Shown here: positions 1 to 64,000 of the stretch, in pieces
Numbering within the stretch: position 1 is the first letter of the stretch
Layout of the letters: the number at the start of each line of letters is the position of its first letter
NCBI RefSeq assembly: GCF_023016265.1
Contig: NZ_CP095412.1
Span: 3,534,001-3,598,000 of the forward strand
Reading direction: 5' to 3'
DNA length: 64,000 bases
Source: Blastococcus sp. PRF04-17
GTDB lineage: Bacteria; Actinomycetota; Actinomycetes; Mycobacteriales; Geodermatophilaceae
Notes under the pieces: generated by a model
Seen by the model: only the letters and a program-made list of their open reading frames with translations
What the model was told of the DNA's origin: nothing
The model's database searches: none
Translations under genes and position numbers: made by a program

Positions 1-1
1 G

Positions 2-769
2 GTCTACAACCGCAAGGCGATCGACGTCGACGAGGTCGTCGCCGAGTACGCGGAGTACGCCGAGGCGCTCAAGCACCGCATCGTCGACACCCGCCTGCTC
101 CTGGGCAAGGCGCTCGACGCCGGCGACTGGGTGCTGCTCGAAGGTTCGCAGGGCACCCTGCTCGACGTCGACCACGGCACGTATCCGTTCGTCACGTCCT
201 CCAACCCGACCTCGGGTGGCGCCGCGACCGGTGCCGGCATCGGCCCGACCCGCATCGAGCGCGTGGTCGGCATCCTCAAGGCCTACACGACGCGCGTCGG
301 CTCGGGCCCGTTCCCGACGGAACTGTTCGACGCCAACGGCGAATACCTGCGCAAGCAGGGCGGCGAGGTGGGCGTCACGACGGGGCGCGACCGCCGCTGC
401 GGCTGGTTCGACGCCGTCGTCGCCCGTTACGCCAGCCGGGTCAACGGCATCACCGACTACTTCCTCACCAAGCTCGACGTGCTGTCGGGCCTGGAGTCGG
501 TGCCGATCTGCGTGGCCTACGACGTGGACGGTGCCCGGCACCACGAGATGCCGATGACGCAGACCGACTTCCACCATGCGAAGCCGATCTACGAGGAGAT
601 GCCGGGCTGGTTCGAGGACATCCGGCACTGCCGGACGTTCGACGAGCTACCGGTGAACGCGCAGGCCTACGTGCGCCGGCTCGAGGAACTCTCGGGTGCA
701 CGGATCAGCGTCGTGGGCGTCGGTCCCGGCCGCGGGGAGAACGTGGTGGTCAGAGATCTCCTGAGTTGA
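2..769 (+). CDS. purA: Adenylosuccinate synthase, C-terminal part (5' truncated by window edge)
   Basis: PurA joins IMP and aspartate using GTP to make adenylosuccinate, the first committed step to AMP. The reading frame is open from base 2 and the start lies outside the window. Visible family motifs are [22 protein letters not shown] (key residues GSQG...[11 protein letters not shown]), the [11 protein letters not shown] segment, and [12 protein letters not shown] in the IMP and loop regions. The C-terminus ends normally at TGA 767-769, followed by a convergent glycerophosphodiesterase. About 255 residues are visible, the C-terminal 60% of a protein usually about 430 aa. Identity is secure. 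Confidence 0.97.
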
Positions 770-834
770 GTCAGGTGCGCCGTCCGTGGCGCGGGGCCGG
801 AGGCTCCCGCCGCGGACGCGCCGACACGCTCAGC
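770..834. terminator. Possible bidirectional terminator between convergent genes
   Basis: This is the gap between the purA stop and the stop of the convergent glycerophosphodiesterase. It contains an imperfect GC-rich inverted repeat (GCGCCGTCCGTGGCGC against CCGCGGACGCGCC) with no U-tract. Actinobacterial terminators often lack U-tracts, so a shared terminator is plausible but weakly supported. Confidence 0.35.
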
Positions 835-1887
835 TCAGCGGGGGGACGGCACCTGGCCGCGGTGCTGCCCGGAGGGCAGCAATGCGCACAGCTCCCGGAT
901 GGCCGCGGCGGCGAGGTCGGGGGAGTCGGTGATGAGCCCGTCCACGCCCAGGCCGAGCAGCTGGCGGGCCTCGCCGAGGGCGTCCCCCATGGCACCGGGC
1001 GCCTCGCCGCGGCGCAGGTGCTCGGGCAGGAACGCGTTCTCGGCCCGCAGCGTCCAGCAGAAGACCGACAGCGCCGCGCGGTGGGCCTCCTGGACCAGCG
1101 CGGAGGCGCCGCTCACCGGGCGGCCGTCGGCCTCCAGCAGCACCCGGTGCCAGCTGGGGCCGACCGCCTGGGCGTAGGTCGATATCTCGCGCAGACCGGC
1201 CGGCGTGACCATGCCGTCGCCGGACTGCCCCTCCGGGACCAGCTGCACCATCTGCGGGTCCTCCCCCAGCCGGGCGCGCAGGTCGCGCAGCACCGTCGGG
1301 TCGAAGGACTGCAGCAGCACGGTGCCGTCGTCGGCACCGAGGCGGCGCAGCTCCTCGCTCACGAGCTCGGCCATGGGGAGCCCGTGCGCAGTGCACCACC
1401 CGGGGTCCTTGAGCTCGGCGAGCACCCGGATCTGCCGCTCGGCGGTCGATCGGGTGCGCGCGAGCTCGATGACCTCGGCGAGGGTGAGGATGCCGAAGTG
1501 GCCGTCGTAGGCCGTGTTGAGGGGCCGCAGCTCGGGCATGCGCTCGACGGCGCGGAGCGTCTGCAGCTCGGGATAGGTGAAGTCCTCGGCGAACCACCCG
1601 GTGCAGACCTCGTCGTCGACCGCCCGGGTGGTGCGGCGCTCGGCGAACTCGGGCCGCGAGGCGACGTCCGTGGTGAGCGAGAGCTCGCTCTCGTGGCGGA
1701 CGACGAGGACGCCGTCACGGCTGATGACGACGTCCGGCTCGATCAGCTCGGCGCCGAGGTCGATCGCCAGTTCGTAGCTGGCGGTCGTGTGCTCGGGTCG
1801 GTAGGCCGGAGCGCCGCGGTGGCCGATGACGACGGGCAGGGGAGTGCCGGTCGCCGGCCGTCGGGCCGGCGACTGTGTCGCGTGCAT
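835..1887 (-). CDS. Glycerophosphodiester phosphodiesterase family protein
   Basis: The predicted enzyme hydrolyses glycerophosphodiesters to glycerol-3-phosphate and an alcohol. The GDPD signature is clear near the N-terminus: VIGHRGAPAYRPEHT holds the catalytic His and Arg, then ELIEPDVVISRDG with the metal-binding Glu/Asp, then VVRHESELS with the second catalytic His. The C-terminus keeps the barrel motif GVDGLITDSPD. The protein is about 350 aa if translation starts at ATG 1887; a longer upstream extension has no homology-like content. No signal peptide is obvious, so it is probably cytosolic. It is convergent with purA and unrelated to purine synthesis. Confidence 0.88.
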   Translation of the reverse strand: MHATQSPARRPATGTPLPVVIGHRGAPAYRPEHTTASYELAIDLGAELIEPDVVISRDGVLVVRHESELSLTTDVASRPEFAERRTTRAVDDEVCTGWFAEDFTYPELQTLRAVERMPELRPLNTAYDGHFGILTLAEVIELARTRSTAERQIRVLAELKDPGWCTAHGLPMAELVSEELRRLGADDGTVLLQSFDPTVLRDLRARLGEDPQMVQLVPEGQSGDGMVTPAGLREISTYAQAVGPSWHRVLLEADGRPVSGASALVQEAHRAALSVFCWTLRAENAFLPEHLRRGEAPGAMGDALGEARQLLGLGVDGLITDSPDLAAAAIRELCALLPSGQHRGQVPSPR

Positions 1888-1983
1888 GTCACCCACAACA
1901 CCTGAATCGGGTGTCCGCAGGGCGAACTGAAGAGAACGTGTCGCCCACAATTCGGAAGACACCACTCTGACCAGCCCGGCACC

Positions 1984-3015
1984 ATGCGTCCCGTGACCGA
2001 TCTCTCAGCGTCGGGCTGGACGCCCGACCGTGCCGCCGAGCTCCCTCCGGGGACCGCGCCGGGGCGCGTTTCCCGCGTGGACCGGGGACTTCTGAGCGTG
2101 CTGACCGCCGCCGGGGACGCCCGGGTGCACCCTGCCGCGGCCCTGTACGACGCGGACCCGGGCGGTCCGGCGGTGGGCGACTGGGTGGCGATCCGGGGTG
2201 AGCTGGCGGTCGCCGTCCTCCCCCGAAGGAGTGCCTTCGTCCGCACCGTCGCGGGACGGACGTCGGCCGCGCAGGTCGTGGCCGCCAACCTCGACGTCGT
2301 CCTGGTCGTCGATGCGTTGATCGGCGAGACCCGCCTCCGCCGCGTCGAGCGGTATCTGGCCGTGGCGTGGAGCAGCGGCGCGACGCCGGTCGTCGTGCTG
2401 ACCAAGGCCGACCTGTGCGACGACGTGCCGGCGGCTGTGGAGCTCGTCGCGGAGGACGCCCTCGGTGTCCGCGTGCTCGCCGTCAGCGCGGTCACCGGAG
2501 AGGGCCTGGACGACGTGCGGGCGCTGCTGGGGCCGGGGCGGACGGCGGCGATGGTGGGCCCGTCGGGCGTCGGGAAGTCCAGCCTCGCCAATGCGCTGGC
2601 CGGCCGCACGCTGGTCGCGACCCGGGAGATCCGGGACGACGGCCGCGGCCGCCACACGACCACCGCCCGCGAACTGCACGTGCTGCCCGGCGGCGGGCTG
2701 CTCGTCGACACCCCGGGCATGCGCGAGCTCGGCCTCTACGACGACACCGAGGGCGTGGGCACCGCGTACGCCGACGTCGCGCTGCTGGCGGCCGAGTGCC
2801 GGTTCCGCGACTGCCGGCACCGCACCGAGCCCGGCTGCGCGGTCGCGGCCGCGATCGTCGACGGCCGGCTGGACCCGGCGCGGATGGTGGCCTGGCGCAA
2901 GCTGCAGGCCGAGGCGCACCGGCAGCTGCTGCGCGTCGACGCCCGCGCCCGGGCGGCCGAGCACGCCCGGGTCCGGGCCTTCCACCGGTCGCTGCGCGAC
3001 CAGCCCCACCGTTGA
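1984..3015 (+). CDS. rsgA: Ribosome small subunit-dependent GTPase A
   Basis: RsgA is a circularly permuted GTPase that helps late maturation of the 30S subunit. The 343-aa protein shows the permuted G-motif order: G4 TKADL near residue 140, then the P-loop GPSGVGKSS near residue 192, then G3 DTPGMRELGL near residue 243. The C-terminal zinc knuckle is CRFRDCRH...GCAV. An N-terminal OB fold with the VGDWVAIRG segment is present. It stands alone between the divergent glycerophosphodiesterase and purD. All key residues are present. Confidence 0.95.
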   Translation: MRPVTDLSASGWTPDRAAELPPGTAPGRVSRVDRGLLSVLTAAGDARVHPAAALYDADPGGPAVGDWVAIRGELAVAVLPRRSAFVRTVAGRTSAAQVVAANLDVVLVVDALIGETRLRRVERYLAVAWSSGATPVVVLTKADLCDDVPAAVELVAEDALGVRVLAVSAVTGEGLDDVRALLGPGRTAAMVGPSGVGKSSLANALAGRTLVATREIRDDGRGRHTTTARELHVLPGGGLLVDTPGMRELGLYDDTEGVGTAYADVALLAAECRFRDCRHRTEPGCAVAAAIVDGRLDPARMVAWRKLQAEAHRQLLRVDARARAAEHARVRAFHRSLRDQPHR

Positions 3016-3095
3016 AGGACCACCCTTCCCCCCACGCCTCGCCGGCTCGGCGCGGAACCCTGAAGGGCGGCCGTTCAGCACGCTGCGGGGCTCGG

Positions 3096-3101
3096 TAGCT
3101 T
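3096..3101 (+). promoter_or_regulatory. -10 box of a leaderless promoter for purD
   Basis: TAGCTT lies 6 nt before the purD GTG at 3108, so transcription should begin at or next to the start codon. No Shine-Dalgarno sequence precedes the GTG. The gap upstream (3016-3095) also contains an imperfect inverted repeat, CCACCCTTC (3020-3028) with GAAGGGCGG (3062-3070), that could end rsgA transcription. Confidence 0.55.
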
Positions 3102-3107
3102 CGCCCC

Positions 3108-4378
3108 GTGCGCGTGCTCGTGATCGGCTCCGGTGCCCGGGAGCACGCCCTGTGCGTGGCTCTGTCCTCCGACGCCGGGGTGTCCGCCCTGGCCTGCGCC
3201 CCGGGCAACGCCGGCACCCGTGCACTGGCCGAACCCTTCGCCCTCGACGTCGCCGATCCGGTCGCCGTCTCGGCGCTCGCCGCCGACTGGCGGGCCGACC
3301 TGGTGGTCATCGGGCCCGAGGTGCCGCTGGTCGCCGGGGCCGTCGATGCCGTGCGCGATGCGGGCATCGCCTGCTTCGGCCCGTCGCGGCAGGCGGCGCA
3401 GCTCGAGGGCAGCAAGTCCTTCGCCAAGCACGTCATGGCCGCCGCGGGCGTCCCGACCGCCCGGTCGTGGCCGGTCGGCGGGCCCGCCGAGCTGGAGACC
3501 GCACTCGATGAAGTGACCGCGGTGGCCTCGGGAGCGCCCTACGTCGTCAAGGACGACGGGCTGGCCGCGGGCAAGGGCGTGCTGGTGACCCCCGACCGGG
3601 ACGCCGCCGCGGCCCACGGCCGGGCGGTGCTCGACGCCGGGCACTCGGTGCTGGTCGAGGAGTACCTGGACGGCCCGGAGGTGTCGCTGTTCGCGGTCAC
3701 CGACGGGACGACGGTCGTCCCGCTCGTGCCCGCACAGGACTTCAAGCGCAGGGACGACGGGGACCGCGGACCGAACACCGGCGGCATGGGCGCCTACGCG
3801 CCGCTGCCGTGGGCGCCACCGGGGCTGGTCGACGAGGTCCTCGCCACGGTGCTGCAGCCGACCGTCGACGAGATGGCCCGCCGCGGCGAGACGTTCAGCG
3901 GGCTGCTCTACGCGGGCCTGGCGCTCACCTCCCGGGGCGTCCGGGTGGTGGAGTTCAACGCCCGCTTCGGCGATCCGGAGACCCAGGTCGTGCTGCCGCT
4001 GCTGGAGACGCCGCTGGCCGGCCTGCTGCACGCGGCCGCCACCGGCACGCTGGCCCAGCACCCCCCACTGCGCTGGCGGCCGGGCTCCGCGGTGACCGTC
4101 GTCGTCGCCGCGCCGGGCTACCCGCAGGCACCCCGCACCGGCAGCCCGATCACCGGGGCCGAGGGCGAGGGCGTGCTGCACGCGGGCACGGCGGTCGCTG
4201 CGGACGGCTCGGTGGTCTCCGCCGGCGGGCGCGTGCTGTCGGTCGTGGGGCTGGGCCCCGATCTCGCGGCGGCCCGCCAGGCCGCCTACGAGCGCGTGGC
4301 GGCGTGCGGCTGGCCGATGCGCACTGGCGCACCGACATCGCGCTGGCCGCCGTCGAGGGGCGGATCGCCCTGCCGTGA
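3108..4378 (+). CDS. purD: Phosphoribosylamine-glycine ligase, with an apparent -1 frameshift near the 3' end
   Basis: PurD (GAR synthetase) joins phosphoribosylamine and glycine using ATP. The main frame from GTG 3108 has the N-domain VLVIGSGAREHAL, the ATP-grasp region GLAAGKGV, the PNTGGMGAYAP loop and the metal-site segment EFNARFGDPETQV. Near 4302-4304 the family sequence jumps frame: the main frame runs on into nonsense, while the next frame gives the expected ending AHWRTDIALAAVEGRIALP and stops at 4376-4378. One extra base in the GCGGCG repeat restores a full PurD of about 423 aa. Because purD is normally essential for de novo purines, a sequencing error is more likely than a true mutation. 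The stop overlaps the next gene's GTG. Confidence 0.93.
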
Positions 4379-4782
4379 GCGACACCGGTGCACGCGACGC
4401 CGACGCGATCTGGAACCGCGCCTGCGATCCCTTCCTGCCCTTCGACCACCCGGGGGACGCCGCGCTCGCCGCCGTCCTGCTGTGTCACGGGATGGCCATG
4501 AACGGCGGTCTGCTCTTCGCCGTGGAGGGCCTCGAGCCCGACCAGCGGGCACGGGCGGAGGCCGGCTTCCGCCTGCTCGGCCTGGACGCCGCAGCGGAGG
4601 CCGTCGCGGTGATCGGCCGCCGGGCGGCGGAGCTGCCGGCGGACGACCTGGCCGCGGCCGAGGCCCTGGAGGAGGAGGCGAACCGGCGCTACGACGAGGC
4701 GCTGCCCGAGTGGGACGAGACGATCGACCGGGCGTTCCGGGCCCACCTCGCCCGCCATCCGGAGGCCTACGCGCCCGCGTGA
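4375..4782 (+). CDS. Small conserved-type protein of unknown function, coupled to purD
   Basis: The 135-aa acidic, Ala/Glu-rich protein starts with GTG 4375, which overlaps the corrected purD stop (GTGA), so it is probably translationally coupled. It has a helical look: PFDHPGDAALAAVLLCHGMAMNGGLLFAVEGL, then an Ala/Glu-rich middle and an ending with PEWDETIDRAFRAHL. The pattern is loosely reminiscent of DMP19/DUF4375-type proteins, but I cannot confirm that. There are no membrane segments or catalytic motifs. Function unknown. Confidence 0.7.
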   Translation: MSDTGARDADAIWNRACDPFLPFDHPGDAALAAVLLCHGMAMNGGLLFAVEGLEPDQRARAEAGFRLLGLDAAAEAVAVIGRRAAELPADDLAAAEALEEEANRRYDEALPEWDETIDRAFRAHLARHPEAYAPA

Positions 4783-4785
4783 GGC

Positions 4786-6182
4786 TCAGCCCGCGCTGAC
4801 CGCCGGCCGAGCCCGCTCGGGGCGTGGTTCGGGCGGGCGCGGGCCTTCGTGCCGGCGGCTCAGATAGGTGCCGGCGACGTTGGCGCAGGCCACCACGGGC
4901 ACGGCGATCAGGGCGCCGAAGATGCCGGCGACCAGCAGCCCGGCGGCGATCGCGAGCACGACGGCCAGCGGGTGGACGTGCACGGCCCGGCCGAGCAGCA
5001 GGGGCTGGAGGACGTGCCCCTCGAGCTGCATGACCGCGATGACGATGCCGAGGGCGATCAGCGCCTTGATCGGCCCGACCGAGACCAGGGCGACCAGCAC
5101 GGCGACCGAGCCGGCGAGGAACGACCCGATGATCGGGATGAACGCGCCCAGGAACACCAGGGCGGCCAGCGGGATCACCAGCGGCACGCCCAGGACCGCC
5201 AGGCCGATGCCGATGCCGACCGCGTCGACGAGCGCCACCGCGACCGTGGCCCGCACGTAGGAGATCAGCGTCCGCCAGGACCGGCGGGCCGCCTCGTCGA
5301 GGTAGGCGCGGGCGTCGCGCGGGAACAGGCCGACCAGCCAGAGCCAGATCGACCGGCCGTCCTTGAGGAAGAAGAACAGCGTGAACAACGCGAGGACGAT
5401 GCCGGTGAAGACGTGGCCCACCGTCGTCGCAGTGCTGATCGCGCCGGTGGCCAGCTGCTCCTGGCTGCCGACCAGGAAGTCCTGCGCCTGCGTGACCGCG
5501 TCCTCCAGCTGGCCCTGCGTGATGGGGAAGGTCCGGACGACGAAGGACTCGACCTGGTCCAGCCCCTCGCTGACCTGCTCGGCGAGGTCGCTGAAGCCGG
5601 CGGTGAACCGCTCGACGACCAGCGTGATGATCCCGGCGACGACCGCGAGGCCGACGAGGAGCATGGTCGTGGCAGCGAGCCCCCGGGCCAGCCGCGACGT
5701 CGGAGGGCGGCGGCCCCCGGCTGCAGCAGGGCGGCCAGCAGCAGCGCGACGATGACCGGCACGACGACCACCGCGACGTGCGAGGCGGCGTACAGCAGCA
5801 CGTAGAAGCCGGCGATCACCACGATCAGCCGCCAGGACCACGCCGCCGCCGTCCGCAGGCCGAACGGGACGTCGTCCTCCGCGTGACTGCGTCGAGGCGT
5901 GGGCCGGGGCGGACGCCGGACCCGGCCGCCCTCCGGGGTGCTGCGGGGCGGCGGGCCGCTGGCGCCCTCGGTGTCCAGGTCCGGTGCACCCTCCACCGGG
6001 CTGCCGAGGGGTGGTTCCTGGGCGTCCGCCGCGTCGGTCTCGTCGTCGTCGTACGGGGACTGCACGAAGTCGATCGGCGGCGGATCCCCGTGGTCGCCGT
6101 GCCAACCGTGGGGGTCGTGCTCGCGGGCGGCCCGGATGCGGGCACGCGCCCGAGAGCCGAGGTCACGTGCGCGTCGGAGCAC
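4786..6182 (-). CDS. AI-2E family transporter (permease), with an apparent -1 frameshift
   Basis: This is a multi-pass inner-membrane protein of the AI-2E/UPF0118 exporter family; the substrate is unknown. The N-terminal part, from GTG 6182 behind the ribosome site GGGAGGTG, has a long acidic/proline-rich cytoplasmic tail, then the first helices (SWRLIVVIAGFYVLLYAASHVAVVV). Near 5685-5687 the frame breaks: the family sequence LLQPGAAALRRRGW continues in another frame as ARGLAATTMLLVGLAVV. One extra G/C in the run 5680-5687 repairs it. The C-terminal half carries the family's LFFFLKDGRSIW segment and the final helices with GVLGVP-like and GALIAVPVVA motifs. Corrected length is about 465 aa. 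Confidence 0.85.
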
Positions 6183-6285
6183 TGCGCACCTCCCGCCGCC
6201 TGTAGGGGCCGTCCATGATCACGTTAGCCCTGCGGGAGGATGTCCTCGTGGTGCGACGAGCTGAGCTGTGGCGGGCGGTACCCCG

Positions 6286-7593
6286 ATGATCGAGCGCTAC
6301 ACGCTCCCCGAGATGGGCCGGGTCTGGAGCGACCAGCACAAGTACGAGCTCTGGTGCAGGGTCGAGACCCTGGTCCTCGAGGCGCACGCGGCCGCCGGGC
6401 GGGTCCCGGCCGACGTGGTGGAGCCGGTGCGCAACGCCCCGCCGCCGACGCCGGAGCGGGTCGCCGAGATCGAGGAGACGACGCAGCACGACGTCATCGC
6501 CTTCCTCACCGCATGGGCGGACAACACGTCGCCGCGGTCGGCCGCCGCGTTCGTGCACCACGGCATGACGTCGTCCGACCTGCTGGACACCGCCCTCGCC
6601 GTCCAGCTCACCGACGCCACCGACGTCCTGCTGGCCAAGGCCGACCGGCTGGTCGCCGCGCTGCGCGACCACGGCCTGGCACACCGGGACACCATCAAGG
6701 TGGGCCGCACGCACGGTGTGCACGCCGAGCCGGACGTGTGGGGGCACCGCGTGGCCGACCTGGCCTTCGCCGCCGCACGCTCCCGGGACCGGCTGCGCGA
6801 GGCGCGGGCCCGCGTCGGCGTCGTCGCGATCTCCGGCGCGGTCGGCACCTACTCGCTCATCGACCCGTCGGTCGAGGCGCACGTGGCCGACGCGCTCGGA
6901 CTGCGGCCCGCCGACGCCTCGACGCAGGTGGTGCTGCGCGACTCGATCAGCGAGTGGGTGTCGGCGCTGGCGATCATCGCGACCGTGTGCGAGGCGATCG
7001 CGCTGGAGGTGCGGCACGGCCAGCGCACCGAGGTGCGCGAGCTGTCCGAGGCGTTCGGGTCGGGCCAGAAGGGCTCGAGCGCGATGCCGCACAAGAAGAA
7101 CCCCATCCGCTCCGAGCGGATCGCCGGGCTGGCGCGGGTCGTCCGGGCGGCGATCGTGCCGGTGATGGAGGGCATCCCGCTCTGGCACGAGCGCGACATC
7201 TCGCACTCGTCGACCGAGCGGGTCTTCCTGCCCGACGCGGCGATCACCACCGACTACCTGCTGGACCTGACCGCCGGCCTGGTCGAGAACCTGGTCGTCG
7301 ACGTGGACCGGATGCGAGCGAACCTGGAGTCCACGGGCGGGCTGATCTACACCTCGTCGGTGCTGCTGGAGCTGGTCGAGGGCGGGCTGTCCCGCGAGGA
7401 CGCCTACTCGCTGGTGCAGTCGGCGGCGATGGAGACGTGGAACTCGGGTGTGCCCTTCCGCGAGACACTGCGAGCCCGGGCAGCCTCCTCGGACGTGCAG
7501 CTGGACGAGGCGCGGCTGGACGAGATCTGCCGGCCGGAGCAGTACGTGGCCAACCTGGGTCCGCTGTTCGACCGGCTGGCCAAGCTGTCGTGA
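6286..7593 (+). CDS. purB: Adenylosuccinate lyase
   Basis: PurB cleaves SAICAR to AICAR and adenylosuccinate to AMP, acting twice in purine synthesis. The fumarase-superfamily signature is visible as [12 protein letters not shown], with the catalytic Ser in the flexible loop, together with [12 protein letters not shown] and [12 protein letters not shown] (catalytic His). I chose ATG 6286 ([14 protein letters not shown]), which matches the usual N-terminus; an in-frame GTG at 6268 would add six residues. Length is 435 aa. The stop overlaps the purC GTG. It is divergent from the AI-2E gene, with about 100 bp between them. Confidence 0.97.
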
Positions 7594-8459
7594 TCGACCT
7601 GCCGCTCGTCGCCCGGGGCAAGGTGCGGGAGATCTACGACGCCTCCTCCCCGGCCGCTCCCGACCGGCTGCTCCTGGTCGCCTCGGACCGGATCTCGGCC
7701 TACGACCACGTCCTGCCCACCCCGATCCCGGACAAGGGCAGGGTGCTCACCCAGCTGTCGGTCTGGTGGTTCGGCCAGCTCGCACCGGTGCTCGACTCGT
7801 TCGGGGCGTCGCACCACCTGGTCAGCGCGGACGACGTGCCGGAGGAGGTGGCCGGCCGCGGCATGCTCGTGCGCCGGCTGGAGATGCTGCCCGTCGAGTG
7901 CGTGGCGCGCGGCTACCTGTCCGGGTCGGGGACGGTCGAGTACTCGAGGACCGGCTCCATCCGGGACGTCGCCCTGCCCGCCGGCCTGGTCGAGGGCTCG
8001 CGGCTGCCGGCGCCGGTGTTCACGCCGTCGACCAAGGCCGCGGTGGGGGAGCACGACGAGGCGATCGACTTCTCCGCCGTCGTGGCGGCCGTCGGCGCCC
8101 GGCGGGCCGAACAGCTGCGCGAGCTGACCCTGGCCCTGTACTCGCGGGCGGCCGAGATCGCACTGGGCGCCGGCATCATCCTGGCCGACACGAAGTTCGA
8201 GTTCGGCCTGGCGGGGGACTCGCTGGTCCTCGGCGACGAGGTGCTCACGCCCGACTCGTCGCGCTTCTGGCCGGCCGCCACCTGGTCGCCCGGCGCGGTG
8301 CAGCCGTCGTACGACAAGCAGTTCGTCCGCGACTGGCTGACGTCGTCCGGGTGGGACCGCGTCTCGCCGCCGCCGGAGCTGCCGGACGACGTGGTCGCGG
8401 CCACCCGCGAGCGCTACGTCACCGCGTTCGAGCAGCTGACCGGGCAGACGTTCGCCTGA
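7590..8459 (+). CDS. purC: Phosphoribosylaminoimidazole-succinocarboxamide synthase
   Basis: PurC (SAICAR synthetase) joins CAIR and aspartate using ATP. The 289-aa protein starts at GTG 7590, overlapping the purB stop (GTGA). It has the N-terminal [30 protein letters not shown], the second signature [13 protein letters not shown], and LADTKFEFG with the metal-binding residues near the C-terminus. The longer SAICAR-synthetase type is normal for actinobacteria. It forms an operon with purB upstream and an alpha/beta hydrolase one base downstream. Confidence 0.97.
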
Positions 8460-8460
8460 C

Positions 8461-9219
8461 ATGAGGCGGACCCGCGGCGGCATCGCCTACTTCACCGGCG
8501 GCGAGGGCGACTCGCTGCTCCTGGTTCTGCACGGCCTGGGCGCGACCGCGGCCGTGTGGCGGCGGCTGCTGCCGCTGGCGGACCAGTCGTGGCCCGGACG
8601 GTGGGCCGCACCTGATCTGCGCGGACACGGCCTCTCGGTGGCCGAAGCGCCGTACGGCTACGGCACGCACGCCGGCGACATGGCCGCGCTGGTGACCGAG
8701 CTGGGTGCCTCGCGGGTGACCGTGCTCGGGCACTCCTTCGGGGGCGTCGTCGGGGCCGTGCTCGGCAGCGGCCTGTTCGGCGTCCAGGTCGAGCGGGTGG
8801 TGGCACTGGGCGTCAAGATCGACTGGACGGTCGACGAGGTGGCCCGGACCCAGGCGATGTCGGTCCGTCCCGCCCAGGTCTTCGCGACTCCGGCGGAGGC
8901 CGCCGACCGGCACCTGAAGCTGGCCGGACTCGGCGGGTTGGTGGACCCGTCGGATCCGGTGGCGCGGGCCGGTGTCCGGCGGGCGGACCGGGGCTGGATG
9001 GCCGCCTTCGACCCGCGGGCCTTCGGCGCCGTCGGCCCGTCGGTGGAGACGATCCTGTCCCGCAGCGCGGCGCCGCTCCGGCTCGCCGCCGGCAGCGGTG
9101 ACGCGATGGTGGGCATCGACGCCATGCGCCGCGTCGACCCTGGCGCGGTCGTCGTCGACGGCGCCGGCCACAACGCCCACTGGGAGGCCCCCGAGCAGGT
9201 CCTGCGGCTGCTCCACTAG
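8461..9219 (+). CDS. Alpha/beta hydrolase
   Basis: This is a 252-aa single-domain hydrolase. The oxyanion segment LVLHGLGATAAVW is followed by DLRGHGLS, the nucleophile elbow GHSFGG (Ser near residue 86), the acid loop SGDAMVGID and the catalytic His in GAGHNAHWE. It starts one base after the purC stop, so it is almost certainly co-transcribed with purB-purC, although no purine role is known. The substrate cannot be predicted. Its stop lies two bases before the left inverted repeat of the DUF559 unit, which may end its transcript. Confidence 0.88.
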   Translation: MRRTRGGIAYFTGGEGDSLLLVLHGLGATAAVWRRLLPLADQSWPGRWAAPDLRGHGLSVAEAPYGYGTHAGDMAALVTELGASRVTVLGHSFGGVVGAVLGSGLFGVQVERVVALGVKIDWTVDEVARTQAMSVRPAQVFATPAEAADRHLKLAGLGGLVDPSDPVARAGVRRADRGWMAAFDPRAFGAVGPSVETILSRSAAPLRLAAGSGDAMVGIDAMRRVDPGAVVVDGAGHNAHWEAPEQVLRLLH

Positions 9220-9221
9220 CG

Positions 9222-9280
9222 CGCCAGATCTGCACACCGGCGGCCATCAGGCCCGGATGGTCACCACTTCGCACAACTCG
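9222..9280 (+). repeat. Left terminal inverted repeat of DUF559 unit (about 59 bp)
   Basis: Bases 9222-9280 match the reverse complement of 10207-10265 over roughly 59 bp with no gaps, at about 75-80% identity. The best blocks are AGATCTGCACAC, GGCGG, CCACTTCGCA and AACTC. It begins immediately after the alpha/beta hydrolase stop and ends 56 bp before the preferred DUF559 start. No target-site duplication is evident outside the pair. Confidence 0.8.
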
Positions 9281-9336
9281 TGCGAGGCTGTGGACGACGT
9301 CGGCGAGCGACGTGCCGGCGCCTGCAAGCTGCGTCG

Positions 9337-10209
9337 GTGCCGCCTCGCCCCGTTCGCTCCCGGCTGACCGGCCCGGCTACTCGCTCCGCTGCCGCCGCCG
9401 CAGGGATCTCCGCCTCGCAGCTCCGACATCCTGACGTCGTCCGGCTCTCCCGGGACACCTACCTACCTCGGTCGCTCCTCCACGATCTGCCCACGCGTAT
9501 CTCTGCGGTACTGCTCACGGCGCCGGGGGAGGCCGTCATCAGCCACGTCACCGCGGCGGCGGTGTGGGGCTTGGCGATCCCGCTGCAGAAGGAGGACATC
9601 CGTGTCCATCTCACGGTCGCGACCGGGTCAGCACTGCGCAGCCGCGCCGACCGGAGCATCCACCGGAGCCCACTGGCCGCGTCGGAGGTCGTCGAACGGT
9701 CGGGGTTCCGGCTGACGACGCCGCAACGGACGTGGCGGGACCTCGCCGCCACGCTCGTCCCGGCGGCCCTCCTCGCCGTGACCGATCAGCTCCTCGCCCG
9801 CTGGTGCTCCGCCTCCGACGTGCGGGCGCAACTCGACCTGCGACCGTCCGGGCGTGGTTCGGCGCGTGCACGCGAGGTCCTGCCCATCGCCGACCCGCGG
9901 GCCGAATCGCCGATGGAGTCCGTGCTCCGCTGGCTCCTGCACGAAGCCGGTGTACCTGCACCCGAGCTGCAGTACGTGATCAGGACAGCGGAGGGAACGT
10001 TCCGCGCGGATCTCGCATGGCCCCGAGCCAAGCTGCTCGTCGAGTTCGACGGGGCGATCCACCGTGATGGGGACGTGTTCGTGCGCGACCTCCGCAGGCA
10101 GAACGCGCTCGTGGCGGCCGGCTGGACTGTCCTGAGGTTCAGCGGTGCGGATGTGCTGGGACGACCGCTCGATGTCGTCGCCGCGATTCTCCGGGCTCTT
10201 GGTGGATGA
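9337..10209 (+). CDS. DUF559 (Vsr-like nuclease fold) protein with AbiEi-like N-terminal region
   Basis: The roughly 290-aa protein belongs to the actinobacterial AbiEi-like/DUF559 group. The N-terminal part reads like the winged-helix/AbiEi region (SQLRHPDVVRLSRDTYLPRS, then SHVTAAAVWGL). The C-terminal 100 residues resemble the PD-(D/E)XK/Vsr fold: ESPMESVLRWLLHEAG, then FRADLAWPRAKLLVEFDG with the D...E-x-D spacing, then RRQNALVAAGWTVLRFSGADV. I prefer GTG 9337 (MPPRPVRS...), as relatives often start MPP; a GTG at 9280 is possible. Codon use is more relaxed than in the neighbouring purine genes. It is bracketed by terminal inverted repeats, separating purB-purC from purS-purQ-purL. Nuclease activity is inferred, not shown. 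Confidence 0.8.
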   Translation: MPPRPVRSRLTGPATRSAAAAAGISASQLRHPDVVRLSRDTYLPRSLLHDLPTRISAVLLTAPGEAVISHVTAAAVWGLAIPLQKEDIRVHLTVATGSALRSRADRSIHRSPLAASEVVERSGFRLTTPQRTWRDLAATLVPAALLAVTDQLLARWCSASDVRAQLDLRPSGRGSARAREVLPIADPRAESPMESVLRWLLHEAGVPAPELQYVIRTAEGTFRADLAWPRAKLLVEFDGAIHRDGDVFVRDLRRQNALVAAGWTVLRFSGADVLGRPLDVVAAILRALGG

Positions 10210-10265
10210 GTTCTGCGAAGTGGCGGCCATCAACCGCTGGTGACCGCCAGTGTGCAGATCTCGCG
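10207..10265 (-). repeat. Right terminal inverted repeat of DUF559 unit (about 59 bp)
   Basis: This is the inverted partner of 9222-9280. It starts exactly at the DUF559 stop codon, so the gene fills nearly all the space between the two repeats. Its outer end (GTGTGCAGATCTCGCG) lies about 20 bp before the purS -10 box, so it could insulate or influence purS transcription. Confidence 0.8.
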
Positions 10266-10285
10266 GGGGGCGGATCCGGCCCAGG

Positions 10286-10291
10286 TACCCT
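10286..10291 (+). promoter_or_regulatory. -10 box of a leaderless promoter for purS-purQ-purL
   Basis: TACCCT lies 7 nt before the purS GTG at 10299, and no ribosome-binding site is present. This gives the purSQL operon its own promoter just inside the right edge of the DUF559 unit. Confidence 0.55.
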
Positions 10292-10298
10292 CGCTGCT

Positions 10299-10538
10299 GT
10301 GGCACGGGTGGTCGTCGACGTCGTCCTCAAGCCGGAGATCTCCGACCCTCAGGGTCAGGCGGTGCTCGGCGCGCTCGGCCGGCTCGGCCACGACAGCGTG
10401 ACCAGCGTGCGCCAGGGCAAGCACTTCGTCCTCGACGTCGAGGGCACGCCCGACGAGGCCGAGCTGAAGCAGATCGCCGAGACCCTGCTCGCCAATCCCG
10501 TCATCGAGGACGTGGAACTCCACCTCCCCGCCGACTGA
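10299..10538 (+). CDS. purS: Phosphoribosylformylglycinamidine synthase subunit PurS
   Basis: PurS is the small structural subunit of FGAM synthase that bridges PurQ (glutaminase) and PurL. The 79-aa protein begins MARVVVDVVLKPEISDPQGQ from GTG 10299 and has the typical VLGALGRLGHDSVTSVRQGKHF and ending ETLLANPVIEDVELHLP. An upstream in-frame extension runs into the inverted repeat and is unlikely to be translated. purQ follows 21 bp downstream. Confidence 0.95.
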   Translation: MARVVVDVVLKPEISDPQGQAVLGALGRLGHDSVTSVRQGKHFVLDVEGTPDEAELKQIAETLLANPVIEDVELHLPAD

Positions 10539-10559
10539 GATCCCCGGAGAAGAGTCATA

Positions 10560-11231
10560 GTGCGCATCGGTGTCATCACCTTCCCGGGCTCCCTGGACGA
10601 CGTCGACGCCGCCCGCGCGGTGCGCCTCGCCGGGGGCGAGCCGGTCAGCCTCTGGCACGCCGACCACGACCTCAGGGACGTCGACGCGATCGTCCTGCCG
10701 GGTGGCTTCTCGTACGGCGACTACCTGCGGGCCGGGGCCATCGCGGCCCGGTCGCCGCTGATGCAGGACGTGGTCGGCGCGGCGAAGACCGGCCTCCCTG
10801 TCCTCGGCATCTGCAACGGCTTCCAGGTGCTCTGCGAGGCAGGCCTCCTGCCGGGCGCCCTGACCCGCAACAGCCACCTGCACTTCCGCAACCGCGACCA
10901 GGTGCTGGTCGTCGAGCGGGCCGACACCGCCTGGACCAGCGACTACGCCGAGGGCCAGCGGATCGTCATCCCCGTCAAGAACGGCGAGGGCCGCTACGTC
11001 GGGTCCGACGCCGACCTCGACCGGCTCGAGGGCGAGGGGCGGGTGGTCTTCCGCTACGCCGACGGCAACCCCAACGGGAGCTCCCGCGACATCGCCGGAG
11101 TGACCAGTGAGAACGGCCGGGTGGTCGGTCTCATGCCGCACCCCGAGCACGCGGTCGAGGACCTCACCGGCCCTAGCACCGACGGCCTCGGCTTCTTCAC
11201 CAGCGTCCTGAAGGCGGTCGTGAACGCATGA
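10560..11231 (+). CDS. purQ: Phosphoribosylformylglycinamidine synthase subunit PurQ
   Basis: PurQ is the class I glutamine amidotransferase subunit that supplies ammonia to PurL. The 223-aa protein has [13 protein letters not shown], the nucleophile [10 protein letters not shown] (Cys near residue 87) and the catalytic His-x-Glu in [11 protein letters not shown]. It starts at GTG 10560 behind CCCGGAGAAGAG, a good ribosome site. The stop overlaps purL (ATGA), so the subunits should be made in balance. Confidence 0.97.
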
Positions 11232-13516
11232 GTCTCGACACCGTCGAGCTGGCCGCGACGTCCCCGGACGACGCGCAGCCCTACGCGGAGCTGGGCCTGA
11301 AGTCCGACGAGTACTTCCGGATCAAGGACATCCTCGGCCGCCGCCCCACCACGGCGGAGCTCGCGATGTACAGCGTCATGTGGAGCGAGCACTGCTCCTA
11401 CAAGAGCTCGAAGGTGCACCTGCGCCAGTTCGCTGACCTGCCCCGGAGCGAGGCCCTGCTCGTCGGCATCGGCGAGAACGCCGGCGTCGTCGACGTGGGC
11501 GAGGGCTACGCGGTCACCTTCAAGGTCGAGAGCCACAACCACCCGAGCTACGTCGAGCCCTACCAGGGCGCGGCCACCGGTGTCGGCGGCATCGTCCGCG
11601 ACATCCTGACCATGGGTGCGCGCCCGATCGCGGTGATGGACTCGCTCCGCTTCGGTCGCGCCGACGCCCCCGACACCGCCCGCGTCCTTCCCGGCGTGGT
11701 CGCCGGCGTCGGCGGCTACGGCAACTGCCTGGGCCTGCCCAACATCGGCGGCGAGCTGCTGTTCGACGACTGCTACGCGGGCAACCCGCTGGTCAACGCA
11801 CTGTGCGTCGGCGTCATGAGGCACGAGGACGTGCGCCTGGCCAAGGCGGAGGGCGTCGGCAACAAGGTGATCCTCTTCGGCGCCCGCACCGGCGGCGACG
11901 GCATCGGCGGCGTCTCTGTGCTGGCGTCGGAGACCTTCGACGCCGAGGGACCGGCCAAGCGGCCCGCCGTGCAGGTCGGTGACCCGTTCACCGAGAAGCT
12001 GCTCATCGAGGCGTGCCTCGAGATCTTCGCCCAGGACCTCGTCACCGGCATCCAGGACCTCGGCGGCGCCGGGCTGTCCTGCGCCACGTCGGAGCTGGCC
12101 AGCGCCGGCACCGGCGGCATGCACGTCGACCTCGACGCCGTCCCGCTGCGCGACAGCACCCTGACGCCCGCCGAGATCCTGATGAGCGAGTCGCAGGAGC
12201 GCATGTGCGCGATCGTCGAGCCGGACAAGGTGGAGAAGTTCCTCGCCGTCTGCCGCAGGTGGGACGTGCTGGCCACCGTCATCGGTGAGGTCACCGACGG
12301 CGACCGGCTGACCGTCGACTGGCACGGCCAGCGGATCGTCGACGTCCCGCCGCGGACCGTCGCCCACGAGGGGCCGGTCTACGAGCGGCCGATGCGCCGC
12401 CCCGCCGACCTCGACGACCTGCAGGCCGACGACGCCGCACGCCTGCCCCGGCCGCAGAACGGCGCCGAGCTCCAGGCGCACTGGCTCGCGGTCGTCGCCA
12501 GCCCGGACGGCGCGGACAAGACCTGGGTCACCGAGCAGTACGACCGCTACGTCCGCGGCAACACCGTGCTGGCCCAGCCCGAGGACGCCGGCGTCGTCCG
12601 CATCGACGAGGACAGCCACCGCGGCATCGCGCTGTCCCTCGACGGCAACGCGCGCTTCGCCCGCCTCGACCCCTACACCGGCGCCAAGCTGAACCTCGCC
12701 GAGGCGTACCGCAACGTCGCGGTGTCCGGCGCCAAGCCGCTCGCCGTCACCAACTGCCTCAACTTCGGCTCGCCGGAGGAGCCCGAGGTCATGTGGCAGT
12801 TCGCGCAGGCCGTCCGCGGCCTCGCCGACGGCTGCCGTGAGCTCGGCCTGCCGGTCACCGGTGGCAACGTCAGCCTCTACAACCAGACCGGCGACGTCGC
12901 GATCAACCCGACGCCGGTCATCGGCGTGCTCGGTGTGCACGACGACGTCCGCACGCGGGTGACCTCCGGCTGGCGCGAGGACGGCGAGACCGTGCTGCTG
13001 CTCGGTGACACGGAGCCCGAGTTCGGCGGTTCCGCCTGGGCGAGCGTCGTGCACGGCCATCTCGGCGGTCGCCCTCCGGCGGTCGACCTGGAAGCCGAGA
13101 AGGCGCTGGCCGAGCTGCTCGGTGCGCTCAGCCGCGAGGGGCTCGTCTCCACCGCGCACGACGTCGCCGACGGCGGCCTGGCGCAGACCCTCGCCGAGTC
13201 GGCGCTGCGTCACGGCACCGGTGCGCGGCTGCAGCTCGGGAACGATCCCTTCACCGCGCTGTTCAGCGAGTCGGCCGGCCGCGCGGTCGTCACCACCACC
13301 GACCCGGGTGCGGTCAAGGCGACGGCCCAGTGGGCCGGCGTCTCCGTCACCGAGCTGGGGACGACGGGTGGCGACTCCCTCACCGTGGACGGCCTCCTCG
13401 AGCTACCGCTCGCCGAGCTGCGGGCCGCGTGGACCGCCACCCTGCCGGCGCTGTTCGGCGGGCCGGAGCACAGCACGCCGCTGACCGTCCCGGCGGGCAC
13501 CGTCCCGACGTCCTGA
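11228..13516 (+). CDS. purL: Phosphoribosylformylglycinamidine synthase subunit PurL
   Basis: PurL is the ATP-dependent synthetase subunit converting FGAR to FGAM. The 762-aa protein is the small-type PurL that works with PurS and PurQ. Clear motifs are [16 protein letters not shown], the catalytic His and metal region [39 protein letters not shown], and in the second half [14 protein letters not shown] and [18 protein letters not shown]. Length and motifs are complete. It overlaps purQ by 4 bp and the next gene by 1 bp. Confidence 0.98.
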
Positions 13517-13911
13517 TGCCTCCGCCGATCCCCGCGGACGAGCTCCGGGCGGCCGTCGACCCGGTGCGCCCGTGGCTCGCGGGGGAGGAGGAGCAGCCGG
13601 ACCGGCGGACGGTCGGCGCGGCGGTGAAGACCAGCACGCGGTGGCTGGCCCAGCAGGTGCCGGGCCGGTCGGTCGAGCTGCGGGTGCCGCCGCACGTCGC
13701 CGTCCAGTGCGTCGAGGGCCCGCGGCACACCCGGGGCACGCCGCCGAACGTGGTCGAGACCGACGCGGCGACCTGGCTGCGGCTGGCCACCGGTCAGCTG
13801 AGCTGGGCGCAGGCGGTGGCCGACGGGAAGGTCAGCGCCAGCGGCAACCGCGCCGACCTCGGTGCCTACCTTCCCCTGCGCCCCCTCCGAGCTTTCGGTA
13901 CCGAAAGCTGA
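13516..13911 (+). CDS. Sterol carrier family protein (SCP2-like)
   Basis: The 131-aa protein belongs to the SCP2-like family that actinobacteria often keep directly behind purL. It begins at ATG 13516, sharing one base with the purL stop. The region SVELRVPPHVAVQCVEGPRHTRGTPPNVVETDAATWLRLATG resembles the SCP2 ligand-binding fold, followed by a SWAQAVADGKVSASGNRADLGAYLPL ending. The last five codons and the stop lie inside the palindrome at 13890-13909, so the C-terminus (FGTES) derives from a repeat. A link to purine synthesis is only positional. Confidence 0.82.
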   Translation: MPPPIPADELRAAVDPVRPWLAGEEEQPDRRTVGAAVKTSTRWLAQQVPGRSVELRVPPHVAVQCVEGPRHTRGTPPNVVETDAATWLRLATGQLSWAQAVADGKVSASGNRADLGAYLPLRPLRAFGTES

Positions 13912-13943
13912 GCCCGCCGACGGAGCTTTCTGTACCGAAAGCT
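13890..13943. repeat. Tandem pair of GTAC-centred palindromes, copy A
   Basis: P1 (13890-13909) is a perfect 20-bp palindrome, AGCTTTCGGTACCGAAAGCT. P2 (13924-13943) is the same with one mismatch. Their centres are 34 bp apart and the spacer contains CCGCCGACGG. The element sits between convergent genes and could act as a bidirectional terminator. A second pair with the same period and spacer motif is at 20435-20486. Confidence 0.85.
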
Positions 13944-13948
13944 CGGAG

Positions 13949-14098
13949 TCAGCCGGTGAACAGCTTGAGAGCCGTCCTGACGGTCTGGAAGAGGCCGTAG
14001 GCCAGCGGCACGCCCACCAGCGTCCAGGCGAAGCCGATGAGCGCCGCCGGGGTGTGGGTGCTCCGTTGCTGGTCGTTCGTCGACAGGGCCGAGCTCAT
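13949..14098 (-). CDS. MFS transporter small subunit (49 aa membrane peptide)
   Basis: The tiny protein MSSALSTNDQQR... has one hydrophobic segment, AALIGFAWTLVGVPLAYGLF, and ends KLFTG. Its ATG (14098) overlaps the stop of the upstream oxalate/formate-type carrier (ATGA), so the two are translationally coupled. Small single-helix partners of this kind are known beside OFA-family MFS carriers; that match and the coupling are the basis for the name. A role as accessory subunit is inferred. Confidence 0.75.
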   Translation of the reverse strand: MSSALSTNDQQRSTHTPAALIGFAWTLVGVPLAYGLFQTVRTALKLFTG

Positions 14099-15519
14099 CG
14101 GGCGGCACTCCGTTCCGGGGTGTGGTGCTCGTGGGTGAAGTCCTCGACGGCCTTCTTCGGTTCGTGCCACTTGTCCGCCACCGGCTTCACCAGCAGGTTC
14201 GCGACGAAGCCGACGGCGAGCAGGCCGACCATGATGAACAGGGCGGGCCGGTAGTCACCGGCCACGAGCTGACCGGGCGTCCCCCGCGCATCCAGCACGC
14301 CGTTGATGATCAGGGGGCCGGCCACGCCCGCCGCGGCCCAGGCCGTCAGCAGCCGGCCGTGGATGGCGCCGACCTGGTAGGTGCCGAACAGGTCGCGCAG
14401 GTACGCCGGGATCGTCGCGAACCCGCCGCCGTAGAAGCTGATGATGACGGCCGCGGTGAGCACGAAGATCCAGGTGGCGGTGCTCCCCAGGATGGCCAGG
14501 ACGAGGTACAGGACGATGCCGACGCCGAGGTAGACCATGTAGATCGGCTTGCGGCCGAGGTAGTCCGACGTCGAGGACCAGACGAACCGCCCGGCCATGT
14601 TGAACAGCGACAGCACGCCGACGAAGCCCGCCGCCGCCGAGGCCGCGACCAGGGACCCGTCCCCGGTTCGGAAGAAGTCCTGGATCATCGGGGCGGCCTG
14701 CTCGAGGATGCCGATCCCGGCCGTGACGTTGCAGAAGAGAACCGTCCACAGCAGCCAGAACTGCGGCGTCCGGATCGCGTTGTTCGCCGACACGTTCTCC
14801 GTGGTCACGAGCGCCTTCTTCTTCACCGACGCCGGGTCGAAACCCTCCGGCTTCCAGTCCGCCGCGGGCACCCGCACCAGGAAGGCGCCGAACATCATGA
14901 ACAGCAGGTAGACCAGGCCCAGGGTCAGGAACAGCTTCGCGACGGCGTCACCGCTGGCCACCGACGCCGTGTCGGTGGGCACGTAGGACGGGTCGTAGAA
15001 GCTCATCAGCTGACGGGACAGCGGCGAGGCGATCAGCGCGCCGCCACCGAAGCCCATGATCGCCATGCCCGTCGCCAGACCCGGGCGGTCGGGGAACCAC
15101 TTGATCAGCGTGGAGACCGGCGAGATGTAGCCGATGCCGAGGCCGATGCCGCCCAGGACCCCGTAGCCGAAGTACAGGAGCCACAGCTGCTCGGTGGCGA
15201 TGCCGAGCGAGCCGATGAGGAAGCCCGAGACCCAGAAGACGGCGGAGGTGAACATCGCCGCGCGAGGACCGTTGCGGTCCACCCACGTGCCGAACAGGGC
15301 CGCCGACAGGCCGAGCATCACGATGGCGATCGAGAAGATGATCCCGATCGCGGTGAGGCTGGTGTCGAAGTGCTCGACCAGCGCCACCTTGTAGACGCTC
15401 GTGGCGTAGGCCTGACCGATGCACAGGTGGACGGCGAGGGCGGCCGGCGGGATCAGCCAGCGGTTGAACCCAGGCCGGGCGACGATGCGCTCACGGGCCA
15501 GGAAGCTCGGTACTGCCAC
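14095..15519 (-). CDS. OFA-family (oxalate/formate antiporter type) MFS transporter
   Basis: This 474-aa, 12-helix major facilitator begins FNRWLIPPAALAVHLCIGQAYATSVYKVAL, typical of the OxlT/OFA group. Other markers are GTWVDRNGPRAAMF (MFS loop 2-3 motif), GIGLGIGYISPVSTLIKWFPDRPGLATGMAIMGFGGGALI, and SDYLGRKPIYMVYLG in the second half. The start is GTG 15519, 8 nt behind the strong site GGAGG; longer starts lack support. The carrier probably exchanges small monocarboxylates, but the substrate is unknown. It is coupled to the small subunit and divergent from mscR. Confidence 0.86.
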   Translation of the reverse strand: MAVPSFLARERIVARPGFNRWLIPPAALAVHLCIGQAYATSVYKVALVEHFDTSLTAIGIIFSIAIVMLGLSAALFGTWVDRNGPRAAMFTSAVFWVSGFLIGSLGIATEQLWLLYFGYGVLGGIGLGIGYISPVSTLIKWFPDRPGLATGMAIMGFGGGALIASPLSRQLMSFYDPSYVPTDTASVASGDAVAKLFLTLGLVYLLFMMFGAFLVRVPAADWKPEGFDPASVKKKALVTTENVSANNAIRTPQFWLLWTVLFCNVTAGIGILEQAAPMIQDFFRTGDGSLVAASAAAGFVGVLSLFNMAGRFVWSSTSDYLGRKPIYMVYLGVGIVLYLVLAILGSTATWIFVLTAAVIISFYGGGFATIPAYLRDLFGTYQVGAIHGRLLTAWAAAGVAGPLIINGVLDARGTPGQLVAGDYRPALFIMVGLLAVGFVANLLVKPVADKWHEPKKAVEDFTHEHHTPERSAAR

Positions 15520-15667
15520 GAGGACGACCTCCGGTGGGGGGTTCGGACGACCGGTCGGACACAACTCGGTCGCGCCCCGACGTGCAACGGCGACCGGACG
15601 GGACGCTACGACCCCGTGCCGGGATCCGCCTGGCGAAGCCCGGATCGAGACGCGGGCGTGACCGCCC

Positions 15668-15673
15668 TAGGCT
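15668..15673 (+). promoter_or_regulatory. -10 box of a leaderless promoter for mscR
   Basis: TAGGCT lies 6 nt before the ATG at 15680, with no ribosome-binding site, in the 160-bp divergent region shared with the MFS carrier. Confidence 0.55.
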
Positions 15674-15679
15674 CGTTGC

Positions 15680-16768
15680 ATGGTCTACGAGGTGAGGGGC
15701 GTCGTCGCCCGCGGCAAGGGCGCTCCGGTCAGCATCGAGACGATCGTCGTACCGGACCCCGGACCGGGTGAGGCGGTCGTCGACGTCCAGGCGTGCGGGG
15801 TGTGCCACACCGACCTCCACTACCGGGAGGGCGGCATCAACGACGACTTCCCCTTCCTCCTCGGGCACGAGGCGGCCGGCGTCGTCTCCGCCGTCGGCGC
15901 GGGCGTGACCAACGTGGCGGTGGGCGACTACGTCGTCCTCAACTGGCGCGCGGTGTGCGGCCAGTGCCGGGCCTGCCTCAAGGGGGAGCTGCAGTACTGC
16001 TTCGCCACCCACAACGCGGCGCAGAAGATGACGCTGACCGACGGCACCGAGCTGTCCCCGGCACTGGGCATCGGGGCGTTCGTGGAGAAGACGCTGGTCC
16101 ACTCCGGCCAGTGCACGAAGGTCGACCCCAAGGCGCCTCCGACGGCGGCCGGACTGCTCGGCTGCGGCGTGATGGCCGGCGTCGGCGCAGCCATCAACAC
16201 CGGCGGGGTGCGGCGGGGCGAGAGCGTCGCCGTCTTCGGCTGCGGCGGTGTCGGTGACGCCGCGATCGCCGGCGCGAAGCTGGCCGGCGCGACCACGATC
16301 ATCGCCGTCGACATCTCGGACAGGAAGCTCGAGTGGGCGACGGGCATGGGCGCCACCCACACGGTGAACTCGCGCGGGACCGACCCGGTCGAGGCGATCA
16401 AGGGCCTGACCGGTGGTTTCGGCGTCGACGTCGCGATCGACGCCGTCGGGCACCCGAAGGTCTTCGAGCAGGCGTTCTACGCCCGCGACCTCGCCGGCCG
16501 CGTCGTGATGGTCGGCGTCCCCACCCCCGGCATGGACATCACCCTGCCCGCCATCGAGATCTTCGGCCGCGGCGGCGCGATCAAGTCCTCCTGGTACGGC
16601 GACTGCCTGCCCAGCCGCGACTTCCCGATGCTGATCGACCTGTACCTGCAGGGCCGCTTCGACCTCGACGCGTTCGTGAGCGAGACCATCGGGCTGGAGG
16701 ACGTCGAGCAGGCCTTCGACAAGATGCACGCCGGTGACGTCCTGCGGTCCGTGGTGGTCCTGAAGTGA
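15680..16768 (+). CDS. mscR: S-(hydroxymethyl)mycothiol dehydrogenase / S-nitrosomycothiol reductase
   Basis: MscR is a zinc- and NAD-dependent alcohol dehydrogenase that oxidises the mycothiol adduct of formaldehyde and can reduce S-nitrosomycothiol. The 362-aa protein has catalytic zinc ligands in ACGVCHTD and GHEAAG, a structural zinc cluster in [15 protein letters not shown], the nucleotide fold [12 protein letters not shown], and a typical [14 protein letters not shown] segment. The next gene overlaps its stop and is probably the second enzyme of the same route. Presence of the enzyme implies mycothiol, hence an actinobacterium. Confidence 0.92.
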
Positions 16769-17373
16769 CCGCCCGCATCGAGCGGGTCGTCGTCCCCGGG
16801 GTGTTCAGCCTCGACGGTCAGGACTTCGACGTCGAGAACAACGTCTGGCTGGTGGGGGACGACGACGAGGTGCTCGTCATCGACGCGCCGCACGACGCCG
16901 CCCCGATCGTGGAGGCCGTCGGCGGCCGGGACGTGACCGCGATCGTGCTCACCCACGGGCACAACGACCACATCACCGCGGCCGTCGACCTCCGAGCCGC
17001 GGTCGGGGCGCCGATCTGGTTCCACCCGATGGACCGGATGCTGTGGGACGTCGTCCACCCGGAGGCGGAGCCGGACCGCGAGCTGACGTCGGCCGCCCGG
17101 TTCCGCGTCGCCGGCGTCGAGCTGGTCACCCTGCACACGCCGGGCCATTCACCGGGCAGCGTCTGCCTGCACGCGCCCGACCTGGCCACCGTCTTCACCG
17201 GTGACACGCTGTTCAATGGCGGCCCGGGCGCCACCGGCCGCTCGTTCAGCGACCGCCCGACGATCGAGCACTCGATCCGGTCGGAGCTGTTCACGCTGCA
17301 CGGCGACACGGTGGTGAAGACCGGGCACGGCGACGACACGACCATCGGCGCCGAGCTGGGCAACGTCGGCTGA
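16765..17373 (+). CDS. Metallo-beta-lactamase-fold hydrolase coupled to mscR
   Basis: This 202-aa MBL-fold protein starts at GTG 16765, overlapping the mscR stop. Metal ligands are THGHNDH (HxHxDH), then HTPGHSPGS, then TGDTLF and the final GHGDDTT. It resembles glyoxalase II-like thioester hydrolases. In mycobacteria a similar gene also sits beside the mycothiol-dependent formaldehyde dehydrogenase, so hydrolysis of S-formylmycothiol to formate and mycothiol is a reasonable inference, not shown here. Confidence 0.87.
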
Positions 17374-17673
17374 TCAGTCCGTCGCGTCGTCCTCGGCCGG
17401 ACGGCGCTTCTCGGCGTCGGTGCGCTCGAGGCGCTGGCGGATCGCCGCCACGTTCAGCGCCAGGTCCTCGAGTGCCTCGACCGCGCGCGTGGCCAGGGCG
17501 AACGTGAGGTTCTCCCGCCGCTCCTCGGGGCTGGGCTCCCGGTGCCGCTCCCGTGCCCGCCGTGTCGCCTCCGCCCAGGGCTCCTCATCGCCGCGTTGAT
17601 CGCCCAGCAGCTCCCGCAGCATGCGCTGGGCCATCACGAGGAAGTCGTTCGGTTCGGGCCGGTCGCTCGCCAT
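17374..17673 (-). CDS. Small conserved-type helical protein of unknown function
   Basis: The 99-aa charged protein starts at ATG 17673 behind GGAGGAG. It reads MASDRPEPNDFLVMAQRML, then a long charged helix rich in Arg/Glu, then LTFALATRAVEALEDLALNVAAIRQRLERTDAEKR, which looks like a coiled coil. There are no membrane segments. It is convergent with the MBL gene and divergent from purF. Function unknown. Confidence 0.68.
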   Translation of the reverse strand: MASDRPEPNDFLVMAQRMLRELLGDQRGDEEPWAEATRRARERHREPSPEERRENLTFALATRAVEALEDLALNVAAIRQRLERTDAEKRRPAEDDATD

Positions 17674-17796
17674 GCGCGCTCCTCCAGTGGCCAGGACGTG
17701 CCCAGGTGGAACGAGCCGGACGGCGGCCCGGTTCCCCGGGTGCCGGACGTGCGCGGCGGGTGATGCGTCCCACCCCGGGGTCGCCGCCCGGGCCGG

Positions 17797-17802
17797 TACG
17801 CT
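17797..17802 (+). promoter_or_regulatory. -10 box of a leaderless promoter for purF-purM
   Basis: TACGCT lies 6 nt before the purF GTG at 17809, and no ribosome-binding site is visible. It would drive purF and the overlapping purM. Confidence 0.55.
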
Positions 17803-17808
17803 CGACGG

Positions 17809-19374
17809 GTGCCTCGCGGTGATGGACGGCTGACGCACGACCTCGACCCCCAAGCTCCCGGCCCGCAGGACGCCTGTGGCGTCTTCGGTGTCTGGGCGCC
17901 GGGCGAAGAGGTCGCCAAGCTGACCTATTTCGGTCTGTACGCCCTCCAGCACCGGGGTCAGGAAGCGGCCGGCATCGCCGTGTCCGACGGCTCCTCGGTC
18001 GTCGTCTACAAGGATCTCGGGCTGGTCAGCCAGGTCTTCGACGAGGCCACCCTCGGCAGCCTGCGCGGTCACCTCGCCGTGGGCCACACCCGGTACTCCA
18101 CGACCGGCGCCTCGACCTGGGAGAACGCCCAGCCCACGTTCCGGACCACCGACGCCGGCACCGGCCTGGCGCTCTGCCACAACGGCAACCTGGTCAACAC
18201 CGCCGACCTCGCCGTGATGGCAGCCGACGCCGGCGTGGACGGCGTGTTCACCGCCACCACCGACTCCGACTTGGTCACCTCGCTGATCGCGGCGCGCTCC
18301 GACATGTCCGTGGAGGCCGCCTCGATGGAGGTGCTGCCGCAGCTGCGCGGCGCGTTCAGCTTCACGTTCATGGACGAGAACACGCTCTACGCCGCGCGTG
18401 ACCCCCAGGGTGTCCGCCCGCTGGTGCTCGGCCGGCTGGAGCGCGGATGGGTGGTCGCCAGCGAGACGGCGGCCCTGGACATCGTGGGCGCCTCCGTCGT
18501 CCGCGAGGTCGAGCCGGGCGAGCTGATCGCCATCGACGAGAACGGGCTGCGCAGCCAGCACTTCGCTGCTGCCGAGCCCAAGGGCTGCGTCTTCGAGTAC
18601 GTCTACCTGGCCCGCCCGGACACCACGATCGGCGGCCGCGGCGTGCACGCCGCCCGCGTCGAGATCGGCCGCCGGCTGGCGAAGGAGCACCCCGTCGAGG
18701 CCGACCTGGTCATCCCGGTGCCCGAGTCCGGCACGCCGGCCGCCGTCGGCTACGCGGAGGCCTCCGGAATCCCGTACGGCCTCGGTCTGGTCAAGAACTC
18801 CTACGTCGGCCGCACGTTCATCCAGCCGAGCCAGACCATCCGGCAGCTGGGCATCCGGCTGAAGCTGAACCCGCTGCGCGACGTCATCCGCGGCAAGCGG
18901 CTGGTCGTCGTCGACGACTCGATCGTCCGCGGCAACACCCAGCGGGCGCTGATCCGCATGCTGCGCGAGGCCGGAGCCGTCGAGGTGCACGTCCGGATCG
19001 CCTCGCCGCCGGTGAAGTGGCCGTGCTTCTACGGCATCGACTTCGCCAGCCGGGCCGAGCTGATCGCCAACGGACTCGAGATCGACGGGGTGCGCGCGTC
19101 GATCAACGCCGACTCCCTCGGCTACGTCTCCGAGCAGGGCCTGATCGCGGCGACCGAGCAGCCCGCCAGCCGGCTCTGCACCGCCTGCTTCACCGGCAGG
19201 TACCCGATCTCCCTCGGCGAGTCCGAGGTGCTGGGCAAGTACGTCCTCGAGGGCCGCGGCCAGCTGCCGCTCCCGGTGCTCGAGGACCAGCGGGCGGTCA
19301 GCGGCTGGACCGGGCGCCAGGCCGGGAGCGCCACGGTGCCCGGCGGTGCCGAGGACGCGCTGTCCCGACCGTGA
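17809..19374 (+). CDS. purF: Amidophosphoribosyltransferase
   Basis: PurF makes phosphoribosylamine from PRPP and glutamine, the first committed and feedback-controlled purine step. The 521-aa protein has a short N-terminal propeptide ending before the nucleophile Cys (residue 23, in DACGVFGVWAP), glutaminase motifs YALQHRGQEAAGI, VGHTRYSTTG and CHNGNL, and the PRPP-binding motif VVVDDSIVRGNT near residue 366. The propeptide-Cys arrangement is that of the B. subtilis-like class. The stop overlaps purM. Confidence 0.97.
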   Translation: MPRGDGRLTHDLDPQAPGPQDACGVFGVWAPGEEVAKLTYFGLYALQHRGQEAAGIAVSDGSSVVVYKDLGLVSQVFDEATLGSLRGHLAVGHTRYSTTGASTWENAQPTFRTTDAGTGLALCHNGNLVNTADLAVMAADAGVDGVFTATTDSDLVTSLIAARSDMSVEAASMEVLPQLRGAFSFTFMDENTLYAARDPQGVRPLVLGRLERGWVVASETAALDIVGASVVREVEPGELIAIDENGLRSQHFAAAEPKGCVFEYVYLARPDTTIGGRGVHAARVEIGRRLAKEHPVEADLVIPVPESGTPAAVGYAEASGIPYGLGLVKNSYVGRTFIQPSQTIRQLGIRLKLNPLRDVIRGKRLVVVDDSIVRGNTQRALIRMLREAGAVEVHVRIASPPVKWPCFYGIDFASRAELIANGLEIDGVRASINADSLGYVSEQGLIAATEQPASRLCTACFTGRYPISLGESEVLGKYVLEGRGQLPLPVLEDQRAVSGWTGRQAGSATVPGGAEDALSRP

Positions 19375-20429
19375 GCTCGCAGGAGTTCACCTACGCGGCC
19401 TCCGGCGTCGACATCGACGCGGGAGAGCGCGCGGTCACGCTGATGAAGGCCGCGGTCGAGCGGACCAACCGGCCCGAGGTGGTCGGCGGGCTCGGCGGGT
19501 TCGCCGGACTGTTCGCCCTCGACGTGCAGAAGTACCGCCGGCCCCTGCTGGCCTCCTCCACGGACGGCGTCGGCACCAAGATCGCGCTGGCCCGGCAACT
19601 GGACCGGCACGACACCGTCGGCATCGACCTGGTCGCCATGGTCGTCGACGACCTGGTCGCCTGCGGCGCCGAGCCGCTGTTCCTCCAGGACTACGTGGCC
19701 TGCGGCAAGGTCGTCCCCGAGCGGATCGCCGCGATCGTCACCGGCATCGCCGCGGGGTGCACGCTGGCCGGCGCCGCCCTGGTCGGCGGAGAGACCGCCG
19801 AGCACGGCGACCTCATGGACGCCGACGAGTACGACCTGGCCGCCACGGCGGTCGGCGTGGTCGAGGCCGATGCGGTCCTGGGGCCGGAGCGGGTGGTCGA
19901 GGGCGACGCGGTGATCGCCATGGCGTCGTCGGGCTTCCACTCCAACGGCTACTCGCTCGTGCGCCGCGTGGTCGCGGCCGCGGGGCTGGACTTGCACGGC
20001 ACGCCGGCCGGCCTGGACCGGACGCTCGGGGAGGAACTGCTCGAGCCCACGCGCATCTACGCCCGCGACTGCCTGGCGCTCGTCGAGGCGCTGGGCGTCG
20101 ACACCGTGCACGCCTTCGCGCACATCACCGGCGGCGGGCTGGCCGGCAACACGGCCCGCGTCGTCCCCGACGGGCTCGAGGCCGTGCTGGACCGCAGCAC
20201 CTGGGCCCTGCCCGGGGCCGTGCGGCTGCTCGAGGAGCACGGCGTGCCGCGCGAGGAGTCCGAACGCGCGTTCAACTGCGGCGTCGGGATGGTTGCCGCC
20301 GTCGCGCACGACGGCGCGGACGCCGCCGTCGCGCAGCTCACTGCCGCCGGCGTGCCCGCCTGGATCGCGGGCAGCGTCCAGCCGCGAACCGGCGACGCCG
20401 CCGCCCGCCTGGTGGGCACCTACCGCTGA
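19371..20429 (+). CDS. purM: Phosphoribosylformylglycinamidine cyclo-ligase
   Basis: PurM (AIR synthetase) closes the imidazole ring of FGAM using ATP. The 352-aa protein starts at GTG 19371, overlapping the purF stop (GTGA). Signature segments are YAASGVDIDAGERAV, SSTDGVGTKIALA, IDLVAMVVDDLVACGAEPLFLQDY, VGGETAEHG and SSGFHSNGYSLVR. It forms a two-gene operon with purF. The palindromic repeat copy B lies just beyond its stop. Confidence 0.97.
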   Translation: MSSQEFTYAASGVDIDAGERAVTLMKAAVERTNRPEVVGGLGGFAGLFALDVQKYRRPLLASSTDGVGTKIALARQLDRHDTVGIDLVAMVVDDLVACGAEPLFLQDYVACGKVVPERIAAIVTGIAAGCTLAGAALVGGETAEHGDLMDADEYDLAATAVGVVEADAVLGPERVVEGDAVIAMASSGFHSNGYSLVRRVVAAAGLDLHGTPAGLDRTLGEELLEPTRIYARDCLALVEALGVDTVHAFAHITGGGLAGNTARVVPDGLEAVLDRSTWALPGAVRLLEEHGVPREESERAFNCGVGMVAAVAHDGADAAVAQLTAAGVPAWIAGSVQPRTGDAAARLVGTYR

Positions 20430-20434
20430 TCCGC

Positions 20435-20486
20435 GCTTTCTGTACCGGAAGCGGCCGCCGACGGCTCAGCTTTCGGTACAGAAAGC
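20435..20486. repeat. Tandem pair of GTAC-centred palindromes, copy B
   Basis: P1' (20435-20452, GCTTTCTGTACCGGAAGC) and P2' (20469-20486, GCTTTCGGTACAGAAAGC) have centres 34 bp apart, the same period as copy A, and share the spacer motif CCGCCGACGG. The pair again lies between convergent genes (purM and the DUF3073 gene), which fits a shared terminator or a dispersed intergenic repeat. Confidence 0.85.
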
Positions 20487-20550
20487 GGGGTTGGCGGGGA
20501 CGCGACGACACCGCCACCCCGGAGGGCGGCGGTGTCGGTCGAACCGTTCC

Positions 20551-20778
20551 TCAGCGAGGGCTGGCGGCCCAGTCGTCGTCCGCGTCGTCGTCCGCCCAGC
20601 GGTCGGCGTACTCGTCGTCCTCGTCCTCGTCGTCGTCCGACGGCGCCGGAGGGGCGCTGTAGGACGGCGTGGAACCAGCCAGCTCCCGCTGCAGCGCGGA
20701 GAGGTCGGTGTTGGGTGAGCTGTACTTGAGCTCACGGGCCACGCGTGTCTGCTTGGCCTTCGCTCGGCCGCGCCCCAT
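20551..20778 (-). CDS. DUF3073 family protein
   Basis: The 75-aa protein begins MGRGRAKAKQTRVARELKYSS, the hallmark of DUF3073, and continues NTDLSALQRELAG before a very acidic Asp/Glu tail with DRWADDDADDDW. This small basic-then-acidic protein is found in many actinobacteria near purM. Its function is unknown; the basic head and acidic tail suggest nucleic-acid or protein binding. It is convergent with purM. Confidence 0.9.
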   Translation of the reverse strand: MGRGRAKAKQTRVARELKYSSPNTDLSALQRELAGSTPSYSAPPAPSDDDEDEDDEYADRWADDDADDDWAASPR

Positions 20779-20927
20779 CGGCTCGACCCCCTCGTTACGG
20801 AGTGCGGAGGCCCAGCCAGCGGCTGTTGCGGCCCGCGTGGCGACCCCGACTGAGTGACTATGTCTCGGACAACCTTACGACACGGATCGGCGTCGGGCAC
20901 ACGTCCCTCCCTCGCGGGAGGAACGCG

Positions 20928-21992
20928 TCACCGGGGCAGGCGGATCGTGGCCAGCCGGCCGACCGACCGCATGCGCTCCTCGGCCAGCCGGTCGGCGGCC
21001 ACCGCGGGGGAGACGCCCTCGTCGTCCGCGGCCCGGAAGACGCGCAGCGCGACGTCGAAGATGCCGCTGGCCTTGGCCTGGGCGCGCGCGAACGAGAATC
21101 CGTGTCGCTCGTCCTCGACCTGGATGACGCCACCGGCGTTCACCAGGTAGTCGGGGGCGTAGAGGATCCCGCGGGCCCGCAGCTGCTCGGCGACCTCCGG
21201 GGTGGCCAGCTGGTTGTTGGCTCCACCGCAGACGATCCGCGAGGGCAGCGCCGCGACCGTGTCCGGGTCCAGCGCGCCGCCGAGGGCGTTGGGGGAGTAG
21301 ACGTCGTGCGCCGTCCGGACCAGCGTCGCGGTGTCCTCCACCGCCTCGACCTGCGGATACCGCGCCCGCAGTCGCTCGACGGCCGCGGGTGCGACGTCGG
21401 TGACCAGCACGTGCGCGCCGTCCTCGACCAGGTGGCCGACCAGGTGCGAACCGACCTTGCCGGCCCCGGCCACGGCGACGGTGCGGCCGGCCAGCGACCG
21501 CGTGCCCCAGCAGTGCTGGGCGGCGGCCTGCATGCCGAGGAAGACGCCGTAGGCGGTGAGCACCGACGAGTCGCCGCAGCCGCCGTAGGCCTCCGAGCGG
21601 CCGTGCGCGTAGCGGGTCTCCCGCCCCACCACGTCGAGGTCGGCGTTGTACGTGCCGACGTCGCACGCGGTGAGGTACCGACCGCCGAGCGACTCCACGA
21701 ACCGGCCGTAGGCGCGCAGCAGCGCTTCGGTCTTGTCGGTGTCCGGATCGCCGATGATCACGGCCTTGCCGCCGCCCAGGTCGAGCCCGGCGAGGCTGTT
21801 CTTGTACGACATGGCCTTGGACAGCCGGAGGGCGTCGGCGACCGCGGCCTCCTCGGTGGCGTAGGGGTAGAACCGCGTGCCACCGAGGCCCGGGCCCAGG
21901 GCCGTCGAGTGGATCGCGATGACGGCCCGCAGCCCCGACTCGGGATCGCTGCAGAAGACGACCTGTTCGTGACCCTGGCTCATGATTTCCAC
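20928..21992 (-). CDS. Leucine/valine dehydrogenase (Glu/Leu/Phe/Val dehydrogenase family)
   Basis: This enzyme reversibly deaminates a branched-chain amino acid with NAD, making 2-oxo acids for branched fatty acid supply. The 354-aa protein has [31 protein letters not shown] (Gly-rich loop and catalytic Lys), the acidic residue in TACDVGT, and the Rossmann motif [14 protein letters not shown]. The start is taken as GTG 21992 because a TACGCT -10 box lies 7 nt upstream; an internal ATG four codons later is possible. Valine or leucine preference cannot be read from sequence. Confidence 0.9.
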
Positions 21993-21999
21993 GCCCCGA

Positions 22000-22005
22000 A
22001 GCGTA
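22000..22005 (-). promoter_or_regulatory. -10 box of a leaderless promoter for the amino acid dehydrogenase
   Basis: On the minus strand TACGCT lies 7 nt before GTG 21992. There is no ribosome-binding site for that GTG. It lies in a 148-bp divergent region shared with the sugar ABC operon. Confidence 0.55.
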
Positions 22006-22140
22006 GATCTCCGTCACAGGTGTCCCCCGGACGGCGGGACCGGGGTGGGTCACGACCGCGCCCGGGCCCGCTAACGGGCAGAATCCTGGGGCGACACACG
22101 GCGGCGGCGACGGTGCCCCCGCGAGCACAGGAGGACACCC

Positions 22141-23118
22141 ATGCCCGCACCCCGGCGACTGCTCGCGCTCGTCCTAGCCGCGCCGCTGCTCCTGGCGTCC
22201 TGCACCACCGACAGCAGCGACGAGAGGGACGCCGGGTCGGACACCGGCGGCGACACCCAGGACCTCAGCTTCGCGGTGATCACCCACGGGTCGGCCGGCG
22301 ACGCCTTCTGGGACGTCGTCCAGAACGGTGCCGTGGCGGCGGGCGAGGAGCTCGGCATCGAGGTGGACTACCAGAGCGACGGCGACCCGCAGCGCCAGGC
22401 GCAGCTCATCGACGCCGCGGTCAACCAGGACGTCGACGGCATCGTCGTCTCCATGGCCAACCCCGACGCGCTGCAGGACTCCATCGAGGCGGCTGTCGAG
22501 GCCGGCATCCCGGTCGTGACGATCAACTCCGGCGGCGACCGCTCCGCCGAGTTCGGCGCCATCGGGCACGTCGGCCAGGACGAGACGATCGCCGGTCTGG
22601 GGGCCGGGCGGGAGCTGGCCACCGCCGGAGCGGGCAACGTGCTCTGCGTGCTCCACGAGGCGGGCAACATCGGGCTCGAGCAGCGCTGCTCGGGCGCCTC
22701 CGAGGGGCTGGGCAGCGACGTCAGGGCCGTGCAGGTCGACATCAACGACCTGCAGGGCGCGCAGTCCACGATCACCTCGCAGCTGCAGAGCGACCCGAGC
22801 ATCGACGCCGTCCTCACCCTGAACTCCGCCGTGGCCGCCGTCGCGGTGGCGGCGGCCGGTGACGCCGGGTCGGAGGCGCTGGTCGCGACGTTCGACCTGA
22901 ACTCCGACGTCATCTCCGGCATCCAGGACGGCGACATCGCCTTCGCGGTCGACCAGCAGCAGTACGAACAGGGATACCTGCCGATCGTGATGCTCAAGCT
23001 GTACGCGGAGAACCTCAACACCGTCGGCGGTGGCCAGCCGGTCCTGACGGGACCGGGCATCGTCGACGCCGACAACGTCGACGAGATCGCCGACCTGGCC
23101 TCGGCCGGCACGCGCTGA
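22141..23118 (+). CDS. Sugar ABC transporter substrate-binding lipoprotein (RbsB-like)
   Basis: The 325-aa binding protein is exported and lipid-anchored: MPAPRRLLALVLAAPLLLASC gives a lipobox (LLAS|C, Cys near residue 21). The mature part follows the periplasmic-binding-protein type I fold, with DLSFAVITHGSAGDAFWDVVQNGA, DGIVVSMANPDALQDSIE, GIPVVTINSGG and FAVDQQQYEQGYLPIVML near the end. The ATG follows AGGAGG closely. It is the first gene of an operon with a permease and an ATPase; the sugar is unknown, perhaps a pentose, inositol or similar. Confidence 0.9.
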   Translation: MPAPRRLLALVLAAPLLLASCTTDSSDERDAGSDTGGDTQDLSFAVITHGSAGDAFWDVVQNGAVAAGEELGIEVDYQSDGDPQRQAQLIDAAVNQDVDGIVVSMANPDALQDSIEAAVEAGIPVVTINSGGDRSAEFGAIGHVGQDETIAGLGAGRELATAGAGNVLCVLHEAGNIGLEQRCSGASEGLGSDVRAVQVDINDLQGAQSTITSQLQSDPSIDAVLTLNSAVAAVAVAAAGDAGSEALVATFDLNSDVISGIQDGDIAFAVDQQQYEQGYLPIVMLKLYAENLNTVGGGQPVLTGPGIVDADNVDEIADLASAGTR

Positions 23119-23132
23119 GCACCCGCGGGGAC

Positions 23133-24193
23133 GTGCGGGCGGCGCGACCCGGCGCCGGTGACCCGGCGCAGCGCCGGGCCGACGAGCGGCTGGCCGCGAC
23201 GGGGGTGCTGCGCCGGCTGCTCGTGAAGCCCGAGCTGGGTGCGCTGATCGGCGCCGTCGTCGTCTTCGCGTTCTTCGCCGTCCAGTCCCAGGCCTTCCGG
23301 TCGGCTCGGGGCGTCGCGAACTGGATGGACCCGGCCTCGACGCTCGGCATCATGGCGGTCGCCGTCGCGCTGCTGATGATCGGCGGACACTTCGACCTGT
23401 CCGCCGGCGTGATGACCGGGACGACCGCGCTCACCGTCGCCGTGGTCGCCGTGGAGTTCCGGCAGAACATCTGGGTCGCGATCGCCGCCGCACTGGTCGT
23501 CGCGCTCGTGATCGGCTTCGTCAACGGCTGGCTGGTCACCCGCACCGGGCTGCCCAGCTTCATCATCACGCTGGGCACCTTCCTGATGCTCCAGGGCCTC
23601 AACCTCGGCCTCACCAAGCTGTTCACGGGCACGGTGAGCGTCGCCGGCATCGGCCAGGCGCCGGGCTTCGGTGCCGCCGAGTGGGTCTTCGCCTCCAAGG
23701 TGAGCATCGCCGGGGCGGAGTTCCGGATCGCCGTGCTGTGGTGGGTGCTGTTCACGGCGCTGGCCACCTGGGTGCTGCTGCGCACCCGCTTCGGCAACTG
23801 GATCTTCGCCACCGGCGGCGACGACGTCGCCGCCCGCAACGTCGGCGTCCCGGCCCGGCGGACGACGATCGCGCTGTTCATGACCACGGCGACCGCGGCG
23901 TGGTTCGTCGGGACGACGCTGGCCGTGCGGCTGACCTCCGTGCAGGCGAACACCGGCATCGGGCAGGAGCTGATCTACATCGTCGCGGCGGTCATCGGCG
24001 GGTGCCTGCTCACCGGTGGCTTCGGCTCGGCGGTCGGCGCCTCGCTGGGCGCGTTGATCTTCGGCATGACGCAGCTCGGCATCCCGTACCTGCGCTGGGA
24101 GGCCGACTGGTTCTACTTCTTCCTGGGCGCGATGCTGCTGCTCGCGGTGCTGGCCAACCGGCTGGTCCGCCGCTACGCCGAGGCGGCACGACG

Positions 24194-24197
<4 letters not shown>
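23133..24197 (+). CDS. Sugar ABC transporter permease (RbsC-like)
   Basis: This 354-aa integral membrane protein has about 9-10 helices and the family's [14 protein letters not shown] and [23 protein letters not shown] segments, plus [14 protein letters not shown] in the cytoplasmic loop that contacts the ATPase. GTG 23133 is the likely start, 14 bp after the binding-protein stop. The stop overlaps the ATPase gene. It forms the channel of the importer. Confidence 0.9.
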
Positions 24198-24979
<782 letters not shown>

Positions 24980-25169
24980 CTCACCCCTCCGAGGGAGGGC
25001 GGCTCAGGGACGTCCACGCCCGTGTCGACATGTCTCTGCGTGAGCGAACGCTGACCTCGCGAATTGATCGAGGCGTGTCGGATGAGCCGCGTGTTGCCTT
25101 TGTGACTACTGGTGACGGTGCGAACCTTCCGGAGCTTTCCCGCCCACCCTCTTCCCCAGGGAGCGAGCA
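24980..25169. promoter_or_regulatory. Upstream region of the M23 peptidase gene with a GTGAC direct repeat
   Basis: There is no gene in this 190-bp gap. GTGAC occurs at 25102-25106 and again at 25112-25116, a 10-bp period that puts both on the same DNA face. The arrangement is reminiscent of direct-repeat boxes bound by MtrA-type regulators that control actinobacterial wall hydrolases, but the match is short and unproven. A short CCCTCC/GGAGGG hairpin near 24985-24999 may end the ABC operon. Confidence 0.3.
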
Positions 25170-26509
25170 ATGTTCCAGCGCCGTCCGTCCGGACCGGCGA
25201 CCAGACGCCTGCGGGTCGCGCTGATCGGTGTCGTCGCCGGCGCCGTGGTGCTGGCCTCCGCCGTGCCTGCGTCCGCCGTCCCTGCCCCTCCGCCCAATCC
25301 CACCGACGGCCAGCTCGGGGCCGCCCGCTCGGCACAGGACGCCGCCGCCGCCGAGGTCGGGCGCATCGCCGCGCTGGTCGCGGCCTCGGAGGCCGAGCTC
25401 GAGCGCGTCGGCATCCAGGCCGAGGCGGCGGGCACCGCCTACCTGATCGCTGAGGAGGCACTGCTCAACGCGCAGGCCGTCGCCGAGCAGACCGCCGCGG
25501 AGCTGGCGGAGGCAGGCGCTGCCGTCGAGGCCGCGCAGGCCCGGATCGCCACGTTCTCGCGCGACAGCTACATCAACAACGGCTCGCTGGCGGCTCGGCG
25601 GCGCTCTTCGACGCCGACGGCCCGGGGGAGCTGATCCAGCGCGCGGCCCTGCTGGACTACGTGGCCGCCAACGAGGTCGACGTCCTGGACCAGCTCGAGA
25701 TCGCGAAGGTGGCCCAGGCCAACGCCGACTCCTCCGCGCGCAAGGCTCGGGACGAGATGGCCGCCGCCGAGGATGCGGCGCAGGCGGCCAAGCAGCGCGC
25801 CGACGCCCAGCTCGCCGCCCAGCAGAGCGCCTACGAGCAGGTGGCCGCGCAGAAGGCGGACTACGACCGCCAGCTGCAGGCGGCGCAGATCAAGCTGCTG
25901 GAGCTGCAGGGGGCGCGCAACGCCTACGACCAGTGGGTCGCGCAGAAGCAGGCCGAGGAGGCCGCCGCGGCAGCGGCGGCGCAGCGGGCGGCCGAGGCGG
26001 CCGCCGCAGCCGCCGCGGCCGCGAGGAGGGACAACGTCAGCTCCGGCGGCGGCGGCGGCGGCGGCGGGGACGGCGGCGGGGGCGGACCGGTGATCTCGGG
26101 GTCCTACGCCAAGCCGACCTCCGGCCGGGTCTCCAGCTGCTTCGGCCTCCGGTGGGGCGCGCTGCACGGTGGCGTCGACATCGCCGCCCCGGTGGGCACC
26201 CCGATCTACGCCGCCACCTCGGGCATCGTGAAGCGTGCCGGCCCGGCCACCGGCTTCGGCCTGGCCGTCTACATCCTCGGCGACGACGGCTACGTGACCG
26301 TGTACGGCCACGTCAACCGCTACTTCGTCTCGGCCGGCGAGCGCGTCGCCGCCGGCGAGCAGATCGCCGAGGTCGGCAACCGCGGTCAGTCGACCGGGCC
26401 GCACCTGCACTTCGAGGTGCATCCGGGCGGCGTCATGTACGGCAACCAGATCAACCCGGTGCCGTGGCTGAACAACCGGGGCGTGTACATCGGGGGCTGC
26501 GGCGGCTGA
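25170..26509 (+). CDS. Secreted M23 (LytM-type) metallopeptidase with coiled coil, apparent -1 frameshift
   Basis: This is probably a secreted peptidoglycan hydrolase or hydrolase activator. An N-terminal signal (RLRVALIGVVAGAVVLASAVPASA) is followed by long Ala/Glu-rich coiled coils, a Gly-rich linker and a C-terminal M23 domain. Zinc ligands are in GALHGGVDIAAP, and HLHFEVH ends the domain; the overall layout resembles EnvC/RipA-associated proteins. Near 25594 the frame breaks: NNGSLA should continue as SAALFDADGPGELIQRAALLD, which lies in another frame. One added base in GCGGCT restores a protein of about 446 aa. Confidence 0.86.
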
Positions 26510-26526
26510 GCCGCGCACCCGGACAG

Positions 26527-26572
26527 AGCAGCGGCCCGCCACTTCGGGGATGAGTGGCGGGCCGCTTCTGCT
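26527..26572. terminator. Strong bidirectional terminator hairpin
   Basis: The sequence AGCAGCGGCCCGCCACT (26527-26543) pairs with AGTGGCGGGCCGCTTCTGCT (26553-26572) across a 9-nt loop. It lies between the convergent M23 and lipoprotein genes and can serve both. Confidence 0.8.
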
Positions 26573-27090
26573 CAGCTGGTCGGGGCCGCCGACTCGCCGC
26601 TGTCGACGTCGATCCCGCACTCGTCGCGGAGGTAGGCCGCGACGTTCGCCGATGCCCCGGCGAGCTCCTGCTGCAAGGGGGCGATCTCCTGCTGGAAGGT
26701 GGTGGCCGCGTTCGGATCGCTGAAGTCGACGTTCGAGATCGCCGTGGCGATCTGGTCGATGCCCCCTGCCAGCGCCTCCCAGTCCTCGGCGATCTCCGCC
26801 GGTGGCTCGACGTCGCGCACGGCCTGGGCGGCCTGCTGCAGCGCCTGCGGCAGAGTTGAGGGGTCGGACTGCGCGTCGAACGTCGAGGTGACGCGCTCCT
26901 GGATGGAGGCCGCGTCGGCGCAGAAGCCGGAGTCGGCGGCCTCGGCGGTCGTCTCCGCCGCGCTGGACGTGGTCTCGCTGGTGGTCTCGGACGACGCGGT
27001 GTCGTTCCCGGAGCCGCCACAGGCGGTGAGCAGGGCGGCGGCCGCGGCCACGGCGAGTCCGTCGCGGCAGGCGGTGAGGGTTCGGCGCAT
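26572..27090 (-). CDS. Small lipoprotein of unknown function
   Basis: The 172-aa protein has a lipoprotein signal, AVAAAAALLTAC (lipobox LTA|C), followed by a Ser/Thr/Glu-rich linker and a helical domain: AASIQERVTSTFDAQSDPSTLPQALQQAAQAV, then PAEIAEDWEALAGGIDQIATAI and VAAYLRDECGIDV. Two Cys in the mature part (FCADA and DECGI) may form a disulfide. It resembles many actinobacterial secreted helical proteins of unknown role. The start is ATG 27090, supported by a TAGCCT -10 box. Confidence 0.78.
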   Translation of the reverse strand: MRRTLTACRDGLAVAAAAALLTACGGSGNDTASSETTSETTSSAAETTAEAADSGFCADAASIQERVTSTFDAQSDPSTLPQALQQAAQAVRDVEPPAEIAEDWEALAGGIDQIATAISNVDFSDPNAATTFQQEIAPLQQELAGASANVAAYLRDECGIDVDSGESAAPTS

Positions 27091-27097
27091 GGAGCGG

Positions 27098-27142
27098 AGG
27101 CTAGCGGCCGGACGGGCCCGCGTGCAGGCTCGCGGCTACCGT
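27098..27142. promoter_or_regulatory. Divergent leaderless promoters for lipoprotein (-) and MBL hydrolase (+)
   Basis: TAGCCT on the minus strand (27098-27103) lies 7 nt before ATG 27090. TACCGT on the plus strand (27137-27142) lies 7 nt before GTG 27150. Both starts lack ribosome sites, so the pair looks like two leaderless promoters packed into 59 bp. Confidence 0.5.
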
Positions 27143-27149
27143 GCGCGAC

Positions 27150-28019
27150 GTGGACGTGCCCGTCGACCCGCGCCTGGGCTGGGGTCTGCCCGCTCCGGGG
27201 ACGATGCCCCGTACGGCCGATCTCGAGCCGCTCGTGACCCGGGTGCTCGCGCCCAATCCGTCGGGGATGACGCTCGACGGCACCAACACGTACCTCGTCG
27301 GCGCCCCCGGCAGTGGCCAGGCGGTGGTCGTCGACCCCGGTCCGGACGACCCCGCGCACCTCGCGGCGGTGGAAGCAGCGCTGAGCGCCCGGGACGCCCG
27401 GTGCGTGGCGGTGCTTGTCACCCACCACCACGGCGACCACGCGGAGGCGGCGCTGCCGTGGGGCGGGTACTTCGAGGCCCCGGTCGCGGCCGCCACCTCC
27501 GCGGTCGCCGGGCCCCGCGGGCGGGTCCTCTCCGACGGGGACCGGCTCGCGCTGGCCGGCACCACGATCGGCGTCGTCCCGACACCCGGGCACACCGCCG
27601 ACCACCTGGCCTTCCGGCTGGAGTCCGGAGCCCTCCTCGTCGGCGACCACGTCCTGGGCCGCGGGACGTCGGTGGTCACCCACCCCGAGGGCGACGTGGT
27701 GGCCTACCTGGAGTCGCTGCGCCGGGTGCACGACCTCGGGCCGAGCGCGCTCTACTGCGGCCACGGGCCCGAGCTCACCGAGGACCCGGGTGCGGTTATC
27801 GCCTTCTACCTGGCCCACCGCGCCTACCGCGAGCAGCAGCTGCTCACCGCGCTCGCCGACGGCCCGGCCACCGTCGACGCCCTGGTCGCCACCGTCTACG
27901 CCGAGGTGCCGCGCCGGTTGTGGCCGGCGGCCGAGCAGTCCACCCGGGCGACCCTGGCCAAGCTCCGGGCCGAGGGGCGGATCGAGGACGCGCCCGACGG
28001 GGCGGTGCGCCTGGCATGA
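27150..28019 (+). CDS. Metallo-beta-lactamase-fold hydrolase (LACTB2-like)
   Basis: This 289-aa MBL-fold enzyme has the ligands THHHGDH, then PTPGHTADH, GDHVLG and CGHGPEL. A winged-helix-like C-terminal region (LWPAAEQSTRATLAKLRAEGRI) is typical of the LACTB2/RNase-like subgroup, which includes nucleases and thioester hydrolases. GTG 27150 (MDVPVDPRLGWG) is preferred because the -10 box predicts transcription starting there; GTG 27141 would overlap the box. The stop overlaps the acyl-CoA synthetase gene, suggesting a shared acyl substrate. Confidence 0.85.
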   Translation: MDVPVDPRLGWGLPAPGTMPRTADLEPLVTRVLAPNPSGMTLDGTNTYLVGAPGSGQAVVVDPGPDDPAHLAAVEAALSARDARCVAVLVTHHHGDHAEAALPWGGYFEAPVAAATSAVAGPRGRVLSDGDRLALAGTTIGVVPTPGHTADHLAFRLESGALLVGDHVLGRGTSVVTHPEGDVVAYLESLRRVHDLGPSALYCGHGPELTEDPGAVIAFYLAHRAYREQQLLTALADGPATVDALVATVYAEVPRRLWPAAEQSTRATLAKLRAEGRIEDAPDGAVRLA

Positions 28020-29323
28020 CGGCTCGGGTGGTGCGCCCGCGCGACAGCGAGCGCGACCAGCGGCGGGCGGCGGCATCGCTCGCCGCCGCGGGCCTCGGCG
28101 CCGGCGACCGGCTGCTCGTGTCGGCGACGGCCTCCCCGGCCCTGCTGGCCGCCGTGCTCGGCGCGCTGCGCACCGGCGTCGTACCGGTCGTCCTCGACCC
28201 GGCCCTGCCGGCCGCCGAACGGGCCGTCCTGGCCGGGGACGCCGCGCCCGCCATGGACGTCGGCAGCGCACCGGAGCGCCTGCTCGGCGACGAGCAGGCC
28301 GACCTGGCCGACGTCCCGCTCGCCCGGCCGATGCACTACACCTCCGGGACGACGGGCCGTCGCAAGGGCGTCTGGTCGGGGGTGCTGGCCGAGGACGACG
28401 CGGGATCGCTGGCGCGGGAGGAGATCGACCTCTGGGAGTTCGTCCCGGACGACCGGCACCTCGTCCTGTCGCCGCTGCACCACAGCGCCCCGCTGCGCTT
28501 CGCCGTCCACACGCTGCTCGCCGGCGGTGAGGTGCTGCTCCCCGGGCCCTTCGACGCGGCGCGCGCGGCAGAGGTCATCACGACGCAGCGCCCCACGACC
28601 ACCTTCTGCGTGCCCACGCACCTGCAGCGTCTGCTGCGCGAGCAGGTCGACTGGTCCTCGTTCCGGCGGCTGGTGCACGCCGGCGCGCCCTGCCCCGCAC
28701 CGCTCAAGCGGGCCGTCCTCGCGGCGGCGCCCGCGGGCAGCGTGTGGGAGTTCTACGGCTCGACCGAGGCGCAGTTCACCGTCTGCTCGCCCGAGCACTG
28801 GCTCGCGCACCCGGGCAGCGTGGGCCGGGCACGGCCCGGCCGGAGGCTCACGACCGACGAGCGCGGACAGCTCTGGTGCGCGGTGCCCCGCTGGGCGCGG
28901 TTCGAGTACTGGCGTGCGCCGGAGAAGACCGCGGCCGCCTGGCGGGGCGACCAGGTCACCGTCGGCGACCTGGGCCGGGTGGACGACGACGGAACGGTGT
29001 GGCTGGACGGCCGGCGGGAGGACCTGGTCATCTCCGGCGGGGTGAACGTCTACCCGGCCGAGGTGGAGGCGGTGCTGGACGCGCATCCCGCGGTGGCCGA
29101 GAGCGCGGTGTTCGGCGTGCCCGACGAGGAGTGGGGTCAGCGCGTGGTGGCCGCCTACGTCGGCACCGCCGATCCGGCGGAGCTCACCCGGTGGGCCCGC
29201 GAGCGTCTCGGCGCGGCCAAGCGGCCGAAGAGCGTCCACCGACTCGACGACCTGCCCCGCACCTCGACGGGCAAGGTGCGCCGGCTCGACCTGCCGGAGG
29301 CGCTCGGCCTGACCGCTGACTGA
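28016..29323 (+). CDS. Short acyl-CoA synthetase (AMP-forming)
   Basis: This 435-aa adenylate-forming enzyme is somewhat shorter than usual (about 500-550 aa), mainly in the N-domain. Core motifs are YTSGTTGRRKGV (P-loop), FYGSTEAQFT, the hinge region VWLDGRREDLVISGGVNVYPAEVE, and the catalytic Lys in TSTGKVRR. It activates a carboxylic acid to an acyl-AMP and then acyl-CoA; the substrate is unknown. It is translationally coupled to the MBL hydrolase (ATGA), so a synthetase/hydrolase pair acting on the same thioester is possible. Confidence 0.87.
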   Translation: MTARVVRPRDSERDQRRAAASLAAAGLGAGDRLLVSATASPALLAAVLGALRTGVVPVVLDPALPAAERAVLAGDAAPAMDVGSAPERLLGDEQADLADVPLARPMHYTSGTTGRRKGVWSGVLAEDDAGSLAREEIDLWEFVPDDRHLVLSPLHHSAPLRFAVHTLLAGGEVLLPGPFDAARAAEVITTQRPTTTFCVPTHLQRLLREQVDWSSFRRLVHAGAPCPAPLKRAVLAAAPAGSVWEFYGSTEAQFTVCSPEHWLAHPGSVGRARPGRRLTTDERGQLWCAVPRWARFEYWRAPEKTAAAWRGDQVTVGDLGRVDDDGTVWLDGRREDLVISGGVNVYPAEVEAVLDAHPAVAESAVFGVPDEEWGQRVVAAYVGTADPAELTRWARERLGAAKRPKSVHRLDDLPRTSTGKVRRLDLPEALGLTAD

Positions 29324-29328
29324 CCGGT

Positions 29329-31485
29329 TCAGCCGTCCTCGGCCTCGTCGCCCCCGCCTGTGCCGTCGTCCCCACCTCCGCCGTCGTCCCCACCTCCGTC
29401 GTCGGGTGGCTCGTCCTCGGATCCGTCCGGGTCGCCGGGATCCGGCCGCGGCGGCGGGGGCGGGTTGGGATCGCGCAGGGGCATCCCGGCCGGCGGGAAG
29501 GGCACCGGCCCCTCCGCGGTGAGGATCGGCGCCATGGCGTCGCGCCAGATCGGCGCCGCCAGCCGGCCGCCGTAGCCGCCGACGTCCTGGTTGTGCTTCG
29601 GGTTGAGCAGCATGACGCTCGCGGCGTACCTGGGCGTGTAGCCGACGAAGGCGACGGAGAAGCGCTCCTGGCTGGTGCCCGTCTTGCCGGCGATCTCGTG
29701 ACCGGGCACGTGGGCGCGGGTCCCCGTGCCGATCGCCAACTGGGTGTCGCCGACCAGGATCTGGTTGAGGGTGGTCGCCACGGCCGGTGGCACCGCGTCA
29801 GGAGTGCAGGACGGACCGGTGGGCACCGGCTTCCCGTCGGTACCGACCAGCGGCTGGCCGGTGCGGTCGAGGATCGCCAGCACCGGGGTGGGGTCGCACT
29901 GCGTGCCGTTCGCGCCGAGCGTCGAGTACGCGCTGGCCAGGGCGAGCGGGCTGGTGGCCTCCGCCCCGAGGGTGAACGATCCCCGACGATCGGCGATCAC
30001 CTGATCGGCCACCGGGTCGAGGGAGAACAGGCCCATCCGCTGGGCCATGCGCACCGGACCCTCGACGCTGCCGAGGCGGTCCTCCAGCGCCACGAAATAG
30101 GTGTTGGACGACCGCACCAGCGCCTCGACCATGTCCAGCCGGGCCGGGTACCGGCCGGCGTTGTGGACGACGTACGGCTCGCCCACCGTGCCGCCGTTGC
30201 GCTTGTACACCCGGGAGACGTAGGGGTCGCTCGTGGTGATCGTGTGCCACGCCGGAATACCGCGTTCCAGGGCCGCCGCGGCCACGAACACCTTGTACGT
30301 GGACCCCGCTCCCTGGCTGGCGACCAGCGGCAGGTTGACCGACTCCTGGGCCGGGTCGGTCGCGTCGTAGCCGAACTTCCGGTTGACGCTCATGGCCAGC
30401 ACCCGACCGGTGCCGGGCTCGACCGCCGTGAAGATGGCGGCGACGGGGTCGGTGAGCCCCCGCGCGGCGGTGACGGCCCGGTCGGCGGAGTCCTGGATGT
30501 CGCGCCGCAACGTCGTGACGATCGTGAGCCCGCCGGTCTCGAGCTGCTCCTGCGAGATGCCGAGGGTCTGCGTCAGGTGGCGCTGGAGGAAGTCGCAGAA
30601 GAAGCCGGCCGGCGAGTCCACGCACCCGTTCGGCGGGGGCGGGGTCGGCGCGATCGCCACCGGCTGCGGCAGGAGCTCGGCCAGCTGCTGCGCGCTGATG
30701 TGGCCGAGCGCGTGCATCCGCTGCAGGACCTGGTTGCGGCGAGCGTGGGCGCGCTCGGGATTGGTGATGGGGTCGTCGTTCGCCGGTGTCTGTACCAGAC
30801 CGGCCAGCATCGCCGCCTGGGGCAGGGTCAGGTCGATCGCGCGCACGCCGAAGTACCGGTGGGCGGCCGCCTCGATGCCGTAGGCACCCCGACCGAAGTA
30901 CACGAGGTTCAGGTACCGGGTGAGGATCTCCTGCTTGGAGTACTGCTCCTCCATCGCCAGGGCCAGCCGGGCCTCGCGCAGCTTGCGGCCGATGCTCTGC
31001 TCCGTCGCCGCGAGGCGCTCCTCGGGCGTGGCCGCCTCCTGGACCAGGGTCTGCTTGACCAGCTGCTGGGTGATCGTCGACCCGCCCTCGACCACGCTGC
31101 CGGCCACCACGTTGCGGGCCAGCGCGCGCAGGGTGCCCTCGACGTCCAGCCCTCGGTGCTCGTAGAACCGGGAGTCCTCGATGTCGACGAGCGCCTGGAA
31201 GACCACGGGGGCGATGCGGTCGGCCGTGACCGGGAACCGGTTGTGGCGGTAGAAGAAGGTCAGCATCCGTCCGTCGGAGGCGCGGACGATGCTGTTACCG
31301 GGGAGCGGCTGGTCACCCAGCGCGCCGGGGAGCGGCGTGAGCAGGTTCGCCGACGAGCTGGCCACCAGACCCGGTCCCGCGACCCACGGCAGGAGCAGGC
31401 CCGCTACGAGCGCCCCCGCGAGAGGCACGGCGACGAACAGCAGCATGCCGAGCGCGCGCAGCCGCCGGCGGACGCCACCGGACAT
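29329..31485 (-). CDS. Class A penicillin-binding protein (bifunctional transglycosylase/transpeptidase)
   Basis: This 718-aa PBP polymerises and cross-links peptidoglycan at the membrane. After one N-terminal helix (LLFVAVPLAGALVAGLLLPW) comes a GT51 domain with the catalytic Glu in DIEDSRFYEHRGLD, GGSTITQQLVKQ and the KLREA and GRGAYGIEAAA segments. The transpeptidase domain has S-x-x-K as STYK (near residue 395), SSN in RSSNTY and KTGTS (near residue 600). The C-terminus is a Pro/Asp/Gly-rich tail. ATG 31485 follows GGGAGGTGG. It corresponds to the PonA/Pbp1 type. Confidence 0.93.
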   Translation of the reverse strand: MSGGVRRRLRALGMLLFVAVPLAGALVAGLLLPWVAGPGLVASSSANLLTPLPGALGDQPLPGNSIVRASDGRMLTFFYRHNRFPVTADRIAPVVFQALVDIEDSRFYEHRGLDVEGTLRALARNVVAGSVVEGGSTITQQLVKQTLVQEAATPEERLAATEQSIGRKLREARLALAMEEQYSKQEILTRYLNLVYFGRGAYGIEAAAHRYFGVRAIDLTLPQAAMLAGLVQTPANDDPITNPERAHARRNQVLQRMHALGHISAQQLAELLPQPVAIAPTPPPPNGCVDSPAGFFCDFLQRHLTQTLGISQEQLETGGLTIVTTLRRDIQDSADRAVTAARGLTDPVAAIFTAVEPGTGRVLAMSVNRKFGYDATDPAQESVNLPLVASQGAGSTYKVFVAAAALERGIPAWHTITTSDPYVSRVYKRNGGTVGEPYVVHNAGRYPARLDMVEALVRSSNTYFVALEDRLGSVEGPVRMAQRMGLFSLDPVADQVIADRRGSFTLGAEATSPLALASAYSTLGANGTQCDPTPVLAILDRTGQPLVGTDGKPVPTGPSCTPDAVPPAVATTLNQILVGDTQLAIGTGTRAHVPGHEIAGKTGTSQERFSVAFVGYTPRYAASVMLLNPKHNQDVGGYGGRLAAPIWRDAMAPILTAEGPVPFPPAGMPLRDPNPPPPPRPDPGDPDGSEDEPPDDGGGDDGGGGDDGTGGGDEAEDG

Positions 31486-31734
31486 GGACCACCTCCCGTC
31501 CCGGCATCGTGACGCACCGCGGGACCCCGCAACAGCGGCCGGAACGCGATGACACCCCGTTCGTGACCGAGGGGCGGCGCGACGGGGTCAGCGGTGCGGG
31601 GCGGTCACTGTCCGGACGCGGCGGCAGGAGGACCACTCCCTGCCGGATCGTCCCGGCGGCGCGTCGAGCGCAGCCGCCGGGACACCGGGGTCCGTGGGGT
31701 CAGCGGACGACCGGGAGCTCGCTGGTCGTCGTGG

Positions 31735-31929
31735 TCACCGGCGACCAGGCGTCCGGGTGCGGGCGACCGGCGTCGACGACCCATGCGGGGGTGCGCCGGC
31801 TGCCTGCGCCGGAGCGTCCTGCTCCGGAGTGGATGGCGGCTGGGGCCGGGCACTGAGGCTGACGATGAGGGCCAGCAGCACGAGCAGCCCGACGAGGACA
31901 CCGCCGATGACCAGGAGCGTCGAGAGCAT
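31735..31929 (-). CDS. Small single-helix membrane protein
   Basis: The 64-aa protein has one N-terminal helix (STLLVIGGVLVGLLVLLALIVSL) and a Pro/Ala-rich hydrophilic tail ending TRTPGRR. A TACGTT box lies 6 nt before ATG 31929, the same leaderless arrangement seen at other genes here, and this supports the call. Function unknown. Confidence 0.55.
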   Translation of the reverse strand: MLSTLLVIGGVLVGLLVLLALIVSLSARPQPPSTPEQDAPAQAAGAPPHGSSTPVARTRTPGRR

Positions 31930-31935
31930 GCACCG

Positions 31936-31941
31936 AACGTA
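31936..31941 (-). promoter_or_regulatory. -10 box of a leaderless promoter for the 64-aa membrane protein
   Basis: On the minus strand TACGTT lies 6 nt before ATG 31929. The remaining gap to 32164 holds no gene; an imperfect GCTGCT/AGCAGC inverted repeat is seen near 32017-32047. Confidence 0.45.
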
Positions 31942-32164
31942 AGCGCGGGACCGTTCCGTGTCACCGAATGGGGGCGGGCACATTCCACTGAAAGTCGCCG
32001 TCCGGTTGCACAGAGTTCGCTGCTTGACGCCTCGGGTCAACGAGCAGCTCGCGCCGGGTGCCGAGCCGCTGGTCAGCGGTCTGTGACGCGGGTCTCGGCG
32101 GTGTGGTTCGGTCGGTGGGGGTGGGTAGGAGTGGCGCCGTCGGACGACCCTGCGAGGAGGCCCC

Positions 32165-32844
32165 ATGCTCGACCTGCCGACGGCGGCCGGCCGCCTCGTG
32201 GCCGTACCGCTCGGCGCGATCGCCCACAGTCGGGGCGGCAAGCCCATGCACCCGCGCGGCGCCGTCTTCGACGCCGTGCTCGAGCGCCACGGCGGCCCGG
32301 TCCCCGCCGTGCCCTGGGTCGCGACTCCGGGAACCGACAACGCCGTCGCCCGGCTCTCGCGCGGCGCCGGACTGCCGGCGCCCCTGCCGGACCTGCTGGG
32401 CCTGGCGATCCGGGTGCCCACCGCCGGAACGCCGATCGACCTCCTGCTCACCAGCACCGGACGCGGCAGGCTGAGCCGCCTGCTGCCCGCCCCGCGACGG
32501 GACGCCGCCACCTTCTACTCGTCGATCATGGGGTACCGGTCGGCCGCGGGTTCACTGCGCTTCGCGGCCGAGGGGGAGGAGGACGAGGCGCCGTCCGACC
32601 CCGAGCCGCAGGCCGGTGCGGTCGCCCGTTCGGGCCTCCGGTTCACGCTCTCGGTCGCCCGCGGCCTCGGCCCGTGGGAGCCGTTCGCCCGCCTGGCGCT
32701 GACCGATCCGGCGCCGTCGCTGGACCCGGACGTCCGGTTCGACGCCGTGCGCCACCCCCGCCGGGGCTGGTGGCCGACGGGCCGATGGCCCGGTTCCGGG
32801 CCCCCGCGTACGCGCGGGCCCGCACGGCGCGCAGCGGCGGCTAG
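32165..32844 (+). CDS. Phosphodiesterase-like protein of unknown function, apparent -1 frameshift
   Basis: ATG 32165 follows GAGGAGG. The protein has RGAVFDAVLERHGG, VARLSRGAGLPAPLPDLLGLAIRVP and DLLLTSTG..., a pattern found in actinobacterial proteins labelled phosphodiesterase and distantly related to catalase-like folds. Near 32755-32758 the main frame drifts into Arg/Ala-rich nonsense, whereas another frame continues PPGLVADGPMARFRAPAYARARTARSGG and stops at 32844. One extra C in the C-run of CCACCCCCG restores about 226 aa. The enzymatic role is unproven. Confidence 0.7.
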
Positions 32845-33110
32845 TGCCGCGGCTGCCAACCTTCGCCCTCGTTGGCGACACCCCGGACGGCGGCCAGCCC
32901 GTCGCCGAGTGCGTCCCACGGGTCCAGTGCCGCCGCGTCGGCGCGGATCCGCCGGTCCTCCTCGTCGCCGAGTGCGTTCCGCACCGCGTCGGACATCCCC
33001 GAACGCAGCGACTGCAGCAGCGGCCAGACCACGATGCCGAGCGAGCCGCGGACCGCGTCGGCGGCGCCGCACAGCCGGGCGGCGGTCGCCGCGTCGCCGC
33101 GGAGCGGGCT
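32841..33110 (-). pseudogene. Remnant resembling the C-terminal domain of a large LuxR-type ATPase regulator
   Basis: The minus-strand frame ends with RGDAATAARLCGAADAVRGS..., then ALGDEEDRRIRADAAAL and WDALGDGLAAVRG. This looks like the final helical repeats of actinobacterial ATP-dependent LuxR or AfsR-like regulators (typically GD-ARAARLLGAAEALR...). Nothing upstream in any frame resembles the rest of such a protein and no credible start codon exists, so it is probably a decayed fragment. The stop overlaps the end of the preceding gene by 4 bp. Low certainty. Confidence 0.4.
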
Positions 33111-33326
33111 CGGTGAAGCGCGTGGCGTCGGCCGTCGGGGAAGGGGCGCTGGCGGTGACGCTGGTGCACGCTCACCTCGCGACCGCGGCCCAGACGCGAG
33201 CGTGACCGACGCATCACCCGTTGGAGTCGCTCTCGGGTTCGCCCGGCGGGGCGTCGGGTAGGGCCAGAACGATCGGCTCGAATCCACGGCCGTTCGGGAG
33301 ACAGCAGCCAGGAGTCGATCCACCGC
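33111..33326. other. Non-coding gap before the glycosyltransferase
   Basis: I see no convincing gene, RNA or promoter in this stretch. Several short frames are open on both strands because of the high GC content, but none has recognisable content. Confidence 0.4.
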
Positions 33327-34370
33327 GTGACGTCCGTCGACCGCTCGGCCCCGGGGGCCCTCCCCGAGGGCCGGACCCGGGTGGCGACCGTGCCCTGCGC
33401 CGACCCCTACCTCGACGCCGTGCTGCCCGCCGACGTCGAGCGCGTGGGTCCGTCGGGTGACCCCAGCCCGTGGCTCGACGTCGACTACCTCACCGAGCAC
33501 GCGGCCGAGATCGGCGTCCTGCACCTGCACACCGGCCACGGGCACGTCGCCGCGGTGGCCGGGCAGTGCTGGACGGAGACCGTCCGCCGGCTCGGCCTGC
33601 CGCTGGTCGTCACCGTCCACCAGCTGCGGGCGCACGACCATCCGCCGAGGACACGCTGGGACGCCGTCATGGACGCGCACCTCGAGGCGGTGCTCGCCAC
33701 CGCCGAGGTGGTGCTGACGCTCACCCGCGGGGCCGCCGACGAGATCGCCGCGCGGTTCGGGCGGACGGCGATCGTCGTCTCGCACCCGTCGGTCACCGCA
33801 CCCCTTCCGGAACTGGGCGCCGAACGCGGCCTCGTCGGTCTGCGGCTCGGTCCGGCGTCCTCCGCGGTGCCCGACCCGGCGGCGCTGGTGCGGGCCGCCC
33901 TGTCCGGCGCGGTGTCCGGTGGGGGGCGGTTGCGGGTCCTCGTGGACGCGGTCGACGTCCTCGACCTGGACCCCGCGGTCCGCCGCATGGTTGCCGACGG
34001 CGACCTGGAGCTGGCCGTCCACCTGCCCTCGGGCTGGACCGCCGAGCTCCAGCAGCTGCACGTCGCCGTGCTGCCCGAGCGCTGCGGCACCCACTCCCGC
34101 GACCTCGAGATCTGCCGCGACGTCGGTACGCGGGTCGTCGCACCGGGCTGCGGCTGGCTGGCCGACCAGTGGTCGGAGGTCGTCTCCTACGCCAGTGCCG
34201 AGCACGACGAGCTCGACCCCGTGTCACTGGCCGCGGCGGTGTCCGCGGCGTTGACCCGGCCGATGCCGCGGCCGGCGGACAGGAGCTGGCGGGCCGACCA
34301 GCAGGCCGCCGTCCGCAGGGTGCACGCCGACGTGTACGCACAGGTGGCGGCGGACCGCAGCTGGGCCTGA
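33327..34370 (+). CDS. Glycosyltransferase (GT4-like, probable)
   Basis: This 347-aa protein has a two-domain GT-B look. The N-domain contains LHLHTGHGHVAAVAGQCW and LPLVVTVHQLRAHDHPP, like the acceptor-side region of GT4 enzymes, and AEVVLTLTRGAADEIAARFGR marks the domain crossover. The C-domain has LHVAVLPERCGTHSRDLEICRDVGTRVVAPGCGW, the position of the usual E-x7-E sugar-nucleotide motif (here E near residue 251 and E near 260). The sugar and acceptor are unknown. It is followed by a strong terminator and three tRNAs. Confidence 0.75.
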   Translation: MTSVDRSAPGALPEGRTRVATVPCADPYLDAVLPADVERVGPSGDPSPWLDVDYLTEHAAEIGVLHLHTGHGHVAAVAGQCWTETVRRLGLPLVVTVHQLRAHDHPPRTRWDAVMDAHLEAVLATAEVVLTLTRGAADEIAARFGRTAIVVSHPSVTAPLPELGAERGLVGLRLGPASSAVPDPAALVRAALSGAVSGGGRLRVLVDAVDVLDLDPAVRRMVADGDLELAVHLPSGWTAELQQLHVAVLPERCGTHSRDLEICRDVGTRVVAPGCGWLADQWSEVVSYASAEHDELDPVSLAAAVSAALTRPMPRPADRSWRADQQAAVRRVHADVYAQVAADRSWA

Positions 34371-34374
34371 GAGA

Positions 34375-34420
34375 AGGCCCCGTTCCCTCACCCGTCGGGG
34401 CGAGCCTCGGAACGGGGCCT
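34375..34420. terminator. Terminator hairpin after the glycosyltransferase
   Basis: AGGCCCCGTTCC (34375-34386) and GGAACGGGGCCT (34409-34420) form a perfect 12-bp stem. It separates the plus-strand glycosyltransferase from the minus-strand tRNA-Phe and could serve both. Confidence 0.75.
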
Positions 34421-34421
34421 G

Positions 34422-34495
34422 TGGGCAGGGGCGGGGTCGAACCGCCGACCTCTCGCTTTTCAGGCGAGCGCTCGTACCGACTGAGCTACCTGCCC
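34422..34495 (-). tRNA. tRNA-Phe (GAA)
   Basis: The acceptor stem GGGCAGG/CCTGCCC pairs fully, the D-stem starts GCTC, the anticodon loop is CTGAAAA (anticodon GAA) on a CTCGC/GCGAG stem, and the T-arm is GGCGG-TTCGACC-CCGCC. The discriminator is A. CCA is not encoded. Confidence 0.95.
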
Positions 34496-34520
34496 CTCAC
34501 CGGTGCTGAACACCGGAGAG

Positions 34521-34594
34521 CGACCCTGACGGGACTCGAACCCGCGACCTCCGCCGTGACAGGGCGGCGCGCTAACCAACTGCGCTACAGGGCC
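34521..34594 (-). tRNA. tRNA-Asp (GTC)
   Basis: The acceptor is GGCCCTG/CAGGGTC, the anticodon loop CTGTCAC (anticodon GTC), the T-loop TTCGAGT and the discriminator G, as expected for tRNA-Asp. It is the middle of three minus-strand tRNA genes, 25 bp upstream of tRNA-Phe. Confidence 0.95.
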
Positions 34595-34637
34595 ATTCGT
34601 TGTGGTGCCGGATCTGTGGTGGTGCTGGATGGTGCTG

Positions 34638-34710
34638 TGCCCCCAACGGGGTTCGAACCCGTGCTACCGCCTTGAAAGGGCGGCGTCCTGGACCACTAGA
34701 CGATGGGGGC
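34638..34710 (-). tRNA. tRNA-Glu (TTC)
   Basis: The acceptor is GCCCCCA/TGGGGGC, the anticodon loop CTTTCAA (anticodon TTC), the T-loop TTCGAAC and the discriminator A. It is the first gene of the Glu-Asp-Phe tRNA cluster, a common actinobacterial arrangement. Confidence 0.95.
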
Positions 34711-34796
34711 TCGTAGTTCGCCGGGGGCGGGAGAAACAATACATGGCCCCGTGGCGCACACCGGCGTGGGGGCCGGAGGCTGCCAAGCTGCATCCC

Positions 34797-35429
34797 GTGA
34801 GCACCCGACCGCGCACCGCTGCACTTCTCCTGTCGAGCCTGCTCGCCGCCGCGGCCCTGCTGTCCGGGTGCGGAGGGGGCGAGGAGCCCGCCGGGTCCTC
34901 GACGGACACGTCCGCGCCGGAGAGCACCGGCTCCCCGGCCTCGTCCACGTCCGCGTCCGCGACCGACGACGGCTCGACCGCTGCGCCGCCGTTCCCGGCC
35001 GACACCGCCCCCGACACCGGCGACGCGTCCTCTGACGCCGCCGTGACGGTCAGCGACATCCGCGTCGGCCGGCACGACGGCTTCGACCGGGTGGTCTTCG
35101 AGGTCGACGGGACGGGCACGCCCGGCTGGGACGTGCGCTACGTGGACCAGGCGTTCTCGCAGGGCAGCGGCGACGCGGTCGACGTCGCCGGGGATGCCGT
35201 CCTGCAGGTCACCCTGACCGGCGCGGCATACCCGTTCGAGACCGGCGTCGAGGAATTCACGGGCGGACCGGTGCGCGGCGGCACCGACGTCGTCACCGAG
35301 GTCGCGTGGGACGCCACCTTCGAGGGCACGTCGGTCGCCTTCGTGGGCACCGCGGCCACGGTGCCGTTCCGGGTCTACCAGCTCACCGGCCCGACCCGCG
35401 TCGTGGTGGAGGTCGCCCACCGCGGCTGA
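34797..35429 (+). CDS. AMIN-like domain lipoprotein
   Basis: The 210-aa exported lipoprotein starts at GTG 34797; AALLLSSLLAAAALLSGC provides the lipobox (LSG|C). After a Ser/Thr/Pro-rich linker comes a compact beta-rich domain with VSDIRVGRHDGFDRVVFEVDGTG, GDAVLQVTLTGAAYP and FRVYQLTGPTRVVVEVAHRG, the pattern of the AMIN-like family linked to cell-wall binding. A weak CAAGCT -10-like box lies 7 nt upstream of the start. Confidence 0.82.
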   Translation: MSTRPRTAALLLSSLLAAAALLSGCGGGEEPAGSSTDTSAPESTGSPASSTSASATDDGSTAAPPFPADTAPDTGDASSDAAVTVSDIRVGRHDGFDRVVFEVDGTGTPGWDVRYVDQAFSQGSGDAVDVAGDAVLQVTLTGAAYPFETGVEEFTGGPVRGGTDVVTEVAWDATFEGTSVAFVGTAATVPFRVYQLTGPTRVVVEVAHRG

Positions 35430-35431
35430 CC

Positions 35432-35770
35432 TCAGTTCAGCGAGGCGGTCAGCTCCACCGAGTCGTCGGTGACGCTGGAGCACTGGAGCTCGAGCGGGCC
35501 GGCGGTCACGCTCTCGCCCTCGGCGCAGGAGACGCTGGTGCCCCCCACGCCGAGCGAGGCCCGGCCGTCCTGGACGCCGCCGAAGGTCAGCGTGGTGCCG
35601 AGGATCTCGGCCTCGGCACCGTCACCGGACAGCGTCACCGAGCACGAGCTCGTCGTGCACGAGACGTTGTTCGACGTGAAGGTGCACGCGGTCAGGGGAA
35701 CGAGCAGCAGGCCACTCGCGACCAGCCCGGCGGCGATCCGGGCAGGACGGGTCGTCGTCGTCGAGGACAT
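35432..35770 (-). CDS. Small secreted or lipoprotein with DUF3060-like beta pattern
   Basis: The 112-aa protein has a signal and lipobox (GLVASGLLLVPLTAC) and a mature part of short beta-like repeats with paired Cys (NNVSCTTSSCSVTLSGDG; TSVSCAEGESV; LELQCSS). It looks like the many actinobacterial secreted beta-rich proteins of unknown function. ATG 35770 is supported by a TACGCT box 6 nt upstream. It is convergent with the AMIN-like gene, with only 2 bp between stops. Confidence 0.72.
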   Translation of the reverse strand: MSSTTTTRPARIAAGLVASGLLLVPLTACTFTSNNVSCTTSSCSVTLSGDGAEAEILGTTLTFGGVQDGRASLGVGGTSVSCAEGESVTAGPLELQCSSVTDDSVELTASLN

Positions 35771-35776
35771 GCAGCG

Positions 35777-35782
35777 AGCGTA
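35777..35782 (-). promoter_or_regulatory. -10 box of a leaderless promoter for the small secreted protein
   Basis: On the minus strand TACGCT lies 6 nt before ATG 35770, just outside the end of the upstream metallophosphoesterase gene. Confidence 0.5.
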
Positions 35783-35793
35783 GGACCCGCCCC

Positions 35794-37329
35794 TCATCCC
35801 GGCGGGGACGCCGGGTCGCCCGTGCCGTCGCCGACCGGGCCGGCCCCGTCGTCCTCGCCGGCCTCGTCGGTCGGGTCTTCCTCGTCGGTGTCGTCCTCCT
35901 CGTCGGCTCCCACGACGACGCGCTGGATCGTCACCTCCGTCTCACCCAGGCCGCCGAGGGTGATCTCGTCGTAGGCCTGCAGTTGGCCGGTCTCCGGGTC
36001 CAGGTACAGGACCGTGCAGGTCAGCGGCTCGGGGTACTCGCCTTCGAGCGCGCGCAGGCCGGCGCCGCCCGTCGAGCCCTGCACCATGAGCAGCGAGCCC
36101 TCCTCCAGCCGCGACACCTTCCTGTCGTGGGTGTGCCCGGCCAGGATCACGTCGGCCAGGCCGTCGAGCGGGGGAGCCTGCTTGGGGTCGTGGACCATGG
36201 CGATCGCCGGCCGCTGGGGCAGCTCCTCGATGACCTCGGCCAGGGCCCGGCCGCTGTTCACCAGCACGTCGTCCCCGGCGTCGTCGTCCCCGGTGCTCTT
36301 GTCCGGGGTGAACCGGGGGTCGGGCACCCCCGCCACCACGAGGCCGGCCACGGTGGTCGCGTCCCCGGCGAGCACCACCGCGTTCGGCTGGGCCGCGATC
36401 AGGTTGGAGGTGGCGGCGGAGTCGTGGTTGCCGCGGATGAAGACGTACGGGACGTCCAAGGTCCCCACGCGGGTGATCAGCCGGTTCTCGGGCTCGCTGC
36501 CCCAGTCGGTGATGTCGCCGGTGTCGAGCACCCCGTCGACCTGGAACTGGACGGCCACCTGCCGCATCAGGTCGAACCCAGCGGGGTTGAGGTGGATGTC
36601 GGACACGTGCAGGAGCGCGACCGAGTCGCCGGTCCCGGCCGGCGACGGCAGCGCGGAGATCGTGGCGTAGAGGTTGCCGACGTTGGCCACGAGGTCCTCG
36701 AGGGAGGCGCGGTACGCGTCGAACCGGGCCACGATGTCCTCGGCGCTGCCGATGAGGCTGTTCGCGTTGACCAGCAGGCCGGTGTACTTCGGCTGGGAGA
36801 GGGCCTCCGGCCGCCACGTGGCCGCCGCCAGGCCGGCGGTGCCGACCAGCAGCCCAGCGGTCACCCCGACCGCGATCAGCGGCTCGCGCGGCCGGCGCAG
36901 CACGAGCAACGACGTGACGGCCGCGCCGGCGAGCGCGGCGAGGCCGGTGGTCCAGGTCAGCCGCACGACGGCGCTGCGCAGGTCCTCGGTCACCTGGTCG
37001 ACGACGCCGGCGAGCCGCACCGGGTCGGTGGCCAGTGCCCGTGCGCGGACCTGGTCGACGCGTTGCAGTTCGACGTCGAGGCGCAGGGGGCCCTGGTAGG
37101 CGTCGACGCGGAGATCGCCGAGCGGCGGGACGGCGACGACGGCGCCCCCGGCCCCGGGGCGGAACGCCAGCGACGCGTCGAAGGGGCCGATCGGAGCGGA
37201 GATGCGGCCGAACAGCAGGACGGCGACGAGTGCACCGATGACGGCGACGGCCACCCGCAGCGCCCACCGGCCGACCCCACGCCCGCGGCGCCGCCACGGT
37301 GAGCCGGTGGTCGACGTCGGTTCCGTCAC
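35794..37329 (-). CDS. Membrane-anchored metallophosphoesterase
   Basis: The 511-aa protein has one N-terminal helix (ALRVAVAVIGALVAVLLFG), a domain outside the membrane, two more helices near residues 120-175, then a calcineurin-like phosphoesterase domain. Metal ligands are VSDIHLN (DxH), DTGDITDWG, RGNHDS (GNH[DE]) and AGHTHDRK (GHxH). The C-terminus is a very acidic Asp/Glu/Gly tail. The phosphoesterase domain probably faces outwards. The substrate is unknown. The start is GTG 37329, with a TAGCGT -10 box 7 nt upstream. Confidence 0.86.
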   Translation of the reverse strand: MTEPTSTTGSPWRRRGRGVGRWALRVAVAVIGALVAVLLFGRISAPIGPFDASLAFRPGAGGAVVAVPPLGDLRVDAYQGPLRLDVELQRVDQVRARALATDPVRLAGVVDQVTEDLRSAVVRLTWTTGLAALAGAAVTSLLVLRRPREPLIAVGVTAGLLVGTAGLAAATWRPEALSQPKYTGLLVNANSLIGSAEDIVARFDAYRASLEDLVANVGNLYATISALPSPAGTGDSVALLHVSDIHLNPAGFDLMRQVAVQFQVDGVLDTGDITDWGSEPENRLITRVGTLDVPYVFIRGNHDSAATSNLIAAQPNAVVLAGDATTVAGLVVAGVPDPRFTPDKSTGDDDAGDDVLVNSGRALAEVIEELPQRPAIAMVHDPKQAPPLDGLADVILAGHTHDRKVSRLEEGSLLMVQGSTGGAGLRALEGEYPEPLTCTVLYLDPETGQLQAYDEITLGGLGETEVTIQRVVVGADEEDDTDEEDPTDEAGEDDGAGPVGDGTGDPASPPG

Positions 37330-37336
37330 CTCCGTG

Positions 37337-37342
37337 ACGCTA
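37337..37342 (-). promoter_or_regulatory. -10 box of a leaderless promoter for the metallophosphoesterase
   Basis: On the minus strand TAGCGT lies 7 nt before GTG 37329. The gap to the GtrA gene end is only 52 bp. Confidence 0.5.
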
Positions 37343-37381
37343 CTGACCGAGGTGTCGACGCGCGGGCCGGAGGGGGACGTG

Positions 37382-37906
37382 TCAGACCTTCTCGGTCGTC
37401 CGGGGCCGGAAGATCCAGCGCAGTGCGATGAACCGCATCAGCCCGATCACGCCGGTCACCGTGACGACGAGCGCGATCTGCAGGAACGGGTGCGCCTCGG
37501 CGGCGGTGGCCTCGAGCCAGGTCAGAGCTGCGCTGGTGGCGACCAGGCCGATGAAGGAGACGCCCCCGGCCTCGACCTGCGCGGTCAACCAGCCCACCCG
37601 CTCGTCGGCGTGGAAGGTGAGGCGGCGATGCAGCTCGTTGGCCAGCATCGACGACGCCACGGTCGCGACGAGATGGGCGGCGAGATACTCCAGGTCCTGC
37701 AGCGCCAGGAAGAGCAGGGCGTACAGCGCGGTGGAGGTGCCGCCGACGAGCACGAACCGGACGAACTGGGCGAGGGCGTCGTCCCGGCGCAGCCAGTCGA
37801 GGAGGACCAGTTCCACCTCCTGCACGCGCGACAACTGCTGCTGGGGGGCGTCACCGAGCAGCTCGGTGGCCCCGGCATGGCGGCGCAGCAGGGACGGGCA
37901 GGTCAC
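37382..37906 (-). CDS. GtrA family membrane protein
   Basis: The 174-aa protein has four helices in the GtrA pattern: FVRFVLVGGTSTALYALLFLAL, then AAHLVATVASSMLANELHRRLTFH (the conserved N-x-x-x-R-x-x-F region), then VSFIGLVATSAALTWLEA and VVTVTGVIGLMRFIALRWIF. GtrA-type proteins are thought to help move lipid-linked sugars across the membrane. The start is GTG 37906 behind GAGAGGA. No dedicated glycosyltransferase is directly adjacent. Confidence 0.84.
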   Translation of the reverse strand: MTCPSLLRRHAGATELLGDAPQQQLSRVQEVELVLLDWLRRDDALAQFVRFVLVGGTSTALYALLFLALQDLEYLAAHLVATVASSMLANELHRRLTFHADERVGWLTAQVEAGGVSFIGLVATSAALTWLEATAAEAHPFLQIALVVTVTGVIGLMRFIALRWIFRPRTTEKV

Positions 37907-38077
37907 GGATGTCCTCTCGGAAGGGAAGCGGGGTCAAGGCTCCTCTGGGGTTCTGGCTTTGTCACGCGAGAACATGCCGGCTCCCCCTGACGATTCCCTG
38001 TGCCGTCGCTTCCCCTCCCCTGGGAACCACCTCGACCGTCGGGCTTCCGTGGCAGGTCCCGCGGGTAGGGGGCGGCC

Positions 38078-38959
38078 ATGGGTTTCCTGGTTGTCCTCGA
38101 CCGCGTGGCGGACGGCGCCGCCTTCGACAAGGTGATCGAGCCTGCACGCCGGGCCGTGCGGGCGGTGCTGCGACCGCAGGCGGTGAGGGACGTCCTGCAC
38201 GGCACGTGGCTGGGCCATCCGCTGCACCCGGTGCTCGTGCAGGTGCCGGTGGGGAGCTGGATCTCCGCCGGCGTGCTGGACCTGGTTCCGAGGCTGCGCC
38301 CCGCTGCGACGTTCCTCATCGGGACGGGTGTGGCCGCCGCCGTGCCCGCGTCGCTGTCGGGTGCCGCTGACTGGTCGGAACAGGAGGTCGGCGTCCGCCG
38401 GCTCGGAGCGATACACGCGGTGGCCAACGCGGCGGCGCTCGGGCTCTACGCCGGCTCGCTGGCGGCACGGGCCACGGACCGCGGCGGGTTGGGGCGCGTC
38501 CTCTCGTACACGGCACTCGGCATCGCGACGGGTTCCGCGGCGATCGGCGGGCACATGTCCTACGCGCAGTCCTCCGGAGCGTCGCACGCGGCCACCGCGG
38601 CCAGGGCGCTCAGCACCGACTGGATGGACCTCGGGCCGCTCGACGACTTCCCGGAGGGGCGGCCGACGCTGCGCACCGGCAAGGCTGCGAGCACGGCCGT
38701 GCCGCTGGTCGCCGTCCGCCGCGGCGCGCGGGTGGTCGTCCTGGTCGGCGCCTGCTCGCACCTGTCGGGTCCCCTCTACGAGGGCACGGTCGAGAAGGTC
38801 CGGGGCGCGGACTGCCTGGTCTGCCCGTGGCACGGCTCGGCGTTCGACCTCGAGAGCGGTGCGGCGCGGCGGGGGCCGGCGGCCAACCCGCAGGAGAAGC
38901 TCGAAGTGCGCATGGAGGCCGGCCGCGTGATGGCCCGGCTGGCGCCCCGGCACGAGTGA
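38078..38959 (+). CDS. DUF2231 membrane domain fused to a Rieske [2Fe-2S] domain
   Basis: The 293-aa protein starts with a DUF2231-type region (GHPLHPVLVQVPVGSWISAGVLDLV, with the conserved GHP-H) spanning about four helices, then a soluble Rieske domain at residues about 200-290. The cluster ligands are GACSHLSGPL (C-x-H) and CLVCPWHGSAFD (C-x2-H). It is likely a membrane-bound ferredoxin-like electron carrier; the partner is unknown. A TAGGGG sequence lies 6 nt before ATG 38078 but lacks the final T of the -10 pattern. Confidence 0.86.
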   Translation: MGFLVVLDRVADGAAFDKVIEPARRAVRAVLRPQAVRDVLHGTWLGHPLHPVLVQVPVGSWISAGVLDLVPRLRPAATFLIGTGVAAAVPASLSGAADWSEQEVGVRRLGAIHAVANAAALGLYAGSLAARATDRGGLGRVLSYTALGIATGSAAIGGHMSYAQSSGASHAATAARALSTDWMDLGPLDDFPEGRPTLRTGKAASTAVPLVAVRRGARVVVLVGACSHLSGPLYEGTVEKVRGADCLVCPWHGSAFDLESGAARRGPAANPQEKLEVRMEAGRVMARLAPRHE

Positions 38960-38984
38960 CCGGCTCCCTGCCGAGGAAAAGAAG

Positions 38985-39025
38985 CCGGCCCGGCCGCCCC
39001 GGGGGGAACGGGTCAGCCGGGCCGG
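38985..39025 (+). terminator. Probable terminator hairpin after the Rieske gene
   Basis: CCGGCCCGGC (38985-38994) can pair with GCCGGGCCGG (39016-39025) across a 21-nt loop. The rest of the gap to 39240 holds no recognisable gene; a short AT-richer stretch at 39124-39135 might belong to a promoter for the 32-aa peptide. Confidence 0.45.
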
Positions 39026-39240
39026 GGTCGGTCCCGACCGGTGCCTCGCGGCGCCGGGCGGACGATCCAGCGGTCGGGACGGCAGGCGGCACTGCCGGCC
39101 GCCCGACCGGAGCGGTGATGACGGTATGTAATTGAAGATCGGCAAGCGATCCCCTGAACGGGTGGAACGATCACCCGAGCGGTGACTCAGCGCACACCCA
39201 GGAAGGTTGCTCATCCGCTCGTCGGGGGCAGAGAGCAGCG

Positions 39241-39339
39241 GTGTTCTTCCTCTTCTCCAACCGGCTGGGCTGCCTGGGTTCGCTGCTCCTGTCGGCCGTG
39301 CTGACGCTGCTGCTGCTCCTGCTCTTCGACGTCCTCTGA
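39241..39339 (+). CDS. 32-aa membrane peptide (conserved-type small hypothetical)
   Basis: GTG 39241 opens a 32-codon frame: MFFLFSNRLGCLGSLLLSAV followed by a Leu-rich helix end (TLLLLLLFDVL), ending at TGA 39337-39339. The FFLFSNRLGCLGSLL start is the same layout as tiny hypothetical membrane peptides known from other actinobacteria. Only a weak purine-rich stretch (GCAGAGAGCAGC) precedes it. Function unknown. Confidence 0.6.
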   Translation: MFFLFSNRLGCLGSLLLSAVLTLLLLLLFDVL

Positions 39340-39360
39340 TCTGGCCGGGCGGCCCGGGCG

Positions 39361-39978
39361 TCAGAGGGTGCTGGCGAGGAGGCCGGCGCCCAGAGCCGCC
39401 ATGACGACGGCGATGACGGCGTCGAGCACCCGCCAGGCCGCCGGACGGGCGAAGAGGGGCCGCAGCAGGCGGGCGCCATAGCCCAGGGCGCAGAACCACA
39501 GCAGGCTCCCGGCGGCCGCTCCCGCGGCGAACCACCACCTCCGGCCACCGTGGCTGTCGGCCACCGAGCCGAGCAGCAGCACGGTGTCCAGGTACACGTG
39601 CGGGTTGAGCCATGTGAGCGCGAGGCAGGCCGCGACGGTGGCCAGCAGACCGGCGCGGGCCCCACCCGCATCGACCGCGATCGCCGACGGGCGCAGCGCC
39701 CGGCGGGTGGCGTGGACGGCGTAGCCGAGGAGGAACGCCGCCCCGCCCAGTCGGATGATCGTGATCGCATCGGGCAGGCGGGCGCTCAGCCAGGAGTTGC
39801 CCGCGACACCGGCGAGGATGAGCGCCGCGTCGGAGATCGCGCACACCGCCACGACGGCGCTGACGTGCTCGAGGCGCAGGCCCTGCCGCAGGACGAACGC
39901 GTTCTGCGCCCCGATGGCGACGATGAGGGAGAGGCCCATGCCCAGACCGGCGGTCGCGGCCAGGAGTCCGGTCGTCAC
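39361..39978 (-). CDS. lysE: LysE-family amino acid exporter (lysine/arginine type)
   Basis: The roughly 205-aa protein has six helices and the LysE signature GMGLSLIVAIGAQNAFVLRQGLRLEHV, plus LAWLNPHVYLDT-type motif LALTWLNPHVYLDTVLLLG. It should export lysine and/or arginine. GTG 39978 is chosen because a TACCGT box sits 7 nt upstream; a farther GTG at 40020 would place the promoter inside the gene. It is divergent from the LysG-like regulator, which classically activates lysE when basic amino acids accumulate. Confidence 0.9.
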   Translation of the reverse strand: MTTGLLAATAGLGMGLSLIVAIGAQNAFVLRQGLRLEHVSAVVAVCAISDAALILAGVAGNSWLSARLPDAITIIRLGGAAFLLGYAVHATRRALRPSAIAVDAGGARAGLLATVAACLALTWLNPHVYLDTVLLLGSVADSHGGRRWWFAAGAAAGSLLWFCALGYGARLLRPLFARPAAWRVLDAVIAVVMAALGAGLLASTL

Positions 39979-39985
39979 GGAGTCG

Positions 39986-40042
39986 ACGGTATGTACGGCC
40001 TCATCGACAGTCCAGCTCACGTTCCTTAGGGCTCATTAGCAT
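39986..40042. promoter_or_regulatory. Divergent leaderless promoters for lysE (-) and its regulator (+)
   Basis: On the minus strand TACCGT (39986-39991) lies 7 nt before the lysE GTG. On the plus strand TAGCAT (40037-40042) lies 6 nt before the regulator ATG at 40049. The 70-bp gap must also hold the regulator-binding site; no clear T-N11-A dyad was picked out. Confidence 0.5.
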
Positions 40043-40048
40043 CGCTTC

Positions 40049-40939
40049 ATGGACGTCGATCTGGCCCAGCTCCGGACGCTCGTCGCGGTGGTCGACGAGG
40101 GCACGCTGGAGGCGGCCGCCCGACGGCTGCACGTGACGCCCTCGGCCGTGTCGCAGCGCCTGAGGGCGCTCGAGGTCGCCACCGGACGGGTGCTCGTGCA
40201 GCGCGGGCGGCCCGCGTCGGTGACCACCGCCGGCGAACCGGTGCTGAGGCTGGCCCGCCAGGTGGGGCTGCTGGTCGAGGACGCCAGCCGGCACCTGGAG
40301 CCGACCGAGCCGGCGGCCGCACCCGCGGTGCCGATCGCGGTCAACGCGGACTCCCTGGCCACCTGGGCGCTGCCCGCGCTGGCGCCGCTGGCCTCCGAAC
40401 TCCGCTTCGACCTGCACAGCTCGGACCAGACGCACACCAGCGCGCTGCTGCGGGCCGGCACCGTGATGGGCGCGGTCACCTCCGATGCCGAGCCCGTCGC
40501 CGGGTGCCGCGTGACCGGCCTCGGCAGCATGCGGTACCTGCCCTGCGCCGCGCCGTCCTTCGTCGAGCGGTGGTTCCCCGAGGGGCCGGAGGCGGAGGCG
40601 CTGCAACGGGCGCCCGTGGTGGTGTTCGACCGCCGCGACGACCTGCAGCACGCCTACCTGCGCCGTCACCTCCCGGCCAGCGCCGAGGTGCCGATCCACT
40701 ACGTGCCCTCGTCGGCGGACTTCCGCAGCGCAGTGGCCCTCGGTTTCGGCTGGGGCATGCTGCCGGAACTCCAGTTGGACGCCAGGTCGGGCGAGGGAGC
40801 GGTCACGCCGTTCGATCTGACCGGTGCCGTGGACGTCGTCCTGTACTGGCAGCAGTGGCGACTGGAATCCGAGCCGCTCGACCGGGTGGCTGGCGCACTG
40901 ACGGGGGCGGCGCGCGCTCAACTCCGGCAACGGAAGTGA
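40049..40939 (+). CDS. lysG: LysR-family regulator, LysG/ArgP type
   Basis: This 296-aa LysR protein begins DLAQLRTLVAVVDEGTLEAAARRLHVTPSAVSQRLRALE, a textbook winged helix-turn-helix, followed by a cofactor-binding domain with NADSLATWALPAL and FRSAVALGFGWGMLPE. This N-terminus and its position divergent from lysE match LysG, which activates lysine/arginine export. Family and context are clear; the effector is inferred. Confidence 0.9.
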   Translation: MDVDLAQLRTLVAVVDEGTLEAAARRLHVTPSAVSQRLRALEVATGRVLVQRGRPASVTTAGEPVLRLARQVGLLVEDASRHLEPTEPAAAPAVPIAVNADSLATWALPALAPLASELRFDLHSSDQTHTSALLRAGTVMGAVTSDAEPVAGCRVTGLGSMRYLPCAAPSFVERWFPEGPEAEALQRAPVVVFDRRDDLQHAYLRRHLPASAEVPIHYVPSSADFRSAVALGFGWGMLPELQLDARSGEGAVTPFDLTGAVDVVLYWQQWRLESEPLDRVAGALTGAARAQLRQRK

Positions 40940-41013
40940 TCGCTGCGAGGAGCGGCGGTTGCCGGCGGTAGCCTCGCACCGGGCCGCAGGACCCGAGCGC
41001 TCCTGCACCCGCC

Positions 41014-41086
41014 GGGCCTCTAGCTCAATTGGCAGAGCAGCGGACTTTTAATCCGCGGGTTGTGGGTTCGATCCCCACGGGGCCCA
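41014..41086 (+). tRNA. tRNA-Lys (TTT)
   Basis: The acceptor GGGCCTC pairs with GGGGCCC (one G-T), the D-arm starts GCTC, the anticodon loop is CTTTTAA (anticodon TTT), and the T-arm is GTGGG-TTCGATC-CCCAC. The discriminator is A. It is a solitary gene, fittingly 75 bp after the lysine-export regulator, though that closeness is probably chance. Confidence 0.95.
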
Positions 41087-41225
41087 CCCTCTTCGTGTGC
41101 GAGCTCAGCTGATCCTTGGCGTTCCCCCACGTCGACGCGCACCGATGACTCCGAGTCGCTGCCGCAGTCCCATGCACATTCCCCATCACGGGAACCGGCA
41201 TCCGGATCGAGCGGCGGTGGGCAGC

Positions 41226-41585
41226 GTGGCGGTCATCGAGGACGTCCGGCCGCTCGGCGCTCAGCTCGAGCGTTCGTACCAGGTCCACGTGCGCGGCCGG
41301 TTGAAGTTCCGCGTCGGGCAGATGGTCTACGTGGCCTTCTCCCTCGACGAAGCAGTGATGGGCCTCGCGTTCCCCAAGGAGGAGCGAGCGGCGCTCGTCC
41401 TGGGCAAACCGCACAAGTTCCAGCTGCCGCCGGCGTCGGACCTGCGCTTCGACTGGGTTCATGCCGACCTCGCCGCCCTGGACCCGACCGAGGCCCGCGA
41501 ACTCGTCGTGGACGCGTGGCGCATGGTCGTCCCCAGGAAGCTGTCCAGGGCCTACGGCATCGCCCACCCTCTGGGCCCGGGATGA
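41226..41585 (+). CDS. MmcQ/YjbR family protein
   Basis: The 119-aa protein MAVIEDVRPLGAQLERSYQ... follows the MmcQ/YjbR fold (CyaY-like, DNA-binding in appearance): VRGRLKFRVGQMVYVAFSLDEAVMGLAFPKEERAALV, then WVHADLAALDPTEARELVVDAWRMVVPRKL. GTG 41226 is preferred over upstream in-frame codons because family members begin at this point. The molecular role of the family is not settled. Confidence 0.82.
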   Translation: MAVIEDVRPLGAQLERSYQVHVRGRLKFRVGQMVYVAFSLDEAVMGLAFPKEERAALVLGKPHKFQLPPASDLRFDWVHADLAALDPTEARELVVDAWRMVVPRKLSRAYGIAHPLGPG

Positions 41586-41804
41586 GCACCCGCGGAACCG
41601 CCGGGTGCCCGGCCCCGTGGGCGGACCCCACGCGCGGTTCGACCGGGCAGCGGTGGCCACCGCGCCTCCCGCGCCGCCGGGCGGGCGCTCGGCCTGCCAC
41701 TCGACGAGTGACCGGACACGATCGGCGACACCGAACGGTGGACCCTTCACCGCTCTCCTGTCGCCGGGGTGGGTGCTGCGCTCCCGCCCAGCAGGACGGC
41801 GTGC

Positions 41805-42182
41805 TCAGGGACGACGCGAACCGGTGAGGCGCTGCTGACCGCTCGAGGCGTGACGACGCCGGTCACCCCAGGAGGCGGCGGCCGCACCCAGGAGCAGGAG
41901 TGAGGGCAGCAGGAAGGCCAGCCCGATCCCCAGACCGGTGACGAGCGACCAGGCGAGCGACATCACGGCAAGGGCCCCGACGACCCCGGACGCCACCGCG
42001 GTCCTGCCCACCGTCTCGGCGAGCAGCGCCAGGACGCCGCAGGCCAGTGGTACGCCGAAGAGAACGAAGGCGAACCGGCCGCTGTCCTCCCATGCGAGTC
42101 GCCAGTGCCAGGCGGTGACGCCGAGGAGACCGGCGAGCGCCACCGCGATCAGACCCTGCGCGGCTCGTGAGGCGACGCCCAT
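41805..42182 (-). CDS. Four-helix membrane protein of unknown function
   Basis: The 125-aa protein from ATG 42182 has about four hydrophobic segments (GLIAVALAGLLGVTAWHW; FAFVLFGVPLACGVLALLAE; AVASGVVGALAVMSLAWSLV; GIGLAFLLPSLLLLGAAAA) and a short basic tail. A TACGCT sequence (42191-42196) lies 8 nt upstream, slightly more than in other leaderless-type starts here. No family is recognised. Confidence 0.65.
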   Translation of the reverse strand: MGVASRAAQGLIAVALAGLLGVTAWHWRLAWEDSGRFAFVLFGVPLACGVLALLAETVGRTAVASGVVGALAVMSLAWSLVTGLGIGLAFLLPSLLLLGAAAASWGDRRRHASSGQQRLTGSRRP

Positions 42183-42196
42183 GCCCGGTGAGCGTA

Positions 42197-42577
42197 GGGC
42201 TTCTCGACGCATCCGGTCCCGGTGTCGGGCCGTCACGGAGAGGCACCGGCCGCTCCTGGTGGTCGGTGACCATGGGCGCCGTGGGTGCGTGGTCCGGAGA
42301 CGGACGGCGACACGCGGAGGAGGACACGACGCGGTGTCCGTGACTGCGCCTTGAGCCGGGCCGTCCACGCTCACGCGGGGGCTTCTTTGTCGACATGTGC
42401 CCGGGTTTAGACGCAGGTCGCCGCCTGGTCGGGAGGTTTCGACAACGATCCGGAAACACGCCGCCCCGACCGGAGGCCCTTGCCCGCCGGAACGCCCGGC
42501 AGCACCTACCTTTCTCTCATCCGCCACGGCTGGCGGTGGCCGATGCACTTCCCCAGCGTCGGTCGTTACAAGGAGTG
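42197..42577. other. Intergenic region without a recognisable gene
   Basis: About 380 bp separate the minus-strand membrane protein from the plus-strand 209-aa protein. Open frames exist in both directions but none has convincing start signals or content. A ribosome site, AAGGAG, at about 42569 belongs to the downstream gene. Confidence 0.5.
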
Positions 42578-43207
42578 ATGAGCGTGACTGGCGTGCGCAG
42601 TTTTTCCGGTGGTGAAGCCGTCCTCGACGGCGTGGTGTGCCACGGATGGTGGTTGATCGTCGACGAGGAGGGCCCTGCCCGGATCGTCGACGGGCCCTTC
42701 CCCGACCGGGGGGCCGCCCGCTGGGCGGCGAGCAGACGGGACGCCGACGTCGTCGTGCGGCCGGTGTACGGCGTCCGGCGTCCCGACGGATCGCTCAACC
42801 GCCGGCCCTCTCCGCAGGACTGGGCCTGGCTGGCGCACCTCGGCGAGCAGCTGGAGCGGCTGCCCGACGACTGGGAGAGCCAACTGGCCGAGCACGACCG
42901 GCTCGTCACCCTCATGGTCGAGATCGGCGCCGCGCTGGCCGAGACCGGCCTCCCGCTGCACGTGGCCACCGGGCCCGGCAGCGAGGTGGGTGGTGCATCC
43001 CTGGCCCCCGAGCCGCAGCTGGAGGGCGTCGTCGTGACCTGGCGGCAGCACGACCGCATGAGCATCGACCAGGTACACGGGCCTGCCGCGGACTCGCTGG
43101 TCCAGCAGGTCATGAACCGCACGCTCGGGCACGTGCTCACGCTGCGCGGCTTCGTCGTCGAGCCCTTCGGAGGGGCCAGCGGGCACGTCGTCCGCAGCGC
43201 TGCCTGA
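42578..43207 (+). CDS. 209-aa protein of unknown function
   Basis: ATG 42578 follows AAGGAG. The soluble protein has VVCHGWWLIVDEEGPARIVDGPFPDRGAARWAA and DADVVVRPVYGVRRPDGSLNRRPSPQDWAWLAHLG in the N-half, then EQLERLPDDWESQL and a C-half with LEGVVVTWRQHDRM. No catalytic motif or membrane segment is visible. Strong codon bias supports that it is real. It is convergent with the GGDEF gene across a clear terminator. Confidence 0.72.
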   Translation: MSVTGVRSFSGGEAVLDGVVCHGWWLIVDEEGPARIVDGPFPDRGAARWAASRRDADVVVRPVYGVRRPDGSLNRRPSPQDWAWLAHLGEQLERLPDDWESQLAEHDRLVTLMVEIGAALAETGLPLHVATGPGSEVGGASLAPEPQLEGVVVTWRQHDRMSIDQVHGPAADSLVQQVMNRTLGHVLTLRGFVVEPFGGASGHVVRSAA

Positions 43208-43225
43208 CTCCGGCAGCTGACCGCC

Positions 43226-43255
43226 GAGCAGCCCCGGCCCCTCCCGGGGCTGCTC
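43226..43255. terminator. Bidirectional terminator hairpin
   Basis: GAGCAGCCCCGG (43226-43237) pairs perfectly with CCGGGGCTGCTC (43244-43255) over a 6-nt loop. It lies between the convergent 209-aa protein and GGDEF genes. Confidence 0.8.
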
Positions 43256-43264
43256 GCGGGACGG

Positions 43265-45070
43265 TCAGGGAGTGACGGGCTGGACCTGTTCGGCCTCGAG
43301 CGAGGCGTCGAAGTAGACGGTGGTGCCGCGGCCGCGGCGCTTGGCCGTGTACATGGCCAGGTCCGCCCGGCGGATCAGGGTGTCGATGTCGGTGTCGGGA
43401 CCGCCGAACGCGACGCCGAGGCTCGCCCCCACCGTCGCCGAGCGACCACCGCCGAGCTCGATCGGCAGCTCCAGCTGTGCACGGACCCGCGACAGGACCT
43501 GCTCGACGCCGGCCGTCCCGATCGGGCCGTGCAGCAGGATGGCGAACTCGTCACCGCCCAGCCGGGCGGCCGTGTCGGCGGCGCGTACCGCCTCGTGCAG
43601 GCGCTGGGCGAACACCTTGAGCAGCAGGTCGCCCGCCTGGTGGCCGTAGGTGTCGTTGACCGGCTTGAAGCCGTCGAGGTCGATGTAGACGGCCGCCGGC
43701 CACTGACCGTTGCGGCCGGCCAGATTCAGTCCGTTGGCGGTGCGGTCGAGGAAGAGCGTGCGGTTGGGCAGCTCGGTGAGCGGGTCGTGCATGGCCGCGT
43801 GCCGGAGCTCCTCCTGCAGCTCGATGACCCGGCGGAGGTCGGTCTCGAGCCGGCCGCGGTCCAGCGACGTGGCGACGTGGTGACCGAAGGTCTCGAGCAG
43901 CGCGAGGTCGCTGCCGGCGAAGGTGCCCACGTCACCGAGGCGGTCGGTGACCAGCAGCAGGCCCTGCACCCGGCCCTCGGTGCTCAACACCGACACCATC
44001 GCGTCCTTGAGGCCGTGCCGCGTGGCGTACCGGCCGAGCTCGGCGCCGCCGGCAGCACCGGTCCGGCTCGTCGGCAGGCCGGTCTCCCAGGCGGCGGCGA
44101 CCAGGCGGTCGGCGTCCTCGCGGTGCGGGAGCGGGAGCAGCGCGGCGGGCTCCTCGCCCTCGCGGCTGCGGCTCAGCGTCGGCACGGCGTCGTCCTCACC
44201 GAAGAGCACGAGCTCGGCGGCCGCGGCCCGGAACGCGCCGCGGACGGCGGTCAGGAAGTCGGTCAGCGCGGTCGGCGCGTCCCCGCCGGTGTAGAGCAGC
44301 GAGGTCACCTCGTGCAGCTGGCGCAGGTTGTCCTGCTGCTCGCGTGCCTTGGCGTAGGCGCGGTAGGCCGTGATCAGCAGGACCGACGGCAGGGCGAGGA
44401 GGACCAGCGAGGCCGGGTTCTGCATGGCGAGCTGTACCGCCAGCAGGCCGAACGCCGCCATCGCCAGCCCGAAAGGCATGGAGAGGGCGAGCATGCGCGG
44501 CAGCGCCCGGAGACCCAGGAAACCCTGCGACAGGCTGATCGCGGCGAAGATGCACACCCCGGCCGTCAGGGTGCTGACGGCGACCGCGGCCAGCCCCGCA
44601 ACCCAGTTCCAGGCGCCGGAGAGCACGCTGTCCTGCGCCAGCAGCGCGAACACGGTGGTCGCCAGGCACGCGCTCAGGGCGTACTGGGCGAGGTTGAAGG
44701 CGAGTTTCAGCCCGGTCTGCCGCCGGTGCAGCACGAGGGCGAGCGCGGCGCCGGTGAGCTGCGCGGCGACCAGGGCGGCCGGCTGGAGGAGGTACAGCCC
44801 GGCGACGAGGACCAGGTCGGCGAGGGAGAAGGAGTGGGAGTCCCTCTTCAGCTGGATGTGCACCACGAGCAGCTCGCCGGCGGCGAAGGCGAGCACCCAC
44901 AGCGGCCACGGCAGCTCGACCGCCCCGTCGAGACGGGGCAGATCGCGGACGACGAGCACGAACAGCGCGGCGGCCGCCGCTCCCACGAGGGCGACGAGCA
45001 GGCCGATGCGCCGGCTCGTCGTGGGCAGCCGCCTGCGGCCGGGCGCGGCGGCCCGCGGCGTCGCGGTCAT
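43265..45070 (-). CDS. Membrane GAF-GGDEF diguanylate cyclase
   Basis: The 601-aa protein has about 8-9 N-terminal membrane segments (MASE-like sensor, residues about 20-230), a GAF-like domain (about 250-410) and a C-terminal GGDEF domain. The active site reads RLGGDEFAIL (near residue 505), and an RxxD inhibitory site lies five residues upstream (RAADTAARLGGDEF), so product feedback by c-di-GMP is likely. No EAL domain follows. It should make c-di-GMP in response to a membrane or cytosolic cue. Confidence 0.9.
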   Translation of the reverse strand: MTATPRAAAPGRRRLPTTSRRIGLLVALVGAAAAALFVLVVRDLPRLDGAVELPWPLWVLAFAAGELLVVHIQLKRDSHSFSLADLVLVAGLYLLQPAALVAAQLTGAALALVLHRRQTGLKLAFNLAQYALSACLATTVFALLAQDSVLSGAWNWVAGLAAVAVSTLTAGVCIFAAISLSQGFLGLRALPRMLALSMPFGLAMAAFGLLAVQLAMQNPASLVLLALPSVLLITAYRAYAKAREQQDNLRQLHEVTSLLYTGGDAPTALTDFLTAVRGAFRAAAAELVLFGEDDAVPTLSRSREGEEPAALLPLPHREDADRLVAAAWETGLPTSRTGAAGGAELGRYATRHGLKDAMVSVLSTEGRVQGLLLVTDRLGDVGTFAGSDLALLETFGHHVATSLDRGRLETDLRRVIELQEELRHAAMHDPLTELPNRTLFLDRTANGLNLAGRNGQWPAAVYIDLDGFKPVNDTYGHQAGDLLLKVFAQRLHEAVRAADTAARLGGDEFAILLHGPIGTAGVEQVLSRVRAQLELPIELGGGRSATVGASLGVAFGGPDTDIDTLIRRADLAMYTAKRRGRGTTVYFDASLEAEQVQPVTP

Positions 45071-45072
45071 GC

Positions 45073-45234
45073 CTACTGCATCGGCACGGAGGGCCGAAGC
45101 TGTAGCGACTCCACGATGGTTTCCGCGCCAGGAACACGCAGGGGTGAGCGCCGGCGCAGCCGGGCGGGCAGGCGGGCCCCGGTCGGGCCGGCCCAGGGGG
45201 TACGGGACGGGGTGATCATGGCGCTCCTCGGCAT
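45073..45234 (-). CDS. Possible 53-aa peptide directly upstream of the GGDEF gene
   Basis: ATG 45234 is preceded by GGGAG and opens a 53-codon frame ending TAG two bases before the GGDEF ATG. The basic peptide (SAMITPSRTPWAGPTGARLP, then Arg/Leu-rich) has no known family. The tight spacing could couple its translation to the cyclase; it may also be a chance frame in the leader. Confidence 0.3.
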   Translation of the reverse strand: MPRSAMITPSRTPWAGPTGARLPARLRRRSPLRVPGAETIVESLQLRPSVPMQ

Positions 45235-45311
45235 CGGTGGCTCCCGAGCATCGCCGTGAGGTCTGACATTCCCCGGTCCGCGACCTGACAACTGCCTGGC
45301 AGCCGGACCGC

Positions 45312-46153
45312 TCAGGCGTCCAGGAACTCCTCGATGACCGGCGCCAGCTCCTCGGGTTCGGTCACCAGGGCGATGTGCCCCCCGTTGTAGACGTACAGCC
45401 GGGCATCGGGGAGCAGCCTCGACATGATCCGCGCGTTCACCAGCGGCACGATCGGGTCGTCGTCCCCGGCGACGACCAGCGTCGGCTGCCGGATGAGCTT
45501 GAGGAACGGCAGGCTGCTCCAGCCCGCGCTCGCGGCCAGCTGGTAGTAGTAGCCGCGCCGCGGTCCCAGCCGCGTCGCCGAGTGCAGCACCCGCGCGGCC
45601 CGCTCCGGCTCGGTCCGCATCGTGCCGCCGTAGATCTCGCCGGCGATGCTGCGCGCGTAGTCGGGGTCGCGGTGCCGCCGCGGGGTGAGCATGCGGGCCA
45701 GCACCCGCGGATTGGCCGGGACCATCAGCGACCCGGTGGCCGTCGCCGCGAGCACGAGCCGCCGGCAGCGGCTGCGATGCTGCGCGGCGAAGTGCTGGGC
45801 CAGGCCGCCGCCCCACGAGAGACCGAGCACGTCGACCGGGTCGTCGAACCCCAGCCGGGTCATCGCCCGCGCCACGACCGGGCTGAACGTGGCCAGGTTG
45901 TAGGGGACGACGGGCCGCGGCGATCCTCCCACCCCGGGGACGTCGAACCGGATCACCGTGCGCCGTGGCTCCAGCGCGTCGACGAACGGCTGGAGCACCT
46001 CGAGGCTGGCTCCGATGCCGTTCATCAGCAGCAGGGGCGGCACGGAAGCGTCCGTCCCCGGACGCACCGCCACGCGGAGGGTGCGCCCCCGGCCGTCACC
46101 GAGCGGACGTATCCGCCGCGGACGGCGGACGTCGGTCTACTTGTCGAAGACAT
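45312..46153 (-). CDS. Alpha/beta hydrolase of the PHA depolymerase type, apparent -1 frameshift near its start
   Basis: The body contains PPLLLMNGIGASLEVLQPFVDAL, the nucleophile elbow GLSWGGG, the acid loop VAGDDDPIVP and NGGHIAL with the catalytic His, the pattern of intracellular PHA depolymerase-like hydrolases. The clean frame offers only GTG 46073, inside the conserved strand RTLRVAVRPG. ATG 46153, overlapping the end of the synthase gene, opens another frame reading SSTSRPTSAVRGGYVRSV; adding one base near 46095-46100 joins it to DGRGRTLRVAVRPG as in relatives. The intact gene would be coupled to the PHA synthase. Confidence 0.72.
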
Positions 46154-47894
46154 AGGTGCCCGGCGCGTCGGCCAGGGGCTCCAGTTTCCCGCCCAGGGTG
46201 GGTGGCGCCGGCACCTCGTCGCCCGACCGTTCGCCGAGCCAGGTCGTGAAGTCCGGCCACCAGGAGCCCTTCACGGTCTCGGCCTGGGCCAGCCACTGCT
46301 CGGGGTCGGGCGGCGTGGAACCCGCCACCTTGAACGTCGACTTGGGGTTGCCGGGAGGGTTGACCAGGGAGGCGATGTGGCCGCTGGTCGACAGGATGAA
46401 CCGGCTCTCGCCGCCCAGCAGCTGGGTCGACCGGTAGCAGGCCTGCCACGGGCAGAGGTGGTCGGCGATGCCCGCGGTGACGTAGGAGTCCACGGTCACC
46501 GCCGACAGGTCCACCGGCGAGCCGAGCATGGTGGCGGCCCCGGGCCGGGTCAGCTGGTTGCCGAGCGCGACGTCGATGAAGTCGCGGTGCAGCCCGGCGC
46601 TCATGCGGGTCGTGTCGGCGTTCCAGAAGAGGATGTCGAAGTTCGGCGGCGGCTTGCCCTGCAGGTAGTTGTTGACCCAGTAGTTCCACACCAGGTCGTT
46701 GGGCCGCAGCCAGGCGAACACCTCCGCCAGCTGTGCGCCGTCCAGGTACCCCTTCTTCCGGGACCGCTCCGTCGCCTCCTTGACCGACTCCTCGTCGATG
46801 AGCGCGGTGACCGTGCCCGCTCGGGCCCAGTCCAGGACGGTGACCGCGAAGCTGGCCGCCGTCACGCGGTCCTGCCCGCCGGTCGCCGCCAGGTGCGCCA
46901 GCACCATCGCGGTGATGATCCCGCCGGAGCAGAAGCCCTGGATCGCCACCTTCGCGCTGCCGGTGGCCTGCTCGATGGCGTCCATGGCCTCGACCACCGA
47001 CCGTCCGTAGGTGTCCAAATCCCAGTCGGCATGCCGCTCGTCCGGGTTCCGCCAGGAGATCATGAACACCTGCTGGCCGGCGGCCACGTAGTGCTCCACG
47101 ATGCTGCGGCCGGGGGCCAGGTCGGTGATGTAGTACTTGTTGATCGTCGGCGGCACGATGACCAGCGGCACCTCGCGCACGGTCTCCGTCGTCGGCCGGT
47201 ACTGGATGAGCTCGAACACGTCGGTGCGGAAGACGACTGCACCCGGAGTGACGGCCAGGTCCTCCCCGACGGTGAAGGCGTCCGGTTCGACCATCGAGGG
47301 CACCCGCGGCGGCTGGGCGAGGTCGTGCAGCATCCGCCGCAGCCCGCGGACGGCGTTCTTGCCGCCGGTGTCGATGACCGCCTTGAGCGCCAGCGGGTTG
47401 AGGAACGGGACGTTGCTGGGCGCCAGCGCGTCGACGAGGTTGGTGGCGGTGAACCGGATCCGCTCGTCGTCCCGCCAGTCGAGATCGGCGTCCTCGATGA
47501 GCTCCCAGGCGGTCCGCGCCGTGGCGAGGTGCGTCTGCATGGCCCGGCGCAGCAGCGGGTTGCCGGTCCAGGCGGGGTCGGCGAACCGCTTGTCCTTGGG
47601 GCTCGGTGCCAACTCGGAGCTGCCGACGGTGATCCGGCCGAGCTCGCGGGCCAGCTCACCTGTGCGTCGCGCCACCGTGCCCGGCCTGCGCACGAGGGAC
47701 GAGCCCAGCCGCAGCGCCGTGTCCGCCGGGGGGATCAGCCGGCGCAGGGGCCCCCGGGCCGCGTCGACCAGGACCATGTCCAGGCCCATGGCGGCCTCGG
47801 CAGCCTCCTCCGGGGCCTGTGCGGCACGGCCGTTCGGTGCCTCGGCCGGTCGGTCGGCTCCCGGACGGTCACGGTCGCTCGCGGGCTGGGCCAT
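46137..47894 (-). CDS. phaC: PHA/PHB synthase family protein (class I-like)
   Basis: This 585-aa protein polymerises hydroxyacyl-CoA into storage polyester. The lipase-like box carries the catalytic Cys, GFCSGG, near residue 319; the catalytic Asp lies in AGIADHLCPW and the His in SGHIASLVNPPGNPK. Other family markers are VPPTINKYYITDL, ISWRNPDERHADWDLDTY and RPNDLVWNYWVNNYL. Length is that of class I synthases. ATG 47894 follows GAGGAG. The next gene is a hydrolase of the depolymerase type, so the two form a storage-polymer module. Confidence 0.9.
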   Translation of the reverse strand: MAQPASDRDRPGADRPAEAPNGRAAQAPEEAAEAAMGLDMVLVDAARGPLRRLIPPADTALRLGSSLVRRPGTVARRTGELARELGRITVGSSELAPSPKDKRFADPAWTGNPLLRRAMQTHLATARTAWELIEDADLDWRDDERIRFTATNLVDALAPSNVPFLNPLALKAVIDTGGKNAVRGLRRMLHDLAQPPRVPSMVEPDAFTVGEDLAVTPGAVVFRTDVFELIQYRPTTETVREVPLVIVPPTINKYYITDLAPGRSIVEHYVAAGQQVFMISWRNPDERHADWDLDTYGRSVVEAMDAIEQATGSAKVAIQGFCSGGIITAMVLAHLAATGGQDRVTAASFAVTVLDWARAGTVTALIDEESVKEATERSRKKGYLDGAQLAEVFAWLRPNDLVWNYWVNNYLQGKPPPNFDILFWNADTTRMSAGLHRDFIDVALGNQLTRPGAATMLGSPVDLSAVTVDSYVTAGIADHLCPWQACYRSTQLLGGESRFILSTSGHIASLVNPPGNPKSTFKVAGSTPPDPEQWLAQAETVKGSWWPDFTTWLGERSGDEVPAPPTLGGKLEPLADAPGTYVFDK

Positions 47895-48047
47895 CGACGG
47901 TTCTCCTCAGGACGCGCTGCGTGGCGCGGCCGCGGAGGAAGCGATGGTGCGCCGTTCCCCCGGGCGCTGTGTGGCCTGGACCACTCAACCACAGCCCGGG
48001 GGCCCGGCAGGGCGGCGGTCAGGCCGCCGGCGGAGCCGGGCGGGGGA

Positions 48048-48599
48048 TCAGCGCGCGTGCTCCGGGCAGATGTTCGTCACGGCCAGCTGCACGAAGTTCG
48101 CGGCCTCCTGGTCGGTGGCGCCGGCGAAGGTCAGCGCGCGGACCATGTCGTCGCGGGTCGCGCCGTGGCCCATCTCCTCGCACACGTTGCGGGCCATGGC
48201 CAGCTTCTGCGCGTCGTCGACCGGCGGGGCGAGACCGGAGTCGCTGACCTGGTCCAGGAAGGCCTGGGGTGCCTGCGCCGGAGCCGGGGCGGGGGCCGGG
48301 GCGGGGGCCGGGGCGGGGGAAGGCGCCTCGGCCGGCTCCTCGGGGGCGGGGGCCTCGGCCGTGGGGGACGGCGTCGGCGTCGGGCTCGCGTCGGCGGGCT
48401 GCTCGGCGGTGGCGGCACCGGACCCGGTGGCGGACGGGGAGGAGGCGGCACCGGCGGGAACCGGGCGTGCCATCGCGAACCAGGCACCGAAGGCGACCAG
48501 CACGGCCAGGACCGCGGTCGCGATGAGCAGGCGTTCGAAGCCCTTCGAGCGCACGAGGGCCGCGAAGGCCGTGCGGCGGTTCGACGTCTTCGTGGTCAT
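48048..48599 (-). CDS. Membrane-anchored DUF732-type protein with Ala-Pro repeat linker
   Basis: The 183-aa protein has one N-terminal helix (LLIATAVLAVLVAFGAWFAMA), a low-complexity linker made of Pro-Ala repeats, and a C-terminal domain AFLDQVSDSGLAPPVDD..., then MARNVCEEMGHGATRDDMVRAL and ANFVQLAVTNICPEH with two Cys likely forming a disulfide. This is the DUF732 pattern known from mycobacteria. The linker is encoded by a short G/C-rich tandem repeat at about 48284-48320, a site prone to length change. Confidence 0.82.
   Translation of the reverse strand: MTTKTSNRRTAFAALVRSKGFERLLIATAVLAVLVAFGAWFAMARPVPAGAASSPSATGSGAATAEQPADASPTPTPSPTAEAPAPEEPAEAPSPAPAPAPAPAPAPAQAPQAFLDQVSDSGLAPPVDDAQKLAMARNVCEEMGHGATRDDMVRALTFAGATDQEAANFVQLAVTNICPEHAR
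48284..48320. repeat. 12-bp-type GC-rich tandem repeat encoding the Ala-Pro linker
   Basis: Units of GGGGCCGGGGCG occur in tandem (about three copies), encoding the alternating Ala-Pro residues of the DUF732 protein's linker. Slippage here would change linker length in whole 2- or 4-residue steps without shifting frame. Confidence 0.6.
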
Positions 48600-48711
48600 C
48601 AGTGCTGCGCTCCGTCCGATGCCGGCCCGGGCGGCCGGCTATGGGTGCCATCGGCAGGGCGACCGCCTGCTCCAGCTCGGGGAGGGGGCACCTCACCCGT
48701 CCGGGTGGGGG

Positions 48712-49359
48712 TCAGGACGTCGACGCCGCCGGGTCGCGCCGGTGCCGGATGGCCATCAGCAGCGCAGGCCAGCCCAGCGCCAGCCCGGCCCCGATGAGCG
48801 CGCCGGCCACCGTGTCCGACAGCCAGTGGGCGCGCAGGTAGACCCGCGAGAGCGCCATCACCGAGGTGAGGACGACGGCGTTGACCTCCCAGCGCCACCG
48901 GCTGGGGCCCGGTGCGGCCAGCACGAGGACCAGCCCGACGGCGGTGACGGCCGTGGCGATCGCATGACCCGACGGGAAGGACGCTGCCGAGGTCTCGATC
49001 AGCGCCCCCGGCGGGCGCATGCGGTCGGTGGCCGCCTTGAGCGGGCCGATGAACAGCTCGCTCGAGACCACGGCGAGGCTGAAGGCGGCCGCCCGCAGCC
49101 AGTGCCGGCGCCAGGCGAGCAGCAGCAGGGCGGCGATCCGCAGTGGCCAGTTGACCGCCGCGCTGCCGAGCACGGACAACGCCTCGGACACGGCGGTGGC
49201 CGGCGCGTTGCGCGCGGACCCGGCGGCCTCCCACACCGCGTCGTCCACCGCCTGCACGGTGGGTCCGGTGGCCGGGTGGAACACCACGAGCGTCAGCGCC
49301 AGCCCGCCCAGCAGCAGTGATCCGCTGACGACGAGGCCGCGGCGGGAGTCGACCAGCAT
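48712..49359 (-). CDS. PAP2 superfamily phosphatase
   Basis: The 215-aa membrane protein has about five helices and an intact PAP2 active site: K-x6-RP as KAATDRMRP, PSGH in SFPSGHAIAT and SR-x5-H-x3-D as SRVYLRAHWLSD. It should dephosphorylate a lipid phosphate such as undecaprenyl pyrophosphate or phosphatidic acid. It lies 40 bp after the LPG-synthase-like gene and is the last gene of the four-gene membrane-lipid operon, supplying the active phosphatase that the fusion protein at the front of the operon lacks. Confidence 0.88.
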   Translation of the reverse strand: MLVDSRRGLVVSGSLLLGGLALTLVVFHPATGPTVQAVDDAVWEAAGSARNAPATAVSEALSVLGSAAVNWPLRIAALLLLAWRRHWLRAAAFSLAVVSSELFIGPLKAATDRMRPPGALIETSAASFPSGHAIATAVTAVGLVLVLAAPGPSRWRWEVNAVVLTSVMALSRVYLRAHWLSDTVAGALIGAGLALGWPALLMAIRHRRDPAASTS

Positions 49360-49399
49360 CAGACCGGCCGCCCGGGGTCGCGACCGTGCGCCACCGCCG

Positions 49400-50500
49400 T
49401 CACACCGACTCCGGCACCAGCTCGGTGCGGGGTGCGGAGTTCGGCTCCCGGCGCCACGACCGGTTGCGCTGCCAGAAGACGTAGGTGCCCAGCCCGATCG
49501 GGATGGGCAGGACGTAGGTCAGCGCCCGGAACACCAGCACCGCGGCGGCGACCAGCGCCCGCTGGCCACCGGCAGCGGCCAGGCCCGTGATGAGCGCGAG
49601 CTCGATCACCCCGAGCCCGCCCGGCGTGAACGGGATCGCCGTCAGCAGTCGCGCGAAGGCGAAGACGGCGAGCGCCTCGGGGATCGACACCTGGTCCGCG
49701 CCCACGCCCACGAACCGGAGGGCCAGCAGCAGCACCAGGAACAACGACAGGTGGCTGACCACCGTCGTCAGAGTGATCCAGTGCCACCTCGCCCGGAGGA
49801 GCAGCACGGTCCGCTCGCGGAACTTCGTGGTCGCCTTGTCCCAGCCGGTCACCGGTCCACGCCGGAACAGCCGCCGGATCGCCGAGGCGACCCGGCCGGC
49901 ACCGCGGCCGATGCGGGCGGCCGTCTGCTGGCTGCGGAGCAGCAGGCCGAGGAGGACGACGCTGCAGACGAGACCGGCCACTCCCGCGAGCCCAGCGAGC
50001 AGCCGGCCCGTGGTGGGCGGCGAGGAGAAGGCCAGCAGGACGAGGGCGACCACGGGCAGGCCCAGCTTGGCGAAGTTGTTCCAGAGGCCGGAGATCAGCA
50101 GCGCCACGGACGTCCGCGACCGGGAGAACCCCCACGAGCTGTTCAGGGCATAGGTCAGGCCGAGCGCGATGGCGGCCCCACCCACCACCGTGTTGGAGAC
50201 GGCCGTCGTCGTCTGGGTCGACACCGTCGCCTGCCCCAGCGTCATGCCGGGCGTGGTGGCGACCATGACGAACTGGTAGGTCGCCAGGTTCCAGATCGCG
50301 GCGACGACCAGGACCGCCACCTCGACCCACGACATCCCGCGTACGGACTCCCACACCGCCGACACGCTGGTGAACTGCGGCAGGAACCAGACGAAGACGG
50401 CGACCACCAGCGCCAGCGACAGCAGCGGCCCGAGCAGCCGGCGCCAGAGCGGCCTGCGGGCGCTCGCGGCGGTCGTCGGGCGGGTGTCGACGGCGGTCAT
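49400..50500 (-). CDS. Lysylphosphatidylglycerol synthase TM-domain (UPF0104/YbhN) family protein
   Basis: The 366-aa protein has about eight helices and the family's pattern WNLATYQFVMVATTPGMTLGQATVSTQTTTAVSNTVVGGAAIALGLTY, then RFVGVGADQVSIPEALAVFAFARLLTAIPFTPGGLGVIELAL. This is the flippase-like half of MprF-type proteins without the aminoacyl-transferase domain, so it may move a lipid across the membrane. ATG 50500 overlaps the stop of the lipoprotein gene (ATGA). Confidence 0.86.
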   Translation of the reverse strand: MTAVDTRPTTAASARRPLWRRLLGPLLSLALVVAVFVWFLPQFTSVSAVWESVRGMSWVEVAVLVVAAIWNLATYQFVMVATTPGMTLGQATVSTQTTTAVSNTVVGGAAIALGLTYALNSSWGFSRSRTSVALLISGLWNNFAKLGLPVVALVLLAFSSPPTTGRLLAGLAGVAGLVCSVVLLGLLLRSQQTAARIGRGAGRVASAIRRLFRRGPVTGWDKATTKFRERTVLLLRARWHWITLTTVVSHLSLFLVLLLALRFVGVGADQVSIPEALAVFAFARLLTAIPFTPGGLGVIELALITGLAAAGGQRALVAAAVLVFRALTYVLPIPIGLGTYVFWQRNRSWRREPNSAPRTELVPESV

Positions 50501-51096
50501 CGCCCGCCCTCCGCGGCGGGGTCGAGCTCGAGCCGGCCGCCGCTCTCCTCCCGGACCAGGTCCTGCAGGTTCGCGCGCGGCACGGCACCGATGGCCTGCG
50601 TCGCCAGCGCCAGGGCCTCCGACCGCTCCCGGCCGGACAACCGGAACAGCACGCTCATGCACCCGCCCTCGAACAGGTAGAACCGCTGGCCGACGTACTG
50701 CGGGCTCACCTGCGTGACCAGTTCGAGGCGCTGCATGTCCTGCCGGTCGCTGGGGATCTCGGTGGCCCCGGTGGTGTCGCAGGACTCGGTCAACCGCACC
50801 TCGATGGCGTGCGTGCCGTACCGGTCGGCGTCCAGCCAGAACGCAGCCGAGTCGTTGCGCGCCTCCATGTCGGAGAACCGCCAGCCGACCGGCATGGCTT
50901 CCAGGCACGGCACGAAGGACGCCGTCGGCACCGATTGCGCCATGAGGATCACACCGTTGGAGGGCTCGGCGTCGTCCCCTTGCTCGCAGGCGACCAGGTC
51001 GCTGTGCAACGACACCACCTGGATGCAGCCGGTGAGCAGCAGGGTGGTCAGCGCCGAACCGGTCAGGGCCGCCCACCGGCGGACGCGGCCGGTCAC
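50497..51096 (-). CDS. Operon-encoded lipoprotein of unknown function
   Basis: The 199-aa protein has a lipoprotein signal (WAALTGSALTTLLLTGC, lipobox LTG|C). The mature domain has several Cys (LVACEQGDD; ASFVPCLEAMPVGW; TESCDTTG; FEGGCMSVLF) that could form two disulfides. No family is recognised. GTG 51096 overlaps the kinase-fusion stop and its own stop overlaps the next gene, so it is translationally locked between a kinase and a lipid flippase-like protein, probably sensing or assisting outside the membrane. Confidence 0.75.
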   Translation of the reverse strand: MTGRVRRWAALTGSALTTLLLTGCIQVVSLHSDLVACEQGDDAEPSNGVILMAQSVPTASFVPCLEAMPVGWRFSDMEARNDSAAFWLDADRYGTHAIEVRLTESCDTTGATEIPSDRQDMQRLELVTQVSPQYVGQRFYLFEGGCMSVLFRLSGRERSEALALATQAIGAVPRANLQDLVREESGGRLELDPAAEGGR

Positions 51097-52808
51097 AGCG
51101 GCGACCTGAGGACGTTGACCAGCACCAGCGCGGCGACCAGCGCACCGCCGAGGGTGGCGACGGTCAGGCCGGCCCGCCGCCAGGTCAGCCGCTGGATGCG
51201 GACCGGGGGCAGCCGGTAGGGCAGCAGGCGGAGGAAGTCGCCGTGCAGGTCGCGCCCCTGCTGGCGGAGCATCCGCCGCAGCTGGGAGGGCATGGTGAGA
51301 CCGCGGGTCGCGGCGAACGCCTCGGCGATCTCCTCCTCGGAGAACTGCCGCCGTGCCCGGCGGTACACCCGCTCGGCGTCGGTGCGCAGGCCGAGGACCA
51401 GCATCATGTTGGCCAGGTCCACGGCCTGGCGCCACGGGCTGGGCCGCACCTCCGCGAAGGCGGAGTCGATCACGAACAGGGTGCCGTCGCGGACCAGCAG
51501 GTTGGCCGGCTTGATGTCGCGGTGGGCCATGCCGATCTCCCACATCCGGCGCACGACGGCCAGGCCCTGGTCGATGATCGCGTCGTCGATCTCCGCCTCG
51601 CCGGCCTCCTGCGCGCCGTCGATGAACTCGGTGACCAGCAGGTACTCGCGCTCGGGTGTGATCTCCACGATCCCGAGCGGGTGCGGCACCGGCAGTCCGG
51701 CGTCGGAGAACAGCCGCAGGATGTAGTCCTCGTACTGCACGAGGCGCCGGACGCTGTGGAACGGCTTCTCGTCCTCGAGGCGCCCGTACAGCAGCGCGCG
51801 CCCGAGCTTGTAGAAGCGGTCGGACCGGAGGTGCGTGGCGGCGTACAGCTTCGCGAACACGCAGCTGCGGCTCTCGGGGTCGGACGGGTCCGCCTTGACG
51901 GTGATCTTGAGGGGCGTCGAGCCCCCGGAGCCGGCCAGGCCGAACGGCGTGACGTCGACGGCCAGCATGCCCAGCTGGTCCTGGAGCGCCCGGATGATCG
52001 CCTCGCCGCGCTCGCCGGACACGTCGAGGTGCGCCGGCCGGGCGCGGCTGTACCGGACGGGGTAGACGGAGTTCGGGGTGAGCAGCCGGAACGCGGCCAG
52101 CGGCGCGGCCACCCCGAGGACGATCCCGGCGAGGATGCCGGTCGGGTGGTCCTGGGCCAGGTACAGCCGGGAGAGCGCGGTGACGACGAGCAATCCCGCG
52201 ACGACCCACTTGCCGGTGGTCCGCCACCGGCCCGCCGGCACCAGGGCGTACAGCGTGCTCACCAGGAAGGTCGCCAGCACGGTCATGGGCAGCGACGGCA
52301 TCGAGAACCCGGACCAGTGGCCGATGACCTCGACCTCGTAGGGGCGCGGCCGCTGCAGCGTGCTGGCCAGCGTGCCGCCGAGGTTGACCACGAGCAGCCC
52401 CACGCCCAGCCACACGAACAGGTGGCGCCAGCGGCGGAGGACGACCAGCAGGGCGAGGTTGGTGATCCAGATGACGTGGATCGCCTTCGCCGTGGCCAGG
52501 ACGCCGGCGACCTCGGCCACCCGGGTGAGCGCGGGTGAGCGGATCTCGCTGAACGCCTGGAGGACCCGGGTGTCGAGGAGGTCGAAGGTGCCCACCGTGC
52601 CGGTGACGACGACCGCGAGGCAGGCGAGCAGCACCACCGCGCTGAGCACCAGCCAGAACTTGCCCGACGCGTTGAGGTTCCGTGGCAGGGGTGGTGGCTC
52701 CCCTGAGGGCCGGCGGCGTCTGCGGACCCGCTGGATCGCCGGTGGGGCGGGCCGCGGGACCGGCACGGCTGCGCCCGTCCCGGGCGGTGCCTGCGGCAGC
52801 GTGGCCAT
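51093..52808 (-). CDS. Membrane fusion protein: degenerate PAP2 domain plus RIO/LPS-type kinase domain
   Basis: The 571-aa protein has a basic Pro/Arg-rich N-terminus, about six helices forming a PAP2-like domain (residues about 45-235), and a cytosolic kinase domain (about 260-540) followed by a final helix. The kinase keeps MAHRDIKPANLLV (catalytic Asp and Asn) and FVIDSAFA in the metal-site position. The PAP2 part has lost most catalytic residues: TLQRPRP lacks the Lys, PSGH is replaced by PSLP, and SRLYLAQDHPTG lacks the His and Asp at their usual places. So it looks like a lipid-binding or sensing domain driving a kinase. The kinase substrate is unknown (lipid or protein). It is the first gene of a four-gene operon. 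Confidence 0.83.
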   Translation of the reverse strand: MATLPQAPPGTGAAVPVPRPAPPAIQRVRRRRRPSGEPPPLPRNLNASGKFWLVLSAVVLLACLAVVVTGTVGTFDLLDTRVLQAFSEIRSPALTRVAEVAGVLATAKAIHVIWITNLALLVVLRRWRHLFVWLGVGLLVVNLGGTLASTLQRPRPYEVEVIGHWSGFSMPSLPMTVLATFLVSTLYALVPAGRWRTTGKWVVAGLLVVTALSRLYLAQDHPTGILAGIVLGVAAPLAAFRLLTPNSVYPVRYSRARPAHLDVSGERGEAIIRALQDQLGMLAVDVTPFGLAGSGGSTPLKITVKADPSDPESRSCVFAKLYAATHLRSDRFYKLGRALLYGRLEDEKPFHSVRRLVQYEDYILRLFSDAGLPVPHPLGIVEITPEREYLLVTEFIDGAQEAGEAEIDDAIIDQGLAVVRRMWEIGMAHRDIKPANLLVRDGTLFVIDSAFAEVRPSPWRQAVDLANMMLVLGLRTDAERVYRRARRQFSEEEIAEAFAATRGLTMPSQLRRMLRQQGRDLHGDFLRLLPYRLPPVRIQRLTWRRAGLTVATLGGALVAALVLVNVLRSPL

Positions 52809-52912
52809 GGTGCCGCATGCTCCACCGAGAACGGGATCGAGACCATCCCCTTTCTCCTCTGCCCGGCGCTAGCGTGACCCCCGCTGAGCCTCCGGCCCGG
52901 GGAGGAGGGGTC

Positions 52913-53805
52913 GTGCGACCTCGACCCGCCGGGGTCCTCTGTGCCCTCGTGCTGCTGCTTCTCGCCGGCTGCACCACGGCGCCGGAGCCGACGGAGCCGC
53001 CCGACACGATCCGGTTCGCCTCCTACGACTTCCCGGAGAACCAGATCCTCACCGAGGTGTATGCGGAGGCGGCGCGTCGTGCCGGCCTGCCCGTGTCGGT
53101 GACGCACGGCGTCGGCCCGCGCGAGGTGGTGGCCCCGGCGCTCCAGCAGGGGGTCGTGGACGTCGTCATCGACTACCTGGGGACGGCGCTGGCGTTCGCG
53201 CGCCCCTCCGCTCCGAGCCTGACCCGCGAGCCGGTGGCGATGCGCGCCGTGCTGAGCCGGGTGCTCGGCGGCCGGGGGGTGCTCGTCCTCGAGGCGGGTC
53301 GGGCGCAGGACCAGAACGGATTCGCAGTGACCACCGCGTTCGCCGCCGGGCGGGGGTCGCCCGCCTCTCCGACCTGGTCGAGCTCGCGCCCGAGCTGACC
53401 TTCGGCGGGCCCCCGGAGTGCCCCGACCGGCCGTTCTGCCTGCGGGGGCTGGAGGAGGTCTACGGCCTGCACTTCGGCGAGGTGCGGGCGATGCCGTCCC
53501 GGGCCGCCACGGTCGAGGCGCTCGTCGCCGGCGACATCGACGTCGGCCTGCTGGAGACCACCGACGCCCGGCTGGCGGTGGCGCCCATCCAGCTGCTGAT
53601 AGACGACCGGGGGCTGCAACCGCCCGAGCACGTCGTCCCGCTGGTGCGCGCCGATGCGATCGACCGCTGGGGCGAGCGGCTCCGGACGGCGCTGGACGAG
53701 GTGAGCGAGCGGCTGACCACCAACGACCTCGTGCAGCTCAACCGCCGGGTCGAGCTCGACGGCCTCACCGCCCAGGAGGCCGCCGCGTCCTGGTGGGACG
53801 GGTGA
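52913..53805 (+). CDS. Glycine betaine/choline-type ABC substrate-binding lipoprotein, apparent -1 frameshift
   Basis: GTG 52913 follows GGAGGAGGGG. The signal VLCALVLLLLAGC gives a lipobox (LAG|C). The mature part matches OpuAC-type binding proteins: DTIRFASYDFPENQILTEVYAEAARRAG, GPREVVAPALQQGVVDVVIDYLGTAL. Near 53352-53356 the frame breaks in a five-G run; with one extra G the sequence continues VARLSDLVELAPELTFGGPPE..., DIDVGLLETTDARLA and ends at TGA 53805 (about 297 aa). No permease or ATPase gene is adjacent, so it may work with a transporter elsewhere. Confidence 0.8.
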
Positions 53806-54990
53806 TCACACGATCGCGCCCCGGCCGGTGATGGCCCGGCCCACGATCAGCGTGTTCACCTCGCGGGTGCCCTCGTAGGAGTAGATCGCCTCGGCGTCGG
53901 CGACGTACCGGCCCACGTTGTGCTCGAGCAGGATGCCGTTGCCACCCATGAGCTCACGGGCCCAGCCGACGGTCTCCCGCATGCGGACGGTGCTGAACGC
54001 CTTGGCCAGCGACGCCTGCTCGTCGCTCATCCGCCCGGCGTCCTGGAGCTGGGAGAGCCGCGCGCAGAGGGCCGCCGACGCGGTGATGTTGCCGAGCATC
54101 CGCACGAGCAGGTCCTGGACGAGCTGGAACTGCGCGATCGGGCGGCCGAACTGGGTGCGCTCGTTGGCGTAGCGCAGGGCGTGCTCGTAGGCGCCGCGGG
54201 AGCAGCCCACCGCCGACCAGGCGACGCCGGCGCGCGTCATCTTCAGCACCTTGGCGGTGTCCTTGAAGCTGTGGGCCTCCTGGAGGCGGTTCTCCTCGGG
54301 GATGCGGACGTCCTCCAGCGTGATCAGGGCGTTCTGGACGGCGCGCAGGGCGATCTTGTCCTCGAGGTCGACGGTGGAGAACCCCTCGGTGCCTTGCTCG
54401 ACCACGAAGCCCAGCACCCGCTCGGTCTCCTCGTCCTGGGCCCAGATGATCACCAGGTCGGCGAAGCTGGCGTTGCCGATCCACTTCTTCTGGCCGTCGA
54501 GCACCCAGGTGTCGCCCTCCCGCCGGGCCTTCGTGCGCAGGCCGCGGGCGACGTCGGAGCCGGAGTCGGGCTCGGTCAGCCCGAACGCGCCGATGAGCTC
54601 CATGCGCGCCATGGCGGGCAGCCAGCGCTCCTTCTGCTCCTCGGACCCGCAGAGGTACACGCTGCCCATGGCCAGGCCGCCGTGCACGCCCATGAAGGTG
54701 GCGATCGACGGGTCGCCCCGGGACAGCTCCATCGAGATCATCCCGTCCAGCAGCGTCGACTTCCCGGGGCAGCCGTAGCCCGAGTAGGGCGTGCCGGCGA
54801 TGCCGAGCTCGGCGATGCCGGGGATGAGGTGGCGCGGTGTCTCCGCCCGCGTCCAGTACTCGTTGATGATCGGCTGGACCTCGGTGTCCATGAACTCCCG
54901 CACCCGGTGCAGCAGCGCCCGGTCCTCCTCGTCGAGGAGCGCCTCGAGGTCGTAGAAGTCCGAGGTGACGGCCTTGGGGTCGGCGTTCAT
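53806..54990 (-). CDS. Acyl-CoA dehydrogenase (glutaryl-CoA dehydrogenase-like)
   Basis: This 394-aa flavoenzyme oxidises acyl-CoA thioesters. Motifs are AFGLTEPDSGSDV, KKWIGNASFADLVIIWA, the helical C-domain YANERTQFGRPIAQFQLVQD, and the catalytic base region YSYEGTREVNTLIVGRAITG with Glu in place. The overall pattern is closest to glutaryl-CoA dehydrogenases. ATG 54990 follows AGAGGCAGG. Its stop directly abuts the convergent binding-protein gene. Confidence 0.9.
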   Translation of the reverse strand: MNADPKAVTSDFYDLEALLDEEDRALLHRVREFMDTEVQPIINEYWTRAETPRHLIPGIAELGIAGTPYSGYGCPGKSTLLDGMISMELSRGDPSIATFMGVHGGLAMGSVYLCGSEEQKERWLPAMARMELIGAFGLTEPDSGSDVARGLRTKARREGDTWVLDGQKKWIGNASFADLVIIWAQDEETERVLGFVVEQGTEGFSTVDLEDKIALRAVQNALITLEDVRIPEENRLQEAHSFKDTAKVLKMTRAGVAWSAVGCSRGAYEHALRYANERTQFGRPIAQFQLVQDLLVRMLGNITASAALCARLSQLQDAGRMSDEQASLAKAFSTVRMRETVGWARELMGGNGILLEHNVGRYVADAEAIYSYEGTREVNTLIVGRAITGRGAIV

Positions 54991-55113
54991 GGACCTGCCT
55001 CTCTGCAGCGGGAACCGCCACCTACCCCGGGGGTCCCGGAACGCAACCGCACGTATGGACCGGCGGCGCGACGGGCAGGAGAGAGGTCTCGTCCCCCGTC
55101 CGGAGGTTGCGCC

Positions 55114-55821
55114 GTGCCCCGATCCATCGCCCACCAGACCGTCGACGAGCTGGGCGGACGCGCCAGCGTGCTGGCCCGCCAGCGCGCCGACCACATCGAA
55201 CTGGACCGGCTGCTGGGGGAACTGCAGGCCACCACCGGGACGGCGCAGGAGGACGTGCTGAACCGGATCGACCGGCTGGTCTTCAGCCATGCCTTCGCTG
55301 AGGAGACGGTTCTCTGGCCGGTCCTGCGCCGGGTGCTGCCCGACGGCGAGCAACTCACGCTGCAGGTCGAGAAGGAGCATCAGGAGGTCAACGAGCTGGT
55401 CAGCGCGCTGGAGCGGGACGGCCTCGACCACCCGGAGCGCGCCGCGCGGCTCGAGCGGCTGGTCGAGGTGCTCCGGGAGGACGTCCGCGACGAGGAGGAC
55501 GTCCTCTTCCCTCGGCTCCAGGAGGCGGTCACCACCGAGGAGCTGCGTCGGCTGGGATGGCGCTGGGCGGTCGTGCGCCGGCTCTCGCCGACCCGGCCGC
55601 ACCCCACGGTGTCCCGCCGTCCTCCGGGTAACGCGCTCTCCGGGCTGCCGCTGACCCTCCTCGACCGGACCCGTGACCTCGTCGACGCCGGTGTCCGCCG
55701 GGCTCCTGGGCAGCTGGTGCCGGCCGGGCGGGCGGTCAGCAGGGCGCTGGCCGGCCTCGCCGGTCTCGTCGAGCGGGTGCCCGCCTCGCGGGCCGGCGAC
55801 CGGCCACCCACCAGCCGCTGA
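55114..55821 (+). CDS. Hemerythrin HHE-domain protein
   Basis: The 235-aa protein starts at GTG 55114 behind GGAGG. A four-helix HHE domain carries likely iron ligands in ARQRADHIELDRLL, LVFSHAFAEETVLWPVL, EKEHQEVNELV and DVRDEEDVLFPRL. The Arg/Pro-rich C-terminus (about 80 residues) is less ordered. Such proteins bind a di-iron centre and are linked to oxygen, NO or iron stress; the precise role is unknown. Confidence 0.87.
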   Translation: MPRSIAHQTVDELGGRASVLARQRADHIELDRLLGELQATTGTAQEDVLNRIDRLVFSHAFAEETVLWPVLRRVLPDGEQLTLQVEKEHQEVNELVSALERDGLDHPERAARLERLVEVLREDVRDEEDVLFPRLQEAVTTEELRRLGWRWAVVRRLSPTRPHPTVSRRPPGNALSGLPLTLLDRTRDLVDAGVRRAPGQLVPAGRAVSRALAGLAGLVERVPASRAGDRPPTSR

Positions 55822-55899
55822 CCCCTGACCGCCGAACCAGGGATAGTTCGGGGTGTTCCCCGATGGTTCCGGGCGCCGCTGCTCGGCAGGCTCGTGCAC

Positions 55900-56237
55900 A
55901 TGACATCCGCACCGTTCCCTCCCCCTCCCGTCGACCAGTCGACCGCCCAAACGCCCCCTCCGGTCGCCCGTCCCTGCGGCGCAGCGGCACCGACCGCATG
56001 CTCGGCGGCGTCTCCGGCGGCCTGGCCGAGCACACCGGCATCGATGCCGTGCTCTGGCGCGTGGGCTTCGTCTGCCTGACCCTCGCCGGAGGCTCCGGCC
56101 TCCTGGTCTACCTGCTGCTCTGGGTGCTGCTGCCCTCGGGCCCGCTGCGCCCCGGTGAGGAGCCGCGTCCGGTGGACCGGATGGTGGACCGCCTGCGCGA
56201 GGCGGTCTCGACGCTCGGGACGCCGAAGCAGGGCTGA
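55900..56237 (+). CDS. PspC-domain membrane protein, apparent -1 frameshift
   Basis: The frame from ATG 55900 gives a Pro-rich cytoplasmic start (TSAPFPPPPVDQSTAQTPPPV) typical of actinobacterial PspC proteins, but at 55972-55974 it runs off. The next frame continues LRRSGTDRMLGGVSGGLAEHTGIDAVLWRVGF and the helix LAGGSGLLVYLLLWVLLP, the PspC signature. One extra C in CGTCCCTGC joins them to about 113 aa. PspC-type proteins sit in the membrane and take part in envelope-stress responses. Confidence 0.82.
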
Positions 56238-56241
56238 GCCC

Positions 56242-57003
56242 TCACCGGGCCTCGAGCACCGCCAGGTCGCGGACGGCGAACCGGCGGTGCTCGACTACTT
56301 CGTCCAACAGCACGCCCAGGCAGTTACGGACCGAGCGGGTCTCCTCGCCCCACGGCGGCGCCGGCTCGGCTGTCCGCATCTCCGGGAGCTCCGCGTCGCC
56401 CAGGCCGGCCAGCACCTGCCGCACCCGGGCCTGCCGGTCGGCATGCACGCCGAGCACCTCGGTGTACGACGGCCGGGCGGTGACGTCGACGCCGATCCCT
56501 GCGGCGACGTCGGCCGGGGTGCCGGTCGGCGGCAGGCCGATCCGGTGGTAGGGCATCGCCTCGCCGAGCACCATCCGGCCCAGCCAGACATCGGTGGCGA
56601 AGACCAGGTGGCGGAGCGTCTCGACGAACGACCACTCGTCGTCCACCCGCTCGAAGCGCATGGGCTCGGGGAGCCGCTCGGCCCGCGCGACAGTCTCCGA
56701 CCACAGCCGCTCGAGGGTGTCCCACGCCGCCCGCAGCTCGGCGGCGGTACGAGCCTCGCGCACCAGCACCCGTTCGGGATACCGGCGGTCCAGCTCGCCG
56801 GTGACGAACCCGCTGACGTCGACGTCCTCGACGAACAGCGCGGTGACCTCGCTGGCGTACCCGGAGGCGCGGACGCCGGAGATCTCGCACCCGATGATCC
56901 GGACTCCCGTCAACAGGCAGTCGCGGAACGTCGCCCCGGTCAGCTCGGCATCGCGGAAGCTGGCGCCCCGGAGGTCGTCGGTACGTGTGAACTCGGCCGG
57001 CAC
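56242..57003 (-). CDS. DinB-family protein with an N-terminal pentapeptide-repeat segment
   Basis: The first 60 residues show pentapeptide-like repeats (LRGASFRDAELTGATFRDCLLTGV, A(D/N)LXX-like), followed by a DinB four-helix domain: LRAAWDTLERLWSETVARAERLPE, DDEWSFVETLRHLVFATDVWLGRMVLG and a late His-containing helix (LLDEVVEHRRFAVRDL). Metal ligands are likely the His in RHLVFA and VEHRRF. DinB-like proteins in actinobacteria are often thiol-dependent (mycothiol) enzymes; that role is inferred. Start GTG 57003; 253 aa. Confidence 0.8.
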   Translation of the reverse strand: MPAEFTRTDDLRGASFRDAELTGATFRDCLLTGVRIIGCEISGVRASGYASEVTALFVEDVDVSGFVTGELDRRYPERVLVREARTAAELRAAWDTLERLWSETVARAERLPEPMRFERVDDEWSFVETLRHLVFATDVWLGRMVLGEAMPYHRIGLPPTGTPADVAAGIGVDVTARPSYTEVLGVHADRQARVRQVLAGLGDAELPEMRTAEPAPPWGEETRSVRNCLGVLLDEVVEHRRFAVRDLAVLEAR

Positions 57004-57032
57004 CGCGCCATCGTGGCGGAGGGATACGACGA

Positions 57033-57067
57033 AGCGCGCCCCCGGTCCACCGGACCGGGGGCGCGCT
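57033..57067 (-). terminator. Strong terminator hairpin after the YihY gene
   Basis: AGCGCGCCCCCGGTCC (57033-57048) and GGACCGGGGGCGCGCT (57052-57067) form a perfect 16-bp stem with a 3-nt loop, just past the YihY stop and before the DinB gene. Confidence 0.85.
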
Positions 57068-57082
57068 GTCGGACGGGACCGC

Positions 57083-58117
57083 TCAGGTGGTCTGCTTGGG
57101 CTTCGGGTCCTCCCGGGCGTCGAGCTGGATCTCCTTCTCCGCCCGCGGGACGCCCTCCTTGAGTTCCCGGGTCCGCTCGAGCTCGGCGTCCAGTTCGATG
57201 CCGAAGAGCAGCGCGATGTTGATCAGCCAGAACCAGATCAGGAAGATCACGACCCCGGCCAGGGCCCCGTACGTGGCGTTGTAGTTGCCGAAGTTCCCCA
57301 CGTAGAAGGCGAAGGCGGCCGAGGCGACGATCGCGACCAGGATCGCCACGCCGGCGCCCGGGCTGACCCACTTGAAGCCACGCAGCTTGACGTTCGGCGT
57401 CGAGTAGTAGAGGACAGCGATCATCAGGGCGAGCACGACCAGCACGACCGGCCACTTGACGATGTTCCAGATGGTCTGCCCGGTCTCGCCGATGCCGATG
57501 GCGGAGCCGATGGCGTCCACGACCGGCCCGCTGAGCACCAGCATCGCGACGATGACCGCGGCGAAGAGAATGCCGATGAGCGTCACCAGCAGCTGCAGGG
57601 GCTTGAGCTTCCAGACCTTGCGACCTTCCGGCGTCTCGTAGACGACGTTGGCGGCGCGGGTGAACGCCCCGACGTACCCGGAGGCCGACCACACGGCGGC
57701 GGCGATACCGATGACCAGGCCGAAGCTCGCGGTGCCGGTGTTCCCGGCGATCTGCTCGATCACCGGGTTGAGGGTGTCGGCGGCGTCCCTGGGGACGACG
57801 GCGGTCAGCGCCTCGGTGAGCTCCCGGGGGTTGGTCAGCAGCCCCACGATGGACAGCAGGGCCACGAGCGCGGGGAACAGGGCCAGGACGCCGTAGTACG
57901 TGAGCGCGGCGGCCCAGTCGGTGAGGTTGTCCTCGCTGAACTCCTTGGCCGTGCGCTTGATCGTGCCGCCCGTCGTCGGCGTGGGGTCGGCCCCGGTCGG
58001 CGCGTAGTCGGCACGGGTGCCGCTGATCTCGTCGGTCTCGGGCGCGGGATCAGCGGCGCGGTTGCCGCGCAACTGCGTGTCCTTGGTGCGGCTGTGCGAG
58101 CCGGTGGCTCGTGCCAT
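57083..58117 (-). CDS. YihY/virulence factor BrkB family membrane protein
   Basis: The 344-aa protein has a hydrophilic N-terminus then six helices with the family pattern FSEDNLTDWAAALTYYGVLALFPALVALLSIVGLL, ASGYVGAFTRAANVVYET and KWVSPGAGVAILVAIVASAAFAFYVGNFGNYNATYGALAGVVIFLIWFWL. The C-terminus is charged. ATG 58117 follows GGAGGA; an upstream ATG at 58183 is less likely. The function of the family is unclear despite its old ribonuclease BN label. Confidence 0.9.
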   Translation of the reverse strand: MARATGSHSRTKDTQLRGNRAADPAPETDEISGTRADYAPTGADPTPTTGGTIKRTAKEFSEDNLTDWAAALTYYGVLALFPALVALLSIVGLLTNPRELTEALTAVVPRDAADTLNPVIEQIAGNTGTASFGLVIGIAAAVWSASGYVGAFTRAANVVYETPEGRKVWKLKPLQLLVTLIGILFAAVIVAMLVLSGPVVDAIGSAIGIGETGQTIWNIVKWPVVLVVLALMIAVLYYSTPNVKLRGFKWVSPGAGVAILVAIVASAAFAFYVGNFGNYNATYGALAGVVIFLIWFWLINIALLFGIELDAELERTRELKEGVPRAEKEIQLDAREDPKPKQTT

Positions 58118-58204
58118 GCGTGGGTCCTCCGGTCCTGCGGTCGGGAAGTCGGACCTGGGGTGCCCCGGACGAACCCGTTCCATGCCGGACGCGCCGGTAA
58201 CGGT

Positions 58205-59809
58205 TCAGCGAAGGCCGGACACCGGCGACCACTCCCCGACCCGCGCGGTCGCCTCCTCGACGGCGGCCAGCCGGTCGGGGCGGCGCCGGTCGCCGGACCG
58301 GCGTTCGGCGGCCAGTCCGAGGGCGGCCACCAGCACGACGGCGGCGGACGCGATCGCTCCGACCAGTGCCACCTCGGTGTAGGCGACGTCGCGGGGGAAG
58401 CCGGTGGCCGGGTCGACGCTGGCCGCGATCAGCATCACCGCGAGCGTGCTGCCCAGTGCCTGGCCGACCGAGCGGGCGATCGAGTTCACCGCGTTGGCGA
58501 CCCCCGTCTCGTCCTCCTGCACCGCGCGGACGACGAGGGCCGGCAGGGCGGCGTAGGCGACGGTCACCGCGAGCTGGGTGAGCAGCCCGGCGAGGACGAC
58601 CGCCCACGGCTCGCTCCGGTGGAGTGCCAGCAGCAGGAAGCCCGCGACCCCGGACCCGGCGCCGGCGAGCAGGGTGGGCAGGGCGCCCACCCGGGTGACC
58701 ACCCGCCCGGCGAGCGGCGCGACGGCGATCCCGGCCACGCCGCCGGGCAGCAGGTAGACCACCGACGCCTCGAGCACCGACGCGCCGAAGCCGTAGCCGG
58801 TGCGCTCCGGCGGCGTCTGCACGAACTGCAGGATGGCCAGGAAGGAGGCGAAGAGGGCGATCCCCGTCATCAGCCCGGCGATGTTGGGCACGAGCGTGCG
58901 CCGGTCGGCCAGCATCGCGGGCCGCACCAGCGGTTCCGCCGTCCGTCGTTGGAGGACGACCCAACCGCCGAGCACCAGCAGCGCGCCGGCGAGGCAACCC
59001 AGCACGCCCGGGGATGCCCACCCCCACAGGTTGCCCTGGGAGACGGGGAGGAGGACCAGCACCAGTCCGGCCCCGAGCACGATCGCGCCCCACCAGTCGA
59101 CCCGGCCGCCGACCGACGACGGACGGCGCGGCAGCACCCGGACGGCCATCGCGAGCGAGACCAGCGCGACGCCCAGGCCGACCCAGAAGGCACGCCGGTA
59201 GTCGCCGCCGTCGCCGACGAGCAGCCCCGTCGCCACGAGACCGACCACGCCGCCCACGGCCAGCGTGCTGCTCACCACCGCCATGGCCACGCTGAGCCTT
59301 CTCTGAGGCAGCTCCCGGCGCAGGACGCTGATCGACAGGGGGAACAGGCCGTACGACGCGCCCTGCAGGATCCGGCCGAGCAGCAGCAGCGGCAGCGACG
59401 TCGTGACGATCGCGAGCAGCGTGCCGAGAGAGACCGCGACCAGGATGCCGAGGATGACCGGGCGCTCACCGCGCAGGTCGCCGAGCCGGCCCAGGACGGG
59501 CGTCAGCACGGCGGCGGCCAGCAGGTTGGCGGTGAGCACCCAGCCGGCGGCACCGGCGGAGACGCCGAGCTGCTGCTCGATGGCGCCGAGCACGGGGACG
59601 ACGAGGCTCTGCAGGAGCGACAGGGTCGTCACCCCGAACGCGAGGGTGAGCATCAGTGACCCGGGCCGGACGGCGGGGCCGGCCGTCGGAGCAGGAGCGG
59701 CGGCCACGATCCGATCAGAACACGGCGGGTCGGGGCGGCGGCCTGTGAGGTCGGTCTCGCGGGCCGGCGAAACGACCAGGCGACGGCCGGTGGACGTGAA
59801 ACCGCTCAC
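58205..59809 (-). CDS. MFS drug-exporter-type transporter (14-helix)
   Basis: The up-to-534-aa protein has the DHA2-like 14-helix layout: LAFGVTTLSLLQSLVVPVLGAIEQQLGVSAGAAGWVLTANLL, GRLGDLRGERPVI (MFS motif), then LLGRILQGASYGLFPLSIS and the late segments NAVNSIARSVGQALGSTLAV. The first 45 residues are hydrophilic; an internal GTG at 59707 is an alternative start. Exported compound unknown. No adjacent regulator is evident. Confidence 0.86.
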   Translation of the reverse strand: MSGFTSTGRRLVVSPARETDLTGRRPDPPCSDRIVAAAPAPTAGPAVRPGSLMLTLAFGVTTLSLLQSLVVPVLGAIEQQLGVSAGAAGWVLTANLLAAAVLTPVLGRLGDLRGERPVILGILVAVSLGTLLAIVTTSLPLLLLGRILQGASYGLFPLSISVLRRELPQRRLSVAMAVVSSTLAVGGVVGLVATGLLVGDGGDYRRAFWVGLGVALVSLAMAVRVLPRRPSSVGGRVDWWGAIVLGAGLVLVLLPVSQGNLWGWASPGVLGCLAGALLVLGGWVVLQRRTAEPLVRPAMLADRRTLVPNIAGLMTGIALFASFLAILQFVQTPPERTGYGFGASVLEASVVYLLPGGVAGIAVAPLAGRVVTRVGALPTLLAGAGSGVAGFLLLALHRSEPWAVVLAGLLTQLAVTVAYAALPALVVRAVQEDETGVANAVNSIARSVGQALGSTLAVMLIAASVDPATGFPRDVAYTEVALVGAIASAAVVLVAALGLAAERRSGDRRRPDRLAAVEEATARVGEWSPVSGLR

Positions 59810-59938
59810 ACACGGTCAGGGGAAGTGCACGAAAAGACGATTGGAACCTCACTCACCGGGGGACACAGCTCCCCGAACGACGTGTCCCGCCCCTGACCCG
59901 GCGGAGGCACCCGACCGCACTGGGGGAATGACGAACAG

Positions 59939-60097
59939 ATGATGATGGCCGTGACCCTGCTGGGGTTCCTCTTCCTGACGGCCCTGGTCATCGCGATGGG
60001 CACCTCGTCCACCGCGCGCTACGAGCGCGAGCGGGCCGAGACGACCACCGGCCACCGGTCCACCGCGGCCGAGCCGGTCGGCGCCGCCACCGCCTGA
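59939..60097 (+). CDS. 52-aa small membrane protein
   Basis: ATG 59939 (three ATG codons in a row) opens MMMAVTLLGFLFLTALVIAMG, a single helix, then a polar tail SSTARYERERAETTTGHRS ending TA. A GGGGGA stretch lies about 12 nt upstream. No family is recognised, but coding-type third-base bias is kept throughout. Confidence 0.5.
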   Translation: MMMAVTLLGFLFLTALVIAMGTSSTARYERERAETTTGHRSTAAEPVGAATA

Positions 60098-60137
60098 CGA
60101 CCGCCGTACCACCGCAGGACCACCGCAGGACCACCGA

Positions 60138-60170
60138 AGCCCCGCCGCTCCGCACGGAGCGAGCGGGGCT
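60138..60170. terminator. Bidirectional terminator hairpin
   Basis: AGCCCCGCCGCTCCG (60138-60152) pairs with CGGAGCGAGCGGGGCT (60155-60170) with one bulged base. It lies between the small membrane protein and the convergent acyl-CoA dehydrogenase. A short CCACCGCAGGA tandem repeat precedes it (about 60109-60135). Confidence 0.72.
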
Positions 60171-60192
60171 CGGTCGTTCCAGGGCTGTCGGC

Positions 60193-61999
60193 TCAGAGCA
60201 CGTGCCCCGGGGTGTCCAGCACCGTCCGGTCGAGGGACTCGAGCAGGTCGAACTGGGCACCGGTGCGGGGCAGCTCCCAACGCCAGAAGTAGCGCGCCGC
60301 CGCGCGCTTGCCCTCGTGGAAGTCGCTCGTCGAGCCCTCGCAGGCCAGGGCCTGCTCGAGCCACAGCCACGCCACCACGAGGTGACCGGCGGCCTCCAGG
60401 TAGACGTGCGCGTTCGCCAGCGTCACCGCCGGGTCGCCCGCGCCCCACAGGGTCGCGGTCACCGCGCCGAGTCGCGCCACCGCCGCGTCCAGGTCGGCGG
60501 CGAAGCCGCCCACTCGGTGCCCGCGGCCCGGCCGGTGGTCGCGGTGATCGTCTCGCCGAGCAGGGCGAGACCGGCTCCGCCCTGCATGACCACCTTGCGG
60601 CCGAGCAGGTCGAGGGCCTGGATGCCCTGGGTGCCCTCGTGGATCGGGTTGAGCCGGTTGTCCCGGTAGAACTGCTCGACCGGGTAGTCGCGGGTGTATC
60701 CGTAGCCGCCGTGCACCTGGATCGCGAGGTCGTCGGCGACCGGCCCCCACTGCGAGGGCCAGGCCTTCGCGACCGGGGTGAGGACGTCGAGCAGCAGGTG
60801 GGCGCGCTCGCGCTCCTCCGCCGTCTCGGCGGTCTGCTCCTCGTCGACCAGCCGGGCGCAGTACAGGCCCAGCGCCATGCCGCCCTCGGCGTAGGACTTG
60901 GCCGCCAGGAGCATCCGCCGCACGTCCGCGTGCTCGACGATCGGCACCGGCGGCGGCAACTCCTCACCCACCCTCCCCTTGGACGTCGGCGGCCGGCCCT
61001 GCGTGCGGGTGCGCGCGTACTCCAGCGCGTGCAGGTAGCCGGTGTAGCCGAGGACCGTCGCGCCCATGCCGACGCCGATCCGCGCCTCGTTCATCATATG
61101 GAACATGTAGGTGAGGCCGCGGTGCTGCTCGCCGACCAGGTAGCCGACGGCGCCCGCCCGACCGCCGGGGCGGTGCACGCCCTCACCGAAGTTCAGCAGC
61201 GTGTTCGTCGTCCCCCGGTAGCCCATCTTGTGGTTGAGACCGGCCAGGACGACGTCGTTGCGCTCGCCGAGCGAGCCGTCGGCGTTCACCAGGAACTTGG
61301 GGACGACGAACAGCGAGATCCCCTTCACGCCGGGAGGTCCGCCGGGGATCTTGGCCAGCACCAGGTGGACGATGTTCTCGGTCAGCTCGTGGTCGCCACC
61401 GGAGATCCACATCTTGTTGCCGGTGAGCCGGTAGGTGCCGTCGTCCTGCGGCTCGGCCTTCGTGGTGATGTCGGCCAGCGACGAACCGGCCTGCGGCTCG
61501 GACAGCGCCATCGTGCCGAACCACCGCCCCTCGAGCTCGGGCCGGACGTAGGTGTCGATCTGCTCGCGGCTGCCGTGGGCGAGCAGCAGGCGTGCGTTGC
61601 CCATGGTCAGGAACGGATACGCCGAGGTGCCGACGTTGGCCGCCTTGAACCACGCGAACACCGCCTGGCCGACGGTGTGCGGCAACTGCATGCCGCCGTA
61701 CTCCTCGTCGAAGGAGCCGCCATCAGCCCGGCCTCGGTGAAGACCTTCAGCGCCTTGGCGACCTCGGGGATCATCTCGACCTTGCCGTCGACCATCCGGG
61801 GCTCGTTGAGGTCCGCCGTCCGGTTGTGCGGGGCGAAGTGATCGGTCGCGATCTGCTCGGCGAGCTCCAGCACCGCGTCGAAGGTCTCCCGCGAGTGCTC
61901 GGCGAACCGCGGCCGCTTGGTCAGCGACTCCACGTCCAGCCACTCGTGCAGCAGGAAGTCGAGGTCACGGCGGGACAGGATCAGCGACGGCGAGGGCAC
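60193..61999 (-). CDS. Long-form acyl-CoA dehydrogenase with C-terminal extension, two apparent -1 frameshifts
   Basis: The intact protein would be about 602 aa. The N-part from GTG 61999 (PSPSLILSRRDLDFLLHEWLD, ...NRTADLNEPRMVDGKVE) is followed, after a break near 61714, by GSFDEEYGGMQLPHTVGQAVF, ALSEPQAGSSLADITT, MWISGGDHELTENIVHLVLAK and the helical C-domain with QVHGGYGYTRDYPVEQFYRDNRLNPIHEGTQGIQALDLLGRKV. A second break near 60513 separates TGRAAGTE from VGGFAADLDAAVARLGA..., which carries the final extension. One added base at each place restores the family sequence. It probably oxidises a medium or long acyl-CoA. Confidence 0.83.
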
Positions 62000-62060
62000 G
62001 AGGTCATTGTCGTCCTCCGGACGACACCGCGACCACGGCCCGTGCTCTCGGCTGCCGCGC

Positions 62061-63821
62061 CTAGCTCCTGGGCTTGCCGGCGGGCGGTGCCGTCGACGTG
62101 GGTGCCGCGGCGCCGGCGGCATGCGCCGCCTCCTCCTCCGGGGTCCGCTCCACCACGGGCGGGACGGCGTCCGGCTGCTGGGCGGCCGCCTGCTGGGCCT
62201 GGATGCCCGACTGGTTGCGCAGCTCGAGCTGCGGCAGGAACCACAGGACGAAGAAGCCCACGGCGACGACCGCTGCGGCGACCAGGAACACGAGGTCGAG
62301 GGTGTTCGAGAAGCCGACCCGGAACGGCGTGACCAGCGCGGGGTAGGCGTCGATCGCGCTGGTGTCCGACAGGACGCTGCCGACCCCGGCCTGCTGGAGC
62401 GCGGCCGCCTGCTGGGCGGCGTCCTGGCCGGCGCTCCCCGCCCGGCCGACCTGCTCCGGGATCTCGGTGCCGAGCCGGGTGAACATGATCGACAGGAAGG
62501 CCGCCGTGCCGATCGTGCCGCCCATCTGGCGGAAGAAGGTGACCGACGAGGTCGCGACGCCGATCTCCCGCGGCGACACCGCGTTCTGCACCGCCAGGAT
62601 CACCGGCTGCATGTTGAAGCCCAGGCCGAGGCCGAGCAGGACCATGAAGGGCACGAGGGTCCACACCGACGTGTCGGCCTCCACCACGAAGGACAGCGCG
62701 GCCAGGGCGATCACCATGAAGACCACGCCGACCAGCGGGAAGACCTTGTACCTGCCCGTCCGGGCGATGGTCAGCCCGGAGGACATCGCTCCGGTCATGA
62801 TGCCGAGCACCAGGGGCAGCATCTGCAGGCCGGCGACCGTCGGACTGGAACCGTGCACCACCTGCAGGTACTGGGGGAGCAGCAGGATCCCACCGAACAT
62901 GCCCGCGCCGAGCACGATGCTGGAGACGGCGCTGACCGAGAAGGTCCGGTTGGCGAACATGCGCAGCGGCAGGATCGCGTCGTCCTTGTACGCGCGCTCG
63001 GCCAGCACGAAGGAGATCAGGCCGGCCGCTCCGAGGACGTAGCAGAACAGCGCCCGCCCGGAGCTCCAGCCCCACTCGCGGCCCTGCTCCGCGATGATCA
63101 GCAGCGGCACCAGGGCGACGACCAGGGCCAGTGCACCCGGCCAGTCGATGCGGTGGTCGCGGCGCTCGTGCGGCAGGTGCAGCACGCGCATCACGACGGT
63201 GATGGCGACGACGCCCAGCGGCACGTTGATCCAGAAGATCCACCGCCAGCCGTCGAGGCCGAGGATCGAGCCCTGGCCGGCGAGGAACCCGCCGATGACC
63301 GGGCCCAGCACGCTGGACGTGCCCCACACCGCCATGAAGTAGCCCTGGTACTTGGAACGCTCCCGGGGCGGGACGATGTCGGCGATGATCGCCAGCGCCA
63401 GCGACATGAGGCCGCCGGCGCCGATGCCCTGGACCGCCCGGAACGCGGCCAGTTCGTACATCGAGTTCGCGATGCCGCAGAGGGCCGAGCCGACGACGAA
63501 GACCACGATCGCGAACAGGTAGAAGCCCCGGCGGCCGTAGGTGTCGGAGAGCTTGCCGTACAGCGGGGTGGCGATCGTCGAGGTGATGAGGAAGGCCGTC
63601 GTCGCCCACGCCTGCAGGTCGTAGCCCTGCAGGTCGTCGGCGATCGTGCGGATGGCCGTCGACACGACCGTCTGGTCGAGCGCGGCCAGGAACATGCCGA
63701 GCATCAGCCCGGAGAGGATCGTGAGGATCTGCCGGTGGGTGAAGACGCCACTGGCGTCCGGGGCGGCCGCGGCGGCGCGAGCGGTCCGCCGCTCGGCCGC
63801 GCGGGTGTGGCTGGAGGTCAT
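62061..63821 (-). CDS. DHA2-family MFS multidrug transporter (EmrB/QacA type)
   Basis: The 586-aa, 14-helix exporter has the family motifs LAALDQTVVSTAIRTIADDLQG, PLYGKLSDTYGRRGFYL, QGIGAGGLMSLALAIIADIVPPRERSKYQGYF and WRWIFWINVPLGV. It ends with a Gln/Ala/Pro-rich cytoplasmic tail. ATG 63821 overlaps the stop of the upstream MarR gene (ATGA), a common arrangement in which the regulator controls both. Confidence 0.92.
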   Translation of the reverse strand: MTSSHTRAAERRTARAAAAAPDASGVFTHRQILTILSGLMLGMFLAALDQTVVSTAIRTIADDLQGYDLQAWATTAFLITSTIATPLYGKLSDTYGRRGFYLFAIVVFVVGSALCGIANSMYELAAFRAVQGIGAGGLMSLALAIIADIVPPRERSKYQGYFMAVWGTSSVLGPVIGGFLAGQGSILGLDGWRWIFWINVPLGVVAITVVMRVLHLPHERRDHRIDWPGALALVVALVPLLIIAEQGREWGWSSGRALFCYVLGAAGLISFVLAERAYKDDAILPLRMFANRTFSVSAVSSIVLGAGMFGGILLLPQYLQVVHGSSPTVAGLQMLPLVLGIMTGAMSSGLTIARTGRYKVFPLVGVVFMVIALAALSFVVEADTSVWTLVPFMVLLGLGLGFNMQPVILAVQNAVSPREIGVATSSVTFFRQMGGTIGTAAFLSIMFTRLGTEIPEQVGRAGSAGQDAAQQAAALQQAGVGSVLSDTSAIDAYPALVTPFRVGFSNTLDLVFLVAAAVVAVGFFVLWFLPQLELRNQSGIQAQQAAAQQPDAVPPVVERTPEEEAAHAAGAAAPTSTAPPAGKPRS

Positions 63822-64000
63822 GCGGACACCGTCCGGGAGGAGAAACCCTGGTCGTTCGGCAGCGAGGTCGCGATGCCGTCGAGGAGGCGGTCGAAGAGCG
63901 AGGTGAAGGTGGACAGTTCGTCGTCGGTCCAGTCCGCGGTCACCGTGCGCAGGTAGGCCACGCGCTCGGCGCGGAGCTCGTCGAGCACGGTGCGACCGGC
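63818..64000 (-). CDS. MarR-family regulator, C-terminal part (5' end outside window)
   Basis: About 60 residues are visible: GRTVLDELRAERVAYLRTVTADWTDDELSTFTSLFDRLLDGIATSLP..., the typical C-terminal dimerisation helices of MarR proteins. The stop overlaps the efflux gene start, so it is probably the local repressor of that pump. The DNA-binding part lies beyond the window. Confidence 0.82.
   Translation of the reverse strand, partial: AGRTVLDELRAERVAYLRTVTADWTDDELSTFTSLFDRLLDGIATSLPNDQGFSSRTVSA

Follow-up and report, generated by a model that had tools for sequence, protein, structure and literature searches.

The purS locus and its DUF559 protein

The window, by which we mean the whole analyzed stretch of 64,000 nucleotides, carries a unit that consists of a palindrome, a DUF559 gene, and a second palindrome, located between an alpha/beta hydrolase gene and purS. 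The features are as follows.

8461-9219, + strand: upstream neighbor, alpha/beta hydrolase (context)
9222-9279, no strand: the unit's left palindrome, which is somewhat degenerate compared with the dispersed copies
9337-10209, + strand: DUF559 gene with an AbiEi-like N-terminal domain and a Vsr/EDxHD-type nuclease domain, most likely with a GTG start
9379-9768, + strand: AbiEi-like region (residues 34-163, ORF numbered from 9280)
9901-10206, + strand: nuclease domain (residues 208-309, ORF numbered from 9280)
10208-10265, no strand: right palindrome of the unit, beginning inside the stop codon
10299-10538, + strand: downstream neighbor, purS (context)

An inverted repeat had been predicted around the gene, and it was present, with two arms of 58 nt each that align without gaps, are 79% complementary, and have 928 nt in between. 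The left arm begins 3 bases past the end of the hydrolase ORF, in agreement with its predicted position just past the upstream stop. The right arm was expected to start exactly at the DUF559 stop codon; it does overlap the TGA (10207-10209), but it begins one base inside it rather than at its first base. Each arm is by itself an imperfect palindrome. The looser codon use of the DUF559 gene was also borne out, with a GC3 of 0.81 versus 0.93 to 0.96 for the hydrolase gene, purS, purQ, and purL. For purS, the longest ORF call (10206-10538) starts upstream of the right palindrome and reads through it; the conserved start is GTG 10299.

We favored GTG 9337 over 9280 as the most likely coding start because, among 57 relatives examined, 43 of the 45 matching the start pattern had GTG or ATG at this position. 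Pfam identified the protein as DUF559, an entry to which no function is attached, and found no transposase domain in it. The protein joins an AbiEi-like domain, which probably binds DNA, to a Vsr/EDxHD-type, homing-endonuclease-like nuclease. The closest solved structure for the catalytic domain was I-Bth0305I, tied with NGO0050, and the protein fits the EDxHD-type catalytic fold. In 36 aligned proteins (ORF numbered from 9280), E213, D244, and H261 were invariant and E255, D257, and D270 nearly invariant; E213, D244, H261, and D270 are candidate counterparts of the namesake E, D, H, and D residues (cf. 3r3p). The kinship with Vsr repair enzymes, as known here, is one of fold only. DUF559 was detected in 41 of 149 sampled genomes of the phylum (E 1e-6).

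Palindromes across the genome and around other DUF559 genes

When the arms were used as queries on the window's own genome (G000), several further places were matched, often on both strands of one place. The arms are therefore not terminal repeats. An alignment of the arms with seven other copies gave a consensus of about 57 bp with near-perfect palindromic symmetry, and a covariance model (R1) was built from it. With 150 of 1837 candidates scored, the 4.59-Mb genome had at least 12 high-scoring R1 places, two of which were the arms. According to a crude ORF call, the ten dispersed copies lie in tandem (five), convergent (three), and divergent (two) gaps. The hairpins are strong, and several are sited right behind stop codons. 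No conserved GTAG tag was seen by eye at the palindrome foot in alignments A1 and A3. A composite transposon between two neighboring palindromes (712612 and 715657 in G000) was considered and rejected, the genes found between them having recognized names from which we take them to be ordinary chromosomal genes. A second DUF559 gene in this genome (4567579-4568759) has a palindrome of its own, which recurs at 31 further places, and the gene's domain match (4567691-4567885; L013, L026) contains one in-frame TAG.

In the 16 genus genomes, 78 DUF559 places were located, and 74 of these were examined (all but G005:C11, G009:C27, G008:C44, and G009:C3). The R1 scan covered 74 sources, representing 73 genes, one of them present twice, with the window excluded. 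Within the genus, clade A comprises 13 relatives of the window protein at 53% identity or higher, and 12 of them had an R1 match at one or both ends. L123 was the exception; its pair is of another palindrome type and was detected model-free. G007, missed by R1 alone, carries a different palindrome type. The 61 sources outside clade A gave no full-length R1 match at E ≤0.001 and one partial match. With the window included, palindromes were present at both ends in 12 of the 14 clade-A units of the genus; G014b has the right palindrome only, and G012 is interrupted by a contig end. A scan of named genomes yielded 67 loci, mainly in Blastococcus, Geodermatophilus, Modestobacter, and Trujillonella. 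Well-preserved palindromes accompany, for instance, the units of Blastococcus tunisiensis and B. mobilis. One or two copies of the unit were found per genome, with two in at least eight named genomes.

We then used a sequence-blind score for repeats shared between the two flanks of a gene, with 330 control ORFs of the same loci as the reference. The flank windows, taken from the conserved protein start for DUF559 genes and from the GC3-rule ORF start for the controls, were alike but not identical. The window unit scored 31.6, compared with a control 99th percentile of 17.9 and a control maximum of 33.8. This percentile was exceeded by 54 of 58 clade-A genes; of the remaining four, three (L203, L219, and L226) were under the 95th percentile too. 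It was also exceeded by 46 of 65 DUF559 genes that are more distantly related and have palindromes of other sequence. In 39 of the 58 clade genes, a strong palindrome was present at each end, with a spacing of 979 to 1027 bp, and most units have one of their palindromes at the stop codon or close to it. A significant pair was obtained for 54 clade genes; the two ends matched better in the direct sense in 32 of these and in the inverted sense in 21, with one tie. A phylum-wide sample (28 loci among 70 listed places, with a mismatched-pair null) gave significant pairs for 8 of 19 DUF559 genes of at least 250 aa and for 4 of 9 shorter ones, although some of the short genes with significant pairs adjoin unrelated repeats. 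Among L337, L339, and L342, short DUF559 genes were seen next to CCCCTCCCTTGAGGGGAGGGG-like repeats and one next to TGTTTCACGTGAAACA, which is presumably parS-like. The palindrome-gene-palindrome architecture is thus present nearly throughout the clade and commonly outside it.

Arms were therefore found beside other DUF559 genes in the genus and in its relatives. The compact mobile-type unit of the original prediction stood insofar as the gene and its two palindromes recur in relatives and at several sites. Its arms did not prove to be classical terminal inverted repeats, because they are self-palindromic, match better in the direct sense in most of the significant pairs, and have dispersed solo copies.

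The outer stem of the palindromes varies among species, and the two ends of one unit tend to vary together. In units with strong ends, the left palindrome matched the right one of its own unit better than any other right one in 20 of 39 cases, and its own partner was among the best three in 29 of 39. We compared 63 dispersed palindromes from seven genomes with the unit ends; these were chosen from longer sets, so the copy numbers are at least those given. The true genome-unit pairing had the highest mean score among all 5040 permutations, in a test that ignores kinship. The fit of dispersed copies to the genome's own type was strong in G007 (6 of 8) and G015 (10 of 14), partial in G002 (4 of 10), and weak in G003 (2 of 7), G009 (2 of 9), and G006 (0 of 5). 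None of the ten copies sampled in G000 fitted best with the decayed ends of its own unit; nine fitted better with those of two relatives and one with those of a third genome. Single genomes contain several palindrome types. In a comparison that likewise ignores kinship, the median number of R1 strand-hits was 21 in genomes with a clade-A unit (n = 13) versus 5, 2, and 0 in those without one. At the level of sequence, these comparisons show that the palindrome varies with the unit.

Units, solo palindromes, and empty sites

Of the 57 clade-A proteins placed on a tree, 38 were at the purS site, between purC/hydrolase and purS, and 19 were elsewhere. The minimum number of site changes was 11 by the assigned labels and 9 with two doubtful label pairs merged. 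This was a quick tree, in which 19 of 56 inner branches were weakly supported; broken or partial entries (L224, L226, and L229) were excluded, and L200 was assigned to purS from its upstream side alone. Rather than a recent insertion, the unit at the purS site is an old one that has mostly been inherited. It was missing there in four genomes of the genus (G001, G006, G008, and G013). Empty sites in the gap between the hydrolase gene and purS, which the original prediction had proposed to look for, thus exist, but none of the four had a complete solo palindrome, which speaks against simple decay there. Upstream of purS in G008 (L246), an apparent half-palindrome relic was noted by eye where relatives have the unit.

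Whether a solo palindrome occupies a given orthologous site differs between genomes. Of the 14 genomes aligned at the gap that separates an aldo-keto reductase gene from uppP, three carry one and 11 do not. By eye, no clear target duplication was found at this site, the boundary being blurred by the palindromic ends. About 3 kb further on, behind an SCO1664-like gene, a solo palindrome was found in 5 of 14 genomes (G000, G002, G006, G014, and G015), with differing types.

The ftsX-smpB gap is the most informative site, with a full unit in either orientation, a solo palindrome, or neither. Among the 14 of 16 genus genomes in which this gap was measurable, four have a solo palindrome (G000, G002, G011, and G014), in three the gap is short and empty (G001, G004, and G009), and in seven it holds other sequence. 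Six named loci have a whole unit there, in one orientation in L197, L205, L207, L215, and L226 (the latter with a partial gene) and in the opposite one in L175. Unit, solo, and empty states were surveyed at two unit-bearing sites, purS and ftsX-smpB, with different outcomes, and it was only at ftsX-smpB that one and the same target site was seen both filled and vacant. Another repeat, around GGGGAGCCTCCGGCCCC, was seen in this gap and behind the SCO1664-like gene in some palindrome-less Blastococcus genomes, and L374 (G015) has a palindrome belonging to another family (GATCATGGAGCGG...) in the ftsX-smpB gap.

Interpretation and comparison with known systems

In Blastococcus and its soil-dwelling relatives, the gene and its palindromes look like a mobile repeat family driven by a nuclease other than a known transposase. 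We consider it probable that the palindrome of about 57 bp is a cognate recognition element of the DUF559 protein, so that the unit would be a nuclease-palindrome pair. The protein, probably dimeric, would bind and cut the palindromes, and repair of the break, with another copy as template, would homogenize the palindrome family; we propose that this is why ends and solo copies change together. Repair may occasionally copy the whole gene between two palindromes into a former solo site. The scheme starts from existing palindromes, and a first entry into a palindrome-free site lies outside it. It is at odds with the two whole flanking palindromes that the unit keeps, since in textbook homing the target is destroyed by the insertion. 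Other points against it are the poor fit of the G000 copies, and of those in several other genomes, to the ends of their own unit, the lack of a full solo palindrome at the unit-less purS sites, the four clade-A genes under the 99th percentile, and the significant pairs at short DUF559 genes. As a mover of the palindromes, RAYT was rejected: RAYT/Y1_Tnp (PF01797) was found in 0 of the 16 genus genomes, whereas 5 of 14 control genomes were positive in the same search. Cutting by the DUF559 protein and copying by repair are the most likely account because of this lack of RAYT, the abundance of R1 with the unit, the homing-type fold, and the target of nearly 60 bp to which I-Bth0305I binds as a dimer, according to excerpts of a review (PMC3943268).

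It is unlikely that the protein is instead an AbiEi-like DNA-binding regulator, with the palindromes as operators around its own gene and a scattered regulon. An AbiEi-like domain is present, the palindrome symmetry fits a dimer, and covariation of protein and sites would be expected, but such operators fit poorly with a palindrome at or close to the stop codon of most units, with the mainly tandem and convergent gaps of the dispersed G000 copies, or with copies that come and go at orthologous sites; nor would a regulator call for invariant nuclease residues or for units that change place. That another enzyme spreads the palindromes, with DUF559 genes merely trapped between two copies, seems quite improbable. 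Cleavage by the DUF559 protein is indeed inferred, and some genomes have palindrome types without a matching unit; yet no RAYT was found in the genus, the palindrome type covaries with the unit, and paired palindromes, in many sequences, accompany DUF559 genes while being rare at the control ORFs.

A classical single-gene transposon with terminal inverted repeats of about 58 bp, as originally predicted, is very unlikely. The long imperfect inverted repeat and the several genomic sites on the tree would suit it; the self-palindromic and more often direct ends, the dispersed solo ends, the lack of a transposase domain in Pfam, and the observed copy number of one or two per genome do not. Least credible, and highly improbable, is an immobile host structural element or bidirectional terminator. 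Strong hairpins, several of them right behind stop codons, speak for it, but some copies lie in divergent gaps, the sequence is tied to a distant gene, and presence or absence differs between species. The mutual terminator suggested earlier fits poorly because of the differing presence at orthologous sites and because 2 of the 10 solo G000 copies lie between divergent genes by the crude ORF call.

For the nuclease-palindrome reading, a broader version is about evenly balanced between right and wrong. It holds that DUF559 nucleases of the Vsr/EDxHD type, each with its own family of about 57 bp, form a separate bacterial mobile-palindrome system, spread and homogenized by cutting and copy-repair, independent of RAYT/REP and common in actinobacteria. 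We found no account of a DUF559-palindrome system in a literature search that covered subscription journals little. If DUF559 proteins are palindrome-dedicated nucleases, the family gains a role and the REP story a second, unrelated enzyme. The spread and uniformity of REP-like palindromes would then be testable on many natural enzyme-target pairs that differ in specificity.

Compared with a classical insertion sequence, the unit has neither a recognized transposase domain nor terminal inverted repeats of fixed orientation. Unlike in AbiEi antitoxins, the AbiEi-like domain is fused to a nuclease, and no AbiEii toxin gene lies beside the window unit, whose neighbors are the hydrolase gene and purS. 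Relative to Vsr mismatch endonucleases and Caulobacter VsrA, which contains DUF559, the unit adds the AbiEi-like domain, the flanking palindromes, and dispersed cognates. With the EDxHD homing endonuclease I-Bth0305I it shares the nearest catalytic domain, but it differs from this group in its AbiEi-like N-terminal domain and in its putative targets, which are dispersed intergenic chromosomal palindromes, with each flank retaining a whole copy. The REPtron, made up of RAYT/TnpA-REP and REP palindromes, has an HUH/Y1 transposase in place of a Vsr/EDxHD-type nuclease, and its REPs are described in parts of two papers (PMC8266576 and PMC3733652) as 20 to 40 bp long with a GTAG tag, whereas the palindromes here are about 57 bp long and lack this tag. 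The two systems are alike in having few gene copies per genome and flanking palindromes with further copies scattered over intergenic sites.
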